Below, one piece after another: positions 1 to 64,000 of a DNA stretch of 64,000 nt. The stretch is from the NCBI GenBank assembly GCA_001603075.1, contig LVBB01000016.1, forward strand, positions 100,926-164,925. Reading direction: 5' to 3'. The DNA comes from Phycisphaerales bacterium Planc_01. Its GTDB lineage: Bacteria > Planctomycetota > Phycisphaerae > Sedimentisphaerales > Anaerobacaceae. The position numbers and the translations under genes were made by a program. The notes under the pieces are model-generated. The model searched no databases. It had not been told where the DNA came from and was given only the letters and a program-made list of their open reading frames with translations. How positions within the stretch are numbered: position 1 is the first letter of the stretch; every line of letters starts with the position of its first letter.

Positions 1-2271
1 GGCCACGAACGCATGCTTCGAGCCGGCCTCCAGCGTCTCGCGGATCATCACGCCGGCCTTCGCCCACTCGTTGCTGCGAATCAGGCTGTCGACGCGGACC
101 GTGATCGACCCGTTGCCGTTGAGACTCTTGTAGGCGAAGCGGAACTGATCGCCCGTGTTCCAGATGTCGGTGCCGATCGCGCTCATGATGATGCTGCCGT
201 CGGCCGTCTCCTTGAACGACGGTGCGTTGCCACGGACGTACAGCACCAGTGTGTCGGCGCCGTTGCCCGTCCAGTTCTGCACCGAACCGAACGTGCGCTC
301 GGTCTCGGAGTAGAACGGGGAGGTGCTGTTGTCGTATTGCAGCGGCATCGACTGCGTGCCGCCGTGGACGATGGTCTTCTCGGCGAACGGCGTCTGGAGA
401 TAGCCGACCGTCGAACCGGTATTGTTCACCCAGCCGTCGAGCCACGTGTCGAAGATCGCCGTGCCCGCGTCGATGTCGTCGTTGTACGTCTCGAAGCCGT
501 CGATCGAGGCATATTCCTGCGTCGAGAAGCTCCACAGGGGGCTGCCCCAGGTCGGGTTCGCGTCGTCCGGATTGATCGCATCGACCATCCAGTAGTACGT
601 GCTGCCGAACTCGATGTTGCCCGGCGTCAACGTCACACCGGCGGTTGTGCCGACCAGGGCCAGTTCGTTCGGGTCGCCGGCTATGTAGACATCGTACGAG
701 GCCGCGTCGCGACCGGCGCGCCAGCTCAGCGCGGTGGTGACATCCACACCCGCCGCCCCGTCGGCCGGCTGCGGCTCGCGGGCCTGCGCCGGGATGAACA
801 GGAAGCGGACTTCGCTCAGGCCGTACTGGCCCATCGTGCCGTGCCCGCTGTTGATATTCAGACGGACAAATCGGGCGGGAACGCCGCCGAAATCGATCGT
901 CGTATTGGCGACGTATGTGCCCGTCGCCGTAGCCCTGGCGAACACGACGTCGCCAAGAACGGTCCACTCTTCACCGTCGGTCGAGTACTCAACCGTGACG
1001 TCCTTGAGCCCGAAGCCCAGAAGCAGCTCGAACTGGACGTTGTAGTTCCAGACCCGCATCTCGTGGAGCTTGTAGACGCGGTCGAACTCGTACTGGATGT
1101 AGAACGGCCCTTCGTCCGGGGCATAGGCCAGCCACATATGCCCTGCCTCGGTTGAATGCTGATCGGCGGCATTGAGGCCCGAGCCATTGACGGTGTTTTC
1201 CGGCCCGGCGCCCACGTTGGACTGACCGGTGGTCGTGGCCATGATGTCAGCGATGGGATAGGCGAACGGCTCGGAGGTGAAGCTCCAGACCTCGCCCTTA
1301 TAGATCGCGTTGCTCGGCGGAGCGTTGACCTCATCGACGCGCCAGTAGTAGGTCGTCTCGAAATCGAGCAGCCCGGCCGGATCGTAGGTGGTCCCGGCCT
1401 GGCCCTGACTGACGAGCACGCCCATCGGGTTGCTCCGGCCGGCAGAGTTGACGTCGTCGAACGAGGTGCCGAAGTACACATCGTGGGTCGCCGCGAACTC
1501 GCCCGCCGTCCAGCTCAACACCACATCACGCGGAACGTCGATCGCCTGGTCTGCGGGGCTGGGGTCCTGGGCCACCGACTGGTCGGCTAAGCCGGCCATG
1601 ATCTTGACGACTTCGGCATCGGTGAGCGGTTTGTAATAGACTTGGACATCGTCGATCATGCCGGTGAAGTACTCCCCGCCATTCCACTGACCGATGTGCG
1701 TGTCACCGGTGATACCTTTGTAGGGTGTGGCCGTTGCCTGCGCTACCATCTCACCGTTGATGTAGATCCGTCGGTTCCTATTCTCGAAGTCGTACCACAG
1801 CGCAACGTGGTACCAGTTGCCCACTTGCACCGCAGTAGCAGCAGGGGAATCCAGGTCGTTGTTGTAGAATCCCATGCGAATGACACCGCCTGACCGCACT
1901 CGGAAATGCAGACTCGTATCCGTGGCGCCGGCCTGGACCTGGGCAAAGAAGATATGATCGCTGCTGGTCTGGCCCGGATTGATCCACATGGCGATGGTGA
2001 AGCTCCGATCATTGAATGGAATGTGCGGCGCGTTCACATAGGAGTTGGAGCCGTTGAATTGCAGCGCCGCCCCAAGCACACCAGCCACCCATACGGCGCC
2101 GCCTTCGATGGTGCCGTCGTTGCCATTGCCGCTACCGTCGGCCGCGACGGTCCCGGTGCCCTCGTCGAAGGGCCACCAGGCCACGAGGGCCGGATCGAAC
2201 CCGGCCATCGCAGACCACGCCGGGCCTAAGATCAGAAACGAAAGAAGCACAAGAAATGATCGCTTGAACAT
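1..2271 (-). CDS. Secreted LamG-like / discoidin (F5/8 type C-like) domain protein, C-terminus cut by window edge
   Basis: Minus-strand frame open from ATG at 2271 through position 1 (not in ORF track because no stop in window): MFKRSFLVLLSFLILGPAWSAMAGFDPALVAWWPFDEGTGTVAADGSGNGNDGTIEG..., signal peptide, LamG pattern, later discoidin-like and repeated 'ATHDVYFGTSFDDVN' fibronectin-like segments; RBS GAAGGAGG. Confidence 0.85.
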   Translation of the reverse strand, partial: MFKRSFLVLLSFLILGPAWSAMAGFDPALVAWWPFDEGTGTVAADGSGNGNDGTIEGGAVWVAGVLGAALQFNGSNSYVNAPHIPFNDRSFTIAMWINPGQTSSDHIFFAQVQAGATDTSLHFRVRSGGVIRMGFYNNDLDSPAATAVQVGNWYHVALWYDFENRNRRIYINGEMVAQATATPYKGITGDTHIGQWNGGEYFTGMIDDVQVYYKPLTDAEVVKIMAGLADQSVAQDPSPADQAIDVPRDVVLSWTAGEFAATHDVYFGTSFDDVNSAGRSNPMGVLVSQGQAGTTYDPAGLLDFETTYYWRVDEVNAPPSNAIYKGEVWSFTSEPFAYPIADIMATTTGQSNVGAGPENTVNGSGLNAADQHSTEAGHMWLAYAPDEGPFYIQYEFDRVYKLHEMRVWNYNVQFELLLGFGLKDVTVEYSTDGEEWTVLGDVVFARATATGTYVANTTIDFGGVPARFVRLNINSGHGTMGQYGLSEVRFLFIPAQAREPQPADGAAGVDVTTALSWRAGRDAASYDVYIAGDPNELALVGTTAGVTLTPGNIEFGSTYYWMVDAINPDDANPTWGSPLWSFSTQEYASIDGFETYNDDIDAGTAIFDTWLDGWVNNTGSTVGYLQTPFAEKTIVHGGTQSMPLQYDNSTSPFYSETERTFGSVQNWTGNGADTLVLYVRGNAPSFKETADGSIIMSAIGTDIWNTGDQFRFAYKSLNGNGSITVRVDSLIRSNEWAKAGVMIRETLEAGSKHAFVA

Positions 2272-2515
2272 GACACATCCTCCTTCAGACAGAGTGAACT
2301 CTGCGAACCGCTCTCGGTCACACACCGAGAACACTCTCTCTCCGCAACGTGTCGAGGACGTTGTTCTCCTCGCACGCGGGCGCCGGCCAGGCCGGCTCAT
2401 CGTCTTCCCTCAGACGGAACACAGCGCCAGTGTCTTGCCGTTCACCTCCTTCCCGGAGAAACGTCGTGTGTATAAGGCCAAATGTGAATGCTGACAACAG
2501 AAGCTCTCGAGTCTA

Positions 2516-2545
2516 TTTATAGCATATCCGAGGGCCGGGATTCAA
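2516..2545 (-). promoter_or_regulatory. Candidate sigma70 promoter for LamG protein (TTGAAT-18 bp-TATAAA)
   Basis: Minus strand TTGAAT (2545-2540), 18-bp spacer, TATAAA (2521-2516); about 240-nt leader to ATG. Confidence 0.4.
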
Positions 2546-2606
2546 CAACAATCCGCTCGCCTGCCCGCCCGTCGGGCAAAGGCCCGTTCCGAAAGCCGCA
2601 GCACCC

Positions 2607-4007
2607 CTACTTCTCGTCGAACATCTTCTTGTCGCGCAAGAGGTGGTGGTAGTGCTGGGCGAAGCGATGGGCCTCGTCGCGGACATACTGGAGCAGCTTG
2701 CGGACCGGCGAATGGGCCGGCAGCTTCAGTGGCTGGGATTCGCCCTGGAGGTAAATGTCCTCCTCGCGTTTGGCGATCGAGGCCATCTTCGTGTGGGGCG
2801 GCTCCACGTCGGCCAGCCCTTCGGCCCGGCACGCGGCGATCATCGCGCCAAACGCGGCCTCGGCGGCATGCAGGTGCCCCAGGCCGCCGTCGATCAGGAT
2901 CAGATCGGGCCAGAGTTCTTCACCTCGCAGGGCATACTTGTATCGGCGGCGGACGACCTCGGCAATCATCGCGTAGTCGTCGATGCCGGCGACGGTCTTG
3001 ATCCTGAAACGGCGATAGCCGCTCTTGAAAGGCCGTCCGTCGATGAACTTGACCAGCGAGCCGACCGCCTCCTGTCCGCTGAGATTGGCGATGTCGATCC
3101 CCTCAATGATGCGGACCTGGTTCGGGACGCCCAGAATGTCGCGCAGCTTGACCAAGGCCTCGGTCGGATCGGCGGCGAAGACCTCGGGCTGGACGTGCTC
3201 GTCGGGCGTTCCCCGGTCGTCGAGGCCCTCGATCAGGCGAATGCGGTCGCGGAACATGGCCGCCTTTTCATACTGGAGGTTGCCGGCCGCCTCGTCCATC
3301 CGCTCGCGCAGCCACCGCAGCACGGCGGATCGCTTGGACCGGAGGAAGCGGATCAGGTCCTGGATCGTCCTGCGGTAGTCCGCCCTGTCGATCCGCGCCG
3401 CGCACGGGGCGGTGCACTGCTTGATGCTGTGGAGCAGGCAGGGGCGAAAGAACCGCCGCTTGGGGTCGGCGTCGTGAATCTCCAGGCCGCACGTTCGGAA
3501 CCGAAAGATCTTCTGAAGTTCCACGAGGACGGCCCGCAGGTCCTTGACGTTGGCGAATGGACCGAACAGCCGCGTGCCCTTGGCTTGGGGCTTTCGCGTG
3601 ATGTAGACGCCGGGAAAGTCCTCCCGCGTGGTGATTTCCAGATAGGGAAACGTCTTGTCGTCGGTCAGGTCGGTGTTGTAGGGCGGGCGGATGTCCTTGA
3701 TCAGCCGGGCCTCTTTGAGCATGGCGTCGACTTCGTTCTCGGTTTCGAGGAAGTCCACCGCGCAGACCTTGCCGGCCATCTCCAGGATCTTCGGCCCGCG
3801 CGAGACGGCCAGGTCGCTGCCGGGCTGAAAGTAGCTGGCAACGCGAGAGCGAAGGCTCTTGGCTTTGCCGATATAGAGAACGACATCGTCGGGGCCCTTC
3901 AGGAAATACACGCCGGGTGTGCTGGGCAATTCCTTGATCCGCCCGCGAATCCGTTCGAGCCTCTCGTTCTCACCGTTGGCCATCAGCCGTCGTTCTTTCC
4001 TGCACAA
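2607..4007 (-). CDS. uvrC: Excinuclease ABC subunit C, short form lacking C-terminal HhH
   Basis: GIY-YIG motif (STPGVYFLKGPDDVVLYIGKAKSLRSRVASYF), UVR region (AAGNLQYEKAAMFRDRI), RNase H-like C-terminal nuclease (EGIDIANLSGQEAVGSLV; LILIDGGLGHL). Confidence 0.9.
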   Translation of the reverse strand: MCRKERRLMANGENERLERIRGRIKELPSTPGVYFLKGPDDVVLYIGKAKSLRSRVASYFQPGSDLAVSRGPKILEMAGKVCAVDFLETENEVDAMLKEARLIKDIRPPYNTDLTDDKTFPYLEITTREDFPGVYITRKPQAKGTRLFGPFANVKDLRAVLVELQKIFRFRTCGLEIHDADPKRRFFRPCLLHSIKQCTAPCAARIDRADYRRTIQDLIRFLRSKRSAVLRWLRERMDEAAGNLQYEKAAMFRDRIRLIEGLDDRGTPDEHVQPEVFAADPTEALVKLRDILGVPNQVRIIEGIDIANLSGQEAVGSLVKFIDGRPFKSGYRRFRIKTVAGIDDYAMIAEVVRRRYKYALRGEELWPDLILIDGGLGHLHAAEAAFGAMIAACRAEGLADVEPPHTKMASIAKREEDIYLQGESQPLKLPAHSPVRKLLQYVRDEAHRFAQHYHHLLRDKKMFDEK

Positions 4008-4474
4008 TATGTCTTCCGCCCACGCGACAGTCTCATTGTAACGCTACGGACGATGGGACAAAAGGGTTTGCCGACTCCGGACCGACAGGGTCGCTCGGCC
4101 CTCGGCACTGAAAACTGTGTCCTTATCGGGCTGCAAGAGATGCGTGCAGAATCAGACCGCGCGCCGCCAAGTAACATGCGATCCGTTATTTCTGACCTCG
4201 CGGCCACAAAGCGGTGGAAACGAACGGCTCACGTGAGGAAGAGCCAGGCGACAGGGCCCTTCACGCATTGGATTGGCCCACCAGCGACTCCTCGAACCCG
4301 TCCCGAGGCGGATGTCACGGTCCCAGAAAATTCCAGTCGCGCGCGATGCCGTAGCTTATGAGTTCGCAAGGATTAAGGATAAACTCCTCGTCTTGGCGCA
4401 AAAAATTCCTCGTTTTGCTCTTTACACCTCATCGGATTCTAAGTAAGTTGCCGATACTTGATTCATGGGTGTTT

Positions 4475-4521
4475 CAACAATACCTTGTTTAGTCCCCGTC
4501 CACACAGACTATATGTAGTGG
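4475..4521 (+). promoter_or_regulatory. Tandem NrdR-box-like operator upstream of nrdJ
   Basis: AGACTATATGTAGTGG (4506-4521) matches the NrdR consensus ACACTATATATAGTGT at 13/16; CAACAATACCTTGTTT (4475-4490) matches at about 11/16 allowing W positions; 31 bp centre to centre. Confidence 0.5.
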
Positions 4522-4549
4522 TCTTTGTTTTGTCGCATGGAGGCGCTGA

Positions 4550-7500
4550 ATGTCTTACAGATTCGATCCGGAAAACCCTTTCAAAGACGAACGCAAGCGA
4601 GCCAGGAAAGGCCTTGTGCCTCAGGACACGAAGAGCTTGAAGATCGAGCCGCATTTCTCGACGCCGAATAAGCACCCCTTTGAAGAGATCGAGTGGGAGA
4701 TCCGCTCGGCAAAGATATCCAGCGACAGCGGCCAGGCCATCTTCGAGCAGGACGACATCGAGGTGCCCGCATCGTGGAGCCAACTGGCCACGAAAGTGGT
4801 TTCAAGCAAGTACTTCTACGGCGACGCCGAGTTGGGCCAGCGAGAGAATTCGGTCAAGCAACTGGTGCATCGTGTTTGCAGAACCATCGCCGATCGCGGT
4901 CTGAGGGATGGGTACTTCGCCACCGAACAGCAGGCGGACACCTACTACCACGAGTTGACCTGGCTGTGTATCAACCAGTACGGGGCCTTCAACTCACCCG
5001 TCTGGTTCAACGTGGGCCTGTACGACGTCTACGGGATCGGCGGCAGCAAGCACAACTACCACTGGGACGCTGAGAGACAGACCGCCGTGCCGTGCGAGAA
5101 CAGCTACGAGTATCCCCAAGCCTCGGCCTGCTTCATCCAGTCCGTGAAGGACTCGATGGAGGACATCATGCGCCTGGCCACCAGCGAGGCGATGCTCTTC
5201 AAGCACGGATCGGGGACCGGAACCGACTTATCAACACTGAGAAGCAGCAAAGAGAAGCTCTCCGGGGGGGGCAAGCCCTCGGGCCCGCTGAGCTTCATGC
5301 GGGTCTACGACCAGATCGCCGCGGTAATCAAGTCCGGCGGCAAGACCCGCCGTGCCGCCAAGATGCAGTCGCTCAAGGTCGACCACCCCGACATCAAGGA
5401 GTTCATTACCTGCAAGACCATCGAGGAGAAGAAGGCCTGGACCCTCATCGAGGCCGGCTACAGCGGCGAATACAACAGCGAGGCCTACGACAGCGTCATG
5501 TTCCAGAACTCAAACCTCTCGGTCCGCGTGACCGATGAGTTCCTGCAGGCTGCCGAGAAGGACGACGTCTGGATCACCCACGCGGTGACCAGCGGCGAGA
5601 AGCTGGGCGAGCACTCCGCCCGCGAGCTGATGCAGTTGATCGCGGAGGGCACGCGGGTCTGCGGCGACCCAGGCGTCCAGTACCACAGCACGATCAATCG
5701 CTGGCACACCTGCCCGAACTCCGGGCCCATCAACGCCTCGAACCCGTGCAGCGAATACATGTTCATCGACGATTCGGCCTGCAATCTGGCCTCGCTGAAC
5801 CTGATGAAATTCCGCAAGGACGATGGGACTTTCGACATCGATGGGTTCAAGAAGGCCGTTCGCCTGTTCATCATCGCCCAGGAGATCCTGGTCGACAACG
5901 GCAGCTATCCCGACCAGCCGATTACAGTCAACAGCCATCGATTCCGGCCTCTGGGGCTGGGTTTCGCCAACCTTGGCTCGCTGGTGATGAGCTTGGCCCT
6001 GCCCTACGATTCGGACCAGGCCCGTTCGCTGGCCTCGGCGATCGGCGCGATCATGACCGGCACCGCCTACGCCGTAAGTGCTGAGATCGCAGAGATTAAG
6101 GGCCCATTTGTCGAATTCGAGAAGAACAAGGACCCCATGCTGAAGGTCATCAACATGCACCGTCAGCATGCGTACGACATCCCCGAAGCGCATTGCCCCG
6201 ACTACCTGCGAAACGCGGCCAAGGACGCCTGGGACCAGGCGCTCGACACCGGCAGCAAGGTGGGCTTCCGCAACGCCCAGACGACGGTCCTGGCACCGAC
6301 CGGAACGATCGGCTTCCTGATGGACTGCGATACGACGGGGATCGAGCCGGATATCGCGCTGGTCAAATACAAACTGCTGGCCGGCGGCGGCATGCTCAAA
6401 CTGGTCAACCGGACCGTGCCGATGGCCCTCGAACGGCTGGGCTACACCCCGGACGACATCAAGGCCATATGCGACTATATCGACGAGCACGAGACCATTG
6501 AAAACGCACCGAAGCTTATGGACGACCACCTGCCGGTCTTCGATTGCGCGTTCAAGCCGAGAAACGGCAAGCGTTTCATCAAATACCAAGCCCATTTAAG
6601 GATGATGGCCGCGGTGCAGCCGTTCATCTCCGGCGCGATCAGCAAGACGATCAACATGCCCAAGGAGAGCACGGCCGAGGAGATCATGGCCGCCTACACC
6701 GAAGGCTGGAAACTCGGCCTCAAGGCCGTGGCGATCTACCGCGACGGGTCCAAGCGTCTCCAGCCGGTATCGACCGACAAGCACAAGGAAGAGAAGGCCA
6801 AGGTGGCGGTCGAAGCCGCTCCCGCCCGTCCGTTCCGCCGGCGGCTGCCGGACACGCGGCAGAGCATCACGCACAAGTTCAGCGTTACCGGACACGAAGG
6901 CTATCTGACGGTGGGGCTATACGAGGACGGTCAGCCTGGTGAAATGTTTATCACCATGGCCAAGGAGGGCAGCACCGTCGGAGGCCTTATGGACGTGATC
7001 GGCACCTGTACGTCGATGGCATTGCAGTACGGGGTGCCCCTGATCACCCTGGTGGACAAGTTCCGCCACGCCCGGTTCGAGCCGTCGGGGATGACCTCGA
7101 ACCGCGACATCCCGTTCGCCAAGAGCCTGATCGACTACATCTTCTGCTGGCTGGGCTGCCAGTTCATCCCGGGCTACGCCGACAAGAACCTGCCCAACCG
7201 CTCGGGCGCCGTGGCCGCCGAAAGCAAGACCACCACGACCGCCCGCGAGTTGGTGGAAAAGACCAAGGACCTGGCGCACAAGATCGCCGAGGCCAAGGCC
7301 GCCGGAAACGGCGCCAAGAAGAAGACCGGGCGGGACAACGGCGCCAAGCCCGTCCCCGCCGGGCGGGAGGCCAAGGCCGAGCCCGTGATCCCCACGGACC
7401 GCCTCTCCGAGGCCACCGGCCGGATCCGGGCCCTCGTCGCCTCGACGATCCCGCAGCCCGAAGGCGCCCTGGACACCGAAGCCGCTGTCATGCACCAGTT

Positions 7501-7624
7501 CAGCGCCCAGTTCGCCCACTTCGGCGACGACGCCCCCGCCTGCGACATCTGCGGCGCCATCACCGTCCGCAACGGAACCTGCTACAAGTGCTTCAACTGT
7601 GGCAACTCGATGGGATGCTCGTAA
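4550..7624 (+). CDS. nrdJ: Adenosylcobalamin-dependent (class II) ribonucleoside-diphosphate reductase
   Basis: 1024 aa; FNSPVWFNVG, PQASACFIQSVKDSMEDIM, GSGTGTDLSTLRSS, C-terminal CDICGAITVRNGTCYKCFNCGNSMGCS. Confidence 0.95.
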   Translation: MSYRFDPENPFKDERKRARKGLVPQDTKSLKIEPHFSTPNKHPFEEIEWEIRSAKISSDSGQAIFEQDDIEVPASWSQLATKVVSSKYFYGDAELGQRENSVKQLVHRVCRTIADRGLRDGYFATEQQADTYYHELTWLCINQYGAFNSPVWFNVGLYDVYGIGGSKHNYHWDAERQTAVPCENSYEYPQASACFIQSVKDSMEDIMRLATSEAMLFKHGSGTGTDLSTLRSSKEKLSGGGKPSGPLSFMRVYDQIAAVIKSGGKTRRAAKMQSLKVDHPDIKEFITCKTIEEKKAWTLIEAGYSGEYNSEAYDSVMFQNSNLSVRVTDEFLQAAEKDDVWITHAVTSGEKLGEHSARELMQLIAEGTRVCGDPGVQYHSTINRWHTCPNSGPINASNPCSEYMFIDDSACNLASLNLMKFRKDDGTFDIDGFKKAVRLFIIAQEILVDNGSYPDQPITVNSHRFRPLGLGFANLGSLVMSLALPYDSDQARSLASAIGAIMTGTAYAVSAEIAEIKGPFVEFEKNKDPMLKVINMHRQHAYDIPEAHCPDYLRNAAKDAWDQALDTGSKVGFRNAQTTVLAPTGTIGFLMDCDTTGIEPDIALVKYKLLAGGGMLKLVNRTVPMALERLGYTPDDIKAICDYIDEHETIENAPKLMDDHLPVFDCAFKPRNGKRFIKYQAHLRMMAAVQPFISGAISKTINMPKESTAEEIMAAYTEGWKLGLKAVAIYRDGSKRLQPVSTDKHKEEKAKVAVEAAPARPFRRRLPDTRQSITHKFSVTGHEGYLTVGLYEDGQPGEMFITMAKEGSTVGGLMDVIGTCTSMALQYGVPLITLVDKFRHARFEPSGMTSNRDIPFAKSLIDYIFCWLGCQFIPGYADKNLPNRSGAVAAESKTTTTARELVEKTKDLAHKIAEAKAAGNGAKKKTGRDNGAKPVPAGREAKAEPVIPTDRLSEATGRIRALVASTIPQPEGALDTEAAVMHQFSAQFAHFGDDAPACDICGAITVRNGTCYKCFNCGNSMGCS

Positions 7625-7655
7625 ATTGATGGTTGATAATTGATTATTGTTGATT
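7624..7655. repeat. AT-rich TTGAT-type tandem motif directly 3' of nrdJ
   Basis: aattgatggttgataattgattattgttgatt; similar tracts at 16645-16678, 27016-27042 and 29669-29703. Confidence 0.5.
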
Positions 7656-7749
7656 CGCCCGGGCGGATGACCACTGGTCGTCCGCCCGCTTCCGTTTGTG
7701 GCCCTGGGTGCGGGCGGAATATGGTGGCACGTGGGTCTGCCGCCCCGCG

Positions 7750-7936
7750 TTGTCATTCCGACTGGAGCGGAGCGGAATGGAGGAATCTGGCATCGAACGG
7801 GCGGTGCCGTGGGTTTCGCGGCGGTTCTCAGTATGCAGCAATGGGTCAACCGTTCCACGGTTCAGACACGGGCCGGGCCACCGCCTTCTTCGCCGCCAGA
7901 CCCTTCGACTCCACTTCGTTCCGCTCAGGATGACAG
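7750..7936. repeat. Intergenic element with imperfect terminal inverted repeats (HPER-type repeat)
   Basis: ttgtcattccgactggagcggagcggaatggagg (7750-7783) and the inverse-oriented ttcgactccacttcgttccgctcaggatgaca (about 7904-7935). Confidence 0.45.
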
Positions 7937-8103
7937 AAGAAGAGAGGCTCCGCTCGAGATCGCAAGAGGGACGCCTGCCGATCCGAGGCATGGTGGCCAT
8001 AGGGCATGGCCCGAATCCGCCACCATTTGCCGACCGCACCCGTCCTGCTCAGCGGCGGGTATGGGGCTTGCAGAGATCTCCGGATTTCCGTGGGATGGAA
8101 GGT

Positions 8104-8301
8104 ATGATCCAGGCGGAAGACATTGTCGGCGGCGAATGGGCCGAGTGGTATCGGCTCAGCCCCTTGCAGCGATGGCACATCAGTAGCCAGTTGTGGAAGT
8201 ATTGCCTGCAAATCGGAGGTTCGCTTGACCCCGAGCCGGATACGGAAAGTCCTTTCTACGATGGCCGAACTGGAACGCCTGCGCCACTCCATGCGCAGTG
8301 A
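8104..8301 (+). CDS. Small conserved-looking hypothetical protein (SLDPEPDTESPFYD motif)
   Basis: MIQAEDIVGGEWAEWYRLSPLQRWHISSQLWKYCLQIGGSLDPEPDTESPFYDGRTGTPAPLHAQ; internal start in the longer ORF 7696-8301. Confidence 0.4.
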   Translation: MIQAEDIVGGEWAEWYRLSPLQRWHISSQLWKYCLQIGGSLDPEPDTESPFYDGRTGTPAPLHAQ

Positions 8302-8459
8302 CCGCCAGACGGATGCGGAGGCCCAATAGCTCCTCGGAAGGGCCTCAGAATTCGCTGGCGCACCTTCAGGCCGCATGCCACGACACATATGGAGACAGGC
8401 CGCAGCCAATCCATGGCTCAGATTCGCCCCAAAATCAGGAAAATTCGGGGCAAAATCGT

Positions 8460-8487
8460 TTGACAGGGGGCGGGCGTTTGCTAAAAT
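8460..8487 (+). promoter_or_regulatory. Sigma70-type promoter for rplM-rpsI (TTGACA-16 bp-TAAAAT, extended -10)
   Basis: TTGACA 8460-8465, TGCTAAAAT ending 8487, 44 bp before the rplM ATG. Confidence 0.65.
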
Positions 8488-8527
8488 GCACAGTTTCTAA
8501 TCCGGAAACAGCATAGAGAGTCCGACT

Positions 8528-8959
8528 ATGAAAAGCTTCATGGCCAAGAACAACGAAGTCGAGCAGAAATGGCTGCTGGTGGACGCCGAGGACGCGATTC
8601 TCGGGCGGATGGCCGCCAAGATCGCGCCGATTCTGATGGGCAAAACCAAGCCGACCTATACGCCCCACGTGGACGTAGGCGACTATATCGTGGTCGTCAA
8701 CGCCGAGAAGGTGCGGGTCACCGGCAAGAAAGCCGAGCAGAAGGAATACGACTGGTACACCCACCATCCCGGCGGGCACAAGTACGCCAGCTTCGCGGAG
8801 ATGATGCGCAAGAAGCCGGAGCGTGTGATCGAGCTGGCGGTCCGAAGGATGCTGCCGAAGAACAAGCTGGGCCGCAAGATGCTCAAGAAGATGAAGGTCT
8901 ATCGTGGCCCGGACCACGAGCACCAAGCCCAGCAACCCGAGCCGATCGAACTGTCCTAA
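8528..8959 (+). CDS. rplM: 50S ribosomal protein L13
   Basis: WLLVDAEDAILGRMAAKIAPILMGKTKPTYTPHVDVGDYIVVVNAEKVRVTGKK; VRRMLPKNKLGRKMLKKMKVYRG. Confidence 0.96.
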   Translation: MKSFMAKNNEVEQKWLLVDAEDAILGRMAAKIAPILMGKTKPTYTPHVDVGDYIVVVNAEKVRVTGKKAEQKEYDWYTHHPGGHKYASFAEMMRKKPERVIELAVRRMLPKNKLGRKMLKKMKVYRGPDHEHQAQQPEPIELS

Positions 8960-8974
8960 GCGGAACCTTGAACC

Positions 8975-9466
8975 ATGACCGAAAATCACGCTGAGAACCT
9001 GAACATCGAAGTCCGCACCGAAGCCAAGAAGGCCGAACCGAAGGTCGTCATGGGATCGGGCAACAAGAGCAATGAGAAGTACGGCTACTGGTGGGGCACC
9101 GGCCGCCGGAAGACCGCGATCGCCCGGGTCCGAATCCGGCCCGGCAGCGGCAAGCTCATCGTCAACAAGAAGGAATTGAACGATTTCTTCGCCCGGGAGC
9201 AGGACCGCAAGGCGGTGGTCGCACCGCTCAAGAGCGTCCATGCCGAGAAGGCCTTCGATGTGTTCGTCAACGTCAAGGGCGGGGGCACGACCGGCCAGGC
9301 CGGAGCGGCCCTGCTGGGCGTGGCCAGGGCCCTGAGAAGCTACGACGAGAATTACATTCAGGCCCTGCGTGACGGCGGGCACCTGACGCGAGACCCGCGC
9401 ATGGTCGAGAGGAAAAAGCCCGGCCAGGCGGGTGCACGGCGGAGGTTCCAGTTCTCCAAGCGTTAG
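8975..9466 (+). CDS. rpsI: 30S ribosomal protein S9
   Basis: YWWGTGRRKTAIARVRIRPGSGKLIVNKK; C-terminus DPRMVERKKPGQAGARRRFQFSKR. Confidence 0.96.
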   Translation: MTENHAENLNIEVRTEAKKAEPKVVMGSGNKSNEKYGYWWGTGRRKTAIARVRIRPGSGKLIVNKKELNDFFAREQDRKAVVAPLKSVHAEKAFDVFVNVKGGGTTGQAGAALLGVARALRSYDENYIQALRDGGHLTRDPRMVERKKPGQAGARRRFQFSKR

Positions 9467-9495
9467 AAGCAACCTTCGATTCATCGCTACCGACA

Positions 9496-9527
9496 GCCGC
9501 CGAGAGACGATCTTGGCGGCTTTTTTT
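9496..9527 (+). terminator. Intrinsic terminator after rpsI
   Basis: GCCGCCGAGA-gacga-TCTTGGCGGC followed by TTTTTTT. Confidence 0.85.
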
Positions 9528-9611
9528 GTGGGGCGAGCAACTTCGCTCGCCGGTTGAGAGCCATCGATATCCGGGTTGTGCGTGGACGCACGACCTGCAA
9601 GGAGAGCAACC

Positions 9612-10619
9612 ATGATTCGAGTCGCCATCATCGGCGCCAGCGGGTACACCGGCGCCGAGAGCATCCGCATCCTGTTTCGGCATAGCCAGGCCGAACTGAC
9701 CTATCTGACCGCCCTGCCGGAGGAATGCGGACCGGCCGAAGAGGTGTTCCCGGAGTTTCGGGGCCGCTGCGGGTTGGCCATCGAGCCGCTCGACCTTGAC
9801 AAATTGTCGCAGTTGGCGGACGTGGCGCTGTGCTGCCTGCCGCACAAGGTCTCGATGGGGTTCGTGCCCAAGCTTCTCGACGCCGGTGTCAAGGTGATCG
9901 ACTTCAGCGCCGACTACCGCATCAAGGATGTGAGCGTCTACGAGAAGTTCTATCAGCCGCACACCGATCCGGCCAACTTGGCCAAGGCGGCCTACGGCCT
10001 GCCCGAGCTGTTCCGCAAGCAGATCAAGGGCACGAACCTGGTCGCCAACCCCGGCTGCTTTCCCACGGGTGCGGTGCTGGCGATCGCCCCCCTGCTCAAA
10101 GAAGGCCTCATCGAGACCGACTCGGTGATCGTCAGCTCGGTGACGGGCGCCTCCGGGGCGGGCAAGAACCCGTCGAGCAAGTTCCACTTCCCGAACATGA
10201 ACGAGAATCTGTTTCCCTACGGGATCGGGGTGCATCGGCACATGCCGGAGATGGAGCAAATCGCCGGCGAGGTGGCCGGCTCCGAGGTCAATATCCTCTT
10301 CCAGCCCCACGTCGGGCCGTTCGATCGCGGCATTCTTTCGAGCGTCTACGCCCGCCCGGCAAAGAGCCTCAAGAACGAGCAGTTGCTGCCGCTCTACCAC
10401 GAATTCTACAAGGCCGAGCCGTTCGTCCGCGTCTGCAAGACCGCTCCGGCCGTCAAAGACGTCGCGGGCACGAACTACTGCCACGTCTTCCCGACGTTGG
10501 TCAAAGGCCGGCTCGCACTGTTCTCGGCGATCGACAACCTCGTCAAGGGCGCATCGGGCCAGGCGATCCAGAACATGAACATCCTGTTCGGCGTCGATGA
10601 GATCATGGGACTCAAGTAG
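9612..10619 (+). CDS. argC: N-acetyl-gamma-glutamyl-phosphate reductase
   Basis: MIRVAIIGASGYTGAESIRIL; LVANPGCFPTGAVLAIAPLL; start refined from 9576. Confidence 0.95.
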   Translation: MIRVAIIGASGYTGAESIRILFRHSQAELTYLTALPEECGPAEEVFPEFRGRCGLAIEPLDLDKLSQLADVALCCLPHKVSMGFVPKLLDAGVKVIDFSADYRIKDVSVYEKFYQPHTDPANLAKAAYGLPELFRKQIKGTNLVANPGCFPTGAVLAIAPLLKEGLIETDSVIVSSVTGASGAGKNPSSKFHFPNMNENLFPYGIGVHRHMPEMEQIAGEVAGSEVNILFQPHVGPFDRGILSSVYARPAKSLKNEQLLPLYHEFYKAEPFVRVCKTAPAVKDVAGTNYCHVFPTLVKGRLALFSAIDNLVKGASGQAIQNMNILFGVDEIMGLK

Positions 10620-10631
10620 AGCAAGAGGCAG

Positions 10632-11492
10632 ATGGCTGGAATGCGCACGGGGATACTGAAAATCGCGACCTGCCAGTTTGCGGTCGGCCCGTCGATCGAA
10701 GAGAACGCCGAGGCAATTCGCGACTTCCTTCATCAGGCCAGAGACGCAGACGCCGAGATCGTTCATTTCTCCGAGTGCGCGCTGAGCGGCTATGCGGGGA
10801 CGGACTTCGCGAGCCTGGACGACTACGACTGGCCCCTGCTGCGGGCCGAGACGCAGAAGATTGTGTCGTTGGCGGGGCGCCTGGGGCTCTGGGTCGTGCT
10901 CGGCAGCACGCACCCGCTGACCGAGCCGCACAAGCCACACAACTGTCTGTACCTGATCGACGCCGAGGGCCAAATCGCCGATCGCTACGACAAGCGATTC
11001 GGCACGCCGGGCGACCTGGAGTATTACACGCCAGGCGACCGGTTCGTCACGTTCACGCTCAACGGCGTCAAATGCGCGCTGCTGATCTGTTTCGATCTGC
11101 GCTTCCCCGAGCTCTACCGCGAGCTGTACAAACAGGGCGCCCATTGCATCTTTCAGTCGTTCTACAACGCCCGCCAGGACGGCCCGAGCGTGCACACCCA
11201 TATCATGCGACAGACGATGCAGTGCCACGCGGCGACGAACTTCTGCTGGGTGAGTATGGCCAACTCCAGCGCCTACTACAGCCCCTATCCATCGTGCTTC
11301 ATCGAGCCGGACGGGGTGATCGCCGGACGACTGACCGACAACGAGCCGGGAATGCTCATCAGCACCGTAGACCTGGCGCGGGAATTCTACGACCCCATGA
11401 AGGACTTCCGCGACCTGGCCATCGCCGGCCGCCTCACCAACGGCCCCGGCCCCCTCGACGACCCCCGATCCAGGTGCACGCAGGAACTTTGA
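10632..11492 (+). CDS. Carbon-nitrogen hydrolase (nitrilase superfamily)
   Basis: ILKIATCQFAVGPSIEENAEAI; Glu (VHFSECALSGY), Lys (YDKRFGTPGD), Cys (LLICFDLRFPELYR). Confidence 0.88.
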   Translation: MAGMRTGILKIATCQFAVGPSIEENAEAIRDFLHQARDADAEIVHFSECALSGYAGTDFASLDDYDWPLLRAETQKIVSLAGRLGLWVVLGSTHPLTEPHKPHNCLYLIDAEGQIADRYDKRFGTPGDLEYYTPGDRFVTFTLNGVKCALLICFDLRFPELYRELYKQGAHCIFQSFYNARQDGPSVHTHIMRQTMQCHAATNFCWVSMANSSAYYSPYPSCFIEPDGVIAGRLTDNEPGMLISTVDLAREFYDPMKDFRDLAIAGRLTNGPGPLDDPRSRCTQEL

Positions 11493-11543
11493 GTTGTCCG
11501 CAGAACCCGTGACCCCGCCGGTGAGGAATCTGACATGTACAAC

Positions 11544-11588
11544 TTGCCCCCTACGGAGGAGTGTGTATAATCATGATGACAATACACA
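11544..11588 (+). promoter_or_regulatory. vapBC promoter with overlapping inverted-repeat operator
   Basis: TTGCCC (11544-11549)-16 bp-TATAAT (11566-11571); TGTGTAT (11562-11568) and ATACACA (11582-11588) inverted repeat. Confidence 0.5.
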
Positions 11589-11605
11589 TTCATGGAGAAT
11601 GAACC

Positions 11606-11800
11606 ATGCGAACGAATGTGGTGCTTGATGACGGCCTGATGCAGACCGCCCTGAGGCTTTCCGGGTACAAGACCAAGAAGAGGGCAATTGAGGAAGGCCT
11701 CAAGTTGCTCATCCGGATCAACCGCCAGAAGAAGATCAGGGGATTCCGTGGGAAGCTTCGCTGGACAGGCGATCTCGACGAACTGAGAGCGGACCGATGA
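11606..11800 (+). CDS. vapB: VapB-family antitoxin
   Basis: MRTNVVLDDGLMQTALRLSGYKTKKRAIEEGLKLLI; overlaps the PIN toxin by ATGA. Confidence 0.85.
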   Translation: MRTNVVLDDGLMQTALRLSGYKTKKRAIEEGLKLLIRINRQKKIRGFRGKLRWTGDLDELRADR

Positions 11801-12189
11801 TCGTCGCAGATTCTTCCGTTTGGATTGACTATTTTAACGGCGTCATTACGAACCAGACCGAGCATTTGCACGCGTACCTCCAGGAAGAACCTGTCGTGAT
11901 CGGGGACATCATCCTGGTGGAAGTGCTTCAGGGCTTCAGAGACGATGGTGACTTCCGCAAGGCGAGGCAATTGTTGGATACCCTTGTCTTCATGGAAATG
12001 CTGGGCCGAGATTTGGCGGTGAAGAGTGCGCAGAACTACAGGCACCTCCGCAGAAAGGGGGTAACTGTGCGAAAAACGATCGACATCATGATTGCGACCT
12101 TCTGCATCGAAAGCGACCTGCCCCTACTGCATAGCGACAAGGATTTTGAGCCGATGAGGAGACATCTCGGACTCAAGACCGTGGTCTGA
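11797..12189 (+). CDS. vapC: VapC-family PIN-domain ribonuclease toxin
   Basis: MIVADSSVWIDYFNG N-terminal PIN motif, conserved acidic residues, LLHSDKDFEPM. Confidence 0.9.
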   Translation: MIVADSSVWIDYFNGVITNQTEHLHAYLQEEPVVIGDIILVEVLQGFRDDGDFRKARQLLDTLVFMEMLGRDLAVKSAQNYRHLRRKGVTVRKTIDIMIATFCIESDLPLLHSDKDFEPMRRHLGLKTVV

Positions 12190-12269
12190 ACGGCTGGCGC
12201 GACATTCCGTCGGCTTGGGCAGCAATGTATCAGCAAACGTGACGTTCTTCATTAGGCGGTGACAACAGT

Positions 12270-13472
12270 ATGAACAACGAGAGTATTACGGCGGCGAAGG
12301 GGTTTTGGGCGGCGGGGTTGAGTTGCGGGATCAAGGTTTCGGGCAAGCCGGATATTGCGCTGCTGGTCTGTCCGACGGGGGCGACGGCGGCGGCGATGTT
12401 CACGACGAACAAGATCGTCTCGGCGGCGGTAGAGATCGCACGGGAGCACGCCAAGAGTTCGAAGATCTACGCGGTCGCCGTCAATTCGGGCAACGCCAAT
12501 GCCTGCACGGGCAAGAAGGGCCTGGCCAACGCCCGCAGGATGTGCGCGGTCGCCGCCAAGGCCCTTAAGGTCGCGCCCGAGCAGGTCCTCGTCGCCTCGA
12601 CGGGCATCATCGGAGAACAGTTGCCTATTGAGAAGGCGACAACGGGAATCGCGAAAGCCGCCGGGCAGTTGTCCGACTCGGCCGAGGCCGGAGCAGCTTT
12701 CACCCAGGCCATCATGACGACGGACACCCGACCCAAATGCGCCGTTCGCCGGCTCGACATATCGGGACAGACCGTCACCATCGCGGGCACCGTCAAAGGG
12801 GCCGGAATGATCGGGCCCAACATGGCGACCACCCTGTTGTTCCTCACCACCGATGCCGCCGTCAGCAAGCCGCTGCTTGCCACCGCCCTGAAGAACGCCA
12901 TCGGCGAGTCGCTCAACAAGCTCACCGTCGACGGCCACCAGAGCACCAACGACACAGCGATCCTGCTGGCCTCGGGCGTGGCGGGCCACCGCCCCATCAC
13001 GTCGCGGTGCCCTCGCTTCAAGAAGTTCGCCAAGGCCCTGGCCGATCTCTGCACCGATCTGGCCCGGCAGATGGCGCTGGACGCAGAGGGGGCCACGCGA
13101 ATGTTCAAGGTCGTCGTCAAGGGCGCCGCCACGACGGCCGACGCCGCCCGAGCCGCGCGGGCCGTGGCCGACTATCCGCTGGTCAAGTGCGCCGTCCACG
13201 GCGGCGACCCGAACTGGGGCCGGATCATCTGCGCCGTCGGCTCCTGCGGCGTCCGGCTCGACCGGGCGAAGCTCTCGTGCAAGCTGGACGACCTGTACGT
13301 CTTCAAGAACGGCGCCCCGGCCAAGTTCGACCGCCGAAAGGCCTCCGACATCGTCTCGCAAGTCGAGCACACCATCACGATCGACCTGGGCACAGGCGAC
13401 AAGACCGACTTCTGCTACGGCTGCGACCTCAGCGCCGAGTACGTCAGCATCAACGCCGACTACCACACGTAA
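12270..13472 (+). CDS. argJ: Bifunctional ornithine acetyltransferase / N-acetylglutamate synthase
   Basis: VNSGNANACTGKKGLANA; GPNMATTLLFLTTDA self-cleavage region; HGGDPNWGRI. Confidence 0.95.
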   Translation: MNNESITAAKGFWAAGLSCGIKVSGKPDIALLVCPTGATAAAMFTTNKIVSAAVEIAREHAKSSKIYAVAVNSGNANACTGKKGLANARRMCAVAAKALKVAPEQVLVASTGIIGEQLPIEKATTGIAKAAGQLSDSAEAGAAFTQAIMTTDTRPKCAVRRLDISGQTVTIAGTVKGAGMIGPNMATTLLFLTTDAAVSKPLLATALKNAIGESLNKLTVDGHQSTNDTAILLASGVAGHRPITSRCPRFKKFAKALADLCTDLARQMALDAEGATRMFKVVVKGAATTADAARAARAVADYPLVKCAVHGGDPNWGRIICAVGSCGVRLDRAKLSCKLDDLYVFKNGAPAKFDRRKASDIVSQVEHTITIDLGTGDKTDFCYGCDLSAEYVSINADYHT

Positions 13473-13602
13473 GATGTGAAACGGCGCAAGCACGACGGCC
13501 CTCGCCGCCGTACGTTGGGACAAAAGCGATACCATCGGGAGCCAGTCTGAGGTCGCCGGCCGACGAAACGTGTGATTTCTGCGCCCGCCGCACGAAAAAT
13601 GG

Positions 13603-13630
13603 TTGAAATGCGGCTTGCTTTCTGTACACT
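13603..13630 (+). promoter_or_regulatory. Candidate promoter for hppA (TTGAAA-16-TACACT)
   Basis: TTGAAA 13603-13608, TACACT 13625-13630. Confidence 0.4.
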
Positions 13631-13697
13631 GCACGGAATTTTAGGCTGGTCGTGTGCGCACAGAGAGCAACCCATTAAACCGAAAGGAGCAGCAACC

Positions 13698-16172
<2,475 letters not shown>

Positions 16173-16244
16173 GCTCCGAAGCACGGGCGCGGCGGGCGAA
16201 CCGCGAGTCCGCCGTTGACGCAAGAGTGCTTTCCAAGTAAGCTC

Positions 16245-16276
16245 AAAGGGTGGCCGATTCGGCCACCCTTTTTGTT
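16245..16276 (+). terminator. Intrinsic terminator between hppA and rsfS
   Basis: AAAGGGTGGCCG-att-CGGCCACCCTTT followed by a T-rich run; 12-bp perfect stem. Confidence 0.85.
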
Positions 16277-16296
16277 TTGTGACCGGGAGTTGAGGA

Positions 16297-16653
16297 TTGA
16301 AAGAGCAACAGAACAGCGACGCCAGAGAGTTCGCCCTGGCGGCCGCCCGGCTGGCCGAGGCCAACCATTGCCACGACATTACGGTCCTGGACCTGCGGGG
16401 TATCTCCCCCGCGACGGACTACTTCGTGATCGCCACGGGGACGAGCGACCGGCAGATGCGCACGGTAGCCGACGAGGTCTCCGACGCGGGTCGGGGGCTG
16501 GGCTTTCCCCGATTCGGCCGGGCCGGATACGACCAGGGCCGCTGGATCCTGCTGGATTTCGTCAACGTCGTGGTCCATCTGTTCGACAGCGAGTACCGCC
16601 AGTACTACGACCTCGAGCTGCTCTGGGGCGACGCGAAACGCATTGATTACTGA
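16297..16653 (+). CDS. rsfS: Ribosome silencing factor
   Basis: [63 protein letters not shown] start. Confidence 0.92.
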
Positions 16654-16674
16654 TGACGGATTACTGATTGTCTG

Positions 16675-18675
16675 ATGAAGACGGTTCTTGAGGTCCTGGA
16701 AGAAAGAATCGGCGCGGCGATGGCGGCCGTGGTCGGAGCCAACGAATGTGCCGCGATCGTACGCCCAACCGCCGATGCGCGGTTCGGCGACTACCAGGCC
16801 AATGGCGTCATGGCGATGGCCAAACAGCTCAAGACCAATCCGCGCAAGCTGGCCGAGCAGGTGGTCGAGCGGCTCGATGTCGCCGACCTCTGCGAGCCGC
16901 CCGAGATCGCCGGGCCGGGCTTCATCAACCTGCGTCTCAAGCCCGATTACGTCACCGTCCAACTGCTCCGCATCAACGCCGACGACTCCGAGCGGCTCGG
17001 CATTGAGCCGACCACCAAGCCCAGGAACACCGTCGTGGACTTCTCCAGTCCCAACATCGCCAAGGAGATGCACGTCGGCCACCTGCGCAGCACGATCATC
17101 GGCGACGCCATCTGCCGCATCACCGAATTCCTCGGCCACCCCGTCATCCGCCAGAACCACATCGGTGACTGGGGCACCCAGTTCGGCCGCGTCATCCTCG
17201 GCCTGTGGCACATGTGCATGGCCGAGAAGCACGGCGAACCGCTTTACTACCGAACCGAACTCGACGAACTCAGGCGGGTCGCAGGATCGAACCAGGACCT
17301 GAGAACCCTCTGCACGCGAATACGCGATCGCCACGAAGACGATTGGAGCAAAGATCGCGAGGGCGAGCAGCGTTTCGCACCGTTCCTGGAAGGACTGAAC
17401 GATCGCGACGTCGAAGGACTGTGGGAGCAGTTCCTGTGCGTCTATCAGTACGTCAACGCGCTGGAAGATGCTCTTGCGGGAATGGGGCTGACCGTCCGCA
17501 CGATCAATCAAGGACAGGAAGAGGCCATCCCCTATGAATCGCTCTCCCGGCGGATCACCGTCATGTTGCAGCGCCAAGACCGTCAGGAGCTGGACGCCTG
17601 GCAGTTCATCCGAAGGCTCACTCTGGAACACTGCGGCGGCATCTACAGGAAGCTGGGCGTCCAGTTGATCGACGCCGACGTCTGCGGCGAGAGCTTCTAT
17701 AATGACAAGTTGCCGGCGATCGTCGGCGATTTGCAGGCATCGGGTCTGGCAGTCGAGTCGGACGGCGCAACGTGTGTCTTTCCAGAGGGGTTCAAGACCA
17801 AGGAGGGTCAGCCGCTGCCGTTCATCATCCGCAAATCCGACGGCGCATATCTCTACGCAACAACGGACTTGGCGGCGTTGCGGTATCGCGTCAACGAGTT
17901 GAAGGCAGATCGAATCGTCTATGTGACTGATGCCCGGCAGATCCAGCATTTTCAGATGCTCTTCAAGGTGGCGGAGACGGCCGGGTGGGACCGGCGGGAC
18001 GGCGAGAAGGTCGAGCTGGCGCATGTGACGTTCGGCAGCGTTCTGGGCGAAGACGGCCGGCCGCTCAAGACGCGCTCCGGCGAGAACATCAAACTCAAGG
18101 ACCTGCTCGACGAGGCCGTCGAGCGGGCCAAGTCGGTCGTGGAAGAGAAGAACCCCGATCTGCCGCCCGAGCGGAAGGCCGAGATCGCCAGGGCCGTCGG
18201 GATCGGCGCGGTCAAGTACGCCGACTACTCGAACAATCGCACCAGCGACTACGTCTTCAGCTTCGACAAGATGCTGGCGATGGAGGGAAACACGGCGCCG
18301 TACATGCAGTACGCCTATGCCCGGATCAAGTCCATCGAACGCAAGGCCGAGAGCAAGGGTGTGGATATCGCCAAGGAACTGCACGGGATTGCGGCCCTCG
18401 ACCTGAGCGAGCCGACGGAACTGGATTTGGGCAAGCACCTGGCCCGCTACGCCGAGGCGATCGAGTCGGCCGTCGCCGATTACCGACCCAACTACCTGAC
18501 CGCCTATTTGTACGAGCTGGCACAAAAATTCAGCGCGTTCTACACGAATTGCCCCGTACTCGACGCACCGGCGGCGAAACGCCCGACGCGACTGCTGTTG
18601 TGCGATCTGACCGCCCGGACGATTCGTCATGGCCTCAGCGAACTGCTGGGCATCACCGTGGTCGACCAGATGTGA
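16675..18675 (+). CDS. argS: Arginyl-tRNA synthetase
   Basis: VDFSSPNIAKEMHVGHLRSTIIGDAI (HIGH motif); YLYATTDLAALRYRV; C-terminal anticodon-binding domain. Confidence 0.96.
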   Translation: MKTVLEVLEERIGAAMAAVVGANECAAIVRPTADARFGDYQANGVMAMAKQLKTNPRKLAEQVVERLDVADLCEPPEIAGPGFINLRLKPDYVTVQLLRINADDSERLGIEPTTKPRNTVVDFSSPNIAKEMHVGHLRSTIIGDAICRITEFLGHPVIRQNHIGDWGTQFGRVILGLWHMCMAEKHGEPLYYRTELDELRRVAGSNQDLRTLCTRIRDRHEDDWSKDREGEQRFAPFLEGLNDRDVEGLWEQFLCVYQYVNALEDALAGMGLTVRTINQGQEEAIPYESLSRRITVMLQRQDRQELDAWQFIRRLTLEHCGGIYRKLGVQLIDADVCGESFYNDKLPAIVGDLQASGLAVESDGATCVFPEGFKTKEGQPLPFIIRKSDGAYLYATTDLAALRYRVNELKADRIVYVTDARQIQHFQMLFKVAETAGWDRRDGEKVELAHVTFGSVLGEDGRPLKTRSGENIKLKDLLDEAVERAKSVVEEKNPDLPPERKAEIARAVGIGAVKYADYSNNRTSDYVFSFDKMLAMEGNTAPYMQYAYARIKSIERKAESKGVDIAKELHGIAALDLSEPTELDLGKHLARYAEAIESAVADYRPNYLTAYLYELAQKFSAFYTNCPVLDAPAAKRPTRLLLCDLTARTIRHGLSELLGITVVDQM

Positions 18676-18685
18676 GGAAGACGCC

Positions 18686-19096
18686 ATGAGCGTGGTTCAA
18701 GAGGAATTCCCCGTCGGCACGCACAGTCGCAACGAGATGATCGACATCACCGGCCGCGTCGAGGCCGTCGTCCACAACTCCGGGATCGTCAATGGCCACG
18801 TGATGGTCTTCTGCCCGCACACGACGGCGGCAATCACGATCAACGAGAACGCCGACCCATCCGTCCCGCACGATATTCTCCTGACGCTCAGCGAGCTGCT
18901 GCCCCACCATCGCGCCGGCTATCGCCACAGCGAGGGCAATTCCGACGCCCACTGCAAGAGTTCGCTCGTCGGCACCAGTGAACAGGTGCTCGTTCGCGAC
19001 GGACGCCTGACGTTGGGGACCTGGCAGGGCATCTTCTTCTGTGAGTTCGACGGCCCGAGAAACCGGAAGGTCATCGTACAGGTCAGCGGGGAATGA
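18686..19096 (+). CDS. YjbQ family protein (UPF0047)
   Basis: GHVMVFCPHTTAAITINENADPSVPHDIL; GTWQGIFFCEFDGPRNRKVIVQV; start refined to ATG 18686. Confidence 0.9.
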   Translation: MSVVQEEFPVGTHSRNEMIDITGRVEAVVHNSGIVNGHVMVFCPHTTAAITINENADPSVPHDILLTLSELLPHHRAGYRHSEGNSDAHCKSSLVGTSEQVLVRDGRLTLGTWQGIFFCEFDGPRNRKVIVQVSGE

Positions 19097-19164
19097 TCCC
19101 ACCGTATCCGTGGAGGAGCACAACGAAATCACCGCCCCATAACTGAGGCCCGCGATGCGCGCAT

Positions 19165-19401
19165 AAAAATGGCGAGGTGGTGGTTCCGGCTGGGGGGGAG
19201 ACCGGTGGACCACGCTGCCTCGCCGAGGTTTATTAGCTGTAGGACAAAGCTCAATTCTCGAAATCAAAGAGCAACTGCAATGCGCCCAACCGATCTGTCA
19301 AATGCCTTCCGCAAAAACCAAGCGTATACCAGGGTGATTCAGCCACCCCATTTCACTCCATTGATAAAGAGAATTATACCTCGTTTAACAGCCGACTGCA
19401 A
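19165..19401 (-). ncRNA. Candidate small RNA unit: -10 TATAAT, about 200 nt, terminator-like hairpin
   Basis: Minus strand TTGCAG (19401-19396)-17 bp-TATAAT (19378-19373); hairpin GGCGAGG...CCTCGCC (19224-19171) with inner pairs, followed on minus by ATTTTTAT; no convincing ORF. Confidence 0.3.
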
Positions 19402-19894
19402 GACAAAAAACCACGATTTTCGCATTTTCCTTCCCATGCGACGGCATTCCCCGACCTCGGTAAGTCCATACATGGCAAGTTCTTGTGAAATCCTACTCCT
19501 TTGCCGGTCTTCGCAGAGGTCCCCCTGGGTCCGGTCGGCGGCACTATGAGTGAACCCGAGAGCCAACCCTCCACGGGAAGGCTCGGGGCGAGAGTGATGG
19601 CCGTCGTCCAAACGATACGAGCGTCGAAAGGACCGGCACGCAAACTGATATAATCGCATCCAATACCCACATAATTCCCCCCCCCGGCGCCGACGCCGAT
19701 CCGCCGTTGGGACCATCCTCGGCCGCCTCGGCGCGGCGCCCCGGCGGACGGAGGCGTCGTCGGGCAAAATCCACCCCAGTTTTCGGGCTAATCGCTTGTG
19801 GGCTGCCGCGAAACTCCCTACACTGGTTCGCTCGGTGGGTATGCTGTTCTCGAACGAACACGATCGTTCCTCCTGGTATTCATAGTGTTCACAG

Positions 19895-20620
19895 ATGACG
19901 AAGATCGCAGAGAGAATTGAGCGCGTCAAAGAGTCGATCGCCTCTGCCTGCGCGCGGTCGAACCGTGAGCCGGAGGACGTCAAACTGGTCATCGTAACCA
20001 AGTCAGCCGGGATCGAAGAGATCGAGGAGGTCGTCCGGCTCGGCTTCAACCATCTCGGCGAGAATCGCGTGCTGCAACTGAAGAAGGTGGCGGCACAGGT
20101 GGCCGAGTTCCTTCAGCAGAACGCCGATGGCAATGCCCTTCCCCAAGAGATTCATTGGCACATGATCGGACACCTCCAGCGCAACAAGGTCCGGCAGGTC
20201 CTGCCGACGACGAGCCTGATCCATTCGGTGGACACGCTGCGACTGGCCGAGGAGATCAACGCCGCCGCCGGCAAGTTGAATCTGCGTCCCCGCGTGCTGC
20301 TCCAGGTCAACACGTCCAACGAGCCCCAGAAGTACGGCGTGCCCGTCGGGGCCGCCACCCACCTGGCCGAGCAGATCGTCACACTGCCCAACCTTCGGCT
20401 CATCGGGCTGATGACCATGGCCCCGCTGACGCGCGATCAGGACGTGATCCGCGCCTGCTTCATGCGGGCCCGCGAGCTGTTCTACGAGGTGCAGGGCGAG
20501 AAAATCGTCGGTAGCGAATTCACCGAGTTGAGCATGGGAATGAGTTCCGACTACGAGATCGCCATCGAGGAGGGAGCGACGATCCTGCGAATCGGTTCGG
20601 CGATCTTCGCCGGCTCGTAG
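19895..20620 (+). CDS. YggS family pyridoxal-phosphate homeostasis protein
   Basis: KLVIVTKSAGIEEIEEVVRLGFNHLGENRV; IHWHMIGHLQRNKVRQVLP; ELSMGMSSDYEIAIEEGATILRIGSAIF. Confidence 0.92.
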   Translation: MTKIAERIERVKESIASACARSNREPEDVKLVIVTKSAGIEEIEEVVRLGFNHLGENRVLQLKKVAAQVAEFLQQNADGNALPQEIHWHMIGHLQRNKVRQVLPTTSLIHSVDTLRLAEEINAAAGKLNLRPRVLLQVNTSNEPQKYGVPVGAATHLAEQIVTLPNLRLIGLMTMAPLTRDQDVIRACFMRARELFYEVQGEKIVGSEFTELSMGMSSDYEIAIEEGATILRIGSAIFAGS

Positions 20621-20777
20621 ATCCGGCATGAGCCCAAAGCCCATCCTGCGGCTCGGGATCCGAAAAAAGCCGGAAATCCCCAAAGTGGCCCCCGCATTGA
20701 GACGACAGTAGGGTAGCGAACACAACCCGCACGGACGGGGTGTTGCGCTTTTCGCTGCAAGACAAAAGGCGACCGCT

Positions 20778-22055
20778 ATGGGGAAAACACGAGTAGGGAG
20801 CAATATCGACGCGCCCAGCCAGTTCACCGATGTCGTTTATCTGTCCGATAAGCAAGAGCTGCCCGCGGAGGTCAGGCGTTTGTTCCGACAGAAGAAGCTT
20901 TCGTTTCGCCTTCTTCCGATGGACGGCTATCGGACCGTTCACCACCGTCCCGATCTCGTCGGCACCGTGGTCATCGACGCCGAGGGGATCGATGCCTCCC
21001 ACGATCAGCGACTGGGGCGAATCCTCGAATCTCTCGAGCGGGACAACCTCGGCATCATTCTGCTGACGCAGCGTATCAGGCGTCCGGTCCGCAGTTTCTC
21101 GTTGATGCCGTCCGACAGCAGCTTCTTCATGACCGACAAGGTCGCAAGCGTTTCGCTCGATGCGCTGTGGGCGCGGATCAGCGTTCACCTGGCAGACCGC
21201 AAGAACCAGGATTCGGGGATCGCCGTCAAGCCGCCGTCGGCCCTCAGCGCCGCCCAGCGATTCGGAACGGGCGAGCCGGCCCAATCGAGCGATGGATCGG
21301 ATCGTCCTTCGGACAACCTGACCGAGCAGTTGCGGCTGGCCGGACTGGTCCAGCGCGACTTCCTGCCGGCGAATCTGCCCAACAGCGACGCCGCCCAGTG
21401 GGCGGTCACGTTCATCCCCGCCGAGTGGGTCTCCGGCGACATCTACGATGTGACGCGCATCGACGAGCAGCACATCGGCTTCTACATCGCCGACGCGGTC
21501 GGCCACTCCATGCCGGCAGCCCTGCTGACGATCTTCATCAAGCAGGCGATGGTGATGCGTGAGACGATCGACAGGAGCTATCGCATCTTCGCGCCGACCG
21601 AGGTCATCACCAATCTCAATCTCAAGATGCTCGGCCAGAAGCTGTCGGGCTATCAGTTCGCCACCTGCTGCTACTGCCTGCTGAACGTCAAGACCCGACA
21701 ACTGACCTTCGCCCGCGCGGGCCACCCCTATCCGATCCTGTTTCGCAAAGGTCACGAGCCGCAGCAGCTGGAGACGCGCGGCGCCCTGCTCGGCGTCTTC
21801 GACAGCGCCGAGTTCACCCAGAGTTCCGTCCAGCTCCAGTCCGGAGACCGGCTGCTGCTCTACTCCGACGGCGCCGAGTCGCTGGTCGGCCAACTCGTCG
21901 ACGACGCCGGATTCCAGTTCACCGAGGAACTGCTCGCCCTGCAGGATGCGCCCATCCACCAGATCGTCGATCATCTGACAGAACTGCAAAGTCAACGCCA
22001 GATCACGCCGGAAGAAGTCGACGACTTCACCCTCGTCGGCCTCGAAATCCCCTGA
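20778..22055 (+). CDS. PP2C/SpoIIE (RsbU-type) serine phosphatase with N-terminal receiver-like region
   Basis: VQRDFLPANLPN...GDIYDVTRIDEQHIGFYIADAVGHSMPAALLTIFIKQAM; FARAGHPYPILFRKG; LLLYSDGAESL. Confidence 0.87.
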   Translation: MGKTRVGSNIDAPSQFTDVVYLSDKQELPAEVRRLFRQKKLSFRLLPMDGYRTVHHRPDLVGTVVIDAEGIDASHDQRLGRILESLERDNLGIILLTQRIRRPVRSFSLMPSDSSFFMTDKVASVSLDALWARISVHLADRKNQDSGIAVKPPSALSAAQRFGTGEPAQSSDGSDRPSDNLTEQLRLAGLVQRDFLPANLPNSDAAQWAVTFIPAEWVSGDIYDVTRIDEQHIGFYIADAVGHSMPAALLTIFIKQAMVMRETIDRSYRIFAPTEVITNLNLKMLGQKLSGYQFATCCYCLLNVKTRQLTFARAGHPYPILFRKGHEPQQLETRGALLGVFDSAEFTQSSVQLQSGDRLLLYSDGAESLVGQLVDDAGFQFTEELLALQDAPIHQIVDHLTELQSQRQITPEEVDDFTLVGLEIP

Positions 22056-22352
22056 CTCACAGTCCTCACGCCGTACCGCCGACACACAGCCGCTGGGGAA
22101 ACGCATCCTCTCTGCGCAGCCCACCACGAAAATACGTAGTTCCCACAACACGACCGCGTCGGGCGAAATGGGTATAATGGAGCGATAGCCGACGGCAGGT
22201 GGGCGGTCTGCCTGGGCCTCAAGCTGCCGTGGGCTGTTTTCACGCCGAGCCGCTGTTCACGCCAGGCTCGTTTGTCGGGAGGGCAGAAGATGCACGCCGC
22301 ACGCACGTTCCGGGGGATTCTCGCCGTTCGTCTGTTTCATCGGAGGCATGTC

Positions 22353-24965
22353 ATGGCTACTCCAACCACATTCCGGGTGTATGCCGCAATCGCCCTGTTC
22401 CTCGCCCTCGTCCCAGCCGCCCCGGCGGCTGAGCAGATCGACCAAAGCAACCTGCCAGAATGGGACGGCGGCTGGACGCACGTCAATCCAACTGCCGATG
22501 GCCAGGCCGCCATGTGGCAGACGTTCACCCCGGCCTGCACGAATCTGACGGCGGTGGAGATCGACATTCTCACCGCGAACCCCGGCCGGGGTGACGACGT
22601 GCTGACCGTCGCGATCGCTGCGGCCGGAGTCGTTCTCGCGTCGGCCGAACGTTCCGTCGATGACGGCTTCGACGGCCTCTTGCGCTTTGAGTTCCCCGAG
22701 GCGGTGCCTCTCGTCCCCGAGCAGCTTTATGAACTGAAGGTGCACGACACGGGCAAGGGGCAATTCGGCTGGAAGTACGGCCCGAACACCTACGAACGCG
22801 GCAGCAGATACGTCTTCGCCCAGCAGCGACTCGGTCATGACTGGTTCTTCCGAACCTATGCTTGGGTCGAGTCGGCCGCAACCAAGTACAGCGGCGGGAG
22901 GGGTGTGCCCGACGATCCGTACCAGATCGCCACGGCCGCCGACCTGATCGCCCTCGGCGAGACGCCCGAAGACTACGACAAGCACTTCATCCTCACCGCC
23001 GACATCGACCTGGACCCCAATCTGCCGGGAGGCAAGGTCTTCGATAGGGCCGTCATTGCGGCAGATGTCAATGATGCAACCGAGGGGTTTCAGGGGACTT
23101 CCTTTACCGGGGTCTTTGGCGGCAATGGACATTCGATCTTGGGCCTCACGATCGTAGGAAGTGACTATCTCGGACTCTTCGCCCAATTGGCTTCTGATGG
23201 AATCGTGTACAATCTGGAACTTGACGAGGTAGAGATCAGTGGAACCGGTGAATGCGTCGGCGCTCTGACAGGCCACAACTCGGGCGGCAACATCGTTGCG
23301 AGCAGTAGTAGTGGCTCCGTCAGAGGCCGTCAGAAAGTCGGTGGGCTAATAGGGTGGAATCGTGGCAGTGTGACCAACTGCTACAGCGCGAGTGTGGTGA
23401 GTGGGAATTCGGATATCGGCGGCTTGGCAGGGTCCAACATCGAGGGAGATTTGACCCAGTGCTACAGTGTCGGATTAGTCTGCGGCACTGGGGAGCACGT
23501 TGGCGGACTCGTTGGGACCAACTACGATTATGATGGAGGGGGAACTTTCCTCCCTGTACCACAGGGCTCCGTGACCGGTTCCTTCTGGGACATTCAAACC
23601 TCGGGTCAGGCGACAAGTGACGAGGGGACAGGCAAGACCACGGTCGAGATGCAGACGGCCAGTACGTTCCGCGATGCGGGGTGGGACTTCGTGGGCGAGA
23701 CGGCCGATGGCACCTGCGACTACTGGGAAATCACGGAGGGCAACTATCCTCTGCTGCACTACCGTGGCCAGGCCCATCCTGTGATGACGGAAGGACGGGG
23801 AACGGCCGACCAGCCCTATCTGATTCGAGATAGTCGGGATTTAGGCATTGTGTGGTTCGAACCCTTCGCCCATTACCACTTGGCTCAGGCTATTGATCTA
23901 TCAGGGATTACGTGGTCGATGGCCGTCGTCCCTTGGTTTGGAGGGAGTTTTAACGGTAACGGTTACGTGCTTAGCAACCTCCATATCCAAGGCGGCTATC
24001 ACTGCGGTCTATTCGGCCAAATCGCCCGTACAGCGAGCGTCTCCAATCTGAGGCTTGAAGCAGTGGATATTCATGGGACGGAGTATGTCGGGGGGCTGGC
24101 TGGTTACAACGGGGGTAGTGTCTGTACGAGCTACAGCAATGGGGTGATCAGCGGACCCAGCTACCACGGGGTCCACGGAACCAGCTACTTTATCGGTGGA
24201 CTCGTTGGCTACAGCGACGGCAACATTGCATCAAGCCGTAGCGGCGGCTCGGTCAGCGGTTACGAGGGCATCGGTGGGTTAGTAGGCCACAATGCTGGCA
24301 GCATCACCAAGAGCTACAGCACCAGTTCGGTCAGCGGCCGCACGGATGTAGGCGGGCTGGTGGGATTCATGCCCAACGGTGCTGTTACCGCGTCGTTCTG
24401 GGACATCGAGACCTCAGGCCAGACCACGAGTGCCGGTGGTACAGGCAGGACCACCGCCGAGATGCAGACGGCGAGTACGTTCCTGGATGCCGGCTGGGAC
24501 TTCGTGGGCGAGACGGCCAATGGGACGGAGGACATCTGGTGGATCGATGAAGGGCAGGACTATCCCCGGCTGTGGTGGGAACTGGAGGAGACGGCGCGAT
24601 TGCCTGTCATCGAACTGGATGCGGCGAGCTTCGATGCCGCGATTGCTGAAGGCGTGGTTCTCGTCGACTTCTATGCTACGTGGTGTGGGCCTTGCGCCCA
24701 GCAGGCTCCGATCCTCGAAGAAGTTGCCGACCGCCTCCAGGGCCGGGCGCAGGTGGCCAAACTCGACGTCGACGAGGCACGTGGCATTGCCCAACGATAC
24801 AACGTGACTGCGATCCCGACCCTCATCGTATTCCAGGAGGGAGTTGAGGTAACACGATTCATCGGTGTGACGGATGCGGAAGACCTCATCGCAGCCGTCC
24901 TGGCTGCGGTGGGCTTGCCGGTGCCGGTGATCCAAGAAATCTCGTCATGTGCTGAGTCCCAATGA
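22353..24965 (+). CDS. Secreted GLUG-repeat protein with C-terminal thioredoxin domain
   Basis: Signal peptide; repeated 'VGGLIGWNRGSVTNCYSASVVSG' GLUG units; C-terminal VVLVDFYATWCGPCAQQAPILEEVADRLQGRAQVAKLDVDEARGIAQRYNVTAIPTLIVFQEG. Start refined to ATG 22353 after GGAGG. Confidence 0.88.
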   Translation: MATPTTFRVYAAIALFLALVPAAPAAEQIDQSNLPEWDGGWTHVNPTADGQAAMWQTFTPACTNLTAVEIDILTANPGRGDDVLTVAIAAAGVVLASAERSVDDGFDGLLRFEFPEAVPLVPEQLYELKVHDTGKGQFGWKYGPNTYERGSRYVFAQQRLGHDWFFRTYAWVESAATKYSGGRGVPDDPYQIATAADLIALGETPEDYDKHFILTADIDLDPNLPGGKVFDRAVIAADVNDATEGFQGTSFTGVFGGNGHSILGLTIVGSDYLGLFAQLASDGIVYNLELDEVEISGTGECVGALTGHNSGGNIVASSSSGSVRGRQKVGGLIGWNRGSVTNCYSASVVSGNSDIGGLAGSNIEGDLTQCYSVGLVCGTGEHVGGLVGTNYDYDGGGTFLPVPQGSVTGSFWDIQTSGQATSDEGTGKTTVEMQTASTFRDAGWDFVGETADGTCDYWEITEGNYPLLHYRGQAHPVMTEGRGTADQPYLIRDSRDLGIVWFEPFAHYHLAQAIDLSGITWSMAVVPWFGGSFNGNGYVLSNLHIQGGYHCGLFGQIARTASVSNLRLEAVDIHGTEYVGGLAGYNGGSVCTSYSNGVISGPSYHGVHGTSYFIGGLVGYSDGNIASSRSGGSVSGYEGIGGLVGHNAGSITKSYSTSSVSGRTDVGGLVGFMPNGAVTASFWDIETSGQTTSAGGTGRTTAEMQTASTFLDAGWDFVGETANGTEDIWWIDEGQDYPRLWWELEETARLPVIELDAASFDAAIAEGVVLVDFYATWCGPCAQQAPILEEVADRLQGRAQVAKLDVDEARGIAQRYNVTAIPTLIVFQEGVEVTRFIGVTDAEDLIAAVLAAVGLPVPVIQEISSCAESQ

Positions 24966-25011
24966 CTGGGGTGAGTGCAGCCTGATTCGCCATCTTGGAG
25001 GACTGGAGACT

Positions 25012-27021
25012 ATGAGACCGCTGCTCTTAACGCTGATCGCGTGTACGCTTGTCTTGCCAGTTCAAGCCCAATACTCCGGCGGGACGGGAGAGCCGAACGA
25101 CCCGTACCAGATCGCCACGGCCGCCGACCTGATCGCCCTCGGCGAGACGCCCGCAGACTACGACAAGCACTTCATCCTGACCGCCGACATCGATCTCGAC
25201 CCCAGCCTCCCCGGAGGCAGGGTCCTCGACAGGGCCGTGATTGCGCCGAATACAAACGACGTGGAAGGTGATTTCCAGGGAACTCCATTCACCGGCGTCT
25301 TTGACGGCAATGAACATACTATATCGAACCTGACAATCGCCGGTGGAAGCTATCTGGGCCTGTTCGGCCTGGCAGGTTCGCCAGTGCGAAAAGGCGCCGC
25401 ATTCGTGAAGAACCTCGAACTCATCGATACCCGCATCACAGGCACGGGTAACTATGTCGGGGGGCTTGCGGGCTCCAACGACGGTTCTGTGACAGAGTGT
25501 TGCAGCAGTGGCGTCGTCAGCGGCAACATGTACGTGGGCGGTTTGGTGGGCTACAGTCGATCTTGGATGTATGGACCTGGACGGATCATGGACTGCTACT
25601 CTATGGCCGCTGTATCCGCGACCACTGGCAGTGCCGGCGGCTTAGTCGGATTCAACTCCGGGGCCATCATCCGATGCTATTCCACGGGCCCGGTCTCGGC
25701 GCCCGTCGGGGCCGGTGGATTGGTGGGAGAACCCTGGGAGGATTGGGGCGCGACCGTTACGGACTGTTTCTGGGACACCGAGACTTCAGGGCAGGCCACG
25801 AGCACCGGGGGCATGGGAAAGACAACTCTGGAAATGTACGCCGCGAGCACGTTCGTTGCGTGGGGCGCGTGCGTGTCGGTCTGGACCATAGATGATGGGC
25901 GGGACTATCCGCGCCTGGTGTGGGAGAATGGGCCTGGGCGGATCATCGCCGGGCCAACCTTTGCTGGTGGTTCAGGCACAATCGAGGACCCCTTCCTGAT
26001 TGCCAGCGCAGAGGATCTGGACACCCTCAGCCTGTACTCATGCCATTGGGACAGGCACTTCAAGCTTGTGACGGACATCGACCTGTCAGGCCGGACGTGG
26101 ATGGGTCCTGTCGTACTGCGTTTTTCAGGCATCTTCGACGGGAACGGCCACACGGTCTCGCACTTGGCGATCACAGGTGGAAGCAGCCTGGGATTGTTTG
26201 GCCAACTGTCCGGCGAGGTCAAAGACCTGGGGGTGGTGGATGTCAACATCACCGGTTCAGGTGACTATGTCGCGGGGCTCGTGGGGTGGAACAGCGGTGC
26301 TGTGACCCGGTGCCACAGTACCGGTGCAGTGAGCAGCAATTCCCATGTCGGCGGCCTCGTGGGCGTCAACTTTGGCAGCATTACCACAAGCTATTGCACC
26401 GGGGCAGTGACAGGCGACTCGGGTGTGGGCGGGCTAATAGGCGGCAACTACCGTGGCGATGTTAAGCGGTGCTACAGCACCAGTGCGGTCGTGGGGAGTG
26501 AGAATGTGGGAGGGTTAATTGGAAATCACGCAGGAGGTGCAATTGAGACCTGTTACGCTGCAGGATACGTGACAGGCAGCGGGGCCGTGGGTGGGTTGGT
26601 GGGATTGAATGAAAGCGTACTAATGGACTCTTATTCCTTGAGTATTGTCTCCGGGAACAACCGAGTCGGCGGTTTGGTCGGCAAGAACTCCAACGCGGTG
26701 CGCCGCTGCTACTCGGCAGGTGCGGTCAACGGCGATCAGTATGTCGGCGGCCTGGTCGGGAGCAACATCTTCGCGGCCGGAACTGAAATCGCAGAATCCT
26801 TCTGGGACGTTGTGAGCAGTGAATCAAGCAGGATGTGTGGACTTGGGTCGGGTGACAATTCCCTGGGTAGAGACACGGCCGAGATGCAGACGGCCGCTAC
26901 GTTTCTTGATGCCGGCTGGGACTTCGTGGGCGAGACGGACAATGGGACGGACGACATCTGGTGGATTGACGAAGGCCAGGACTATCCCCGCCTGTGGTGG
27001 GAGCTCTCGATTGATGAGTGA
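25012..27021 (+). CDS. Secreted GLUG-repeat protein
   Basis: MRPLLLTLIACTLVLPVQAQ signal peptide; many GLUG units (VGGLVGVNFGSITTSYCTGAVTGDSGVGGLIGGN); ends DDIWWIDEGQDYPRLWWELSIDE. Confidence 0.88.
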   Translation: MRPLLLTLIACTLVLPVQAQYSGGTGEPNDPYQIATAADLIALGETPADYDKHFILTADIDLDPSLPGGRVLDRAVIAPNTNDVEGDFQGTPFTGVFDGNEHTISNLTIAGGSYLGLFGLAGSPVRKGAAFVKNLELIDTRITGTGNYVGGLAGSNDGSVTECCSSGVVSGNMYVGGLVGYSRSWMYGPGRIMDCYSMAAVSATTGSAGGLVGFNSGAIIRCYSTGPVSAPVGAGGLVGEPWEDWGATVTDCFWDTETSGQATSTGGMGKTTLEMYAASTFVAWGACVSVWTIDDGRDYPRLVWENGPGRIIAGPTFAGGSGTIEDPFLIASAEDLDTLSLYSCHWDRHFKLVTDIDLSGRTWMGPVVLRFSGIFDGNGHTVSHLAITGGSSLGLFGQLSGEVKDLGVVDVNITGSGDYVAGLVGWNSGAVTRCHSTGAVSSNSHVGGLVGVNFGSITTSYCTGAVTGDSGVGGLIGGNYRGDVKRCYSTSAVVGSENVGGLIGNHAGGAIETCYAAGYVTGSGAVGGLVGLNESVLMDSYSLSIVSGNNRVGGLVGKNSNAVRRCYSAGAVNGDQYVGGLVGSNIFAAGTEIAESFWDVVSSESSRMCGLGSGDNSLGRDTAEMQTAATFLDAGWDFVGETDNGTDDIWWIDEGQDYPRLWWELSIDE

Positions 27022-27129
27022 TGATTGATTATTGATGATTGGAGGCAGAAGACGGACCACGGGGCACGGGGCACTCGTTCGAGATACGTACGACGAGATA
27101 CGAGATACGCATTGTAAGGAGGACTGACG

Positions 27130-29613
27130 ATGGGGACGAGGCATTGGGTGTGGGTCGTGGCGGCGGTTGTCGTGTTGTCTGTTTGTCCTGGATTCGTACG
27201 GGCGAAGGCGTATCGGCTGACGGTGGCGGGCGAGGGGATGGAGTTTGTGGCGCAGCCGGAGCGGGGGTATGTCGTCAAGGTGCCGGAGCGGTCCGGCGGC
27301 CTCTATTCGCTGGCGCATCTGGCCGCCCTGGACACCGAGAACGCCAGACGGGTTGGCGGGCGGGATCGACGCGGGGTCTGGACGGTGGAGAACGATGGTC
27401 CGGCCGCCCGCAACGAAGAGATGATCCGCGCGCTGCGGGCCGGCGGCCATGCGACGTACGCCGCACCGCTGTTCTCCTGCGGCGGCGAGACCGTGGCGGT
27501 CATTCCGGAGATCGTCATTCGCGTCAGACCCGGGGTCGATGCGCGGCAGGTCCACTTCCTCTGCCAGTCCCTGGCACTGGCGGTCATCAAGCCGATGGAG
27601 TTCACGACACAGGAGTACCTGCTGGAGGTGCTCGGGTCGAACGCTGAGGCGGTCTTCGCCGCGGTCGAGCAACTGAACGAAGTGGACGTGATCGAATGGG
27701 CCTGCCCGAACACGGCCATGCGGCCGAAGCTGGCCGGACGGCCGGCGCCGAATCAGGTTGCCTCGTCGGGTCAATCGCGTTCCATGACGGCCGGCGAAGA
27801 GACGGAAAGGACCGGCGTCTTCCCGAACGACGAGTACTTCCCCATGCAGTGGCACCTGTACAACACCGGCCAGTCCGGCGGTACCCCCGGCGCCGACATC
27901 CGCGTCCCCGAAGCCTGGGAGATCACGACTGGAGACCCCAACATCGTCATTGCGGTGATTGATTGTGGCGTAGATAGCCAGCACCCCGACCTGATCGACA
28001 ACCTTGTGCCCGGGTACGATTTCTATGACTACGACGACATGCCCGATCCTGTTCCGCTGGACCGTCTGGACGCTCATGGGACGGAGTGTGCCGGCGCCGC
28101 AGCAGCAAAGGGCAACAACGGCATTGGGGTGGTAGGAGTTGCCTTCGACTGCAAGATCATGCCCATTCGGGATGGAAGTTCGGCAGACTATATCAGTCAG
28201 CCGCAAAAGGCTACAGCGTTGCGATGGGCTGCCGTGCACGGAGCCGATGTACTGAGCAACAGTTGGGCTTGGACGATGAGTCCCACGCCCATCCTCCACT
28301 CTGCGATCGTGGATATTACACAGCCGGGCGGAATCGGTCGCGCGGGGAAGGGATGTGTGGTGGTGTTCGCAGCAGGCAACGATGAGGGTCCCATGAAATT
28401 TCACCCACAGAAGTACCCGGAAGTGATCGCCGTGGGCGCAACGGACCACAAGGATGTTCTCTGGCCTTACAGCAGCTACGGACCCCACATGGCGCTCACG
28501 GCGCCGAGCGGCTGCGATGGCCAGTGGTGTGGAGGGGTGTTCGCAACGCTGTGGACAACCGATCTTACGGGCCCGCAGGGCAACAACGTGTTCAACGATG
28601 ATCCGGACCTGCTGGATTATGCGCAGTATTGGGGTGGCACCTCGGTCAGTTGTCCCATTGTGGCGGGTGTCGCAGCCTTGATTCTCTCCATCGAACCGAC
28701 GCTGACAAATGAGGAGGTTCGCCACTTCCTGGAGCGATCGGCAAAGGACCTGGGTGAGCCCGGACGGGACACATACTATGCCTGGGGCCGGGTCGATGCG
28801 AGGGCTGCGCTGGATATGGTCCTGGCCTACCGCTGCGATCTGAACAAGGATTGGCAGGTGGATGAGCAGGATCTCGTGATCCTGAGTGCGGCCCTCGACG
28901 CCAATGATCTGTCGGCGGATATCGCCCCGGCGGCCAAACGCGACGGTGTGGTCGATGCCAACGACCTTGCGCTTCTCACACAGTACTTAGGCACAGAGAT
29001 TCCTGAGCTTGGTCTGATCGCACATTGGCGGCTGGACGAGACGGACGGCGTTCTCGCGCACGACAGTACCGGCGGGAATCACCATGCCACAGTAAGAGGT
29101 GATCCACTCTGGCGGCCGGCTGGCGGCGCGATCGGTGGTGCCCTGGAACTGGACGGGACATCCTCTGCCACAGCCGACCTGGGCCTGGACCCGGCCGGTG
29201 GTCCCTTCAGTGTCTTTGCCTGGATCAAGGGTGGTGTACCGGGCCAGACAATCGTTTCGCAGGACAACGGCGGGAACTTGCTCATCACTGGCTCGAATTG
29301 GCTTCTCGCCGATCCGGCCACAGGCGCGCTGATGACTGAGTTGTCGCCGCCTCGCGGCCGCACCACGATCCCGCCGCTGGTTTCAGAAGCTGTCGTCACG
29401 GATGGGAACTGGCATCACATCGGGTTTGTGTGGGACGGCGCGACACGAGCGCTGTACGTGGACGAGACGCTGGTCGCCGAGGATGCGCAAACAGGTCTGG
29501 CGCCATGCTCCGGCGCTCTGCAAATTGGCTGCGACAAGGACATGACGCCCGGCACCTTCTTCACCGGCCTGATCGACGACGTCCACATCTATAACCATGC
29601 GGTCAGGCCGTAG
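27130..29613 (+). CDS. Secreted subtilisin-like (S8) serine protease with dockerin-like segment and C-terminal LamG domain
   Basis: Triad: AVIDCGVDSQHPDL (Asp), DAHGTECAGAAAA (His), GGTSVSCPIVAGVAALI (Ser); CDLNKDWQVDEQDLVILSAAL dockerin-like; LIAHWRLDETDGVLAHDSTGGNHHATVRG LamG. Confidence 0.9.
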   Translation: MGTRHWVWVVAAVVVLSVCPGFVRAKAYRLTVAGEGMEFVAQPERGYVVKVPERSGGLYSLAHLAALDTENARRVGGRDRRGVWTVENDGPAARNEEMIRALRAGGHATYAAPLFSCGGETVAVIPEIVIRVRPGVDARQVHFLCQSLALAVIKPMEFTTQEYLLEVLGSNAEAVFAAVEQLNEVDVIEWACPNTAMRPKLAGRPAPNQVASSGQSRSMTAGEETERTGVFPNDEYFPMQWHLYNTGQSGGTPGADIRVPEAWEITTGDPNIVIAVIDCGVDSQHPDLIDNLVPGYDFYDYDDMPDPVPLDRLDAHGTECAGAAAAKGNNGIGVVGVAFDCKIMPIRDGSSADYISQPQKATALRWAAVHGADVLSNSWAWTMSPTPILHSAIVDITQPGGIGRAGKGCVVVFAAGNDEGPMKFHPQKYPEVIAVGATDHKDVLWPYSSYGPHMALTAPSGCDGQWCGGVFATLWTTDLTGPQGNNVFNDDPDLLDYAQYWGGTSVSCPIVAGVAALILSIEPTLTNEEVRHFLERSAKDLGEPGRDTYYAWGRVDARAALDMVLAYRCDLNKDWQVDEQDLVILSAALDANDLSADIAPAAKRDGVVDANDLALLTQYLGTEIPELGLIAHWRLDETDGVLAHDSTGGNHHATVRGDPLWRPAGGAIGGALELDGTSSATADLGLDPAGGPFSVFAWIKGGVPGQTIVSQDNGGNLLITGSNWLLADPATGALMTELSPPRGRTTIPPLVSEAVVTDGNWHHIGFVWDGATRALYVDETLVAEDAQTGLAPCSGALQIGCDKDMTPGTFFTGLIDDVHIYNHAVRP

Positions 29614-29674
29614 GATCTGGCGGATTCTCGAAGGTCAAGACCATCCGGGTCTGTGGTGGGGGCTCGACAATTGA
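29612..29674 (+). pseudogene. Relic C-terminus of a GLUG protein
   Basis: Frame offset from the subtilase stop encodes RIWRILEGQDHPGLWWGLDN*, resembling IWWIDEGQDYPRLWWEL at the ends of both upstream GLUG domains, followed by the same TTGATGATTGATGAT tract. Confidence 0.55.
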
Positions 29675-29761
29675 TGATTGATGATCTACGATTGATGATT
29701 GAAATTGCGGACGTTGTCTGAACAGAGGCGAAGGATAGCCGCCGATGATGGAGGATATGGA

Positions 29762-30760
29762 ATGAGGTCGCTGCTGCTGTCGACGCTTGCGTATGCCGTC
29801 CTGTGCGTTGTGGCTGTTCCTCCCGCGCGGGCCGTGGACGGGGACTACACGGAGGCCATGCGGGTCCGCAGCCTTCTGCACGCGGAGGAATCTTCCCTGG
29901 ACGGGATGCCGCGTGCGAGGCTCCAGGATCCGCTCGTCGCGGAGACGGTCCTGCTGCCGGTCAGCCGGGGATTCGACCAGAGGTTCACCGGTCTGTGCTG
30001 GGCCTACGCGACGCTCAGTGCCCTGGAGACGATCCACCTGGTCCGCCATGCGGGCGGGCCGGACGTGGAGCTCTCCCGCCGGGCCATGCAGTACTACACG
30101 ATGGAGGACCGCTACCGCCGCTCCATCAAGCAGGTGAACACCTACATTCGCGAAGGCGGGATCGTGCTCGATGCGCTGCGGCTGATTCAGTCCAACGGCA
30201 TCGTGTCCTTCGACGACTATGCCGACGTTGCCGACGCCTACGGATATGCCAACATCGCGGGCATGATCGACAGCGCGCCGACCTTCACCGACAAGATCAT
30301 CGTCCTGTACGAGGGACTGGACATCGTCTATGCGGCGCCGCCCACGCGGACCCATGTTCCGGTCCTGGCCGCCGCCGACCCGAACGCCGCATACGCTCCG
30401 GCTGACGCCGGCGATCTGGCCCGCTTCGTGCTGGGACGCGATGTGTGGCAGAGCTACACGCCCTCCTCGGCCAAGAGCGGTTTCCACGCGCACCCCGACC
30501 CGGACGCCCGGTGGGAGAATGTGTCCTGGCACATGCCGCACAGCGAGTTTCCCGGCCGGATCAGAGAGGCTTTGCTGGCGGGATTCCCCGTCGTGATCTC
30601 CATCCGCAATCACGCGCTGCTGGTCTACGGCGCGGACTACGACGCCGACGGCTCGCCGATCACGTACTACATCAAGGACAGCCACCCGTCCTATTACTAC
30701 GTCACGGACGCCGACTACCTCCACGCGAACTTCTGGGAGATGACGACGGTCAAGCTGTAG
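29762..30760 (+). CDS. Secreted papain-like (C1-type) cysteine protease
   Basis: MRSLLLSTLAYAVLCVVAVPPARA signal; FDQRFTGLCWAYATLSALETI (Cys); RNHALLVYGADYDADGSPITYYIKDSH (His). Confidence 0.72.
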   Translation: MRSLLLSTLAYAVLCVVAVPPARAVDGDYTEAMRVRSLLHAEESSLDGMPRARLQDPLVAETVLLPVSRGFDQRFTGLCWAYATLSALETIHLVRHAGGPDVELSRRAMQYYTMEDRYRRSIKQVNTYIREGGIVLDALRLIQSNGIVSFDDYADVADAYGYANIAGMIDSAPTFTDKIIVLYEGLDIVYAAPPTRTHVPVLAAADPNAAYAPADAGDLARFVLGRDVWQSYTPSSAKSGFHAHPDPDARWENVSWHMPHSEFPGRIREALLAGFPVVISIRNHALLVYGADYDADGSPITYYIKDSHPSYYYVTDADYLHANFWEMTTVKL

Positions 30761-31403
30761 CATCCCCCGATGCCGATCCCCCTGTTGCGTCGGGAGCGAT
30801 GTCGGCAAAGCACGCGGGGGCGTGTTCGGCCAGGATGCTCCGCATCGCGCGGCAGGCGTCGCGGATCTCCCACTGGGCCTTGGCGCTGGTGCGCAGCCTG
30901 AAGATGTGACGCCATTCGCGGAAGTTCGCCGAGACGACGATCTCGCTGGTGCAGGCGTTGGGCAGCACGAATCGCGCATCCTCCTTGCGCAGGCCGCGAT
31001 CGCGCCACTTGCGGTACATCTGCTGGATCGTCCTCATGTCCTGATGGAAGTCGTCGGCGAACTCGGCCGGCATGCTCTCGGGCACGACATAGGCGAACTC
31101 CTCCTCGTCCACATAGCGCTGCGATTGCTGCGAGACCGCCATGAGCCGATGCCGGACGAGTTGGTGCGTCATCGCGCGCGAGCAGTTGCGGATGCGAAAC
31201 GTCGCATAGGCATGCTCCAAGGGCGATTCATGGCCCATCTTGATGAGCCGTCGGATGAAACCCTCATGGGAATCGTCTTCGATGCGATCGAAGCTCAGAT
31301 AGCATGTCCGGCCCGCCTGCTCGATGACGCGCTCCGGGTCCGGCGTGATGGCGATAAGCTCCACTTCCAGGCGATGCTCGCCAGTCTGTTGATTCATGTT
31401 CAC
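30750..31403 (-). CDS. thyX: FAD-dependent thymidylate synthase
   Basis: RHRLMAVSQQSQRYVDEE (RHRx7S motif); PNACTSEIVVSANFREWRHIFRLR. Confidence 0.94.
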   Translation of the reverse strand: MNMNQQTGEHRLEVELIAITPDPERVIEQAGRTCYLSFDRIEDDSHEGFIRRLIKMGHESPLEHAYATFRIRNCSRAMTHQLVRHRLMAVSQQSQRYVDEEEFAYVVPESMPAEFADDFHQDMRTIQQMYRKWRDRGLRKEDARFVLPNACTSEIVVSANFREWRHIFRLRTSAKAQWEIRDACRAMRSILAEHAPACFADIAPDATGGSASGDATA

Positions 31404-31469
31404 TCCGTGACATTGCCCTCGCCGGCGGGGCCCCGGGCCCTCGCACAGCGTCTGTATTCTCGTCGCACC

Positions 31470-33323
31470 CTAATCGGCCTTGCCGAGAACCGCCAGGGCG
31501 GTTTGCACGTTTCCGAACGGGGCACTGACGGCAAAGCCGGCCACGCGCCCGCGCACCTTTGCCACCAGCTCGCGCGCGATCTGAACGCCCAGGGCCAGCC
31601 CCTGCTCCTTGCTGACTGCTGCGCTCATCCGGTCGAGGAGCGCCTTGGGGACGACCACGCCGGGCACTTCGTTGGCCATGAACTCGGCGTTCTTGAAACT
31701 CGTGAACGGCCAGATTCCCGCGACGACAGGGATCCGAAATCCCTCGATCGCATCAAGGAAGCGAAACAGCGAGTCGGCATCGAAGACGGGCTGCGTAATC
31801 GCGTATTCGGCGCCGGCCGCCACCTTGTGCCGGAACCGCTCGACCTCTCGATCCCAGTCGGCAGCCACAGGATTGGCGCCGACGCCGATCGTCAGCGCGG
31901 TCGGCGGCTCGATGCGATTGCCCCCGATGTCCAAGCCCCGGTTGAGGTTGTGCACAACATTGGTCAGGGCAATCGAATCCATGTCGAAGACAGCCGTCGC
32001 GTTGGGATAGTCACCCAGCTTCGGCGGATCGCCCGTGATAATCAGCAGGTTCTTCAGCCCGATCGCGGAAGCCCCGAGGATGTCCGACTGCATCCCGATC
32101 AGGTTTCGGTCCCGGCAGCAGAAGTGCAGGATCGTCTCCATACCCGCCTCCTGCTGAATCCGAACGGCCGTGACCATCGGCGACAGCCGCGAGCTGGCGC
32201 GGGGACCGTCCGGGATGTTGATCGCATCGATGCCCGCTGTGGCGCACTGCCGGGCCTTTTCCAGCAGCGTCGTCATGTCTACGCCCCGAGGCGGGGTCAT
32301 CTCGACGGCCACGACCTCCTGTCCCGCAGCGAGCTTGGCACCAAAGTGCGACTTGGCCCCGAGCGGGACAGCCGGCAACGATTCCACCTCTTTCGCTCGA
32401 TCGCGGCCAACCGTCACCGATCCGGTGGTGCGAGCGACGGCCCTGCCCACGGAACGTACGGCCCGGGCAATCTCGCGAATGTGGTCGGGCGTCGTGCCGC
32501 AGCAGCCACCGATGATTCGCGCGCCCTTCTCGAAGAACCGTTTGGCGTACTCGGCCATGTACTCGGGGGTGCACATGTAGAGCTGGCGACCCTCGACGGA
32601 CCGAGGCATGCCGGCGTTGGGCTGGACGGAGATGGGCTTGTCAGTGACGGCTCGGACCAGTTCCAGGCTGCTGAGCATGCTCGACGGGCCCACAGCACAA
32701 TTCAGCCCGATCGCGGTGACGGCATCGTGTCGGGCGATCCGGCCCAGCGCCTGATCGACCCGTTCCCCATAGATCGTCTCGTTCCGCTCGTTGACGGTCA
32801 TCTGGGCGATGACCGCCACCTGCGGCAGTTCCCCGACAGCGTCAAGGGCCACGAGCAGCTCATCGGTATTCGAGAAGGTCTCCAGGATCAGGAAATCGGC
32901 CCCGGCCTCGACGAGCGCTGCGGCCTGCTGGCGAAACATCTGCCGGGCCTGCTCCGGAGTCATTGGGCCGAATTCCGTCAGTTCACATCCGAGAGGGCCC
33001 ATCGCCCCTGCGACCAGTACCGCCTGCCCCGCGGCGGCCCTGGCCACCTCGACGGCGGCGCGATTGATCCTCTCGACCTCGTTGGCCAGGCCATACGGCG
33101 AGAGCTTGACCCGGTTGGCCCCGAAGGTGTTGGTCTCGATAAAGTCCGCTCCCGCCTCGACATAGCCTGCATGCACCTCCTGGACGAGAGCCGGATCCAC
33201 CAGGTTCAACTCATCGAAACAGCGGTTGAGGAAGACCCCACGCTGGTAGAGCATGGTCCCCATGGCCCCGTCGCCGATCAGGACCCCCTGCGACACTCGG
33301 CCGAGAAAAGCAATACGATCCAC
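31470..33323 (-). CDS. Bifunctional homocysteine S-methyltransferase / methylenetetrahydrofolate reductase
   Basis: N-term IGDGAMGTMLYQRG, IIGGCCGTTPDHIREIA; C-term MTPPRGVDMTTLLEKA...LLIITGDPPKLGDYPNATAVFDMDS...EYAITQPVFD. Confidence 0.93.
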   Translation of the reverse strand: MDRIAFLGRVSQGVLIGDGAMGTMLYQRGVFLNRCFDELNLVDPALVQEVHAGYVEAGADFIETNTFGANRVKLSPYGLANEVERINRAAVEVARAAAGQAVLVAGAMGPLGCELTEFGPMTPEQARQMFRQQAAALVEAGADFLILETFSNTDELLVALDAVGELPQVAVIAQMTVNERNETIYGERVDQALGRIARHDAVTAIGLNCAVGPSSMLSSLELVRAVTDKPISVQPNAGMPRSVEGRQLYMCTPEYMAEYAKRFFEKGARIIGGCCGTTPDHIREIARAVRSVGRAVARTTGSVTVGRDRAKEVESLPAVPLGAKSHFGAKLAAGQEVVAVEMTPPRGVDMTTLLEKARQCATAGIDAINIPDGPRASSRLSPMVTAVRIQQEAGMETILHFCCRDRNLIGMQSDILGASAIGLKNLLIITGDPPKLGDYPNATAVFDMDSIALTNVVHNLNRGLDIGGNRIEPPTALTIGVGANPVAADWDREVERFRHKVAAGAEYAITQPVFDADSLFRFLDAIEGFRIPVVAGIWPFTSFKNAEFMANEVPGVVVPKALLDRMSAAVSKEQGLALGVQIARELVAKVRGRVAGFAVSAPFGNVQTALAVLGKAD

Positions 33324-33700
33324 CTGATCCGTACCTCATTGCGTTGCGCTTGCGTCATGCCGGGCTGCCGACAACCCACATCCCCAGGAATGGCCAACGA
33401 CCGCGTGAGCCCCTCACCCGCCAGCCTGCGGTCATCTTTCGGCAATGTCAGGCAAAATAACGGCACAATTATGCATATGCAAGCCTTTTCACCCGCTTCC
33501 CTGCGGAAGCGACCTTGCTCTGCGCATCCGAACCGCCCGGCTCGCGAAAGCAACCTTCATACAGCCTTTTATCGGACAGATGACCTCAGGACCTTCGATT
33601 TGTGCCGAGTCCGGCACCGAGACCGCCTCTGGCGGGCCGGAGAGATGCCGTCGCACGGCCACAAAGCCAATGACCACCCAGATTAACCAACACATAGCCA

Positions 33701-33730
33701 TTGACCTTAATATGGCTAAACTGGTATAAT
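33701..33730 (+). promoter_or_regulatory. Strong candidate promoter (TTGACC-18-TATAAT, extended -10 TGG)
   Basis: TTGACC 33701-33706; TGGTATAAT ending 33730; about 300-nt leader before the lipoprotein gene. Confidence 0.55.
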
Positions 33731-34038
33731 ACGGCAATAATTCGAGGTCTGGGCCCTATGCTCAGAGGGGCTTCCTATCGTATACTATAGTTGGAAAAGT
33801 ACCGTATCGGCAGTGAATGGCGCCTCTGGCCGCTACCGGTCAGGTCCGGCAGGTCGGCTCAGAGGGTCGTTTGCTGAACGGGGGAAGGGGTAGCTGCCCC
33901 ATTTGCCGCCGGAGCGTCGACGTCGGCCATGCCAGATGGCCCACATCCTTCGCCGAGCACGGACTTTCCAGTAGAGGTTCCAATCCGGGCGGTTCCGGTG
34001 TTCACCGGCAAGCTTGAGGATTTGAAAGGAGCGGTGTG

Positions 34039-35844
34039 ATGAAGAAGGCATTGACGGTATCGTTGGCGATCTGTTCCATGCTCTTGGCCGGATGCGGGAG
34101 CTCGGACAGCGGACAGGACGGCCAGGCCAAGCCTGCCGTGGCCCGGTCCGGCCGCAGCTACTTCTGGGACAAAGACCTTCGGCCCACCGTAGCCGTTCCC
34201 GCCAGACGAGCGGCCCGGATGGACGAAATGACCGAGACCGTTGACGCACAAGCAGCGGCCCAGGAACAAGTATCGTCCGGACTCTACATCGAAGCGGCCC
34301 CTGCACCGCAAACGCCGACAAAGGCCGAAGCCGAACTGGTCACTGCCACGGTAGAAGAACTCAAGCCCGTCGCGACGCAACGTCCTTCAACCGCGTCGGC
34401 TCCCAGCGAGCGATTCATGGTCAGCAACGACCTCGTGGCCGTCGATGAAGGCGGCGCGCACGCCCTTTCCATGGTCTACCCAAGGCCGGACTACGGCATC
34501 ATTCAGGTCGACAAGACCATGCCGCAGGAAGTGCGACTGAACAAACCCTTTGCCTACGTCATCAAGGTCACAAACCTCACGAACATGATGCTGACCGACG
34601 TGGCCATCACCGAGACGCTCTCCAAGGAATTCGAGTTCAAAGGGTCCGAGCCCGCCGCCCGCAGCGAAAACAACAAGCTCATCTGGGAGATCGATTCGCT
34701 CGGCCCCAGGGCCAACAAGAGCATTCGCATCTCCGGCGTCGCCAGCGGATCGAGCCCTCTGGAACACTGCACCGCCATCACCCACACGATTCGCGACTGC
34801 GCCATGGTCAAGGTGGTCGAGCCGACACTGGAGGTCGGACGCATCGCCCCAAGCCAGGCCGTCCTGTGCGAACCGATTCCGATCGACTACATCGTGACCA
34901 ACACCGGTACGGGCGCCGCCCAGAACGTTCAGATCGTCGATACGCTGCCGGTCGGTCTGCAGACCGCCGACGGCAAGGGCAAGGTGGTTCTCGACGCCGG
35001 AACGCTCCTGGCAGGCGAGTCACGACGATTCTCCGTCAAGTTGCGGGCGACCAAGACGGGCGCCTACGCCAGCAAGGCGGTCGCGACAAGCGCATCGGGC
35101 CTGATGGCCGAATCGGAATCGACGCTGACCAGCGTCCGCCAGCCGATCCTGAGCATCACCAAGTCCGGGCCGCAGCGGCAGTTCCTCGGCCGCGCCGTGA
35201 CCTATGAGATCACGGTCCTGAACAAGGGCGACGGGCCTGCCCGGGACACTGTCGTCGAAGATCTGATTCCGCCGGGAGTGACCTCCGTCGAGGCGACCGC
35301 CGGTGCACAGTCGGCCGGCTCCAAACTGGTGTGGGAACTCGGCACGCTCGAACCCAACGCCGCCAAGACGGTTCGCGTCTCCTATACGCCCACCCGTGAA
35401 GGCGACCTGATGGCCACCGCGACCGCGACCGCCCACTGTACCGAGACAGTCACCGACTCGGCCCGAACGTCCGTCGCCGGAATCCCCGCCTCGCGTCTGC
35501 AGGTTATCGACCTGGAGGACCCGATCGAGGTCTCCAGCACCACCACGTATCTGATCACGGTGGTCAACGAGGGTTCGGCCGCCGACACGAACATTCGCAT
35601 CATCTGCACGCTGGACGACAAGGTACAGTACGTCTCCTCGGCCGGCGCGACCGCCGGATCGATCATGGGCAAGACGGTCAGCTTCGCCCCGTTGCGAAGT
35701 CTGGAACCCAAAGCCAAGGCGACATGGCGCGTCGTCGTGCGGGGCGTGCGGGCCGGCGACCTGCGGTTCAAGGTCAGCATGCACACCGACCACCTCGCCC
35801 TGCCGATCGAGCACACGGAGGCCACGCACATCTACCAGCAGTAG
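34039..35844 (+). CDS. Lipoprotein with DUF11-type repeats
   Basis: MKKALTVSLAICSMLLAGCGSS lipobox; repeated 'YEITVLNKGDGPARDTVVEDLIPPGVTSV' units. Confidence 0.87.
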   Translation: MKKALTVSLAICSMLLAGCGSSDSGQDGQAKPAVARSGRSYFWDKDLRPTVAVPARRAARMDEMTETVDAQAAAQEQVSSGLYIEAAPAPQTPTKAEAELVTATVEELKPVATQRPSTASAPSERFMVSNDLVAVDEGGAHALSMVYPRPDYGIIQVDKTMPQEVRLNKPFAYVIKVTNLTNMMLTDVAITETLSKEFEFKGSEPAARSENNKLIWEIDSLGPRANKSIRISGVASGSSPLEHCTAITHTIRDCAMVKVVEPTLEVGRIAPSQAVLCEPIPIDYIVTNTGTGAAQNVQIVDTLPVGLQTADGKGKVVLDAGTLLAGESRRFSVKLRATKTGAYASKAVATSASGLMAESESTLTSVRQPILSITKSGPQRQFLGRAVTYEITVLNKGDGPARDTVVEDLIPPGVTSVEATAGAQSAGSKLVWELGTLEPNAAKTVRVSYTPTREGDLMATATATAHCTETVTDSARTSVAGIPASRLQVIDLEDPIEVSSTTTYLITVVNEGSAADTNIRIICTLDDKVQYVSSAGATAGSIMGKTVSFAPLRSLEPKAKATWRVVVRGVRAGDLRFKVSMHTDHLALPIEHTEATHIYQQ

Positions 35845-35874
35845 ACCGGGCAGGACGCCACATTCAGACGCTTG

Positions 35875-35910
35875 ACGCCGCGGGACCGTTGGTCTCGCGG
35901 CGTTTCTTTT
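35875..35910 (+). terminator. Intrinsic terminator after DUF11 lipoprotein
   Basis: ACGCCGCGGGACC-gtt-GGTCTCGCGGCGT followed by TTCTTTT. Confidence 0.8.
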
Positions 35911-35978
35911 GACCCTGCGGAGGTCTCTCCTGCGGCCCCGAACCACTGCCCCGTCCTTCCAGGAACCCCGGAATTGTA

Positions 35979-36006
35979 TTGCGTGGGGCGGACAAACCGC
36001 TATACT
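35979..36006 (+). promoter_or_regulatory. Candidate accBC promoter (TTGCGT-16-TATACT)
   Basis: TTGCGT 35979-35984, TATACT 36001-36006. Confidence 0.45.
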
Positions 36007-36030
36007 GACGCGAAATTCAATGTGCTGTTC

Positions 36031-36074
36031 AGGTCCCCGTCAGGGGACTTTTTGTAGGGGCCTTCCAGGGGACC
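36031..36074 (+). promoter_or_regulatory. Attenuator-like leader upstream of accB
   Basis: AGGTCCCC-GTCA-GGGGACTT-TTT terminator-like hairpin (36031-36053); GGTCCCC can alternatively pair with GGGGACC at 36068-36074. Confidence 0.45.
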
Positions 36075-36102
36075 ACTGCCGGTTTCCAGAGAGGACGCAG
36101 TC

Positions 36103-36570
36103 ATGGCCGACAAAGACGCCGATGTGCAGAAGATAAAAGACCTGATCGCGATAATGAAAGAGAACGATCTCGTAAAGATCGATATCAAGCACGGCGACGA
36201 TCGGATCTCGTTGCGACGGGCCGGACCACCCCGGGCCGCAGCGATGGCCGGGCCGATCCTCGCGTCCCTGCCCGGGGCCCCGCTCGGCATCGGCGACGCG
36301 CAACCAGGGTCCGCACCGGTCCGCGACGACCTGCTCGAAATCAAGTCGCCTATCGTTGGGACCTTTTATGAGGCGCCGAGCCCGGACTCCGATCCTTATG
36401 TCGAGATCGGCGCTCATGTCAATGCACAGTCGGTCGTCTGCATCATCGAAGCGATGAAGGTCATGAACGAGATCAAGGCCGAGATCAGTGGCACAATCGT
36501 CGAGAAACGCGTTGCCAACGGCCAGGCCGTGGAGTATGGACAGGTGCTTTTCAAGGTCAAGCCGGAATGA
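36103..36570 (+). CDS. accB: Biotin carboxyl carrier protein of acetyl-CoA carboxylase
   Basis: C-terminal biotinyl motif [22 protein letters not shown]. Confidence 0.93.
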
Positions 36571-36644
36571 TGCCGTACCCGGCGTCTCATGGGCCTCGAC
36601 CGGACCGCGGCCGATGCCGCCTTTCCGGAAAAGGGTAACAGCCA

Positions 36645-37982
36645 ATGCTATCACGAATCCTGATCGCCAACCGAGGTGAGATCGCGCTTCGCGTCATTCG
36701 AGCGTGCCACGAGATGGGCATTGAGACCGTCGCCGTCTACTCGGAGGCCGACCGAAACGCCTCGTACGTGCGGCTCGCAACCGAATCGGTCTGCATCGGA
36801 CCGCCCGACTGCAATCAGAGCTATCTCAACATTCCGCGCATCATCAGCGCCGCCGAAGTGACAAACGTCGATGCCATCCATCCCGGATACGGGTTCCTGG
36901 CCGAAAACGCCAACTTCGCCGAGATCTGCAAGGATTGCGGTATCACCTTCATCGGGCCGCCGGTCGAAGCGATGCGACAGTTGGGCGACAAGGTCGAAGC
37001 CCGCAAGCTGGCGCGCCGGGCCAAGGTCCCGGTCGTTCCCGGCTCCGACGGCGTGATCGAGAACGAGAAAGAGGCGCTGCGTCTGGCCAACGAGATCGGC
37101 TATCCGGTCATCATCAAGGCCGTCGCCGGCGGTGGCGGTCGCGGAATGCGCGTCGTGCACAACGACATCAGCCTTCACGCGGCCCTGGCATCGGCGCGAT
37201 CCGAGGCCGAAGTGGCCTTCGGCGAGGGCAGCGTCTACATGGAGAAGTTCATCGTCGAACCGCGACACGTCGAGGTCCAGGTCATGGCCGACCAGGAAGG
37301 CAACGTCGTGCACTTCTTCGAACGCGACTGTTCGATCCAGCGGCGGCACCAGAAGATGATCGAAGAATCGCCCTGCCCGGTGCTGGAGGAGCGGGACCGC
37401 GAGCGGCTGGCCGAGGCGGCGATCCGCCTGATCAAGGAAGCCCACTACGTCAACGCCGCCACCGTCGAGTTCCTCCTGGACAAGGAGGGGAACTTCTACT
37501 TCATCGAGGTCAATACCCGCATCCAGGTCGAGCACCCGGTCACGGAGATGATCACGGGCCAGGACCTCATCAAATGGCAGCTCCGCATCGCCGGCGGCGA
37601 GCCGATGACGCTGCGTCAGAAGGACATCCGGCACCAGGGCGTGGCCATCGAATGCCGCATCAACGCCGAAGACCCGGCCAACAACTTCTCCCCGTGTCCG
37701 GGAACGATCGCCAGGTACATCGCTCCTGGCGGCCCGGGCGTCCGAATCGACACGCACGTACACCAGGGCTGGACGATCAGCCCGAACTACGATTCGCTCA
37801 TCGCCAAGATCATCGTCCACCAGGAGACCCGGGCCGAGGCCATCGCAACGATGCGCCGCGCCTTGCAGGAATTCGTCATCGAGCCCATCAAGACCACGAT
37901 TCCCGCCTGCCTCGAAATCCTCTCGCACAACCTGTTCGTCAAAGGCAGGATCGACACAGGGTTTGTCGAGCGCAGCCTCTGA
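36645..37982 (+). CDS. accC: Biotin carboxylase subunit of acetyl-CoA carboxylase
   Basis: [67 protein letters not shown]. Confidence 0.96.
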
Positions 37983-38015
37983 CCGACCGGTCGGTCCTCC
38001 GCTCCGCGCTACGCC

Positions 38016-39305
38016 CTATCGTTCCAGGGCCACCAGGTCTTCGTAGCTTTCTCGCCGGCGAACGACACGGAAGGTGTCGCCATCCACGAGAACCTCAGCG
38101 GCGCGGCATCGGCCGTTGTAGTTGCTGCTCATCGTGAACCCATAGGCCCCGGCCGTGAAGACGGCGATCAGGTCGCCCCGTTCGACGTGCGGAAGGGGCC
38201 GATCCTTGGCGAGGAAGTCCGCCCCTTCACACACGGGCCCGACGAGGTCCACCACCTCGCTGCCTTCGATGTGCAGCTCCTTGCTGCGGACGGCCGGCTC
38301 GAAACGCGGCTCCACCTTCGCCGGCCAGATGAAATGGAACGCATCGTACAGCGACGGCCGAATCAGATCGTTCATCGCCGCATCGACGATGATGAACCTC
38401 TTGCTGCCGCCCTGCTTGGTGTAGAGCACGCGGGACAGCAGAATCCCGGCGTTGGCGCAGATGCTCTTGCCGGGCTCCAGGATCAGCTTGAGGTCTCGGC
38501 CCTTGATCAAGGGCACGATCCCGGCGGCATACTCGGCCGCCGAAGGAACCGTCTCGGTCTCGTAGTCGGCGCCGTACCCGCCGCCGAGGTCCAGCGCCTC
38601 GATGCGATGCCCCTTCTCGCGCAGCCGATCGACCAGAACAAGGACCTTCTCGAGGGCTTCGACATATGGATCGATCGTCTTGCCGCCCGTGCCAAGGTGA
38701 ACGTGCAGCGCACAGAGGTCGACCGAAGGATTGTCGCCGCAGGTGTCGAAGACGGCGACCGCCCGCTCGATATCAACGCCGAACTTCGTCTCCTTCTTGC
38801 CCGTTCTCAGGAACGCATGGGTCTGGTAGTCCACATCGGGATTCACCCGCAAGGCGGCCTTGGGCCGGCTCCTGCCTGCCGCAACATGCGGCCTGGCCAG
38901 TTGAATCAGGTTCGCCAGCTCTTCTTCGGATTCGATATTGAAGTATCCGATTCCGGCGTCGAGGGCCTCGATTATCTCGCGGTCCGTCTTGCCCACGCCG
39001 GCATAGACCACCTTCGAAGGGTCCGCCCCTGCCTGGAGCACGCGATACAACTCGCCTCCGCTGACGATGTCGAACCCGCTGCCCTCGGTGGCCATGAGCT
39101 TCAGAACGCTCACGTTGCCACACGCCTTGACCGAGAAGCACACCGTGGTATCCAGCGATTCGTAGGCCCTGTGGACCTTCTGCAGATGGTCCCGCAACGT
39201 GGCGGCACTGTAGAGATACACGGGCGTTCCCACCTCCGACGCGATGCGCCCGACCTCCACCTGCTCCGCGAACAGACGGCCGGCTTTGTAGTTGAAGAAG
39301 TCCAT
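38016..39305 (-). CDS. lysA: Diaminopimelate decarboxylase
   Basis: VCFSVKACGNVSVLKLM; ALDLGGGYGADYE; LEPGKSICANAGILLSRV; PVCEGADFLAKDR. Confidence 0.94.
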   Translation of the reverse strand: MDFFNYKAGRLFAEQVEVGRIASEVGTPVYLYSAATLRDHLQKVHRAYESLDTTVCFSVKACGNVSVLKLMATEGSGFDIVSGGELYRVLQAGADPSKVVYAGVGKTDREIIEALDAGIGYFNIESEEELANLIQLARPHVAAGRSRPKAALRVNPDVDYQTHAFLRTGKKETKFGVDIERAVAVFDTCGDNPSVDLCALHVHLGTGGKTIDPYVEALEKVLVLVDRLREKGHRIEALDLGGGYGADYETETVPSAAEYAAGIVPLIKGRDLKLILEPGKSICANAGILLSRVLYTKQGGSKRFIIVDAAMNDLIRPSLYDAFHFIWPAKVEPRFEPAVRSKELHIEGSEVVDLVGPVCEGADFLAKDRPLPHVERGDLIAVFTAGAYGFTMSSNYNGRCRAAEVLVDGDTFRVVRRRESYEDLVALER

Positions 39306-39478
39306 CGACCGGGTTTCTCCTTAGGCAATCGTTCCTCTTTCTGCGACAAGGCACGCAACGGCCCGGCCACGAGGACAGTATAAGAGAAACAGGCCCGATT
39401 GCAAGGGACCCTGGAGAAGCTCATCCCCCCGCGAGAAATGCCCCGGCGGAACCCCACGCCGCCGCCCACCCCAAAAGA

Positions 39479-39516
39479 ATGGAAGACTCCCCTTACCCAG
39501 GAGAGTCTTCCATTTT
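39479..39516. terminator. Bidirectional-type terminator hairpin
   Basis: ATGGAAGACTC-(13 nt)-GAGTCTTCCAT, perfect 11-bp stem flanked by A-rich/T-rich tracts. Confidence 0.65.
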
Positions 39517-39630
39517 CCAAAGGCCTGTTACATCCCTGCGCCGGCGATCACCCTTGCGAGCGACACCCGGAGGGAGCGGCCCGATGCCGTACGACGGCCG
39601 AGCCGGCAGGCCCCAGGCGAAGTGCGTGTC

Positions 39631-39759
39631 TTACTTCTTCTTCTTTGCCACTTTCTTCTTCGTTGCCTTCTTCGCCGTGGCTTTCTTCGTCGCCTTCTTC
39701 ACGGCTTTCTTCGTGGCTTTCTTGGCGACCTTCTTCTTTGCCGCTTTCTTCTTGGCCAT
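39631..39759 (-). CDS. Histone H1-like Lys/Ala-rich small basic protein (42 aa)
   Basis: Minus-strand ATG at 39759 with AAGGAG RBS: MAKKKAAKKKVAKKATKKAVKKATKKATAKKATKKKVAKKKK*; below the ORF track cutoff. The listed ORFs 39548-39784(-) and 39479-39787(+) are other frames of the same DNA. Confidence 0.8.
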   Translation of the reverse strand: MAKKKAAKKKVAKKATKKAVKKATKKATAKKATKKKVAKKKK

Positions 39760-39803
39760 ACCTTTTCTCCTTCAAGCTGACCACTAATCAATGCTTTCTG
39801 TAT

Positions 39804-40180
39804 TCACTTTACTCGATAACAAGAAACACACATGTCATCGTCAACACGCAAGCCATTATCGAAAATGATAATAGCATCTGTTATGTTCTGTATCGTCCAT
39901 TTATTCGGAAATACTTCATAAAAATTTTCCCATGAGACATTCCATTCGATGTTTGCCGTGCGAGGAACGATTCCTTCCAACGCCTTTTCGAGATCGCGCA
40001 CACGGAGTATGCGATGTCACAACATGGCCTCTTCTCTTCACACATCCGTTTCGTCCAAATCGCTTGTAGACCCGTATTCCACAGCGCGATTTGCGATTCG
40101 GCAGAGGTCACGGCCTCTTCGTCAGTCACACCGTTGCGATGGAGAACAGTGGCAGGAGAAGTCCCTTGACTTTCCTGCAA
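39804..40180 (-). pseudogene. Possible frameshifted small gene in an AT-richer patch
   Basis: Two overlapping minus frames (40180-39881 and 40001-39804) read plausibly if joined near 'CDIAYSV / RDLEKALEG'; product not recognised. Confidence 0.25.
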
Positions 40181-40276
40181 CGACCGGGTTTGCTACGTAG
40201 GTGTTGAGATAAGATTTTCTTGCGCGCCGGGATCCGTACCGGCGAAAAAATCGCACAACTTCATTGTTAATTGTTT

Positions 40277-40900
40277 ATGACGAAACGGAAGATCGCACTG
40301 TTTGGCGGCACCTTCGATCCGATCCACCTCGGTCACACGCGCGTTGCCGAAGCCGCTGCGGAGCAAATCGAAGCGGAGAACGTCGTCTTCATCCCCGCGA
40401 AGTGCTCGCCGTTGAAAGGGTTTTCTCCCAACGCGACGGACGACGACCGACTGCGCATGATCGAACTGGCCACGCGGGGCAACGAACGGTTTTCCGTCAG
40501 CGACTGTGAGCTGCACCGACCGGCGCCGAGCTATACGCTCGACACCGTCAAGCACTTTCAGAAAGAATGCGGCGACGATGCATCGATCTACTGGTTGATC
40601 GGCGCCGACAGCGTGGACGACCTGGTCTTGTGGCATCGCATCGACGAGTTGATCGATATCTGCCATCTGGCCGTGATGGTTCGCGGAGGGTATGAGGCGC
40701 CGTCGTTCGACAGACACCTTCACGTGCTCGGCCGCAATCGAGTGGAGAAGCTGCAACAGAACGTGATCGAGACCCCGTCCATTGAGATCAGCAGTACGCT
40801 GGTTCGCCGCCGTCTGGCCGCCGGTGAAGACGTCGGCGATCTGCTCTGCTCTGATGTGCTGGACTACATCCGCCGGCGCGGCCTCTACCGGCGCAACTGA
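40277..40900 (+). CDS. nadD: Nicotinate-nucleotide adenylyltransferase
   Basis: KIALFGGTFDPIHLGHTRVAEAA; IYWLIGADSVDDLVLWHRIDEL; ISSTLVRRRLAAGEDV. Confidence 0.92.
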   Translation: MTKRKIALFGGTFDPIHLGHTRVAEAAAEQIEAENVVFIPAKCSPLKGFSPNATDDDRLRMIELATRGNERFSVSDCELHRPAPSYTLDTVKHFQKECGDDASIYWLIGADSVDDLVLWHRIDELIDICHLAVMVRGGYEAPSFDRHLHVLGRNRVEKLQQNVIETPSIEISSTLVRRRLAAGEDVGDLLCSDVLDYIRRRGLYRRN

Positions 40901-41550
40901 CGCACCTGCGCCCCGAGCCAATCGTACCACGCCTGCATGCCTTCGCCGGTCTTGGCGGAGACGGGGAAGATTTCGATGCCCTTGTTCAGCCGCCGCGCAT
41001 CAGTCTTGACCTTGTCGAGGTCGAAGTCCACGAGCGAACCCCCGAGCAGATCGATCTTGTTGATCAGCAGGGCTTTCGACTTGGCGAAGATGCCGGGATA
41101 CTTGACGGGCTTGTCGTCGCCTTCGGCCACCGAGAGCACGACAACCTTCCCAGTTTCACCCAACTCAAACGCCGATGGACACACCAGGTTGCCGACGTTC
41201 TCAATCACGACCGCATCGAGGGCATCGAGAGGCAGCTTCGCCAGGGCCTCGCACACCTGCCGGGCCGAAAGGTGGCATGCCCCCTCCGTGTTGATCTGAA
41301 TGGCGGGCGCCTGCGTCGCACGGATGCGTTCGGCGTCGATGTCCGTCTGAATGTCGCCTTCGATCACGCCGATCCGAACCTCCTTCTTCAGATCGCCGAT
41401 CGTCCGCACGAGAATCGTCGTCTTGCCCGAACCCGGAGAAGAGATCATGTTCAAACACAACTGCTTGCGTTGCGCCAGCAGCTCGATGTTCTTCATCGCA
41501 TACTGATCGTTGGCGCTGAGGATGCGCGTGCCGACGTTGACCTTCTCCAT
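40885..41550 (-). CDS. hypB: Hydrogenase nickel incorporation GTPase HypB
   Basis: MISSPGSGKTTILVRTI Walker A; GVIEGDIQTDIDAERI; VIENVGNLVCPSAFELGE. Confidence 0.95.
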   Translation of the reverse strand: MEKVNVGTRILSANDQYAMKNIELLAQRKQLCLNMISSPGSGKTTILVRTIGDLKKEVRIGVIEGDIQTDIDAERIRATQAPAIQINTEGACHLSARQVCEALAKLPLDALDAVVIENVGNLVCPSAFELGETGKVVVLSVAEGDDKPVKYPGIFAKSKALLINKIDLLGGSLVDFDLDKVKTDARRLNKGIEIFPVSAKTGEGMQAWYDWLGAQVRQLRR

Positions 41551-41553
41551 CGC

Positions 41554-41898
41554 TTACTCCTTTTCGAACTCGATCTCATCCAACACCAAAGGGGCGTCGG
41601 GAAGCAACTCAAAATCGTCGCCGGTGCAGCGCGGACACCGCGCCTCCGACAGATCGACCGCAAACGCGCTCGCGCACGCCCGGCATTTCGCCTGCAGTGG
41701 CTTGTGCTCGATCTCCAATACCATGCCCTCGCACGGCGTACCCTCGGCGATCGCCTCAAGCGCAAAGCGAAGCACCTCGTCGTTGACCGCGTTGAGCCGG
41801 CCGCAACTCATCTTCGCACGGACCGGCCGGCCAGCTTGTCTATCCGCCTCCTGAAGGATCGCCTCGATCAGACCCTGCGCCACCGCCGTCTCGTGCAT
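41554..41898 (-). CDS. hypA: Hydrogenase maturation nickel metallochaperone HypA
   Basis: MHETAVAQGLIEAIL; CRACASAF...CPRC zinc site; start 41898 overlaps the hypE stop. Confidence 0.93.
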   Translation of the reverse strand: MHETAVAQGLIEAILQEADRQAGRPVRAKMSCGRLNAVNDEVLRFALEAIAEGTPCEGMVLEIEHKPLQAKCRACASAFAVDLSEARCPRCTGDDFELLPDAPLVLDEIEFEKE

Positions 41899-42920
41899 CA
41901 GCAGATCCTCGGCAATTCGCGCCCGTAGGGCATCTGCACGATCCGCTTGCCACCGATCTTCGTGCGCAGCTCGACGAGCGGCACACCTTGCGATGCGACC
42001 ACCTCGCCGATCAGGGCGGCGTCGCGACCCAACGGATGATCTCGGCAGGCGCTCAGGCATGCATCTGCCGTCTCCGCCGATACGACCGCCACGAACTTGC
42101 CCTCGTTGGCAATGTTCAGAACGTCGAAGCCGAGCATATCGGCGGCCGCCTGAACGGACGGCTTGACAGGGATGTCGGTCTCGCGAATCTCGATGCTGAA
42201 GTCGGCCCCTTCGACCATCTCGTTCAGCACGGCGGCCAATCCTCCGCGCGTCGCATCCCGCATGAACTTGACGCCTCCGGCCTGCTCGAACAGCCGGCAT
42301 GTCAGGTCTGCCAGGGCGGCGCAGTCACTGGCCAATTGCGACTCGAATCGGATTCCCTCTCTCTGCGAGATGATCGTCATCCCGTGATCGCCGATCGTGC
42401 CATTGATAAGAACCTTGTCGCCGACCGCGATTTGGTCCAGTCCGGGATTCACGCCCGGCAAGCGGATGCCGATTCCAGCCGTGTTGATGAAGACCCCGTC
42501 GGCCGATCCCCGTTCCACGGTCTTGGTATCGCCGGTCACAATCGAAACGTGGCTCTCACGCGCCGTCCGGCCGATGCTCTGGAGAATTCTCTCCAGCAGT
42601 CCCATCTCGAAGCCCTCTTCAACGATCAGCGACAGCGTCAGGGCCACCGGTCTCGAACCGGCCACCGCCAGATCGTTGATCGTTCCGCAGACCGCCAGCT
42701 TGCCGATGTCGCCGCCGTGGAAAAACAGCGGCTTGACCACGTAGCTGTCGGTCGTCAGGCAGATCGACTTCGATGCCAGCTCCAAACAGGCCGAATCGCC
42801 GAGCGACGACAACGCCTCGTTCTTCAGGTGGGGCAGAATCAGTTCGCGAATGAGCTGACTGGTCAGTTGCCCCCCGCCGCCGTGGGCCAGCAGGACTCTC
42901 TGCGGTTCATCATGTGCCAT
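41898..42920 (-). CDS. hypE: Hydrogenase maturation protein HypE
   Basis: LLAHGGGGQLTSQLI; FMRDATRGGLAAVLNE; C-terminal RELPRIC. Confidence 0.95.
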   Translation of the reverse strand: MAHDEPQRVLLAHGGGGQLTSQLIRELILPHLKNEALSSLGDSACLELASKSICLTTDSYVVKPLFFHGGDIGKLAVCGTINDLAVAGSRPVALTLSLIVEEGFEMGLLERILQSIGRTARESHVSIVTGDTKTVERGSADGVFINTAGIGIRLPGVNPGLDQIAVGDKVLINGTIGDHGMTIISQREGIRFESQLASDCAALADLTCRLFEQAGGVKFMRDATRGGLAAVLNEMVEGADFSIEIRETDIPVKPSVQAAADMLGFDVLNIANEGKFVAVVSAETADACLSACRDHPLGRDAALIGEVVASQGVPLVELRTKIGGKRIVQMPYGRELPRIC

Positions 42921-42928
42921 CGCCGGCC

Positions 42929-43999
42929 CTAATCCCTTCTCCCGTATTTGTACCACGCGGCACAGGTGCCCTCCGAACTGACCATGCAGGGTCCGACGGG
43001 CTTCTGCGGCGTGCATCGCGTTCCGAACAGCGCGCACTGCATCGGCTCGATCAGGCCGCACAGCACTTCGCCGCATCGACATCCGCTGATGTCTTTGCCC
43101 GGCTCATCGGTCAGGCCGAATCGCTCGAACCCATCGAACTGTCTGTACTTCGACTTCAGCACCAGCGTGCTCTTTTCTATCTTGCCAAGTCCGCGCCAGT
43201 ATCCGTCGGCGGCGTCGAAACACTCGGCTATGATCTGTTGGGCCGCTGGATTGCCCTGTTCGGTCACGACCGCGTTGTAGATCGACTTGAGTTCCGGCTT
43301 GCCTGTGCAGAGTTGCCGGCAGATCTCCGCCAGACCTTCGACGATCTGCAGTGGCTCGAAGCCGGCGACGACACAGGGCCGACCGAAATTGTCGACGATC
43401 TCGGCGAATGCACCGGACCCGATGATCACACTGACGTGCCCTGGGCAGAGAAAGCCATCGACGTGATCGTTCATCCCGCCGAGCAGCGCGCGCATCGCAG
43501 GGAGGATGAGCTTGTGGCCGCTGAGGATGCAGAAGTTCTCGATCCCCTCTTCGGCCGCCTCTTTGACAACCACGGCGGTGGCCGGTGCGGTTGTCTCGAA
43601 CCCGACCGCCACGAACACGACGGTCTTATGTGGGTTGTCTCGGGCCAGTTGCAGCGCATCTTCGCTGCTGAGCACGACCCGGATCTCCGCATTGGCGGCA
43701 CGAGTCTCCAGCGATCCGGCCTTGCCCGGCACGCGAATCATGTCGCCGTAGGTGGCGATGATGCAGTCGTCGCGCTTCGTCAACTCCAGAACGGCATCGA
43801 TATAGCCCTGGTCGGTCACGCAAACGGGGCAGCCGGGCCCTGACAAGAGCTTGAGCCCCCCCGGCAGCGTGGAGCGGATGCCACTGCGAAAGATCGCCAC
43901 CGTGTGCGTGCCGCACACTTCCATAACGGTGATCGGCCGGCCCAGCGTTTGGCACGCCTCGCCGATCTGACGCTGTGCTTTGGCGATCCTGTCGAACAT
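42929..43999 (-). CDS. hypD: Hydrogenase maturation protein HypD
   Basis: ITVMEVCGTHTVAIFRSGIRSTLPGGLKLLSGPGCPVCVT. Confidence 0.96.
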   Translation of the reverse strand: MFDRIAKAQRQIGEACQTLGRPITVMEVCGTHTVAIFRSGIRSTLPGGLKLLSGPGCPVCVTDQGYIDAVLELTKRDDCIIATYGDMIRVPGKAGSLETRAANAEIRVVLSSEDALQLARDNPHKTVVFVAVGFETTAPATAVVVKEAAEEGIENFCILSGHKLILPAMRALLGGMNDHVDGFLCPGHVSVIIGSGAFAEIVDNFGRPCVVAGFEPLQIVEGLAEICRQLCTGKPELKSIYNAVVTEQGNPAAQQIIAECFDAADGYWRGLGKIEKSTLVLKSKYRQFDGFERFGLTDEPGKDISGCRCGEVLCGLIEPMQCALFGTRCTPQKPVGPCMVSSEGTCAAWYKYGRRD

Positions 44000-44005
44000 A
44001 TGGCC

Positions 44006-44248
44006 TTATCCCGAGACCCGGTTTTGCGTCTTCTCGAAATCCTCGATCTCGGCGAACAGCTCCCACGTCTTCTTGGCCTCTTCTTCATCGACCCGCGCGA
44101 TGGCAAAGCCCGCGTGAACGAGCACCACATCGCCCAGCTTCGCGTCGGGCAGGAGCGTCGTCTTGGCCGCAAAGCGATTGCCCATCGCATCGACCGTCGC
44201 GCGATCGTCTTGCAGTTCCACAATTCTTGCCGGTATGGCTAAGCACAT
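44006..44248 (-). CDS. hypC: HypC/HybG/HupF family hydrogenase maturation chaperone
   Basis: MCLAIPARIVELQDD...LLPDAKLGDVVLVHAGFAIARVDEEEA. Confidence 0.95.
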   Translation of the reverse strand: MCLAIPARIVELQDDRATVDAMGNRFAAKTTLLPDAKLGDVVLVHAGFAIARVDEEEAKKTWELFAEIEDFEKTQNRVSG

Positions 44249-44444
44249 CTGCCGTCACCCGTCTTCGGTGAGCTACGATTTCGGTCTCAGAAAGCCCCCC
44301 ATCTGTGAGGCTCCAAACGAGGAAACCATGGTATCCGCCCCTTCGCCGGGCGTCAACCGAGTCTTGACAGCACCACGGGAACCTCGTACGCTCGGTAGTT
44401 GATGCCGATTCCGGGATGGTCGAGTTTGCAGGGTATTGCTGCGT

Positions 44445-44735
44445 ATGACGATGAGACAAATCCTACAGGCCAAACGTGACGAGATTCTCGATATTGCCGC
44501 ACGACACGGCGCGCGCAACGTCCGGCTGTTCGGCTCCGTCGCTCGCGAAGAGGATCGGTCGGACAGCGACGTGGATCTCCTGGTCGATACCGGCCCGAGC
44601 ACCAGTTCCTGGTTTCCGGCCGGACTCATCCTTGACCTCGAGCGGATTCTGGGGCGACGCGTCGAGATCGTCACGGAAAAGGGACTGAATCCCCACCTGC
44701 GAGATCATGTGCTTGGCGAGGCGGTTCCCCTATGA
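44445..44735 (+). CDS. mntA: MntA-like minimal nucleotidyltransferase antitoxin
   Basis: NVRLFGSVAREEDRSDSDVDLLVDTG (GSx10DxD nucleotidyltransferase motif); directly upstream of a HEPN frame. Confidence 0.85.
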   Translation: MTMRQILQAKRDEILDIAARHGARNVRLFGSVAREEDRSDSDVDLLVDTGPSTSSWFPAGLILDLERILGRRVEIVTEKGLNPHLRDHVLGEAVPL

Positions 44736-45067
44736 AGGACGACCGCGTCTATCTCCGCCACATCCTCGATTGCATCAGCCGCATCGAGGAGAATACTCGC
44801 GGCGGGAAGGTGTAGTTTCTGTCCTCACATACGCTCCAGGATGCCGTGCTGAGGAACCTCCAAACGCTGGCCGAATCGACGCAGCGGCTCTCTGAGGTCG
44901 CCAAGGCACGCCAGCCCAAGATCGAATGGCATCGTATCGCGGCGTTCCGAAATGTGCTCGTCCACGACTACCTCGGTGTCGATCTGGACAGAATATGGGA
45001 GATCGTTGGACGCGACATTCCCGAACTGAAGGAGGCCATTTCGCAGATGTTGGCCGACAGCAGGTGA
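44732..45067 (+). pseudogene. hepT: HepT-like HEPN toxin interrupted by in-frame TAG
   Basis: ATG 44732: MKDDRVYLRHILDCISRIEENTRGGKV*FLSSHTLQDAVLRNLQTLAEST...IAAFRNVLVHDYLGVDLDRIWEIV; TAG at 44813-44815; RNVLVH (Rx4H) motif downstream. Confidence 0.8.
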
Positions 45068-45108
45068 TCTTCCTTCTCATGAATTCCCGCACTGCACGCC
45101 GGCAACTC

Positions 45109-47412
45109 CTACGCTACCCTTCCGATAGCCGACGCGGCGATGGCGGCTTGGCCGAGGGCTATGCCGCCGTCGTTGGCCGGGACATCTCGATTGCATAATG
45201 CCGCAAAGCCGGCCTGTTTGAAACGGCGAATCAGACGGTTGGCCAGATAGCGGTTGCAGAAGACGCCTCCGCTGAACGCGACGACGTCCAGATCGGTCTT
45301 CCGCCGGGCGGCCTGCGCCACGGCCAGCAGGGCTTCAACGAGCGTGTTGTGGAATTTCGCAGATAGCCTGCCCGCATCGGCGCCCTGTCGGGCCTCCTCC
45401 ACCATCTGTCGGATCGTCGTACGCAGGTCGATTCTGACGGGTTCAGCTTCGATCAGATCGAACGGATAGCAGGCGTCGACGCGCGGGTCAATGACTGATT
45501 CGAGCGCCATGGGCAATTGGGCATCAAAATGATTGTGTGTACCCAGGCCGAGAACGGCGGCGACAGCATCGAAGACGCGGCCCAGACTCGACGTGCTGAC
45601 CGCATTGACGCCCTTCTCGATCTGCTCGAGGATCATAGCGAGCCTTGCCCGCTCCGGCTCGATGCGTTCGAGCAGCCAGGCAAAGTCGCCAAGGCGGAAG
45701 CTGTCGCCGTATGCCTGCCGCAGCAGACTCAGAAGGGGTCGAATCGCCTCCTTGCTCGCACGATCGGCGCCCGCCAGCGGGTAGTAGTCGAGATGCCCGA
45801 ACCGTTCGAACTGTGTCAGCGAGGCGATCATGCACTCGCAGCCCCAGATAGCGCCGTCGGTTCCGTAGCCGGTGCCATCGCACTCGATGCCGATGACCGG
45901 CCCGGCGTGTCCGTGCTCGACCAGCACCGAGGCGATGTGCGCCCAGTGGTGCTGGATTGGGATGACCCTCACGCCGGAAAGCGACCGGGCATACTGGGTG
46001 GAAAGGTAGCCGGGATGCAGATCGCAGGCGACCACCTCCGGCTGCACCTCGAACAGCCCGCGCAGGTGCTCGATAGAACCAACGTAGTGCCGATAGACCT
46101 CGGCGTCTTCGAGGTCGCCGATATGCTCGCTGAGGATGAGCTGGTTCTGCTTGACCAGGCAGAACGTATTCTTCAGGTCGGCGCCGACGGCAAGGATGTC
46201 CGGCCCCGCGCTGCGATCGATCAGGATCGGCGTCGGCACGTACCCTCTTGCACGGCGCAGCGGCACCGGCTCGCTGTCGATCAGATGGATGATCGAGTCG
46301 TCCACCTGCCGGAAGATCTGGCGGTCGTGCATGACGAAGGCATCGGCCACCTCGCCCAACCGTTGCAGCGCAACGTCGTTCTTGCAGATCAGCGGCTCGT
46401 CCGAGAGGTTCGCACTGGTCATCACGAGGACGTCGAGCCCTTCGGCAAAGAGCAAGGTGTGCAGCGGCGCATAGCAGAGCATGAAGCCGAACGTGCCGAC
46501 CCCTTCGGCCACCGACGGCGCAATCGACGTGCCCGGCCTCTTCGGCAGCAGTACGATCGGCGCGACCGGACTTCTCAGGGCCTCCTCGGCCGCGCCATCG
46601 ACGACGGCGTATTTGCGGATTGCATCGACCGAAGCGGCCATCATGGCAAAGGGTTTGTGGTCGCGACGTTTGCGCTGCCTCAGTCGGGCCACCGCCTGCT
46701 CGTTCAGCGCATCGACGGCCAGGTGAAATCCGCCGACCCCTTTGATGGCGAGGATTCTTCCGGCGTGCAGCAGCCGGGCCGCCTCGGACAACACGCCGTC
46801 GGTCCCGCTCCGCAGGACAGTGCCGTCGGGTTCCAGCAACTGGATGCTCGGCCCGCACGCCGGGCATGCAACAGGTTGAGCGTGAAACCGCCGGTCCCAG
46901 ATGTCGCCGTACTGTGCGGCGCAGCGATCGCACATCGGGAAGACCGCCATCGTCGTATTCGGGCGATCGTATGGAATGGTCCTGAGGATGGAGTACCGGG
47001 GCCCACAGTTGGTGCAGTTGATGAAGGGATAACGATAACGGAAGTCGTTCCGGTCGCCCAATTCCGCCAGGCAATCGCGGCAGGTGGCCATATCGGCGGT
47101 CACCTGCGACAGGGCCGTCCCAGCCGAATCGCTCCCGCCGATGCTGAAGACCTCCTGCCCATCGACCGGCTCGACATCTATTCTTATGCACGACTGAATC
47201 GAGGCCAATGGCGGCTTGTCCGGCCCCGACTGCAAGCGGCGAAGGAACTCGTCGATGCGGTCTCTCCGGCCCTGAAGCTCGACCGTGACCCCTTGCGTGT
47301 CGTTGTAGACCGTGCCCGCCAGGCCCAGCTCTCGCGCCAGCCTGTGGACAGCGGGCCGAAAGCCCACACCCTGGACCCGGCCGGTGATTCGTATGCGTTC
47401 TCGCTTGACCAA
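45109..47412 (-). CDS. hypF: Carbamoyltransferase HypF
   Basis: RIRITGRVQGVGFRPAVHRLARELGLAGTVYND acylphosphatase domain; zinc-finger cysteines; GVGGFHLAVDA; C-terminal Kae1-like region. The tRNA at 47590-47662 excludes the longest ORF; TTG 47412 is one plausible start. Confidence 0.92.
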   Translation of the reverse strand: MVKRERIRITGRVQGVGFRPAVHRLARELGLAGTVYNDTQGVTVELQGRRDRIDEFLRRLQSGPDKPPLASIQSCIRIDVEPVDGQEVFSIGGSDSAGTALSQVTADMATCRDCLAELGDRNDFRYRYPFINCTNCGPRYSILRTIPYDRPNTTMAVFPMCDRCAAQYGDIWDRRFHAQPVACPACGPSIQLLEPDGTVLRSGTDGVLSEAARLLHAGRILAIKGVGGFHLAVDALNEQAVARLRQRKRRDHKPFAMMAASVDAIRKYAVVDGAAEEALRSPVAPIVLLPKRPGTSIAPSVAEGVGTFGFMLCYAPLHTLLFAEGLDVLVMTSANLSDEPLICKNDVALQRLGEVADAFVMHDRQIFRQVDDSIIHLIDSEPVPLRRARGYVPTPILIDRSAGPDILAVGADLKNTFCLVKQNQLILSEHIGDLEDAEVYRHYVGSIEHLRGLFEVQPEVVACDLHPGYLSTQYARSLSGVRVIPIQHHWAHIASVLVEHGHAGPVIGIECDGTGYGTDGAIWGCECMIASLTQFERFGHLDYYPLAGADRASKEAIRPLLSLLRQAYGDSFRLGDFAWLLERIEPERARLAMILEQIEKGVNAVSTSSLGRVFDAVAAVLGLGTHNHFDAQLPMALESVIDPRVDACYPFDLIEAEPVRIDLRTTIRQMVEEARQGADAGRLSAKFHNTLVEALLAVAQAARRKTDLDVVAFSGGVFCNRYLANRLIRRFKQAGFAALCNRDVPANDGGIALGQAAIAASAIGRVA

Positions 47413-47589
47413 ACGAGCGATCCTTATCCATTCTATTGGACGGGGCCGAGCCAAGGTCCGAGAATCCCACAGGCCATCGGCGGCCGCCGGCTCCCAGAGT
47501 CTATTTGCAGCCGGCCCCGCTGCAAGGGCAAAATATGCGCGAAAAATCGCTTGCCTGGCCGTCGCATCTGTGCTAACATACTGCCAAAC

Positions 47590-47662
<73 letters not shown>

Positions 47663-47824
47663 TTACCCGTCTTCTGCCTGCTCTTTTCGTCTGCCTGTCG
47701 TCCGTGGTCACATGTCTGCCGAGGCGGCAAATGCGTCCAATCCGTCAATTCCGGCTTGAACTACCTCTGCCCCGTTCGTATGCTTGCTGAAAAATCGACG
47801 GACCGACTCAGAAGGAGCACGCCT

Positions 47825-48649
47825 ATGACCGCCAAGAAGGACCGCACGCACGCCCAACAGAATCTTCTCCGAACCCTTGCCGTGGTCCTGGTCGGCGTCA
47901 TGTGCTCGGCCGGCTGCGCCTCGCAGGCGGACAAGTCCGCCGAAGGCCGCTGGATTTCCCTGTTCAACGGCAAGGACCTCAAGGGTTGGCACCCCAAGAT
48001 CACCGGCTACGACCTCGACGACAACTTCGGCAACACGTTCCGCGTCGAAGATGGGCTCCTGAAGGTCCGCTACGACCAGTATGAGAAGTTCGACGGCAAG
48101 TTCGGGCACCTGTTCTACGAGACGCCCTTCTCACACTATCGCATGCGCGTGGAGTACCGCTTTGTGGGTGAGCAGACGCCGGGCGGCCCCGGCTGGGCCT
48201 TTCGCAACAGCGGCATCATGTTCCACTGCCAGTCGCCCAGGAGCATGCGAAAGGACCAGGACTTTCCCGTCTCGATCGAGGCCCAGATGCTCGGCGGCAA
48301 CGGCACCGACGAGCGCTCGACCGCCAATTTGTGCACGCCGGGCACGCATATCGTCATGAATGATCGACTCATCACGCAGCATTGCATCAATTCGAAGTCC
48401 CAGACGTATCACGGCGACCAATGGGTGACGATGGAGATCGAGGTCCACGGCAATGAGAAGATCAGGCACCTCGTCAACGGCGAGGTTGTGCTCGAATACG
48501 AGCGGCCCCAGCTCGACGACGGCGATGCGGACGCCAAGAAGCTGATCAAGGATGGGAACACGATGCTCAGCGGAGGTTACGTCGCCCTGCAGGCCGAGAG
48601 CCACCCCCTGGAGTTTCGCAAGGTCGAGTTGATGCCCCTGGAAGAATGA
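47825..48649 (+). CDS. DUF1080 (3-keto-disaccharide hydrolase-like) lipoprotein
   Basis: LVGVMCSAGCASQ lipobox; WISLFNGKDLKGWHPKI; FRNSGIMFHCQSP; GGYVALQAESHPLEFRKVEL. Confidence 0.85.
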   Translation: MTAKKDRTHAQQNLLRTLAVVLVGVMCSAGCASQADKSAEGRWISLFNGKDLKGWHPKITGYDLDDNFGNTFRVEDGLLKVRYDQYEKFDGKFGHLFYETPFSHYRMRVEYRFVGEQTPGGPGWAFRNSGIMFHCQSPRSMRKDQDFPVSIEAQMLGGNGTDERSTANLCTPGTHIVMNDRLITQHCINSKSQTYHGDQWVTMEIEVHGNEKIRHLVNGEVVLEYERPQLDDGDADAKKLIKDGNTMLSGGYVALQAESHPLEFRKVELMPLEE

Positions 48650-48699
48650 CGGCAGCCCAAGGACGCCAATCGAGCCCCCACCGCTCCATGCGCAGGGGA

Positions 48700-49176
48700 T
48701 TACCGCGCGTTGGCCACTGTATCGGGCCCGCTCATGGATCGAAACGCATCGACGATCCTCAGCTCGGCGTGCACGCCGCCATCCTGCCGGCCGAAGGAAT
48801 AGGTGAAGGGCCACACCTCGCCGGGCATGATGTTACTGCCGCCGGCCGGGCAGAAATGCCCCACCGAGAGCAGTCGTCCTTCGGCATCCCGCAGAGCGGC
48901 CTGCAACTCAACGCCTCGCGTGGCGTCGCCGACGTTTTCCACCTCACCGACGGCGTGGACCCGGCCGTATTCGTCACGAATCACGCGGAAATCACGGACA
49001 GCGAACCCACATCGCACCAATGGCAGACGCGAAGCGGCCTGGTCCGCCGCCTCGACAACCGACCCATCGCCCATCTCGCGCGCCTCGCCGGCCGGTCCCT
49101 GCGGCGCGACGGAGCATCCCAGCGTGAGGCTTGCCAAACCGACGAGAAACAGCCCCATGTAGATCGCTTTCATCAC
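48700..49176 (-). CDS. Lipoprotein with FxLYD-like domain, hypothetical
   Basis: MMKAIYMGLFLVGLASLTLGCSV lipobox; GRVHAVGEVENVGDATRGVELQAALRDAEGRLL. Confidence 0.65.
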   Translation of the reverse strand: MMKAIYMGLFLVGLASLTLGCSVAPQGPAGEAREMGDGSVVEAADQAASRLPLVRCGFAVRDFRVIRDEYGRVHAVGEVENVGDATRGVELQAALRDAEGRLLSVGHFCPAGGSNIMPGEVWPFTYSFGRQDGGVHAELRIVDAFRSMSGPDTVANAR

Positions 49177-49434
49177 CCGGTCCTTTCCTCGAATGCGGCC
49201 TCAGGCTGAGCCTGTCAGGCTGCCGGAGAACACTCTATTTGCTTGCCACAAATGGGATTATCGCATTTATGGGACCCCCTGTCAACAGATTCGACACCCC
49301 TGAAGGAGCAGGTCCGAAGCGCGATGCTTCAAACCCATGGGCAAAGACGCATAAGGCAGGAACCCCCGAGAGGTCCGGACGAGGCAGACGCATGGTGGCT
49401 TCAGCACCTGCGGGATAGCAGGATAGTAATGGGA

Positions 49435-49509
49435 GGAGCACCGCCGAGGCAGGGCTTCAGATGGGTTAGGCGCCCCTTAGAAGCCCAAAGGGGGTTTAGG
49501 CGGTGCTCC
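49435..49509. other. Structured intergenic inverted-repeat element
   Basis: GGAGCACCGCC (49435-49445) pairs perfectly with GGCGGTGCTCC (49499-49509); nested GGGCTTC/GAAGCCC (49452-49458 / 49480-49486). Confidence 0.5.
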
Positions 49510-50113
49510 GAGTGGCAGTTGCTTGTCACCAGTACCCTTTAGGCGTCTGTCGAACCGTGAATGTGGATGCCATTTTCTCAGAAGGCGCATTTTTTTTGCC
49601 GGCGACGTCGACGCCGACGGGGACCTCCGAAATCAGTACATCGGTCAGAGTAAGAGAACTGCGGCATCTGGCGAAGCACTCGGACAACCGAAGCGGGTGA
49701 CTTTGCGCAGCTTGTGACGACCAGCAAACCAGCCTGGAACAGCCCAACGTCTCTGCATCTTGCTCGTCGGAAAGAGACTCGTCACGACGTGCGAAATCCG
49801 CTCAAGAAAATGCTGCCGTCTGACCGATGGTGGATGATGTACAAGTTCAAAACGGTGGCTCGAAGCTGAAGACCAGCAAGGTCCTCTTAGCCCAAACCGG
49901 CGTCGCCAGTTCGATCTTGCACGTATGCCAGGTCCGGCACTGGACGACGCGCGGGGACGCTAGGAACAAAAGGAGAGAGCCACGAATAATTCAGTCGGGC
50001 CCCTGTGTTAGCAGCAGGCGGGTATTACGTGCGACTTGATAAAAGCACGGGCAAATACCTTCGCATCCTCCTGCCACAGGGGCCTTCTTCTTGCACCTTT
50101 CGGGTCGACTCAG

Positions 50114-51253
50114 CTATCTCAAGACAGGCCCTTGTTGCCGCCGCACACCCAACAGACGATCGTAGAATGCCACCGTTCGTGACACAATCGCGGTGTGCGA
50201 GAGCCTCTGCTGGGCCCAGGCTCGCGCGGCGGTGCCAAGCCGATGCCGCATGTCAGGATGTTCGATGAGATTGCCGAGGATCTCGGCCAGGGCAACCGGG
50301 TCTGCCGTCGGGGTGACAATCCCCGTTTCGCCGTTGCGAAGATGGATCGATTCGCCGGGCTTGGTGAAACCGGCAGAAACGACACACAGTCCACAACTCA
50401 TGGCCTCGTACATGACCGATCCGCCCGACAGACTCACCAGCACGTCAAGAGAGTTCAGCACGTCCGGCATGTCGTCTCTCCTGCCGGCAAGAAGAAGCTG
50501 CCCATTCAGACCCCCGGCCTGTGCGAGACGACTCACTCGAACACCGTAGTCGTGATTGCGGACCTCCCCGACGAGCACGAAGCGTACTTGCCCGGCGAAG
50601 CGGCGGTTCACCTCGAACGCGGTTCGGATGAACTCCAATTGCCGCTTGGCCGGTTCGATGCGACCGACCAGACCGACGTTGAGCGCGCGCTCCGACTCGG
50701 GCGGGCCGGACAGATCCGCCAGTCGGGTCCCCGAGGGCTTGAAAAGATCAACGTCCACGGCATCCTCAATCTGAGCGATCCGGTCGCTGTGGAGGCGCGC
50801 GCTGCGAAGAACACGCGTGATCCGCGGCGAGATGGAAATCAGCCCCGTGGCGGCATACAGCCGGTGTTTCCATATCCCCCGCCACGTCACCGGCCCGCGT
50901 ACGTGCACCACGGTAGGGACCTGTAATCGCCGGCGCAGCCAGTTCAGATAGTTGCCCAGCCACATGTCGGATGCGTGGATGCAGGCAGGTTCGATCGATC
51001 TGGCAACCGCGACGAGCCTCTCGGCGTCCAGATACCGGTGAACGGTGTGACGCGGTTTCCGCCAGGGGCGCAACGACATCACCTCGGTGCGAATGCCGGC
51101 AGACCTCAACTGATCGACGATCTCGCCCTCTGTCATACAGACGACGCTTGGCTCATATGAGGCATCCAAGCCTTTCAACAAGAGCAGGAGTTGGCGATGA
51201 CTGCCGCCAATATTGCCGCCCTTGGACAAATACAGGATTCTCCTGGGACCCAT
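50114..51253 (-). CDS. Glycosyltransferase family 4-like protein
   Basis: RILYLSKGGNIGGSHRQLLLLLKGL; ALNVGLVGRIEPAKRQLEFI; SGGSVMYEAMSCGLCVVSAGFTKPGESI. Confidence 0.83.
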   Translation of the reverse strand: MGPRRILYLSKGGNIGGSHRQLLLLLKGLDASYEPSVVCMTEGEIVDQLRSAGIRTEVMSLRPWRKPRHTVHRYLDAERLVAVARSIEPACIHASDMWLGNYLNWLRRRLQVPTVVHVRGPVTWRGIWKHRLYAATGLISISPRITRVLRSARLHSDRIAQIEDAVDVDLFKPSGTRLADLSGPPESERALNVGLVGRIEPAKRQLEFIRTAFEVNRRFAGQVRFVLVGEVRNHDYGVRVSRLAQAGGLNGQLLLAGRRDDMPDVLNSLDVLVSLSGGSVMYEAMSCGLCVVSAGFTKPGESIHLRNGETGIVTPTADPVALAEILGNLIEHPDMRHRLGTAARAWAQQRLSHTAIVSRTVAFYDRLLGVRRQQGPVLR

Positions 51254-51525
51254 GACAGTTCCTCTTATCGTTCACAAACCAATGACACCTCGGTCGGTAT
51301 CGTACTACAGCCCGGATGGGATTGCCATTGTTTGCGGGACGATCTGTCAGGCCGCGGCGGAGTGGCTGTCCACCATCCGGTTCCCTCTGCAGGAAACGGC
51401 CTTTGCCGGCTACGGAGAAGTCATCTGGTCCGACCCGCCAGAAGGTCATATACCCCCGTGATGCGAGCCGTTATACTGCCTCCGACAAAATAGGGCAGGT
51501 AGACACTAAGATACACCCATGATTC

Positions 51526-52641
51526 ATGCTGGCGCCGATGCGTAGAAGGCTTCGCGAAAAAGTGCAGATGATGGTCAGCATTGCGAGGTACGCGCGTCAG
51601 GCCTCCCCCACGTATCGCGCCAGCACGGTCGCGCTGTTGGCGCGGGCCGTCCCCATCTGTCGGAAGCATCAGTTCACGGGGGAAGAGGCGTTCCGGCTCG
51701 GGCTCTTCGACCCGAATCTTCGGACGGACGATGTGAACCGCTATTGCAGCCGGAAGCGCATGACGAAGATCCAGAGATCGCTCAACCCCCCGTCCCTGGC
51801 GCCGTGGCTTCGAAACAAGGCCATCTTCTATCGATTCTGCCTGGCCCAGAGCATTCCCGTGCCGGCTCTGTACGCGCTCGGCTTCGGACGTACACAGGCT
51901 TGGACGTACCGCGGCGAGATCCCCGCCGACACTGAAGAGTGGGTTGCGTTCATCGAGCGCGACCTGCCCGCTGAGTTCGTCGTCAAGCCGATAGAGGCGG
52001 CGTTCGGACAGGACGTCCGCCTGTTCCGTCGACAGAACGGGCGATTTACAGACCCCGGCGGGCAAGAACTCACCGCTGCTGCCGTCTGGCAGTGCCTGCG
52101 CGACTGTTATCGCGGTGGTTTCCTGATCCAGAGCCGCCTCTACAATCACCCCCGATTGGTGGAGCTAACGGCAGTGGAGTACCTTCAAACCGTGCGCCTG
52201 ACCACCCTGGTGGGCGCGGATCAGCAGGCCCATGTGATCCATTCTCACGCCAAGCTGATCACCGGATCGAACGTCACGGACAACTTCCATGGCGGACTCA
52301 GCGGAAATCTCCAGGCCCGTGTCGATCTTCACAACGGCCGGTTGATTCGTCCGGTCACCGCCTCGGCGAATGTTCCGGGATACGTCCTGCTGCACCAGCA
52401 TCCGAACACCGGACGGGATATCCAGGGCTTCCAACTGCCTCTCTGGGACCAGGCGCGCGCGCTGGTCTGCCAGGCCGCGGTACAGTTCCTCCCCGTCAGA
52501 ACGATCGGGTGGGATGTCGCGTTGACTCCGACCGGCCCGGTGATCGTCGAGGGCAACATCTGGTGGGACCCGTCCAACCAGCACCAGAACCTGGATACCG
52601 TCCTGCAAGCCATCCGGGTTCTGTACCCGTCCCTGCCGTGA
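51526..52641 (+). CDS. Sugar-transfer-associated ATP-grasp family protein
   Basis: RNKAIFYRFCLAQSIPVPALYALG; LPAEFVVKPIEAAFGQDVRLF; TIGWDVALTPTGPVIVEGNIWWD. Confidence 0.75.
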   Translation: MLAPMRRRLREKVQMMVSIARYARQASPTYRASTVALLARAVPICRKHQFTGEEAFRLGLFDPNLRTDDVNRYCSRKRMTKIQRSLNPPSLAPWLRNKAIFYRFCLAQSIPVPALYALGFGRTQAWTYRGEIPADTEEWVAFIERDLPAEFVVKPIEAAFGQDVRLFRRQNGRFTDPGGQELTAAAVWQCLRDCYRGGFLIQSRLYNHPRLVELTAVEYLQTVRLTTLVGADQQAHVIHSHAKLITGSNVTDNFHGGLSGNLQARVDLHNGRLIRPVTASANVPGYVLLHQHPNTGRDIQGFQLPLWDQARALVCQAAVQFLPVRTIGWDVALTPTGPVIVEGNIWWDPSNQHQNLDTVLQAIRVLYPSLP

Positions 52642-52790
52642 CCGGTACCGGAACCCACCGCGAGGCGTCACATGCAGAAAAAGCTCCAGGGAGTCTTTGC
52701 GGAACGCCGCGAGAGCCGGTACCATTGTATCCGGATGCAAAGGGCAGATTGGTCACGCCCGAAGAATACCAGCTCCGAGGGAGGCGTGTT

Positions 52791-54161
52791 ATGAACGGCA
52801 AGAGCATCGATCGACGGACATTCCTAAGGACAGGTGCGGCCGGGGCGTTGGCTTTCCCGATGTTGGTCCGCTCTTCGGCGGTGGGTCTGGCCGGTACCAT
52901 CGCGCCGAGCGAACGGGTGACGATGGGGTTCATCGGTGTCGGCGGAATGGGCACCAACAACATGCGGGCCTTTCTGGCCCAGCCCGACGTACAGGTGTTG
53001 GCCGTCTGCGATCCCGTCAAGGCCAGCGATGAATATGGACACTGGTACAAGAAGGGCTGGAACGGCGCCTGGTTCGGGCGCGAGCCGGCGGTCAGAATCG
53101 TCGAGGATGACTATGCCCACAAGGCCGGTGCGGGACAGTACAAGGGATGCACCGCCTACGTGGACTTCCGCGATCTGATCGCCCGGGACGACATCGACGC
53201 GGTGTGCATCACGACGCCCGACCATTGGCATGCCGTCTGTGCGATCCAGGCGGCCGTCGCGGGCAAGGACATCTACTGCGAGAAGCCCATGACTCTGACC
53301 ATCGCCGAGGGCCGGGCCATGGTCGAGGCGGTACAGCGATACAATGTCGTTTTCCAGACGGGCACCCAGCGCCGGTCGAGCCAGACATACCGCTTCATCT
53401 GCGAGCTGATCCGCAACGGACGGATCGGTAAGCTCCAGAAGGCCCTGGTCGGAATTGGCCTCAACAACAAGCAGGCCCCGCCGAGCGACTGGCAGCCGAT
53501 GCCCGTGCCCGAATGGCTGGACTATGAGATGTGGCTTGGGCCGGCGCCGTGGGCCCCCTATCACAAAGACCGCTGCCTCTACAGCTTCCGATTCCTGGAA
53601 GACTACTCCGGCGGCCAGATGACCAATCTGGGCGCGCACGGGATCGATGTCGTGCAGTGGGCCAACGGCACGGACGAAACGGGCCCGATCGAGGTCGAGG
53701 ACCTGGACAGTGAATTCCCGCGTGACGGCCTGTTTACCACCGCCACGAAGGTGAACTTCCGAGCCCGCTATGCCAACGGCGCCGAGTTGATCTGCCGGAC
53801 CCAGAAGGACGAGATCTACCGCTTCGAGGGGACCGAAGGCTGGATCCAGGTGCCGGTCTACTCGGACGAGATCACCTGTCAGCCCGAATCGCTCAAGACG
53901 ACCGTGATCGGACCCGATGAGGTCCACCTCTATGTGAGCAACGATCACCACCGCAATTTCGTCGACTGCATCAAGACGCGACAACAGACGGCCGCCCCGG
54001 TCGAGGTCGGCCATCGCTCGGTGACGATCTGCCATCTGGGCAATATCGCAATGAAGCTCAAGGGCAAATTCCAGTGGGACCCCGCGAGCGAGCGCTTCAC
54101 CGATAGCCAACAGGCGAATGCACTGCTCTCGAAGGCAATGCGAGGCCCCTGGCGTCTGTAG
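52791..54161 (+). CDS. Gfo/Idh/MocA family oxidoreductase with TAT signal
   Basis: DRRTFLRTGAAGALAFPMLV; RVTMGFIGVGGMGTNNMRAFL; EKPMTLTIAEGRAMVEA. Start refined to 52791. Confidence 0.9.
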   Translation: MNGKSIDRRTFLRTGAAGALAFPMLVRSSAVGLAGTIAPSERVTMGFIGVGGMGTNNMRAFLAQPDVQVLAVCDPVKASDEYGHWYKKGWNGAWFGREPAVRIVEDDYAHKAGAGQYKGCTAYVDFRDLIARDDIDAVCITTPDHWHAVCAIQAAVAGKDIYCEKPMTLTIAEGRAMVEAVQRYNVVFQTGTQRRSSQTYRFICELIRNGRIGKLQKALVGIGLNNKQAPPSDWQPMPVPEWLDYEMWLGPAPWAPYHKDRCLYSFRFLEDYSGGQMTNLGAHGIDVVQWANGTDETGPIEVEDLDSEFPRDGLFTTATKVNFRARYANGAELICRTQKDEIYRFEGTEGWIQVPVYSDEITCQPESLKTTVIGPDEVHLYVSNDHHRNFVDCIKTRQQTAAPVEVGHRSVTICHLGNIAMKLKGKFQWDPASERFTDSQQANALLSKAMRGPWRL

Positions 54162-54186
54162 CAGGAACGAAGTCGGGAGGAAACGC

Positions 54187-54948
54187 ATGGATCGCAACCA
54201 TCTCTGCGCGTGTTCGGCCCTTCTGGTGAGCATTGTCCTGGCGTGGAATACCCCACTCGCTCAGGCGGATGAGCCGGTTACCCTTGACACCGATCCCAAT
54301 CTTGCCGCGTGGTGGAAGTTCGACGAGACCTCGGGAAAGACGGCGGCCGATGCCTCGAAACATGGACGAAACGCCGCACTCAAGGGCGAGCTGTCCTTCG
54401 ACAAGAACTCGGCCGCCGGACAGACGGGCGGAGCGGTTCGCCTCGATGCCGGAGAAGGCCGTCTTGAGGCCACCAGGTACAAGGGCGTTGGTGGAACCCG
54501 GCCTCGGACGCTCGCGGCCTGGATCAAGACTATGGCAACCACCGGAGAGATCGTCTCGTGGGGGACCAACGACTTCGGCAGGATGTGGACGTTTGGCTTC
54601 GTTCGCGGTCGCATCGGCGTCACACCCCACGGCGGATACCTGTACATGAACGCCGAAACGCACGACGACCAATGGCATCACGTCGCGGTCGTAGTCCGCC
54701 GGGCGGAGGCGCCCAATCTATACGACGACGTGACGCTCTATCTGGACGGCCAAGTCGCCGTCATCCACGACATCGGGCTCCTGGACCTCTGGCCGATCGA
54801 CACGGGCGACGAACTCGACGTCCGGATCGGGCGGAACTTCAAAGGCCTCATCGACGATCTGCGGATCTACAGCCGCGCTCTCTCGGAAGACGAGATTCAC
54901 GCTCTTTTCACGCTGGACAGCAACCGTCCATTAACCCCGCCTCGATAA
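54187..54948 (+). CDS. Secreted LamG domain protein
   Basis: Signal peptide; LAAWWKFDETSGKTAADASKHGRNAALKG; IDDLRIYSRALSEDEIHAL. Confidence 0.85.
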   Translation: MDRNHLCACSALLVSIVLAWNTPLAQADEPVTLDTDPNLAAWWKFDETSGKTAADASKHGRNAALKGELSFDKNSAAGQTGGAVRLDAGEGRLEATRYKGVGGTRPRTLAAWIKTMATTGEIVSWGTNDFGRMWTFGFVRGRIGVTPHGGYLYMNAETHDDQWHHVAVVVRRAEAPNLYDDVTLYLDGQVAVIHDIGLLDLWPIDTGDELDVRIGRNFKGLIDDLRIYSRALSEDEIHALFTLDSNRPLTPPR

Positions 54949-54963
54949 GTGAAGGGACCAACC

Positions 54964-55962
54964 ATGAAGGACGAACGACGGACAAGACGTGAATTCATGC
55001 GCGACGCGGCAACCACCGCAGCGGGCATCGCGGTCGGTATGGGTATAGCGAAGGCGGCCCGAAGCGCTCCAGAGACGTCGAAGATCCTCAGCTACGATCC
55101 CGACATGGAGTACCGGCGGCTCGGCAAGACAAATATCATGGTCTCGGCCGTCGGCCTGGGAGGCCACGCACGCAGCAACGACAAGGAGCGGACCGAGATC
55201 ATCAGCCGCTGCCTGGACAAGGGCATCAACTACATCGACGCCTGCTGGGACAACGAGGTCAAGCGCGACGCCAGAGCCCTGAAGGGACGGCGCGACAAGG
55301 TCTATCTGGCGCTGTCGCACGGCGCCAAGGAGGTGCGCAACGAGGACTTCCGCACATCGAAGAAGCTGCTCGAATCGCTCGACGAGCTGCTGCGGGACTC
55401 GAATCAGGACTACACCGATCTGTGGCGGATCACCTGCCTGGAGCCGGGCGGTCGGCACTCGTTCAATACCGCCTGCGAGATCGTCGACGCGCTGGAGAAG
55501 GCCAAAAAGCAGGGCAAAGCCCGTTTCCTCGGCTTTTCTTCGCACGACCGCCGGTGGATCCAATTCATGATCGAGTACTTCCCGCAGATCGAGGTGGTCT
55601 GCTTTCCGTTCACCACAATGACCAAGAAAGCCCCGCAGGACAGTCTGTTCGACGCGCTGAAGCAGCGGGACGTCGGCGCCTTCGGGATCAAACCGTTCGC
55701 CGCCGCGTCGCTGTTCACCGGGGACGCCGAACAGGACAACCGTCGGGGGCGTCTGGCCCTGCGTTACATCCTCCATAGCCACACTGTGATTCCCATCCCA
55801 GGCGCGAACCGCATGGAAGAAGTGGACAACGTCATCAAGGCCGTCTCGGAGCGCCGCCAGTTGGACGTCCAGGAGAACGCGGAGTTGGAGAGCGTCGGCC
55901 GAGAGGCGTTCGCCAGACTGCCGCAACAGTATCAGTGGCTCAAGAACTGGCAATACGTCTGA
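54964..55962 (+). CDS. Aldo/keto reductase with TAT signal
   Basis: RREFMRDAATTAAGIAVG; MEYRRLGKTNIMVSAVGLGGHA; GINYIDACWDNE; IPGANRMEEVDNVIKA. Confidence 0.87.
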   Translation: MKDERRTRREFMRDAATTAAGIAVGMGIAKAARSAPETSKILSYDPDMEYRRLGKTNIMVSAVGLGGHARSNDKERTEIISRCLDKGINYIDACWDNEVKRDARALKGRRDKVYLALSHGAKEVRNEDFRTSKKLLESLDELLRDSNQDYTDLWRITCLEPGGRHSFNTACEIVDALEKAKKQGKARFLGFSSHDRRWIQFMIEYFPQIEVVCFPFTTMTKKAPQDSLFDALKQRDVGAFGIKPFAAASLFTGDAEQDNRRGRLALRYILHSHTVIPIPGANRMEEVDNVIKAVSERRQLDVQENAELESVGREAFARLPQQYQWLKNWQYV

Positions 55963-56005
55963 TCGATAGTCCCCGCCATTGCATCGAGGGAAACGGGAGA
56001 CACGG

Positions 56006-56593
56006 ATGCGTCAGATCATCACCGCAGGACGAAGCCAGCCGGGAATCCATCTTGTCGCCATCATGTTGGCCGCCATTGTCCTGACCGTCAATGGCTGCGA
56101 ACGCAACCCGAGCGTCTCAGGCGCCGGGACCCATGTCGCAGGGTCATCGCCTGTGGTCCAGCCATCGGCAACCTCCGACGGACCTTTGCTGCTGGACGAT
56201 GAGCCGCTTCTACTGCTGGACGACGAACCGACAGCAGCGGCAGCGGACAAACCAGCGGCCGACAACAGCCGGTGTTTCGTCTGTCACGCCAACTATTTGG
56301 ACGAGACCCTTGCGGTCACCCACGCCCACGCCAGGATCGGCTGCGTCACGTGCCACGGCGCCAGCGACGCGCATATCGCCGATGAATCCTGGGCCTCCGG
56401 CGGCAACGGCACGGCACCCGAAATCATGTACCCCACAGACCAGGTCAATCCTTCGTGCATGGCGTGCCATCCCAAAAGCACAATCGACACGGCCGCACAC
56501 AAACCCCTGTTCGCTGAGTCGCCGGCCTCCAAGACCTGCACCGACTGCCATGGCAACCACCGCCTGCCGCTGCGGCGGAGCAAGTGGAAGTAG
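56006..56593 (+). CDS. Tetraheme-type multiheme cytochrome c
   Basis: Four CxxCH motifs: CFVCH, CVTCH, CMACH, CTDCH, after an N-terminal signal/lipobox-like VNGC. Confidence 0.8.
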   Translation: MRQIITAGRSQPGIHLVAIMLAAIVLTVNGCERNPSVSGAGTHVAGSSPVVQPSATSDGPLLLDDEPLLLLDDEPTAAAADKPAADNSRCFVCHANYLDETLAVTHAHARIGCVTCHGASDAHIADESWASGGNGTAPEIMYPTDQVNPSCMACHPKSTIDTAAHKPLFAESPASKTCTDCHGNHRLPLRRSKWK

Positions 56594-56756
56594 ACCACCG
56601 AATCGGCGATAAGCCGAAATCCGATGGGTCAATCACCTCGTAGACTATGCCTCCTTGATATCTTCGCAGAACCTCTGCTTCAGTTGGAGCGTAAGACGTT
56701 CGTTGGCAACTACTTGCGCGGATGGAAAAACCGTCGAAAGAAAGCAGAAAAAAGGC

Positions 56757-56793
56757 TGGACAAAGAGGAATAGCTACTATATAGTAGCTACTA
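56757..56793 (+). promoter_or_regulatory. Palindromic operator/promoter upstream of the Fur/PerR-family gene
   Basis: TAGCTACTATATAGTAGCTA (56771-56790), perfect 20-bp palindrome; TGGACA (56757-56762)-17-TATAGT (56780-56785); overlapping TAGTAGCTACTA palindrome (56782-56793). Confidence 0.6.
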
Positions 56794-56867
56794 CTAATAT
56801 CGTGCTCAAAGGTCATCTGGCACGTGATGGAGAGGCAAAACGAGGCAAGCATTCGCAGGGATCTGCT

Positions 56868-57335
56868 GTGAACGGAAAGGCAAAAGGCGATCACGAAGGG
56901 CAAACGGCACAGAGGCTGGATGCGTTTTTGGCCAAGTGTCGTGAAGCGAGCCTGAAAGTCACACCCCAGCGGGTGGCGGTTTACCAGGCCTTGGTGGAGA
57001 CGGACGAGCACCCTTCGGCCGAGATGGTCTTCCGTCGTGTGCGGAGAACCTACCCCAATATCTCGCTCGATACGGTCAACCGGACGCTTCTGACGCTCAG
57101 CGAGATCGGCGTCGCCTTCATCGTCGAAGGATCGGGGGACGCCAAGCGATTCGACGCGAATCTGGGCGATCATCAGCATTTCAGGTGCATGAAGTGCCGG
57201 AGAATTATGGATTTCCACCATGAACCGTTCGATCGAATCGCCGTACCGAAGAGTCTGACGGGCGGGTTCACCGTACTGAGAACGACTGTGTTCGTCGAAG
57301 GCGTATGCGACCGATGTCGCGCCAACGAATCGTAA
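56868..57335 (+). CDS. Fur/PerR family transcriptional repressor
   Basis: LKVTPQRVAVYQALVETDEHPSAEMVFRRVRRTYPNISLDTVNRTLLTLSEIGV; HQHFRCMKCRRIMDF; CDRC. Start taken at GTG 56868. Confidence 0.87.
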   Translation: MNGKAKGDHEGQTAQRLDAFLAKCREASLKVTPQRVAVYQALVETDEHPSAEMVFRRVRRTYPNISLDTVNRTLLTLSEIGVAFIVEGSGDAKRFDANLGDHQHFRCMKCRRIMDFHHEPFDRIAVPKSLTGGFTVLRTTVFVEGVCDRCRANES

Positions 57336-57394
57336 CGATGGGCATTCATCGTAAGTAGCGTTAGATCAACACTATATGTCAATGGAGGCACCGA

Positions 57395-57967
57395 ATGAGT
57401 CTGAAAGGCACCGAGACGGAAAAGAACCTGCTGACAGCCTTTGCGGGTGAATCGCAGGCGCGCAATCGCTACAGCTACTATGCCAGCAAGGCCAAGAAGG
57501 ACGGCTACGAGCAGATCGCGGCCATCTTCGAGGAGACGGCCAACCAGGAGAAAGAGCACGCCAAGCGCCTTTTCAAGTTCCTCGAAGGTGGCGAGGTTGA
57601 GATCCAGGCCGCATTTCCGGCCGGTGTCATCGGAACGACGCTGGAGAACCTCAAGGAAGCAGCGGCCGGCGAGCACTACGAGACCACGGAGATGTACCCC
57701 GGCTTCGCCAAGATCGCTGAGAAAGAAGGCTTTGCGGAGATCGCCGCCGTCTTCCAGAAGATCGCCGTGGCCGAGAAACGGCATGAGGATCGGTATGTCA
57801 AATTGGCCAAGAACATCGCCGACGGCGCCGTCTTCAAGCGCCCGACCCCCGTACGCTGGGTGTGTCGAAACTGCGGCTACGTTCACGAGGGCACCGATGC
57901 GCTGAAGATGTGTCCGGCTTGTGCCCATCCTCAGGCCCATTTCGAGATCGAGGCAGCCAACTATTGA
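57395..57967 (+). CDS. rbr: Rubrerythrin
   Basis: [24 protein letters not shown]-type ligands; C-terminal rubredoxin domain [30 protein letters not shown]. Confidence 0.95.
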
Positions 57968-58019
57968 CCGACCGGGGCCTGCGCTGAAACGAAGCGTGAG
58001 GCGAACGCCGGGTACACCG

Positions 58020-58643
58020 ATGCAGATGTACAGAAGAGTGACCAAGACCCGCGCGTGCCTGCTGATCTGGGCAACCGCGATTGCAGTAACAGGATGCGAT
58101 AGTCCCCATGAGGGGAAGGAGAAACCCATGCAAGAGCGAACAGGTTTGGTGACCTTGAAAGGCAACCCGGTCACCCTTGTGGGGCCGGAGGTCAAGGTCG
58201 GCCAGCCGGCACCGGACATCGAATTGACGGCCAACGACCTCTCGACGGTCAAGCTGTCGAGCTTCAAAGGCAAGGTCTGCATCATCACGTCCGTGCCCTC
58301 GCTGGACACGCCGGTCTGTGACACGGAAACCCGCCGATTCAACGAGGCGGCTTCCAGGATGGGTGACGATGTCGTCCTCCTGGCGGTCAGCATGGACCTG
58401 CCGTTCGCACAGGCCCGCTGGTGCGGAGCGGCCGGAGTCAAGAACGTCCGGACATTATCGGACCATCGCGATGCGGCGTTCGGCACCTCATACGGCGTGC
58501 TCATCAAGGGCCTGCGACTTCTGGCGCGAGCGGTGTTCGTGGTGGACAGGCAGGGCGTGGTCCGGTATACGGAACTGGTCAAGGAAGTAGCCAGTGAACC
58601 GGACTACGAGGCGGCACTGGCGGCCGCAGGGAAGCTGCTGTGA
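58020..58643 (+). CDS. tpx: Thiol peroxidase (Tpx), possible lipoprotein form; alternative internal start 58128
   Basis: SVPSLDTPVCDTETRRFNEAA; DLPFAQARWCGAAGVKNV. N-terminal extension MQMYRRVTKTRACLLIWATAIAVTGCDS resembles a lipoprotein signal. Confidence 0.9.
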   Translation: MQMYRRVTKTRACLLIWATAIAVTGCDSPHEGKEKPMQERTGLVTLKGNPVTLVGPEVKVGQPAPDIELTANDLSTVKLSSFKGKVCIITSVPSLDTPVCDTETRRFNEAASRMGDDVVLLAVSMDLPFAQARWCGAAGVKNVRTLSDHRDAAFGTSYGVLIKGLRLLARAVFVVDRQGVVRYTELVKEVASEPDYEAALAAAGKLL

Positions 58644-58698
58644 CGCAGCACGGACAAGGCCACGCAGAAGAACCGGTCATCCTGAGAGGACCGCAAGC

Positions 58699-59880
58699 AT
58701 GAGGCAAATCAGACCCAATGTGTATTCGGTCGGAGCCATCGACTGGGACCGCAGGCTCTTCGACGAGTTGATCCCTTTGCCGGAGGGAACGACATACAAC
58801 GCCTACGTCGTCAAAGGCAGCGAGAAGGTCGCCCTGCTCGATGCAGTCGATCCGACCAAGAGCGATACGTTGATCGGCAACCTGGTCTCGATAGGCATCG
58901 ACAGAATCGACTACATCATCGCGCACCACGCCGAACAGGACCACTCCGGAGCGATCCCCGATATCCTGATGCTGTATCCCGGCGCAAAGGTCGTCACCAA
59001 CGCCAAGTGCCGCTCGATGCTCATCGACCTTCTGCACATCGAAGAGGACCGCTTCCTCGTCGTCGAGGAGAACGCCACCCTGCCTCTGGGCGGCAAGACC
59101 CTTCGATTCCTTTACACGCCCTGGGTCCACTGGCCTGAGACGATGTGCAGCTACCTGGAGGAGGACAAGGTCCTGTTCTCGTGCGACTTCTTCGGCGCGC
59201 ATCTGGCCGAGAGCCATCTGTTCGTGGCCAACGAGCCGCTCGTGCTGGAGGCGGCCAAGCGGTATTACGCCGAGATCATGATGCCCTTCCGTCCGGTGAT
59301 CCGCAAAAACATCGAGAAGGTCGACGCGCTCGACATCGAGATCATCGCCCCCAGCCACGGGCCCGTCTACGACAACCCCCGCCTGATCGTGGACGCCTAC
59401 AAGGACTGGGTCGGCGACGACGTCAAGAACGAGGTGGTCCTCGCCTACGTCTCGATGCACGAGAGCACGCAGAAGATGGCCGAGCACTTGACCGACGCGC
59501 TGGTCGAGCGCGGCATCGTCGTCCGTCCGTTCAATCTGACGCGGACCGACCTGGGCAGACTGGCCATCGCACTGGTCGATGCCGCCACGGTCGTTCTCGG
59601 CAGCCCCACCGTCCTGACAGGCGCCCACCCGAAGGCGGCCTACGCCGCCCTCGTGGCCAACGCGCTGCGGCCCAAGACGCGGTTCGCCTCGATCATCGGG
59701 TCGTTCGGCTGGGCTGGAAAGATGACCGAACAGCTCGCAGGCCTGATCTCGAATCTCAAGGTCGAGCTGATTCCTCCGGTGGTCGCCAAGGGGCATCCGA
59801 GCGACGAGGATTTCCTTGCATTGGACAAGCTGGCCGACGAGATTCTGAGTCGGCACAAGACGATCGGCATCGTCAAGTAA
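58699..59880 (+). CDS. A-type flavoprotein (flavodiiron protein)
   Basis: Diiron motif HHAEQDHSG; SPTVLTGAHP flavodoxin region; SFGWAGK. Confidence 0.93.
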   Translation: MRQIRPNVYSVGAIDWDRRLFDELIPLPEGTTYNAYVVKGSEKVALLDAVDPTKSDTLIGNLVSIGIDRIDYIIAHHAEQDHSGAIPDILMLYPGAKVVTNAKCRSMLIDLLHIEEDRFLVVEENATLPLGGKTLRFLYTPWVHWPETMCSYLEEDKVLFSCDFFGAHLAESHLFVANEPLVLEAAKRYYAEIMMPFRPVIRKNIEKVDALDIEIIAPSHGPVYDNPRLIVDAYKDWVGDDVKNEVVLAYVSMHESTQKMAEHLTDALVERGIVVRPFNLTRTDLGRLAIALVDAATVVLGSPTVLTGAHPKAAYAALVANALRPKTRFASIIGSFGWAGKMTEQLAGLISNLKVELIPPVVAKGHPSDEDFLALDKLADEILSRHKTIGIVK

Positions 59881-59932
59881 CGCTGCTTCGGGTCGTATCA
59901 GAGAAGAAGTCAACACACACCTATCGGAAGGC

Positions 59933-60448
59933 ATGACAACCATGATGAGCAAGAAGATGGAAAAAGCACTCAACGAGCAGATCAATGCGGAGGCTTATTC
60001 GGCCTATTTGTATCTGGCGATGGCCGCCTACTTTGAGGCGGAGAACCTTCCCGGTCTGGCGAGCTGGATGAGAATCCAGACCCAGGAGGAGACCGCCCAC
60101 GCTCTGAAGTTCTTCGATTTCGTGAACGAACGTCGCGGCCGGGTCGTCCTGAAGGCCATCGATCAGCCCCAGAAGGAGTGGAAGTCGCCGCTGGCGGCCT
60201 TCGAAGCGGCCTTCGAGCACGAACAGTTGGTCACCGGGCGAATCAACGACCTGGTCAACCTGGCTGTCGAGGAGAAAGACCATGCCACCGGCGCCTTCCT
60301 TCAGTGGTTCGTCAACGAGCAGGTCGAGGAGGAGACGTCAGTTGACAGGATCGTCCAGATGCTTAAGATGGCCGAGAAGGCCCCCGGCGCGATGTTCATG
60401 ATCGACCGCGAACTGGGCCAGCGAACGTTCACACCACCGGCACAGTAA
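59933..60448 (+). CDS. ftnA: Ferritin
   Basis: LNEQINAEAYSAYLYLAMAAYFEAENLPGLASWMRIQTQEETAHALKFFDFV. Confidence 0.92.
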   Translation: MTTMMSKKMEKALNEQINAEAYSAYLYLAMAAYFEAENLPGLASWMRIQTQEETAHALKFFDFVNERRGRVVLKAIDQPQKEWKSPLAAFEAAFEHEQLVTGRINDLVNLAVEEKDHATGAFLQWFVNEQVEEETSVDRIVQMLKMAEKAPGAMFMIDRELGQRTFTPPAQ

Positions 60449-60460
60449 GGAGAGCACCGC

Positions 60461-60961
60461 ATGAGCGTGACATTCAACGCGAATGAAGTTTTCGAGATGG
60501 CCGAACAGATCGAGCGGAACGGCGCCAAGTTCTATCGCGAGGCGGCCACCAACACGGCCGCCCGGGACATGAAGGACATGTTCCTGAACATGGCCGCGAT
60601 GGAAGATGGACACCTCAAGACCTTCGAGGCCATGAGGAAGGAGTTGGCGGCGCAGGAGAAAGACCCGACGGTATTCGATCCCTACAACGAGGCCACGCTG
60701 TACCTCCAGACGATGGCCGACAGCAAGGGCAGCGAGGGGCTCAAGAGCCCCACGGAGAAACTGACGGGCAACGAAACGGTCCAAGAGCTGCTTGAGATCG
60801 CCATCGGTGCCGAGAAGAATTCGGTGCTGTTCTACGTCGGACTGAAGGACCTGGTCAGCGCCCAGGCCGGCCGGGACAAAGTCGAGGCCATCATCCGGGA
60901 AGAGGTCCGGCACGTGGCCGACCTGAGAAAGCAACTGATCGCGTTGAATGAAAGGAAATAG
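60461..60961 (+). CDS. Ferritin-like / rubrerythrin-family diiron protein
   Basis: [21 protein letters not shown]...[15 protein letters not shown]...VRHVADL. Confidence 0.87.
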
Positions 60962-60963
60962 CG

Positions 60964-61119
60964 ATGAAGTACGAGTGCATCCTCTGCGGCTACATCTACG
61001 ATCCGGCCGTTGGCGATCCGGACAATGGCGTCAAGCCGGGGACGGCGTTCGCCGATCTGCCGGATGACTGGGTCTGCCCGGAATGCGGGGCCGGCAAGGA
61101 CCAGTTCGAGCCGGTCTGA
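60964..61119 (+). CDS. Rubredoxin (51 aa)
   Basis: [51 protein letters not shown]; CxxCG...CPxCG; below the ORF track cutoff. Confidence 0.96.
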
Positions 61120-61254
61120 GACGCCGCTCGAACGCCGCACAGGCAAGATACGATGGATTGCCGAGCCTCTGGGACCCGGAGGCTCGGATCCACCAATCGC
61201 ATCGATGTCATGGGCAACCATCGGGCCGCGTCGGGCCCGCAGGAGATCACGAGA

Positions 61255-62802
61255 ATGACTGTCCAGGACATTCACCCTTCCGTTGCCGCGATGGAGATGG
61301 TTTGCGCCGAGACGGCCGCCCCGCCGACGGCGATGGTCGTGTTCGGCGCCTCGGGCGATCTGGTCACCCGCAAGCTCCTGCCCAGCCTCGCCCAGATCCG
61401 GGAACGGGGGCTGCTGAGCGAGCACTTCTGTCTGCTCGGCTGCGGGCGAACGGAGTATTCCGACGAGCAGTTCCGGCGCACCGCCCGTGACGCTCTCGGT
61501 GAATACACCAAGGGTCTCTCTCACGGCACCGCCGCATCGTTCGTCGAGAAGCTGCATTATGTCAGCGGCGACTACAATGATCCCGCCCTGTATCAGCGAG
61601 TCAAGGACCGCCTCGCCGAACTGAAGAATCGGCACGACATTCACGGCTGCGACGTCTTCTATCTGGCGGTGCCGCCGGTCCTCTACGGCAGCATCGCGGA
61701 ACACCTCGGGGCGGCTGGCCTGTCGTGCAGGGACCGGCCCAACTGTCACCAGCAGGCCCGACTGGTCGTGGAAAAACCGTTCGGAAGGGATCTCGCCAGC
61801 GCCACCGAGTTGAACCAGGTCCTGGACAAGTGGTTCAAGGAAGAGCAGATATATCGAATCGACCACTATCTGGGCAAGGAAACCGTCCAGAACCTCATGA
61901 TCTTCCGTTTCGCCAACGCGATCTTCGAGCCCGTCTGGAACCGCAGCCACATCGACCACATCCAAATCACGATCGCCGAAACCCTGGGCGTCGAGCACCG
62001 CGCCAGCTATTACGATCAATCCGGCGCGCTGCGCGACATGTTCCAGAACCACATGCTCCAGATGATGGCGCTGGTGGCGATGGAGCCACCCAGTTTGTTT
62101 GATGCCGACTGCATCCGCAACGAGAAGGCCAAGCTCCTTCGGTCGATCCGCCCATTTCAGTTGGACGCATGGAACAGCCCATTCGTGCGGGGCCGGTACG
62201 GGCCGGGCGCGATAAATGGGCAGGAAGTGGCGCCCTATCGCGACGAGCCGGGCGTGGCCACAGACTCGACCACGGAGACCTTCGTCGCGGCCCGACTCTT
62301 CGTGGACAACTGGCGGTGGAAGGACGTCCCGTTCTATCTGCGGACCGGCAAGCGGCTGGCCCGCAAGACCACGGAGATCGCCATCACGTTCAAACAGGTG
62401 CCGCACTCCTTGTTCGGGTCGGTCGGCCTCGACGAGCTGCCCCCCAATATTCTCGTGTTCAGCATCCAGCCGGAAGAGGGGATGTCGCTTCATTTCCAGG
62501 CCAAGCGGCCCGGCTCGAAGATCTGCATGGGAACGCTCAACATGAGCTTCGCCTACAAAGACGTCTTCCGTGCGGAGATGCCCGAGGCCTACGAGCGGCT
62601 TCTGCTCGATTGCATGACGGGCGACCAGACACTCTTCACGCGATTCGATTCCGTGGACCTCGCCTGGCGGCTGCTGATGCCCGTCCTCGACGCCTGGCGC
62701 GACGGCAAGCCCCCCCTGTCCGAATACCCTGCCGGCAGCGAGAGCTTCCCTCAGGCCGACGCCCTGCCCGCCGCCGACGGCCGCCGCTGGCGCCGCCTCT
62801 GA
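61255..62802 (+). CDS. zwf: Glucose-6-phosphate 1-dehydrogenase
   Basis: VVFGASGDLVTRKLLPSLAQI; RIDHYLGKETVQNLMIFRFANAIFEPVWNRSHIDHIQIT. Start refined to ATG 61255. Confidence 0.95.
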   Translation: MTVQDIHPSVAAMEMVCAETAAPPTAMVVFGASGDLVTRKLLPSLAQIRERGLLSEHFCLLGCGRTEYSDEQFRRTARDALGEYTKGLSHGTAASFVEKLHYVSGDYNDPALYQRVKDRLAELKNRHDIHGCDVFYLAVPPVLYGSIAEHLGAAGLSCRDRPNCHQQARLVVEKPFGRDLASATELNQVLDKWFKEEQIYRIDHYLGKETVQNLMIFRFANAIFEPVWNRSHIDHIQITIAETLGVEHRASYYDQSGALRDMFQNHMLQMMALVAMEPPSLFDADCIRNEKAKLLRSIRPFQLDAWNSPFVRGRYGPGAINGQEVAPYRDEPGVATDSTTETFVAARLFVDNWRWKDVPFYLRTGKRLARKTTEIAITFKQVPHSLFGSVGLDELPPNILVFSIQPEEGMSLHFQAKRPGSKICMGTLNMSFAYKDVFRAEMPEAYERLLLDCMTGDQTLFTRFDSVDLAWRLLMPVLDAWRDGKPPLSEYPAGSESFPQADALPAADGRRWRRL

Positions 62803-62835
62803 GCTGGGCCATCGTGACACCGCACATCGTGATTC

Positions 62836-63861
62836 CTACCGGGCGGCGTCGAGGAGGGCCTGGATGTTCTCGGTGGGGACGTCGGGGGGCATTCCGCCGC
62901 CGCAGGAGAGGATGATTCGCCGCCTGTCCATTAACGGGTCGAGAGCTGTCTTGACGCTGGCCTCCACATCGTCGGGCGTGCCCTGGGCCAGGACATCGCG
63001 GGGCGGGATGTTGCCCAGCAAGGTCACGCTGTCGCCGGCCCGCTGACGCATCTCGCCCAACGAATGCTCGAACGCGAAGTTGAATAGGTTCACGCCGATC
63101 TCGGCCAGGTACGGTGCACAGACCAGACCCTGCGCATCGTTGTGGAAGAACCGCACGGGCACATCGAGACAGCCGAAGACTTGCTTGAGATAGGGCAACG
63201 CCGATTCCTTGAAATCCGCATCGCCGAGGAAGCCGACGATGTCGTCGAGGATGAAGACGCCTTCGATGGACGGGAAGCACTCCTTCTGGAGTTTCAGCCA
63301 GTCGATCGAGAAATCTGTAATCAGCGTCAGCAGCTTCTGGATCGGTTCGGGGTCCGTGCGCATCGCCATGAGGAACTCGGTGGTCCCCATCAGGAAGGTC
63401 GCGATATTCAGCGGCCCGCGCGCGACCGCGAATCGGATTCGATGGCCCGCCTCCTCGATCTGCGGCTGCAGGAGCTTGAGCCGTCGAAGGACGAAGGGCA
63501 GCAGGCCATCAGTCCTGGGGTTTGGTTTCTCGATGTTCGTGATATCGTCGATGGAGTGGATGATCTTGTCTGCATAGGGCAGCGCGTTCTCTTCCCAGCG
63601 ACACTTCGTCCCGAACGCCGACGGCTCGGTGCACATGCCGTATTCCGACCAGAAACCGGGGAGGAACATAACGTCAGAGAAGGTCCGGATGGCCTTGAGA
63701 TTGGCGTCGAGCCACACCCGATCGCTGCTGTAATAGTCCAGGACGGTCTGTCCCGCCCAGCCGGGCAGCCACGGACTGTCGATAATGAAGCCGACCGGAA
63801 GCGGATCGACCACGTCACCGGCCAGGACCGCCAACAGTTTCTCCCACTGCTCGTTCGTCAT
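62836..63861 (-). CDS. Uroporphyrinogen decarboxylase (UroD)-family protein
   Basis: UroD-like fold signatures: FPSIEGVFILDDIVGFLG, VRFFHNDAQGLVCAPYLAEIGVNLFNFAFEHSLGEM, TLLGNIPPRDVLAQGTPDDVEASV. Confidence 0.8.
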   Translation of the reverse strand: MTNEQWEKLLAVLAGDVVDPLPVGFIIDSPWLPGWAGQTVLDYYSSDRVWLDANLKAIRTFSDVMFLPGFWSEYGMCTEPSAFGTKCRWEENALPYADKIIHSIDDITNIEKPNPRTDGLLPFVLRRLKLLQPQIEEAGHRIRFAVARGPLNIATFLMGTTEFLMAMRTDPEPIQKLLTLITDFSIDWLKLQKECFPSIEGVFILDDIVGFLGDADFKESALPYLKQVFGCLDVPVRFFHNDAQGLVCAPYLAEIGVNLFNFAFEHSLGEMRQRAGDSVTLLGNIPPRDVLAQGTPDDVEASVKTALDPLMDRRRIILSCGGGMPPDVPTENIQALLDAAR

Positions 63862-63885
63862 TGTCTCAGATGTCCCAAAGAAACC

Positions 63886-64000
63886 TCAGAACCGTCGCAC
63901 CTCGACCTCCACACCGGCCCGCTCGGCCGAGACGTAGGCGCTGTACGTCGTCGCAATGCAGTCGGCCGCCAGAGAACTGTCGCTCTCGACCGGCTCGCCA
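63886..64000 (-). CDS. C-terminal fragment, probably Gfo/Idh/MocA oxidoreductase (cut by window end)
   Basis: Minus frame: ...GEPVESDSSLAADCIATTYSAYVSAERAGVEVEVRRF*. Confidence 0.4.
   Translation of the reverse strand, partial: GEPVESDSSLAADCIATTYSAYVSAERAGVEVEVRRF

Follow-up and report, generated by a model that had tools for sequence, protein, structure and literature searches.

The window (the whole stretch of 64,000 nt that was analysed) comes from a 5.65-Mb genome of 162 contigs, whose closest named relatives are metagenome-assembled genomes of the Sedimentisphaerales/Phycisphaerae (Planctomycetota). It carries accB and accC, both identified by matches to curated models, and the leader between their promoter and the accB start codon contains two small hairpins, which we call P1 and P2 (Table 1).

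Table 1. Features of the accBC locus, in window coordinates
Feature	Position	Strand	Remarks
DUF11-repeat gene, 5' of the accB leader	34036-35844		TIGR01451
Terminator of the DUF11-repeat gene, distinct from the accBC leader	35874-35904	+	14-bp stem; d-score +51.5
accBC promoter, GGAATTGTA	35970-36006	+	-35 TTGCGT (35979-35984), 16-nt spacer, -10 TATACT (36001-36006); consensus in relatives
Hairpin P1, GUCCCC-GUCA-GGGGAC	36033-36048	+	G-U and A-U extension to 36031-36050; -14 kcal/mol
U-tract UUUUU, directly 3' of P1	36049-36053	+	at least 4 U in 6/6 g1 and g25 leaders; absent from the 9 g32 leaders
33-nt invariant block, TCCCCGTCAGGGGACTTTTTGTAGGGGCCTTCC (hairpin, T5, GTAGGGGCCTTCC)	36034-36066	+	identical in G000, G001, G002 and G005; one copy per genome
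Hairpin P2, GGGGACC (36068-36074) with GGTTTCC (36081-36087)	36068-36087	+	7 bp; just 5' of the ribosome-binding site
Ribosome-binding site, AGAGAGGA	36088-36095	+	7 nt 5' of the accB ATG; RGAAAGGA kept before accB in relatives
accB (biotin carboxyl carrier protein)	36103-36570	+	TIGR00531 above cut-off, E 7.9e-39; ATG at 36103
accC (biotin carboxylase)	36645-37982	+	TIGR00514 above cut-off, E 1.5e-205

The promoter follows a consensus, AAATTGTTTGCAA-N16-TATACT, that is common to the regions upstream of accB in 76 genomes from the family or order of the window, taking for each the best promoter match within 260 nt; the 16-nt spacer is present in 67 of these. An exact search of 89 family genomes with the strict form of the pattern gave 13 matches, 11 of them accB promoters. 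Because the promoter is so widely shared, transcription is expected to start at about 36013, and the accBC leader to be transcribed. Leader length differs widely between genera. A conserved AAATTGT also occurs across the family just 5' of the -35 region and overlapping it (35970-35984 in the window), and may be a regulator site in addition to the promoter.

P1 is unusually stable for its composition (none of 200 shuffles is as stable; z -3.6). The whole 121-nt leader is no stabler than its shuffles (z +0.4), and the unusual stability is therefore confined to this local hairpin. A UCCCC/GGGGA stem is kept in all six leaders from the genus of the window (g1) and a sister genus (g25); the stem is of 5-7 bp plus extensions, with a 4-nt loop, and is followed directly by U5 or U4, which is the stem and U-tract arrangement of an intrinsic terminator. 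At the outermost pair, two of the six have G-C, one (G029) has C-G and three have an A-C mismatch, which cuts the stem of these three to 5 bp and leaves their terminator score barely positive. The d'Aubenton-Carafa scores (d-scores; our own implementation of the formula) are +38.5, +38.5, +5.2, +5.2, +5.7 and +27.3, that of the window being +38.5. Scores above zero are found in all six of these leaders, in none of nine from a second sister genus (g32) and in one of 60 other accB leaders. A simple terminator scan did not call P1, apparently as the stem was extended into the T-run. Terminator-like hairpins were also sought in the accB leaders of other genera, where they are few and not clearly above shuffles. 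Several elements that had been proposed from the letters of the window are thus borne out: the putative promoter with its -10 TATACT proves to be conserved family-wide, the terminator-like hairpin AGGTCCCC-GTCA-GGGGACTTTTT (36031-36053) was given with correct sequence and coordinates and is conserved across g1 and g25, and the upstream gene does have its own terminator, so that it does not need the leader hairpin.

Conservation extends beyond the stem to the 33-nt block. At fourfold-degenerate sites, counted in accB alone, all four species agree at 23 of 56 (41%), whereas the block is invariant. A 29-mer from the locus, TCCCCGTCAGGGGACTTTTTGTAGGGGCC, occurs exactly once per genome in the four congeners, always 5' of accB, and allowing up to 3 mismatches revealed no further copy elsewhere in the 89 family genomes. 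Similarly, each of the six g1 and g25 genomes has exactly one strong match to a covariance model, which lies at accB; the weak matches to the model have E values of about 0.001 or more, and three of these are g32 accB leaders. Further genomic copies of the element were accordingly rejected. This conservation, together with the single accB-only copy in the congeners, shows that the hairpin is not a chance structure. When the syntenic windows of three species are compared, the block is among a handful of apparently intergenic invariant runs of that length.

The other long runs include a tRNA and a 74-nt intergenic stretch at 19165-19238, which does not differ between three species of the genus, forms a strong hairpin (z -2.9) and has no Rfam match at E values up to 5; we regard it as a candidate unknown RNA. 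Apparently intergenic runs are also found at 20712-20749 (38 nt), which folds as a hairpin (z -2.0), and at 49851-49892 (42 nt). The accB leaders of G008, G057 and G028 (L009, L021 and L027) share a recurring type of intergenic motif, CATTTTGCGGCTTATTGCAGGG / TTTTGCGACGTATTGCAAAATGGG, which looks like an interspersed repeat of those genera.

The nine g32 genomes have a homologous short hairpin, with some compensating changes of the closing pair and no U-tract; that of G036 is very weak. In the AccB/AccC tree, g25 branches outside g1 and g32 (bootstrap 85; g25 is represented by AccB alone), which makes a loss in g32 the simpler history, and the terminator form is thus probably ancestral. That g32 keeps the hairpin without its U-tract indicates that P1 is of some use beyond termination. 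In three g32 leaders (L116, L122 and L120, from G120, G122 and G126, respectively), P1 is nested in a longer hairpin, GAGGU..CCUG / CAGG..ACUUC, and more widely in g32 a CAUCC/GGAUG hairpin overlaps the ribosome-binding site or lies directly beside it.

The sequence-only reading had proposed an RNA switch, in which the 5' arm of P1 would pair either with the 3' arm of that hairpin or with GGGGACC (36068-36074), giving mutually exclusive folds. The second pairing does exist in the window, with 7 of 7 pairs, but it is not conserved: the three congeners keep 5, 6 and 5 of the pairs and the two further relatives 3 each, with C-A mismatches in the middle of the helix, and there is no covariation above shuffles. 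The position of GGGGACC is also unfavourable, since it lies 15 nt past the T-run and is transcribed after the termination decision; the polymerase passes the U-tract before the segment exists, so GGGGACC cannot act as an antiterminator. Instead, it covaries with GGTTTCC (36081-36087), its partner in P2. A lack of conservation of the two pairings had been named as a refutation of the proposal; the P1 pairing is conserved and the second one is not, and we find the switch hardly credible.

All 7 pairs of P2 are intact in four species (GGGGACC/GGTTTCC, GGAAATC/GATTTCC, GGGAATC/GGTTTCC and GGAAATC/GGTTTCC), with C-G, U-A or U-G at one pair and G-U or A-U at two, including a double change from C-G to U-A. 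P2 is broken in G003 (3/7) and G029 (5/7). These pair counts come from few sequences and a modest shuffle control (2-5% of shuffles do as well as the real leaders on most measures), but P2 is clearly better supported than the switch pairing. Another alternative pairing, CCCC (36035-36038) with GGGG (36057-36060), is present in the four congeners and, by eye, as UCCCUG/CAGGGA in about half of g32; it is absent in G003 and G029 and was rejected. Upstream of P1, the leader of approximately 18 nt contains no conserved complement to P1, and up to the P1 5' arm the six leaders fold weakly and differently from one another. Thus, we found in the accBC leader no antiterminator made before the terminator, as a competing-fold attenuator would have.

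The promoter, P1, the U-tract and P2 are observed, as are the conservation of these elements and the breakdown of the alternative fold in relatives; we infer that transcription terminates in the cell, only partly and subject to modulation. In our preferred reading, to which we give a probability of roughly one half, the leader would be a promoter-proximal intrinsic terminator with factor-modulated read-through, lying approximately 20-40 nt past the transcription start and accompanied by a second small hairpin beside the ribosome-binding site. Polymerase starting from about 36013 would reach P1 and the U-tract almost immediately; a fraction would stop there and release an RNA of approximately 40 nt, while the remainder would read through into accBC. 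Output would then be set by the read-through fraction or by a factor holding on to the invariant block in the RNA. The family-wide promoter, the occurrence of P1 with at least 4 U in all six leaders and the change of the outer pair from G-C to C-G in G029 support a terminator; the invariant loop and downstream GTAGGGGCCTTCC speak against it, as they exceed what a terminator needs, and so do the shortened stems with barely positive scores in three of the six leaders and the hairpin without U-tract in g32. Of the earlier proposal of a regulatory leader before accBC, the dedicated promoter and conserved terminator-like hairpin therefore survive, and the mutually exclusive fold does not. A more specific version, in which a dedicated regulator (a carboxylase protein or a metabolite) recognises the invariant block and so gates read-through, we consider unlikely; if true, the first step of fatty-acid synthesis would be under a novel type of cis-RNA control.

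The same excess of conservation can be read post-transcriptionally, with P1 and the block binding a protein or small RNA or protecting the 5' end, P2 setting access to the ribosome-binding site, and the U-run being a binding sequence that does not terminate. The invariance of the loop, U-run and GTAGGGGCCTTCC beyond terminator requirements fits this, as does the covarying P2 at the ribosome-binding site, but the U-tract stands exactly at the terminator position in all six leaders, even in another genus where the adjacent bases have changed, and no Rfam family matches. We retain this reading as a tentative alternative, mainly because the hairpin, which persists in g32 without the U-tract, is broader in use than a terminator.

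The remaining readings fare less well. P1 might instead work as DNA, with a dimeric repressor binding the inverted repeat TCCCC-N4-GGGGA (approximately +22 to +35) as its operator, since the dyad is near-perfect, lies just 3' of the promoter and is kept in six sequences. Against this, the dyad occurs 8 times in the genome (3 times for the backward control), and none of the other copies shows an obvious U-tract; furthermore, g32 shows half-site changes of the G-U type and varied spacing, and the conserved block is asymmetric. On the genome-wide copies, an operator or regulon was rejected, and we consider it very unlikely. More doubtful still is ribosome-coupled attenuation, in which translation of an 11-codon leader ORF (GTG or ATG, ..LSRSPSGDFL*), running across P1 to a stop just past the U-tract, would open the hairpin. 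In four species the start (GTG, GTG, GTG and ATG) and the stop are in matching positions, but the ORF lacks a ribosome-binding site and, in G003, an in-frame start codon; the substitutions that G003 and G029 carry in P1 change the encoded amino acids, and there is no run of a single amino acid to provide control codons as in classical attenuators. The leader thus contains no conserved, translated ORF of the leader-peptide type.

An Rfam scan of the window gave only a tRNA above the gathering score, with no match for the accBC leader, and at E values up to 5 the leader gave nothing relevant (one chance match on the other strand); it belongs to no known riboswitch or other Rfam family. In the literature searched, we found no description of leader-RNA control or attenuation of acetyl-CoA carboxylase genes (accBC) and no paper on transcript mapping in Planctomycetota. 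To judge from its sequence, the element would work as a leader terminator; such terminators are common, but this one is not represented in Rfam. It would be ordinary if it did no more than terminate weakly and constitutively; as a conserved single-copy leader element, it is a small and exactly bounded target for asking whether premature termination throttles fatty-acid synthesis in these bacteria. Intrinsic (Rho-independent) terminators in 5' leaders have been mapped by Term-seq as attenuators or premature-termination sites, for example in E. coli (PMC7815308). Like these, the accBC leader has a hairpin and then a U-tract between promoter and start codon, so that expression would need read-through; unlike these, it has no competing antiterminator fold or known ligand, lies very near the transcription start and is predicted from sequence. 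With metabolite riboswitches (Rfam) it shares the setting, a structured leader of a biosynthetic operon, but it is smaller and simpler than known aptamers, occurs once per genome and has no Rfam match. In E. coli, accBC is autoregulated by AccB, and a disputed binding of carboxyltransferase to accA/accD mRNA has been described (PMC11602165). Those controls are protein-based, for accBC at transcription, and no leader terminator is described there (PMC11602165); what the accBC leader would have in common with them is a dedicated control of acetyl-CoA carboxylase gene expression.
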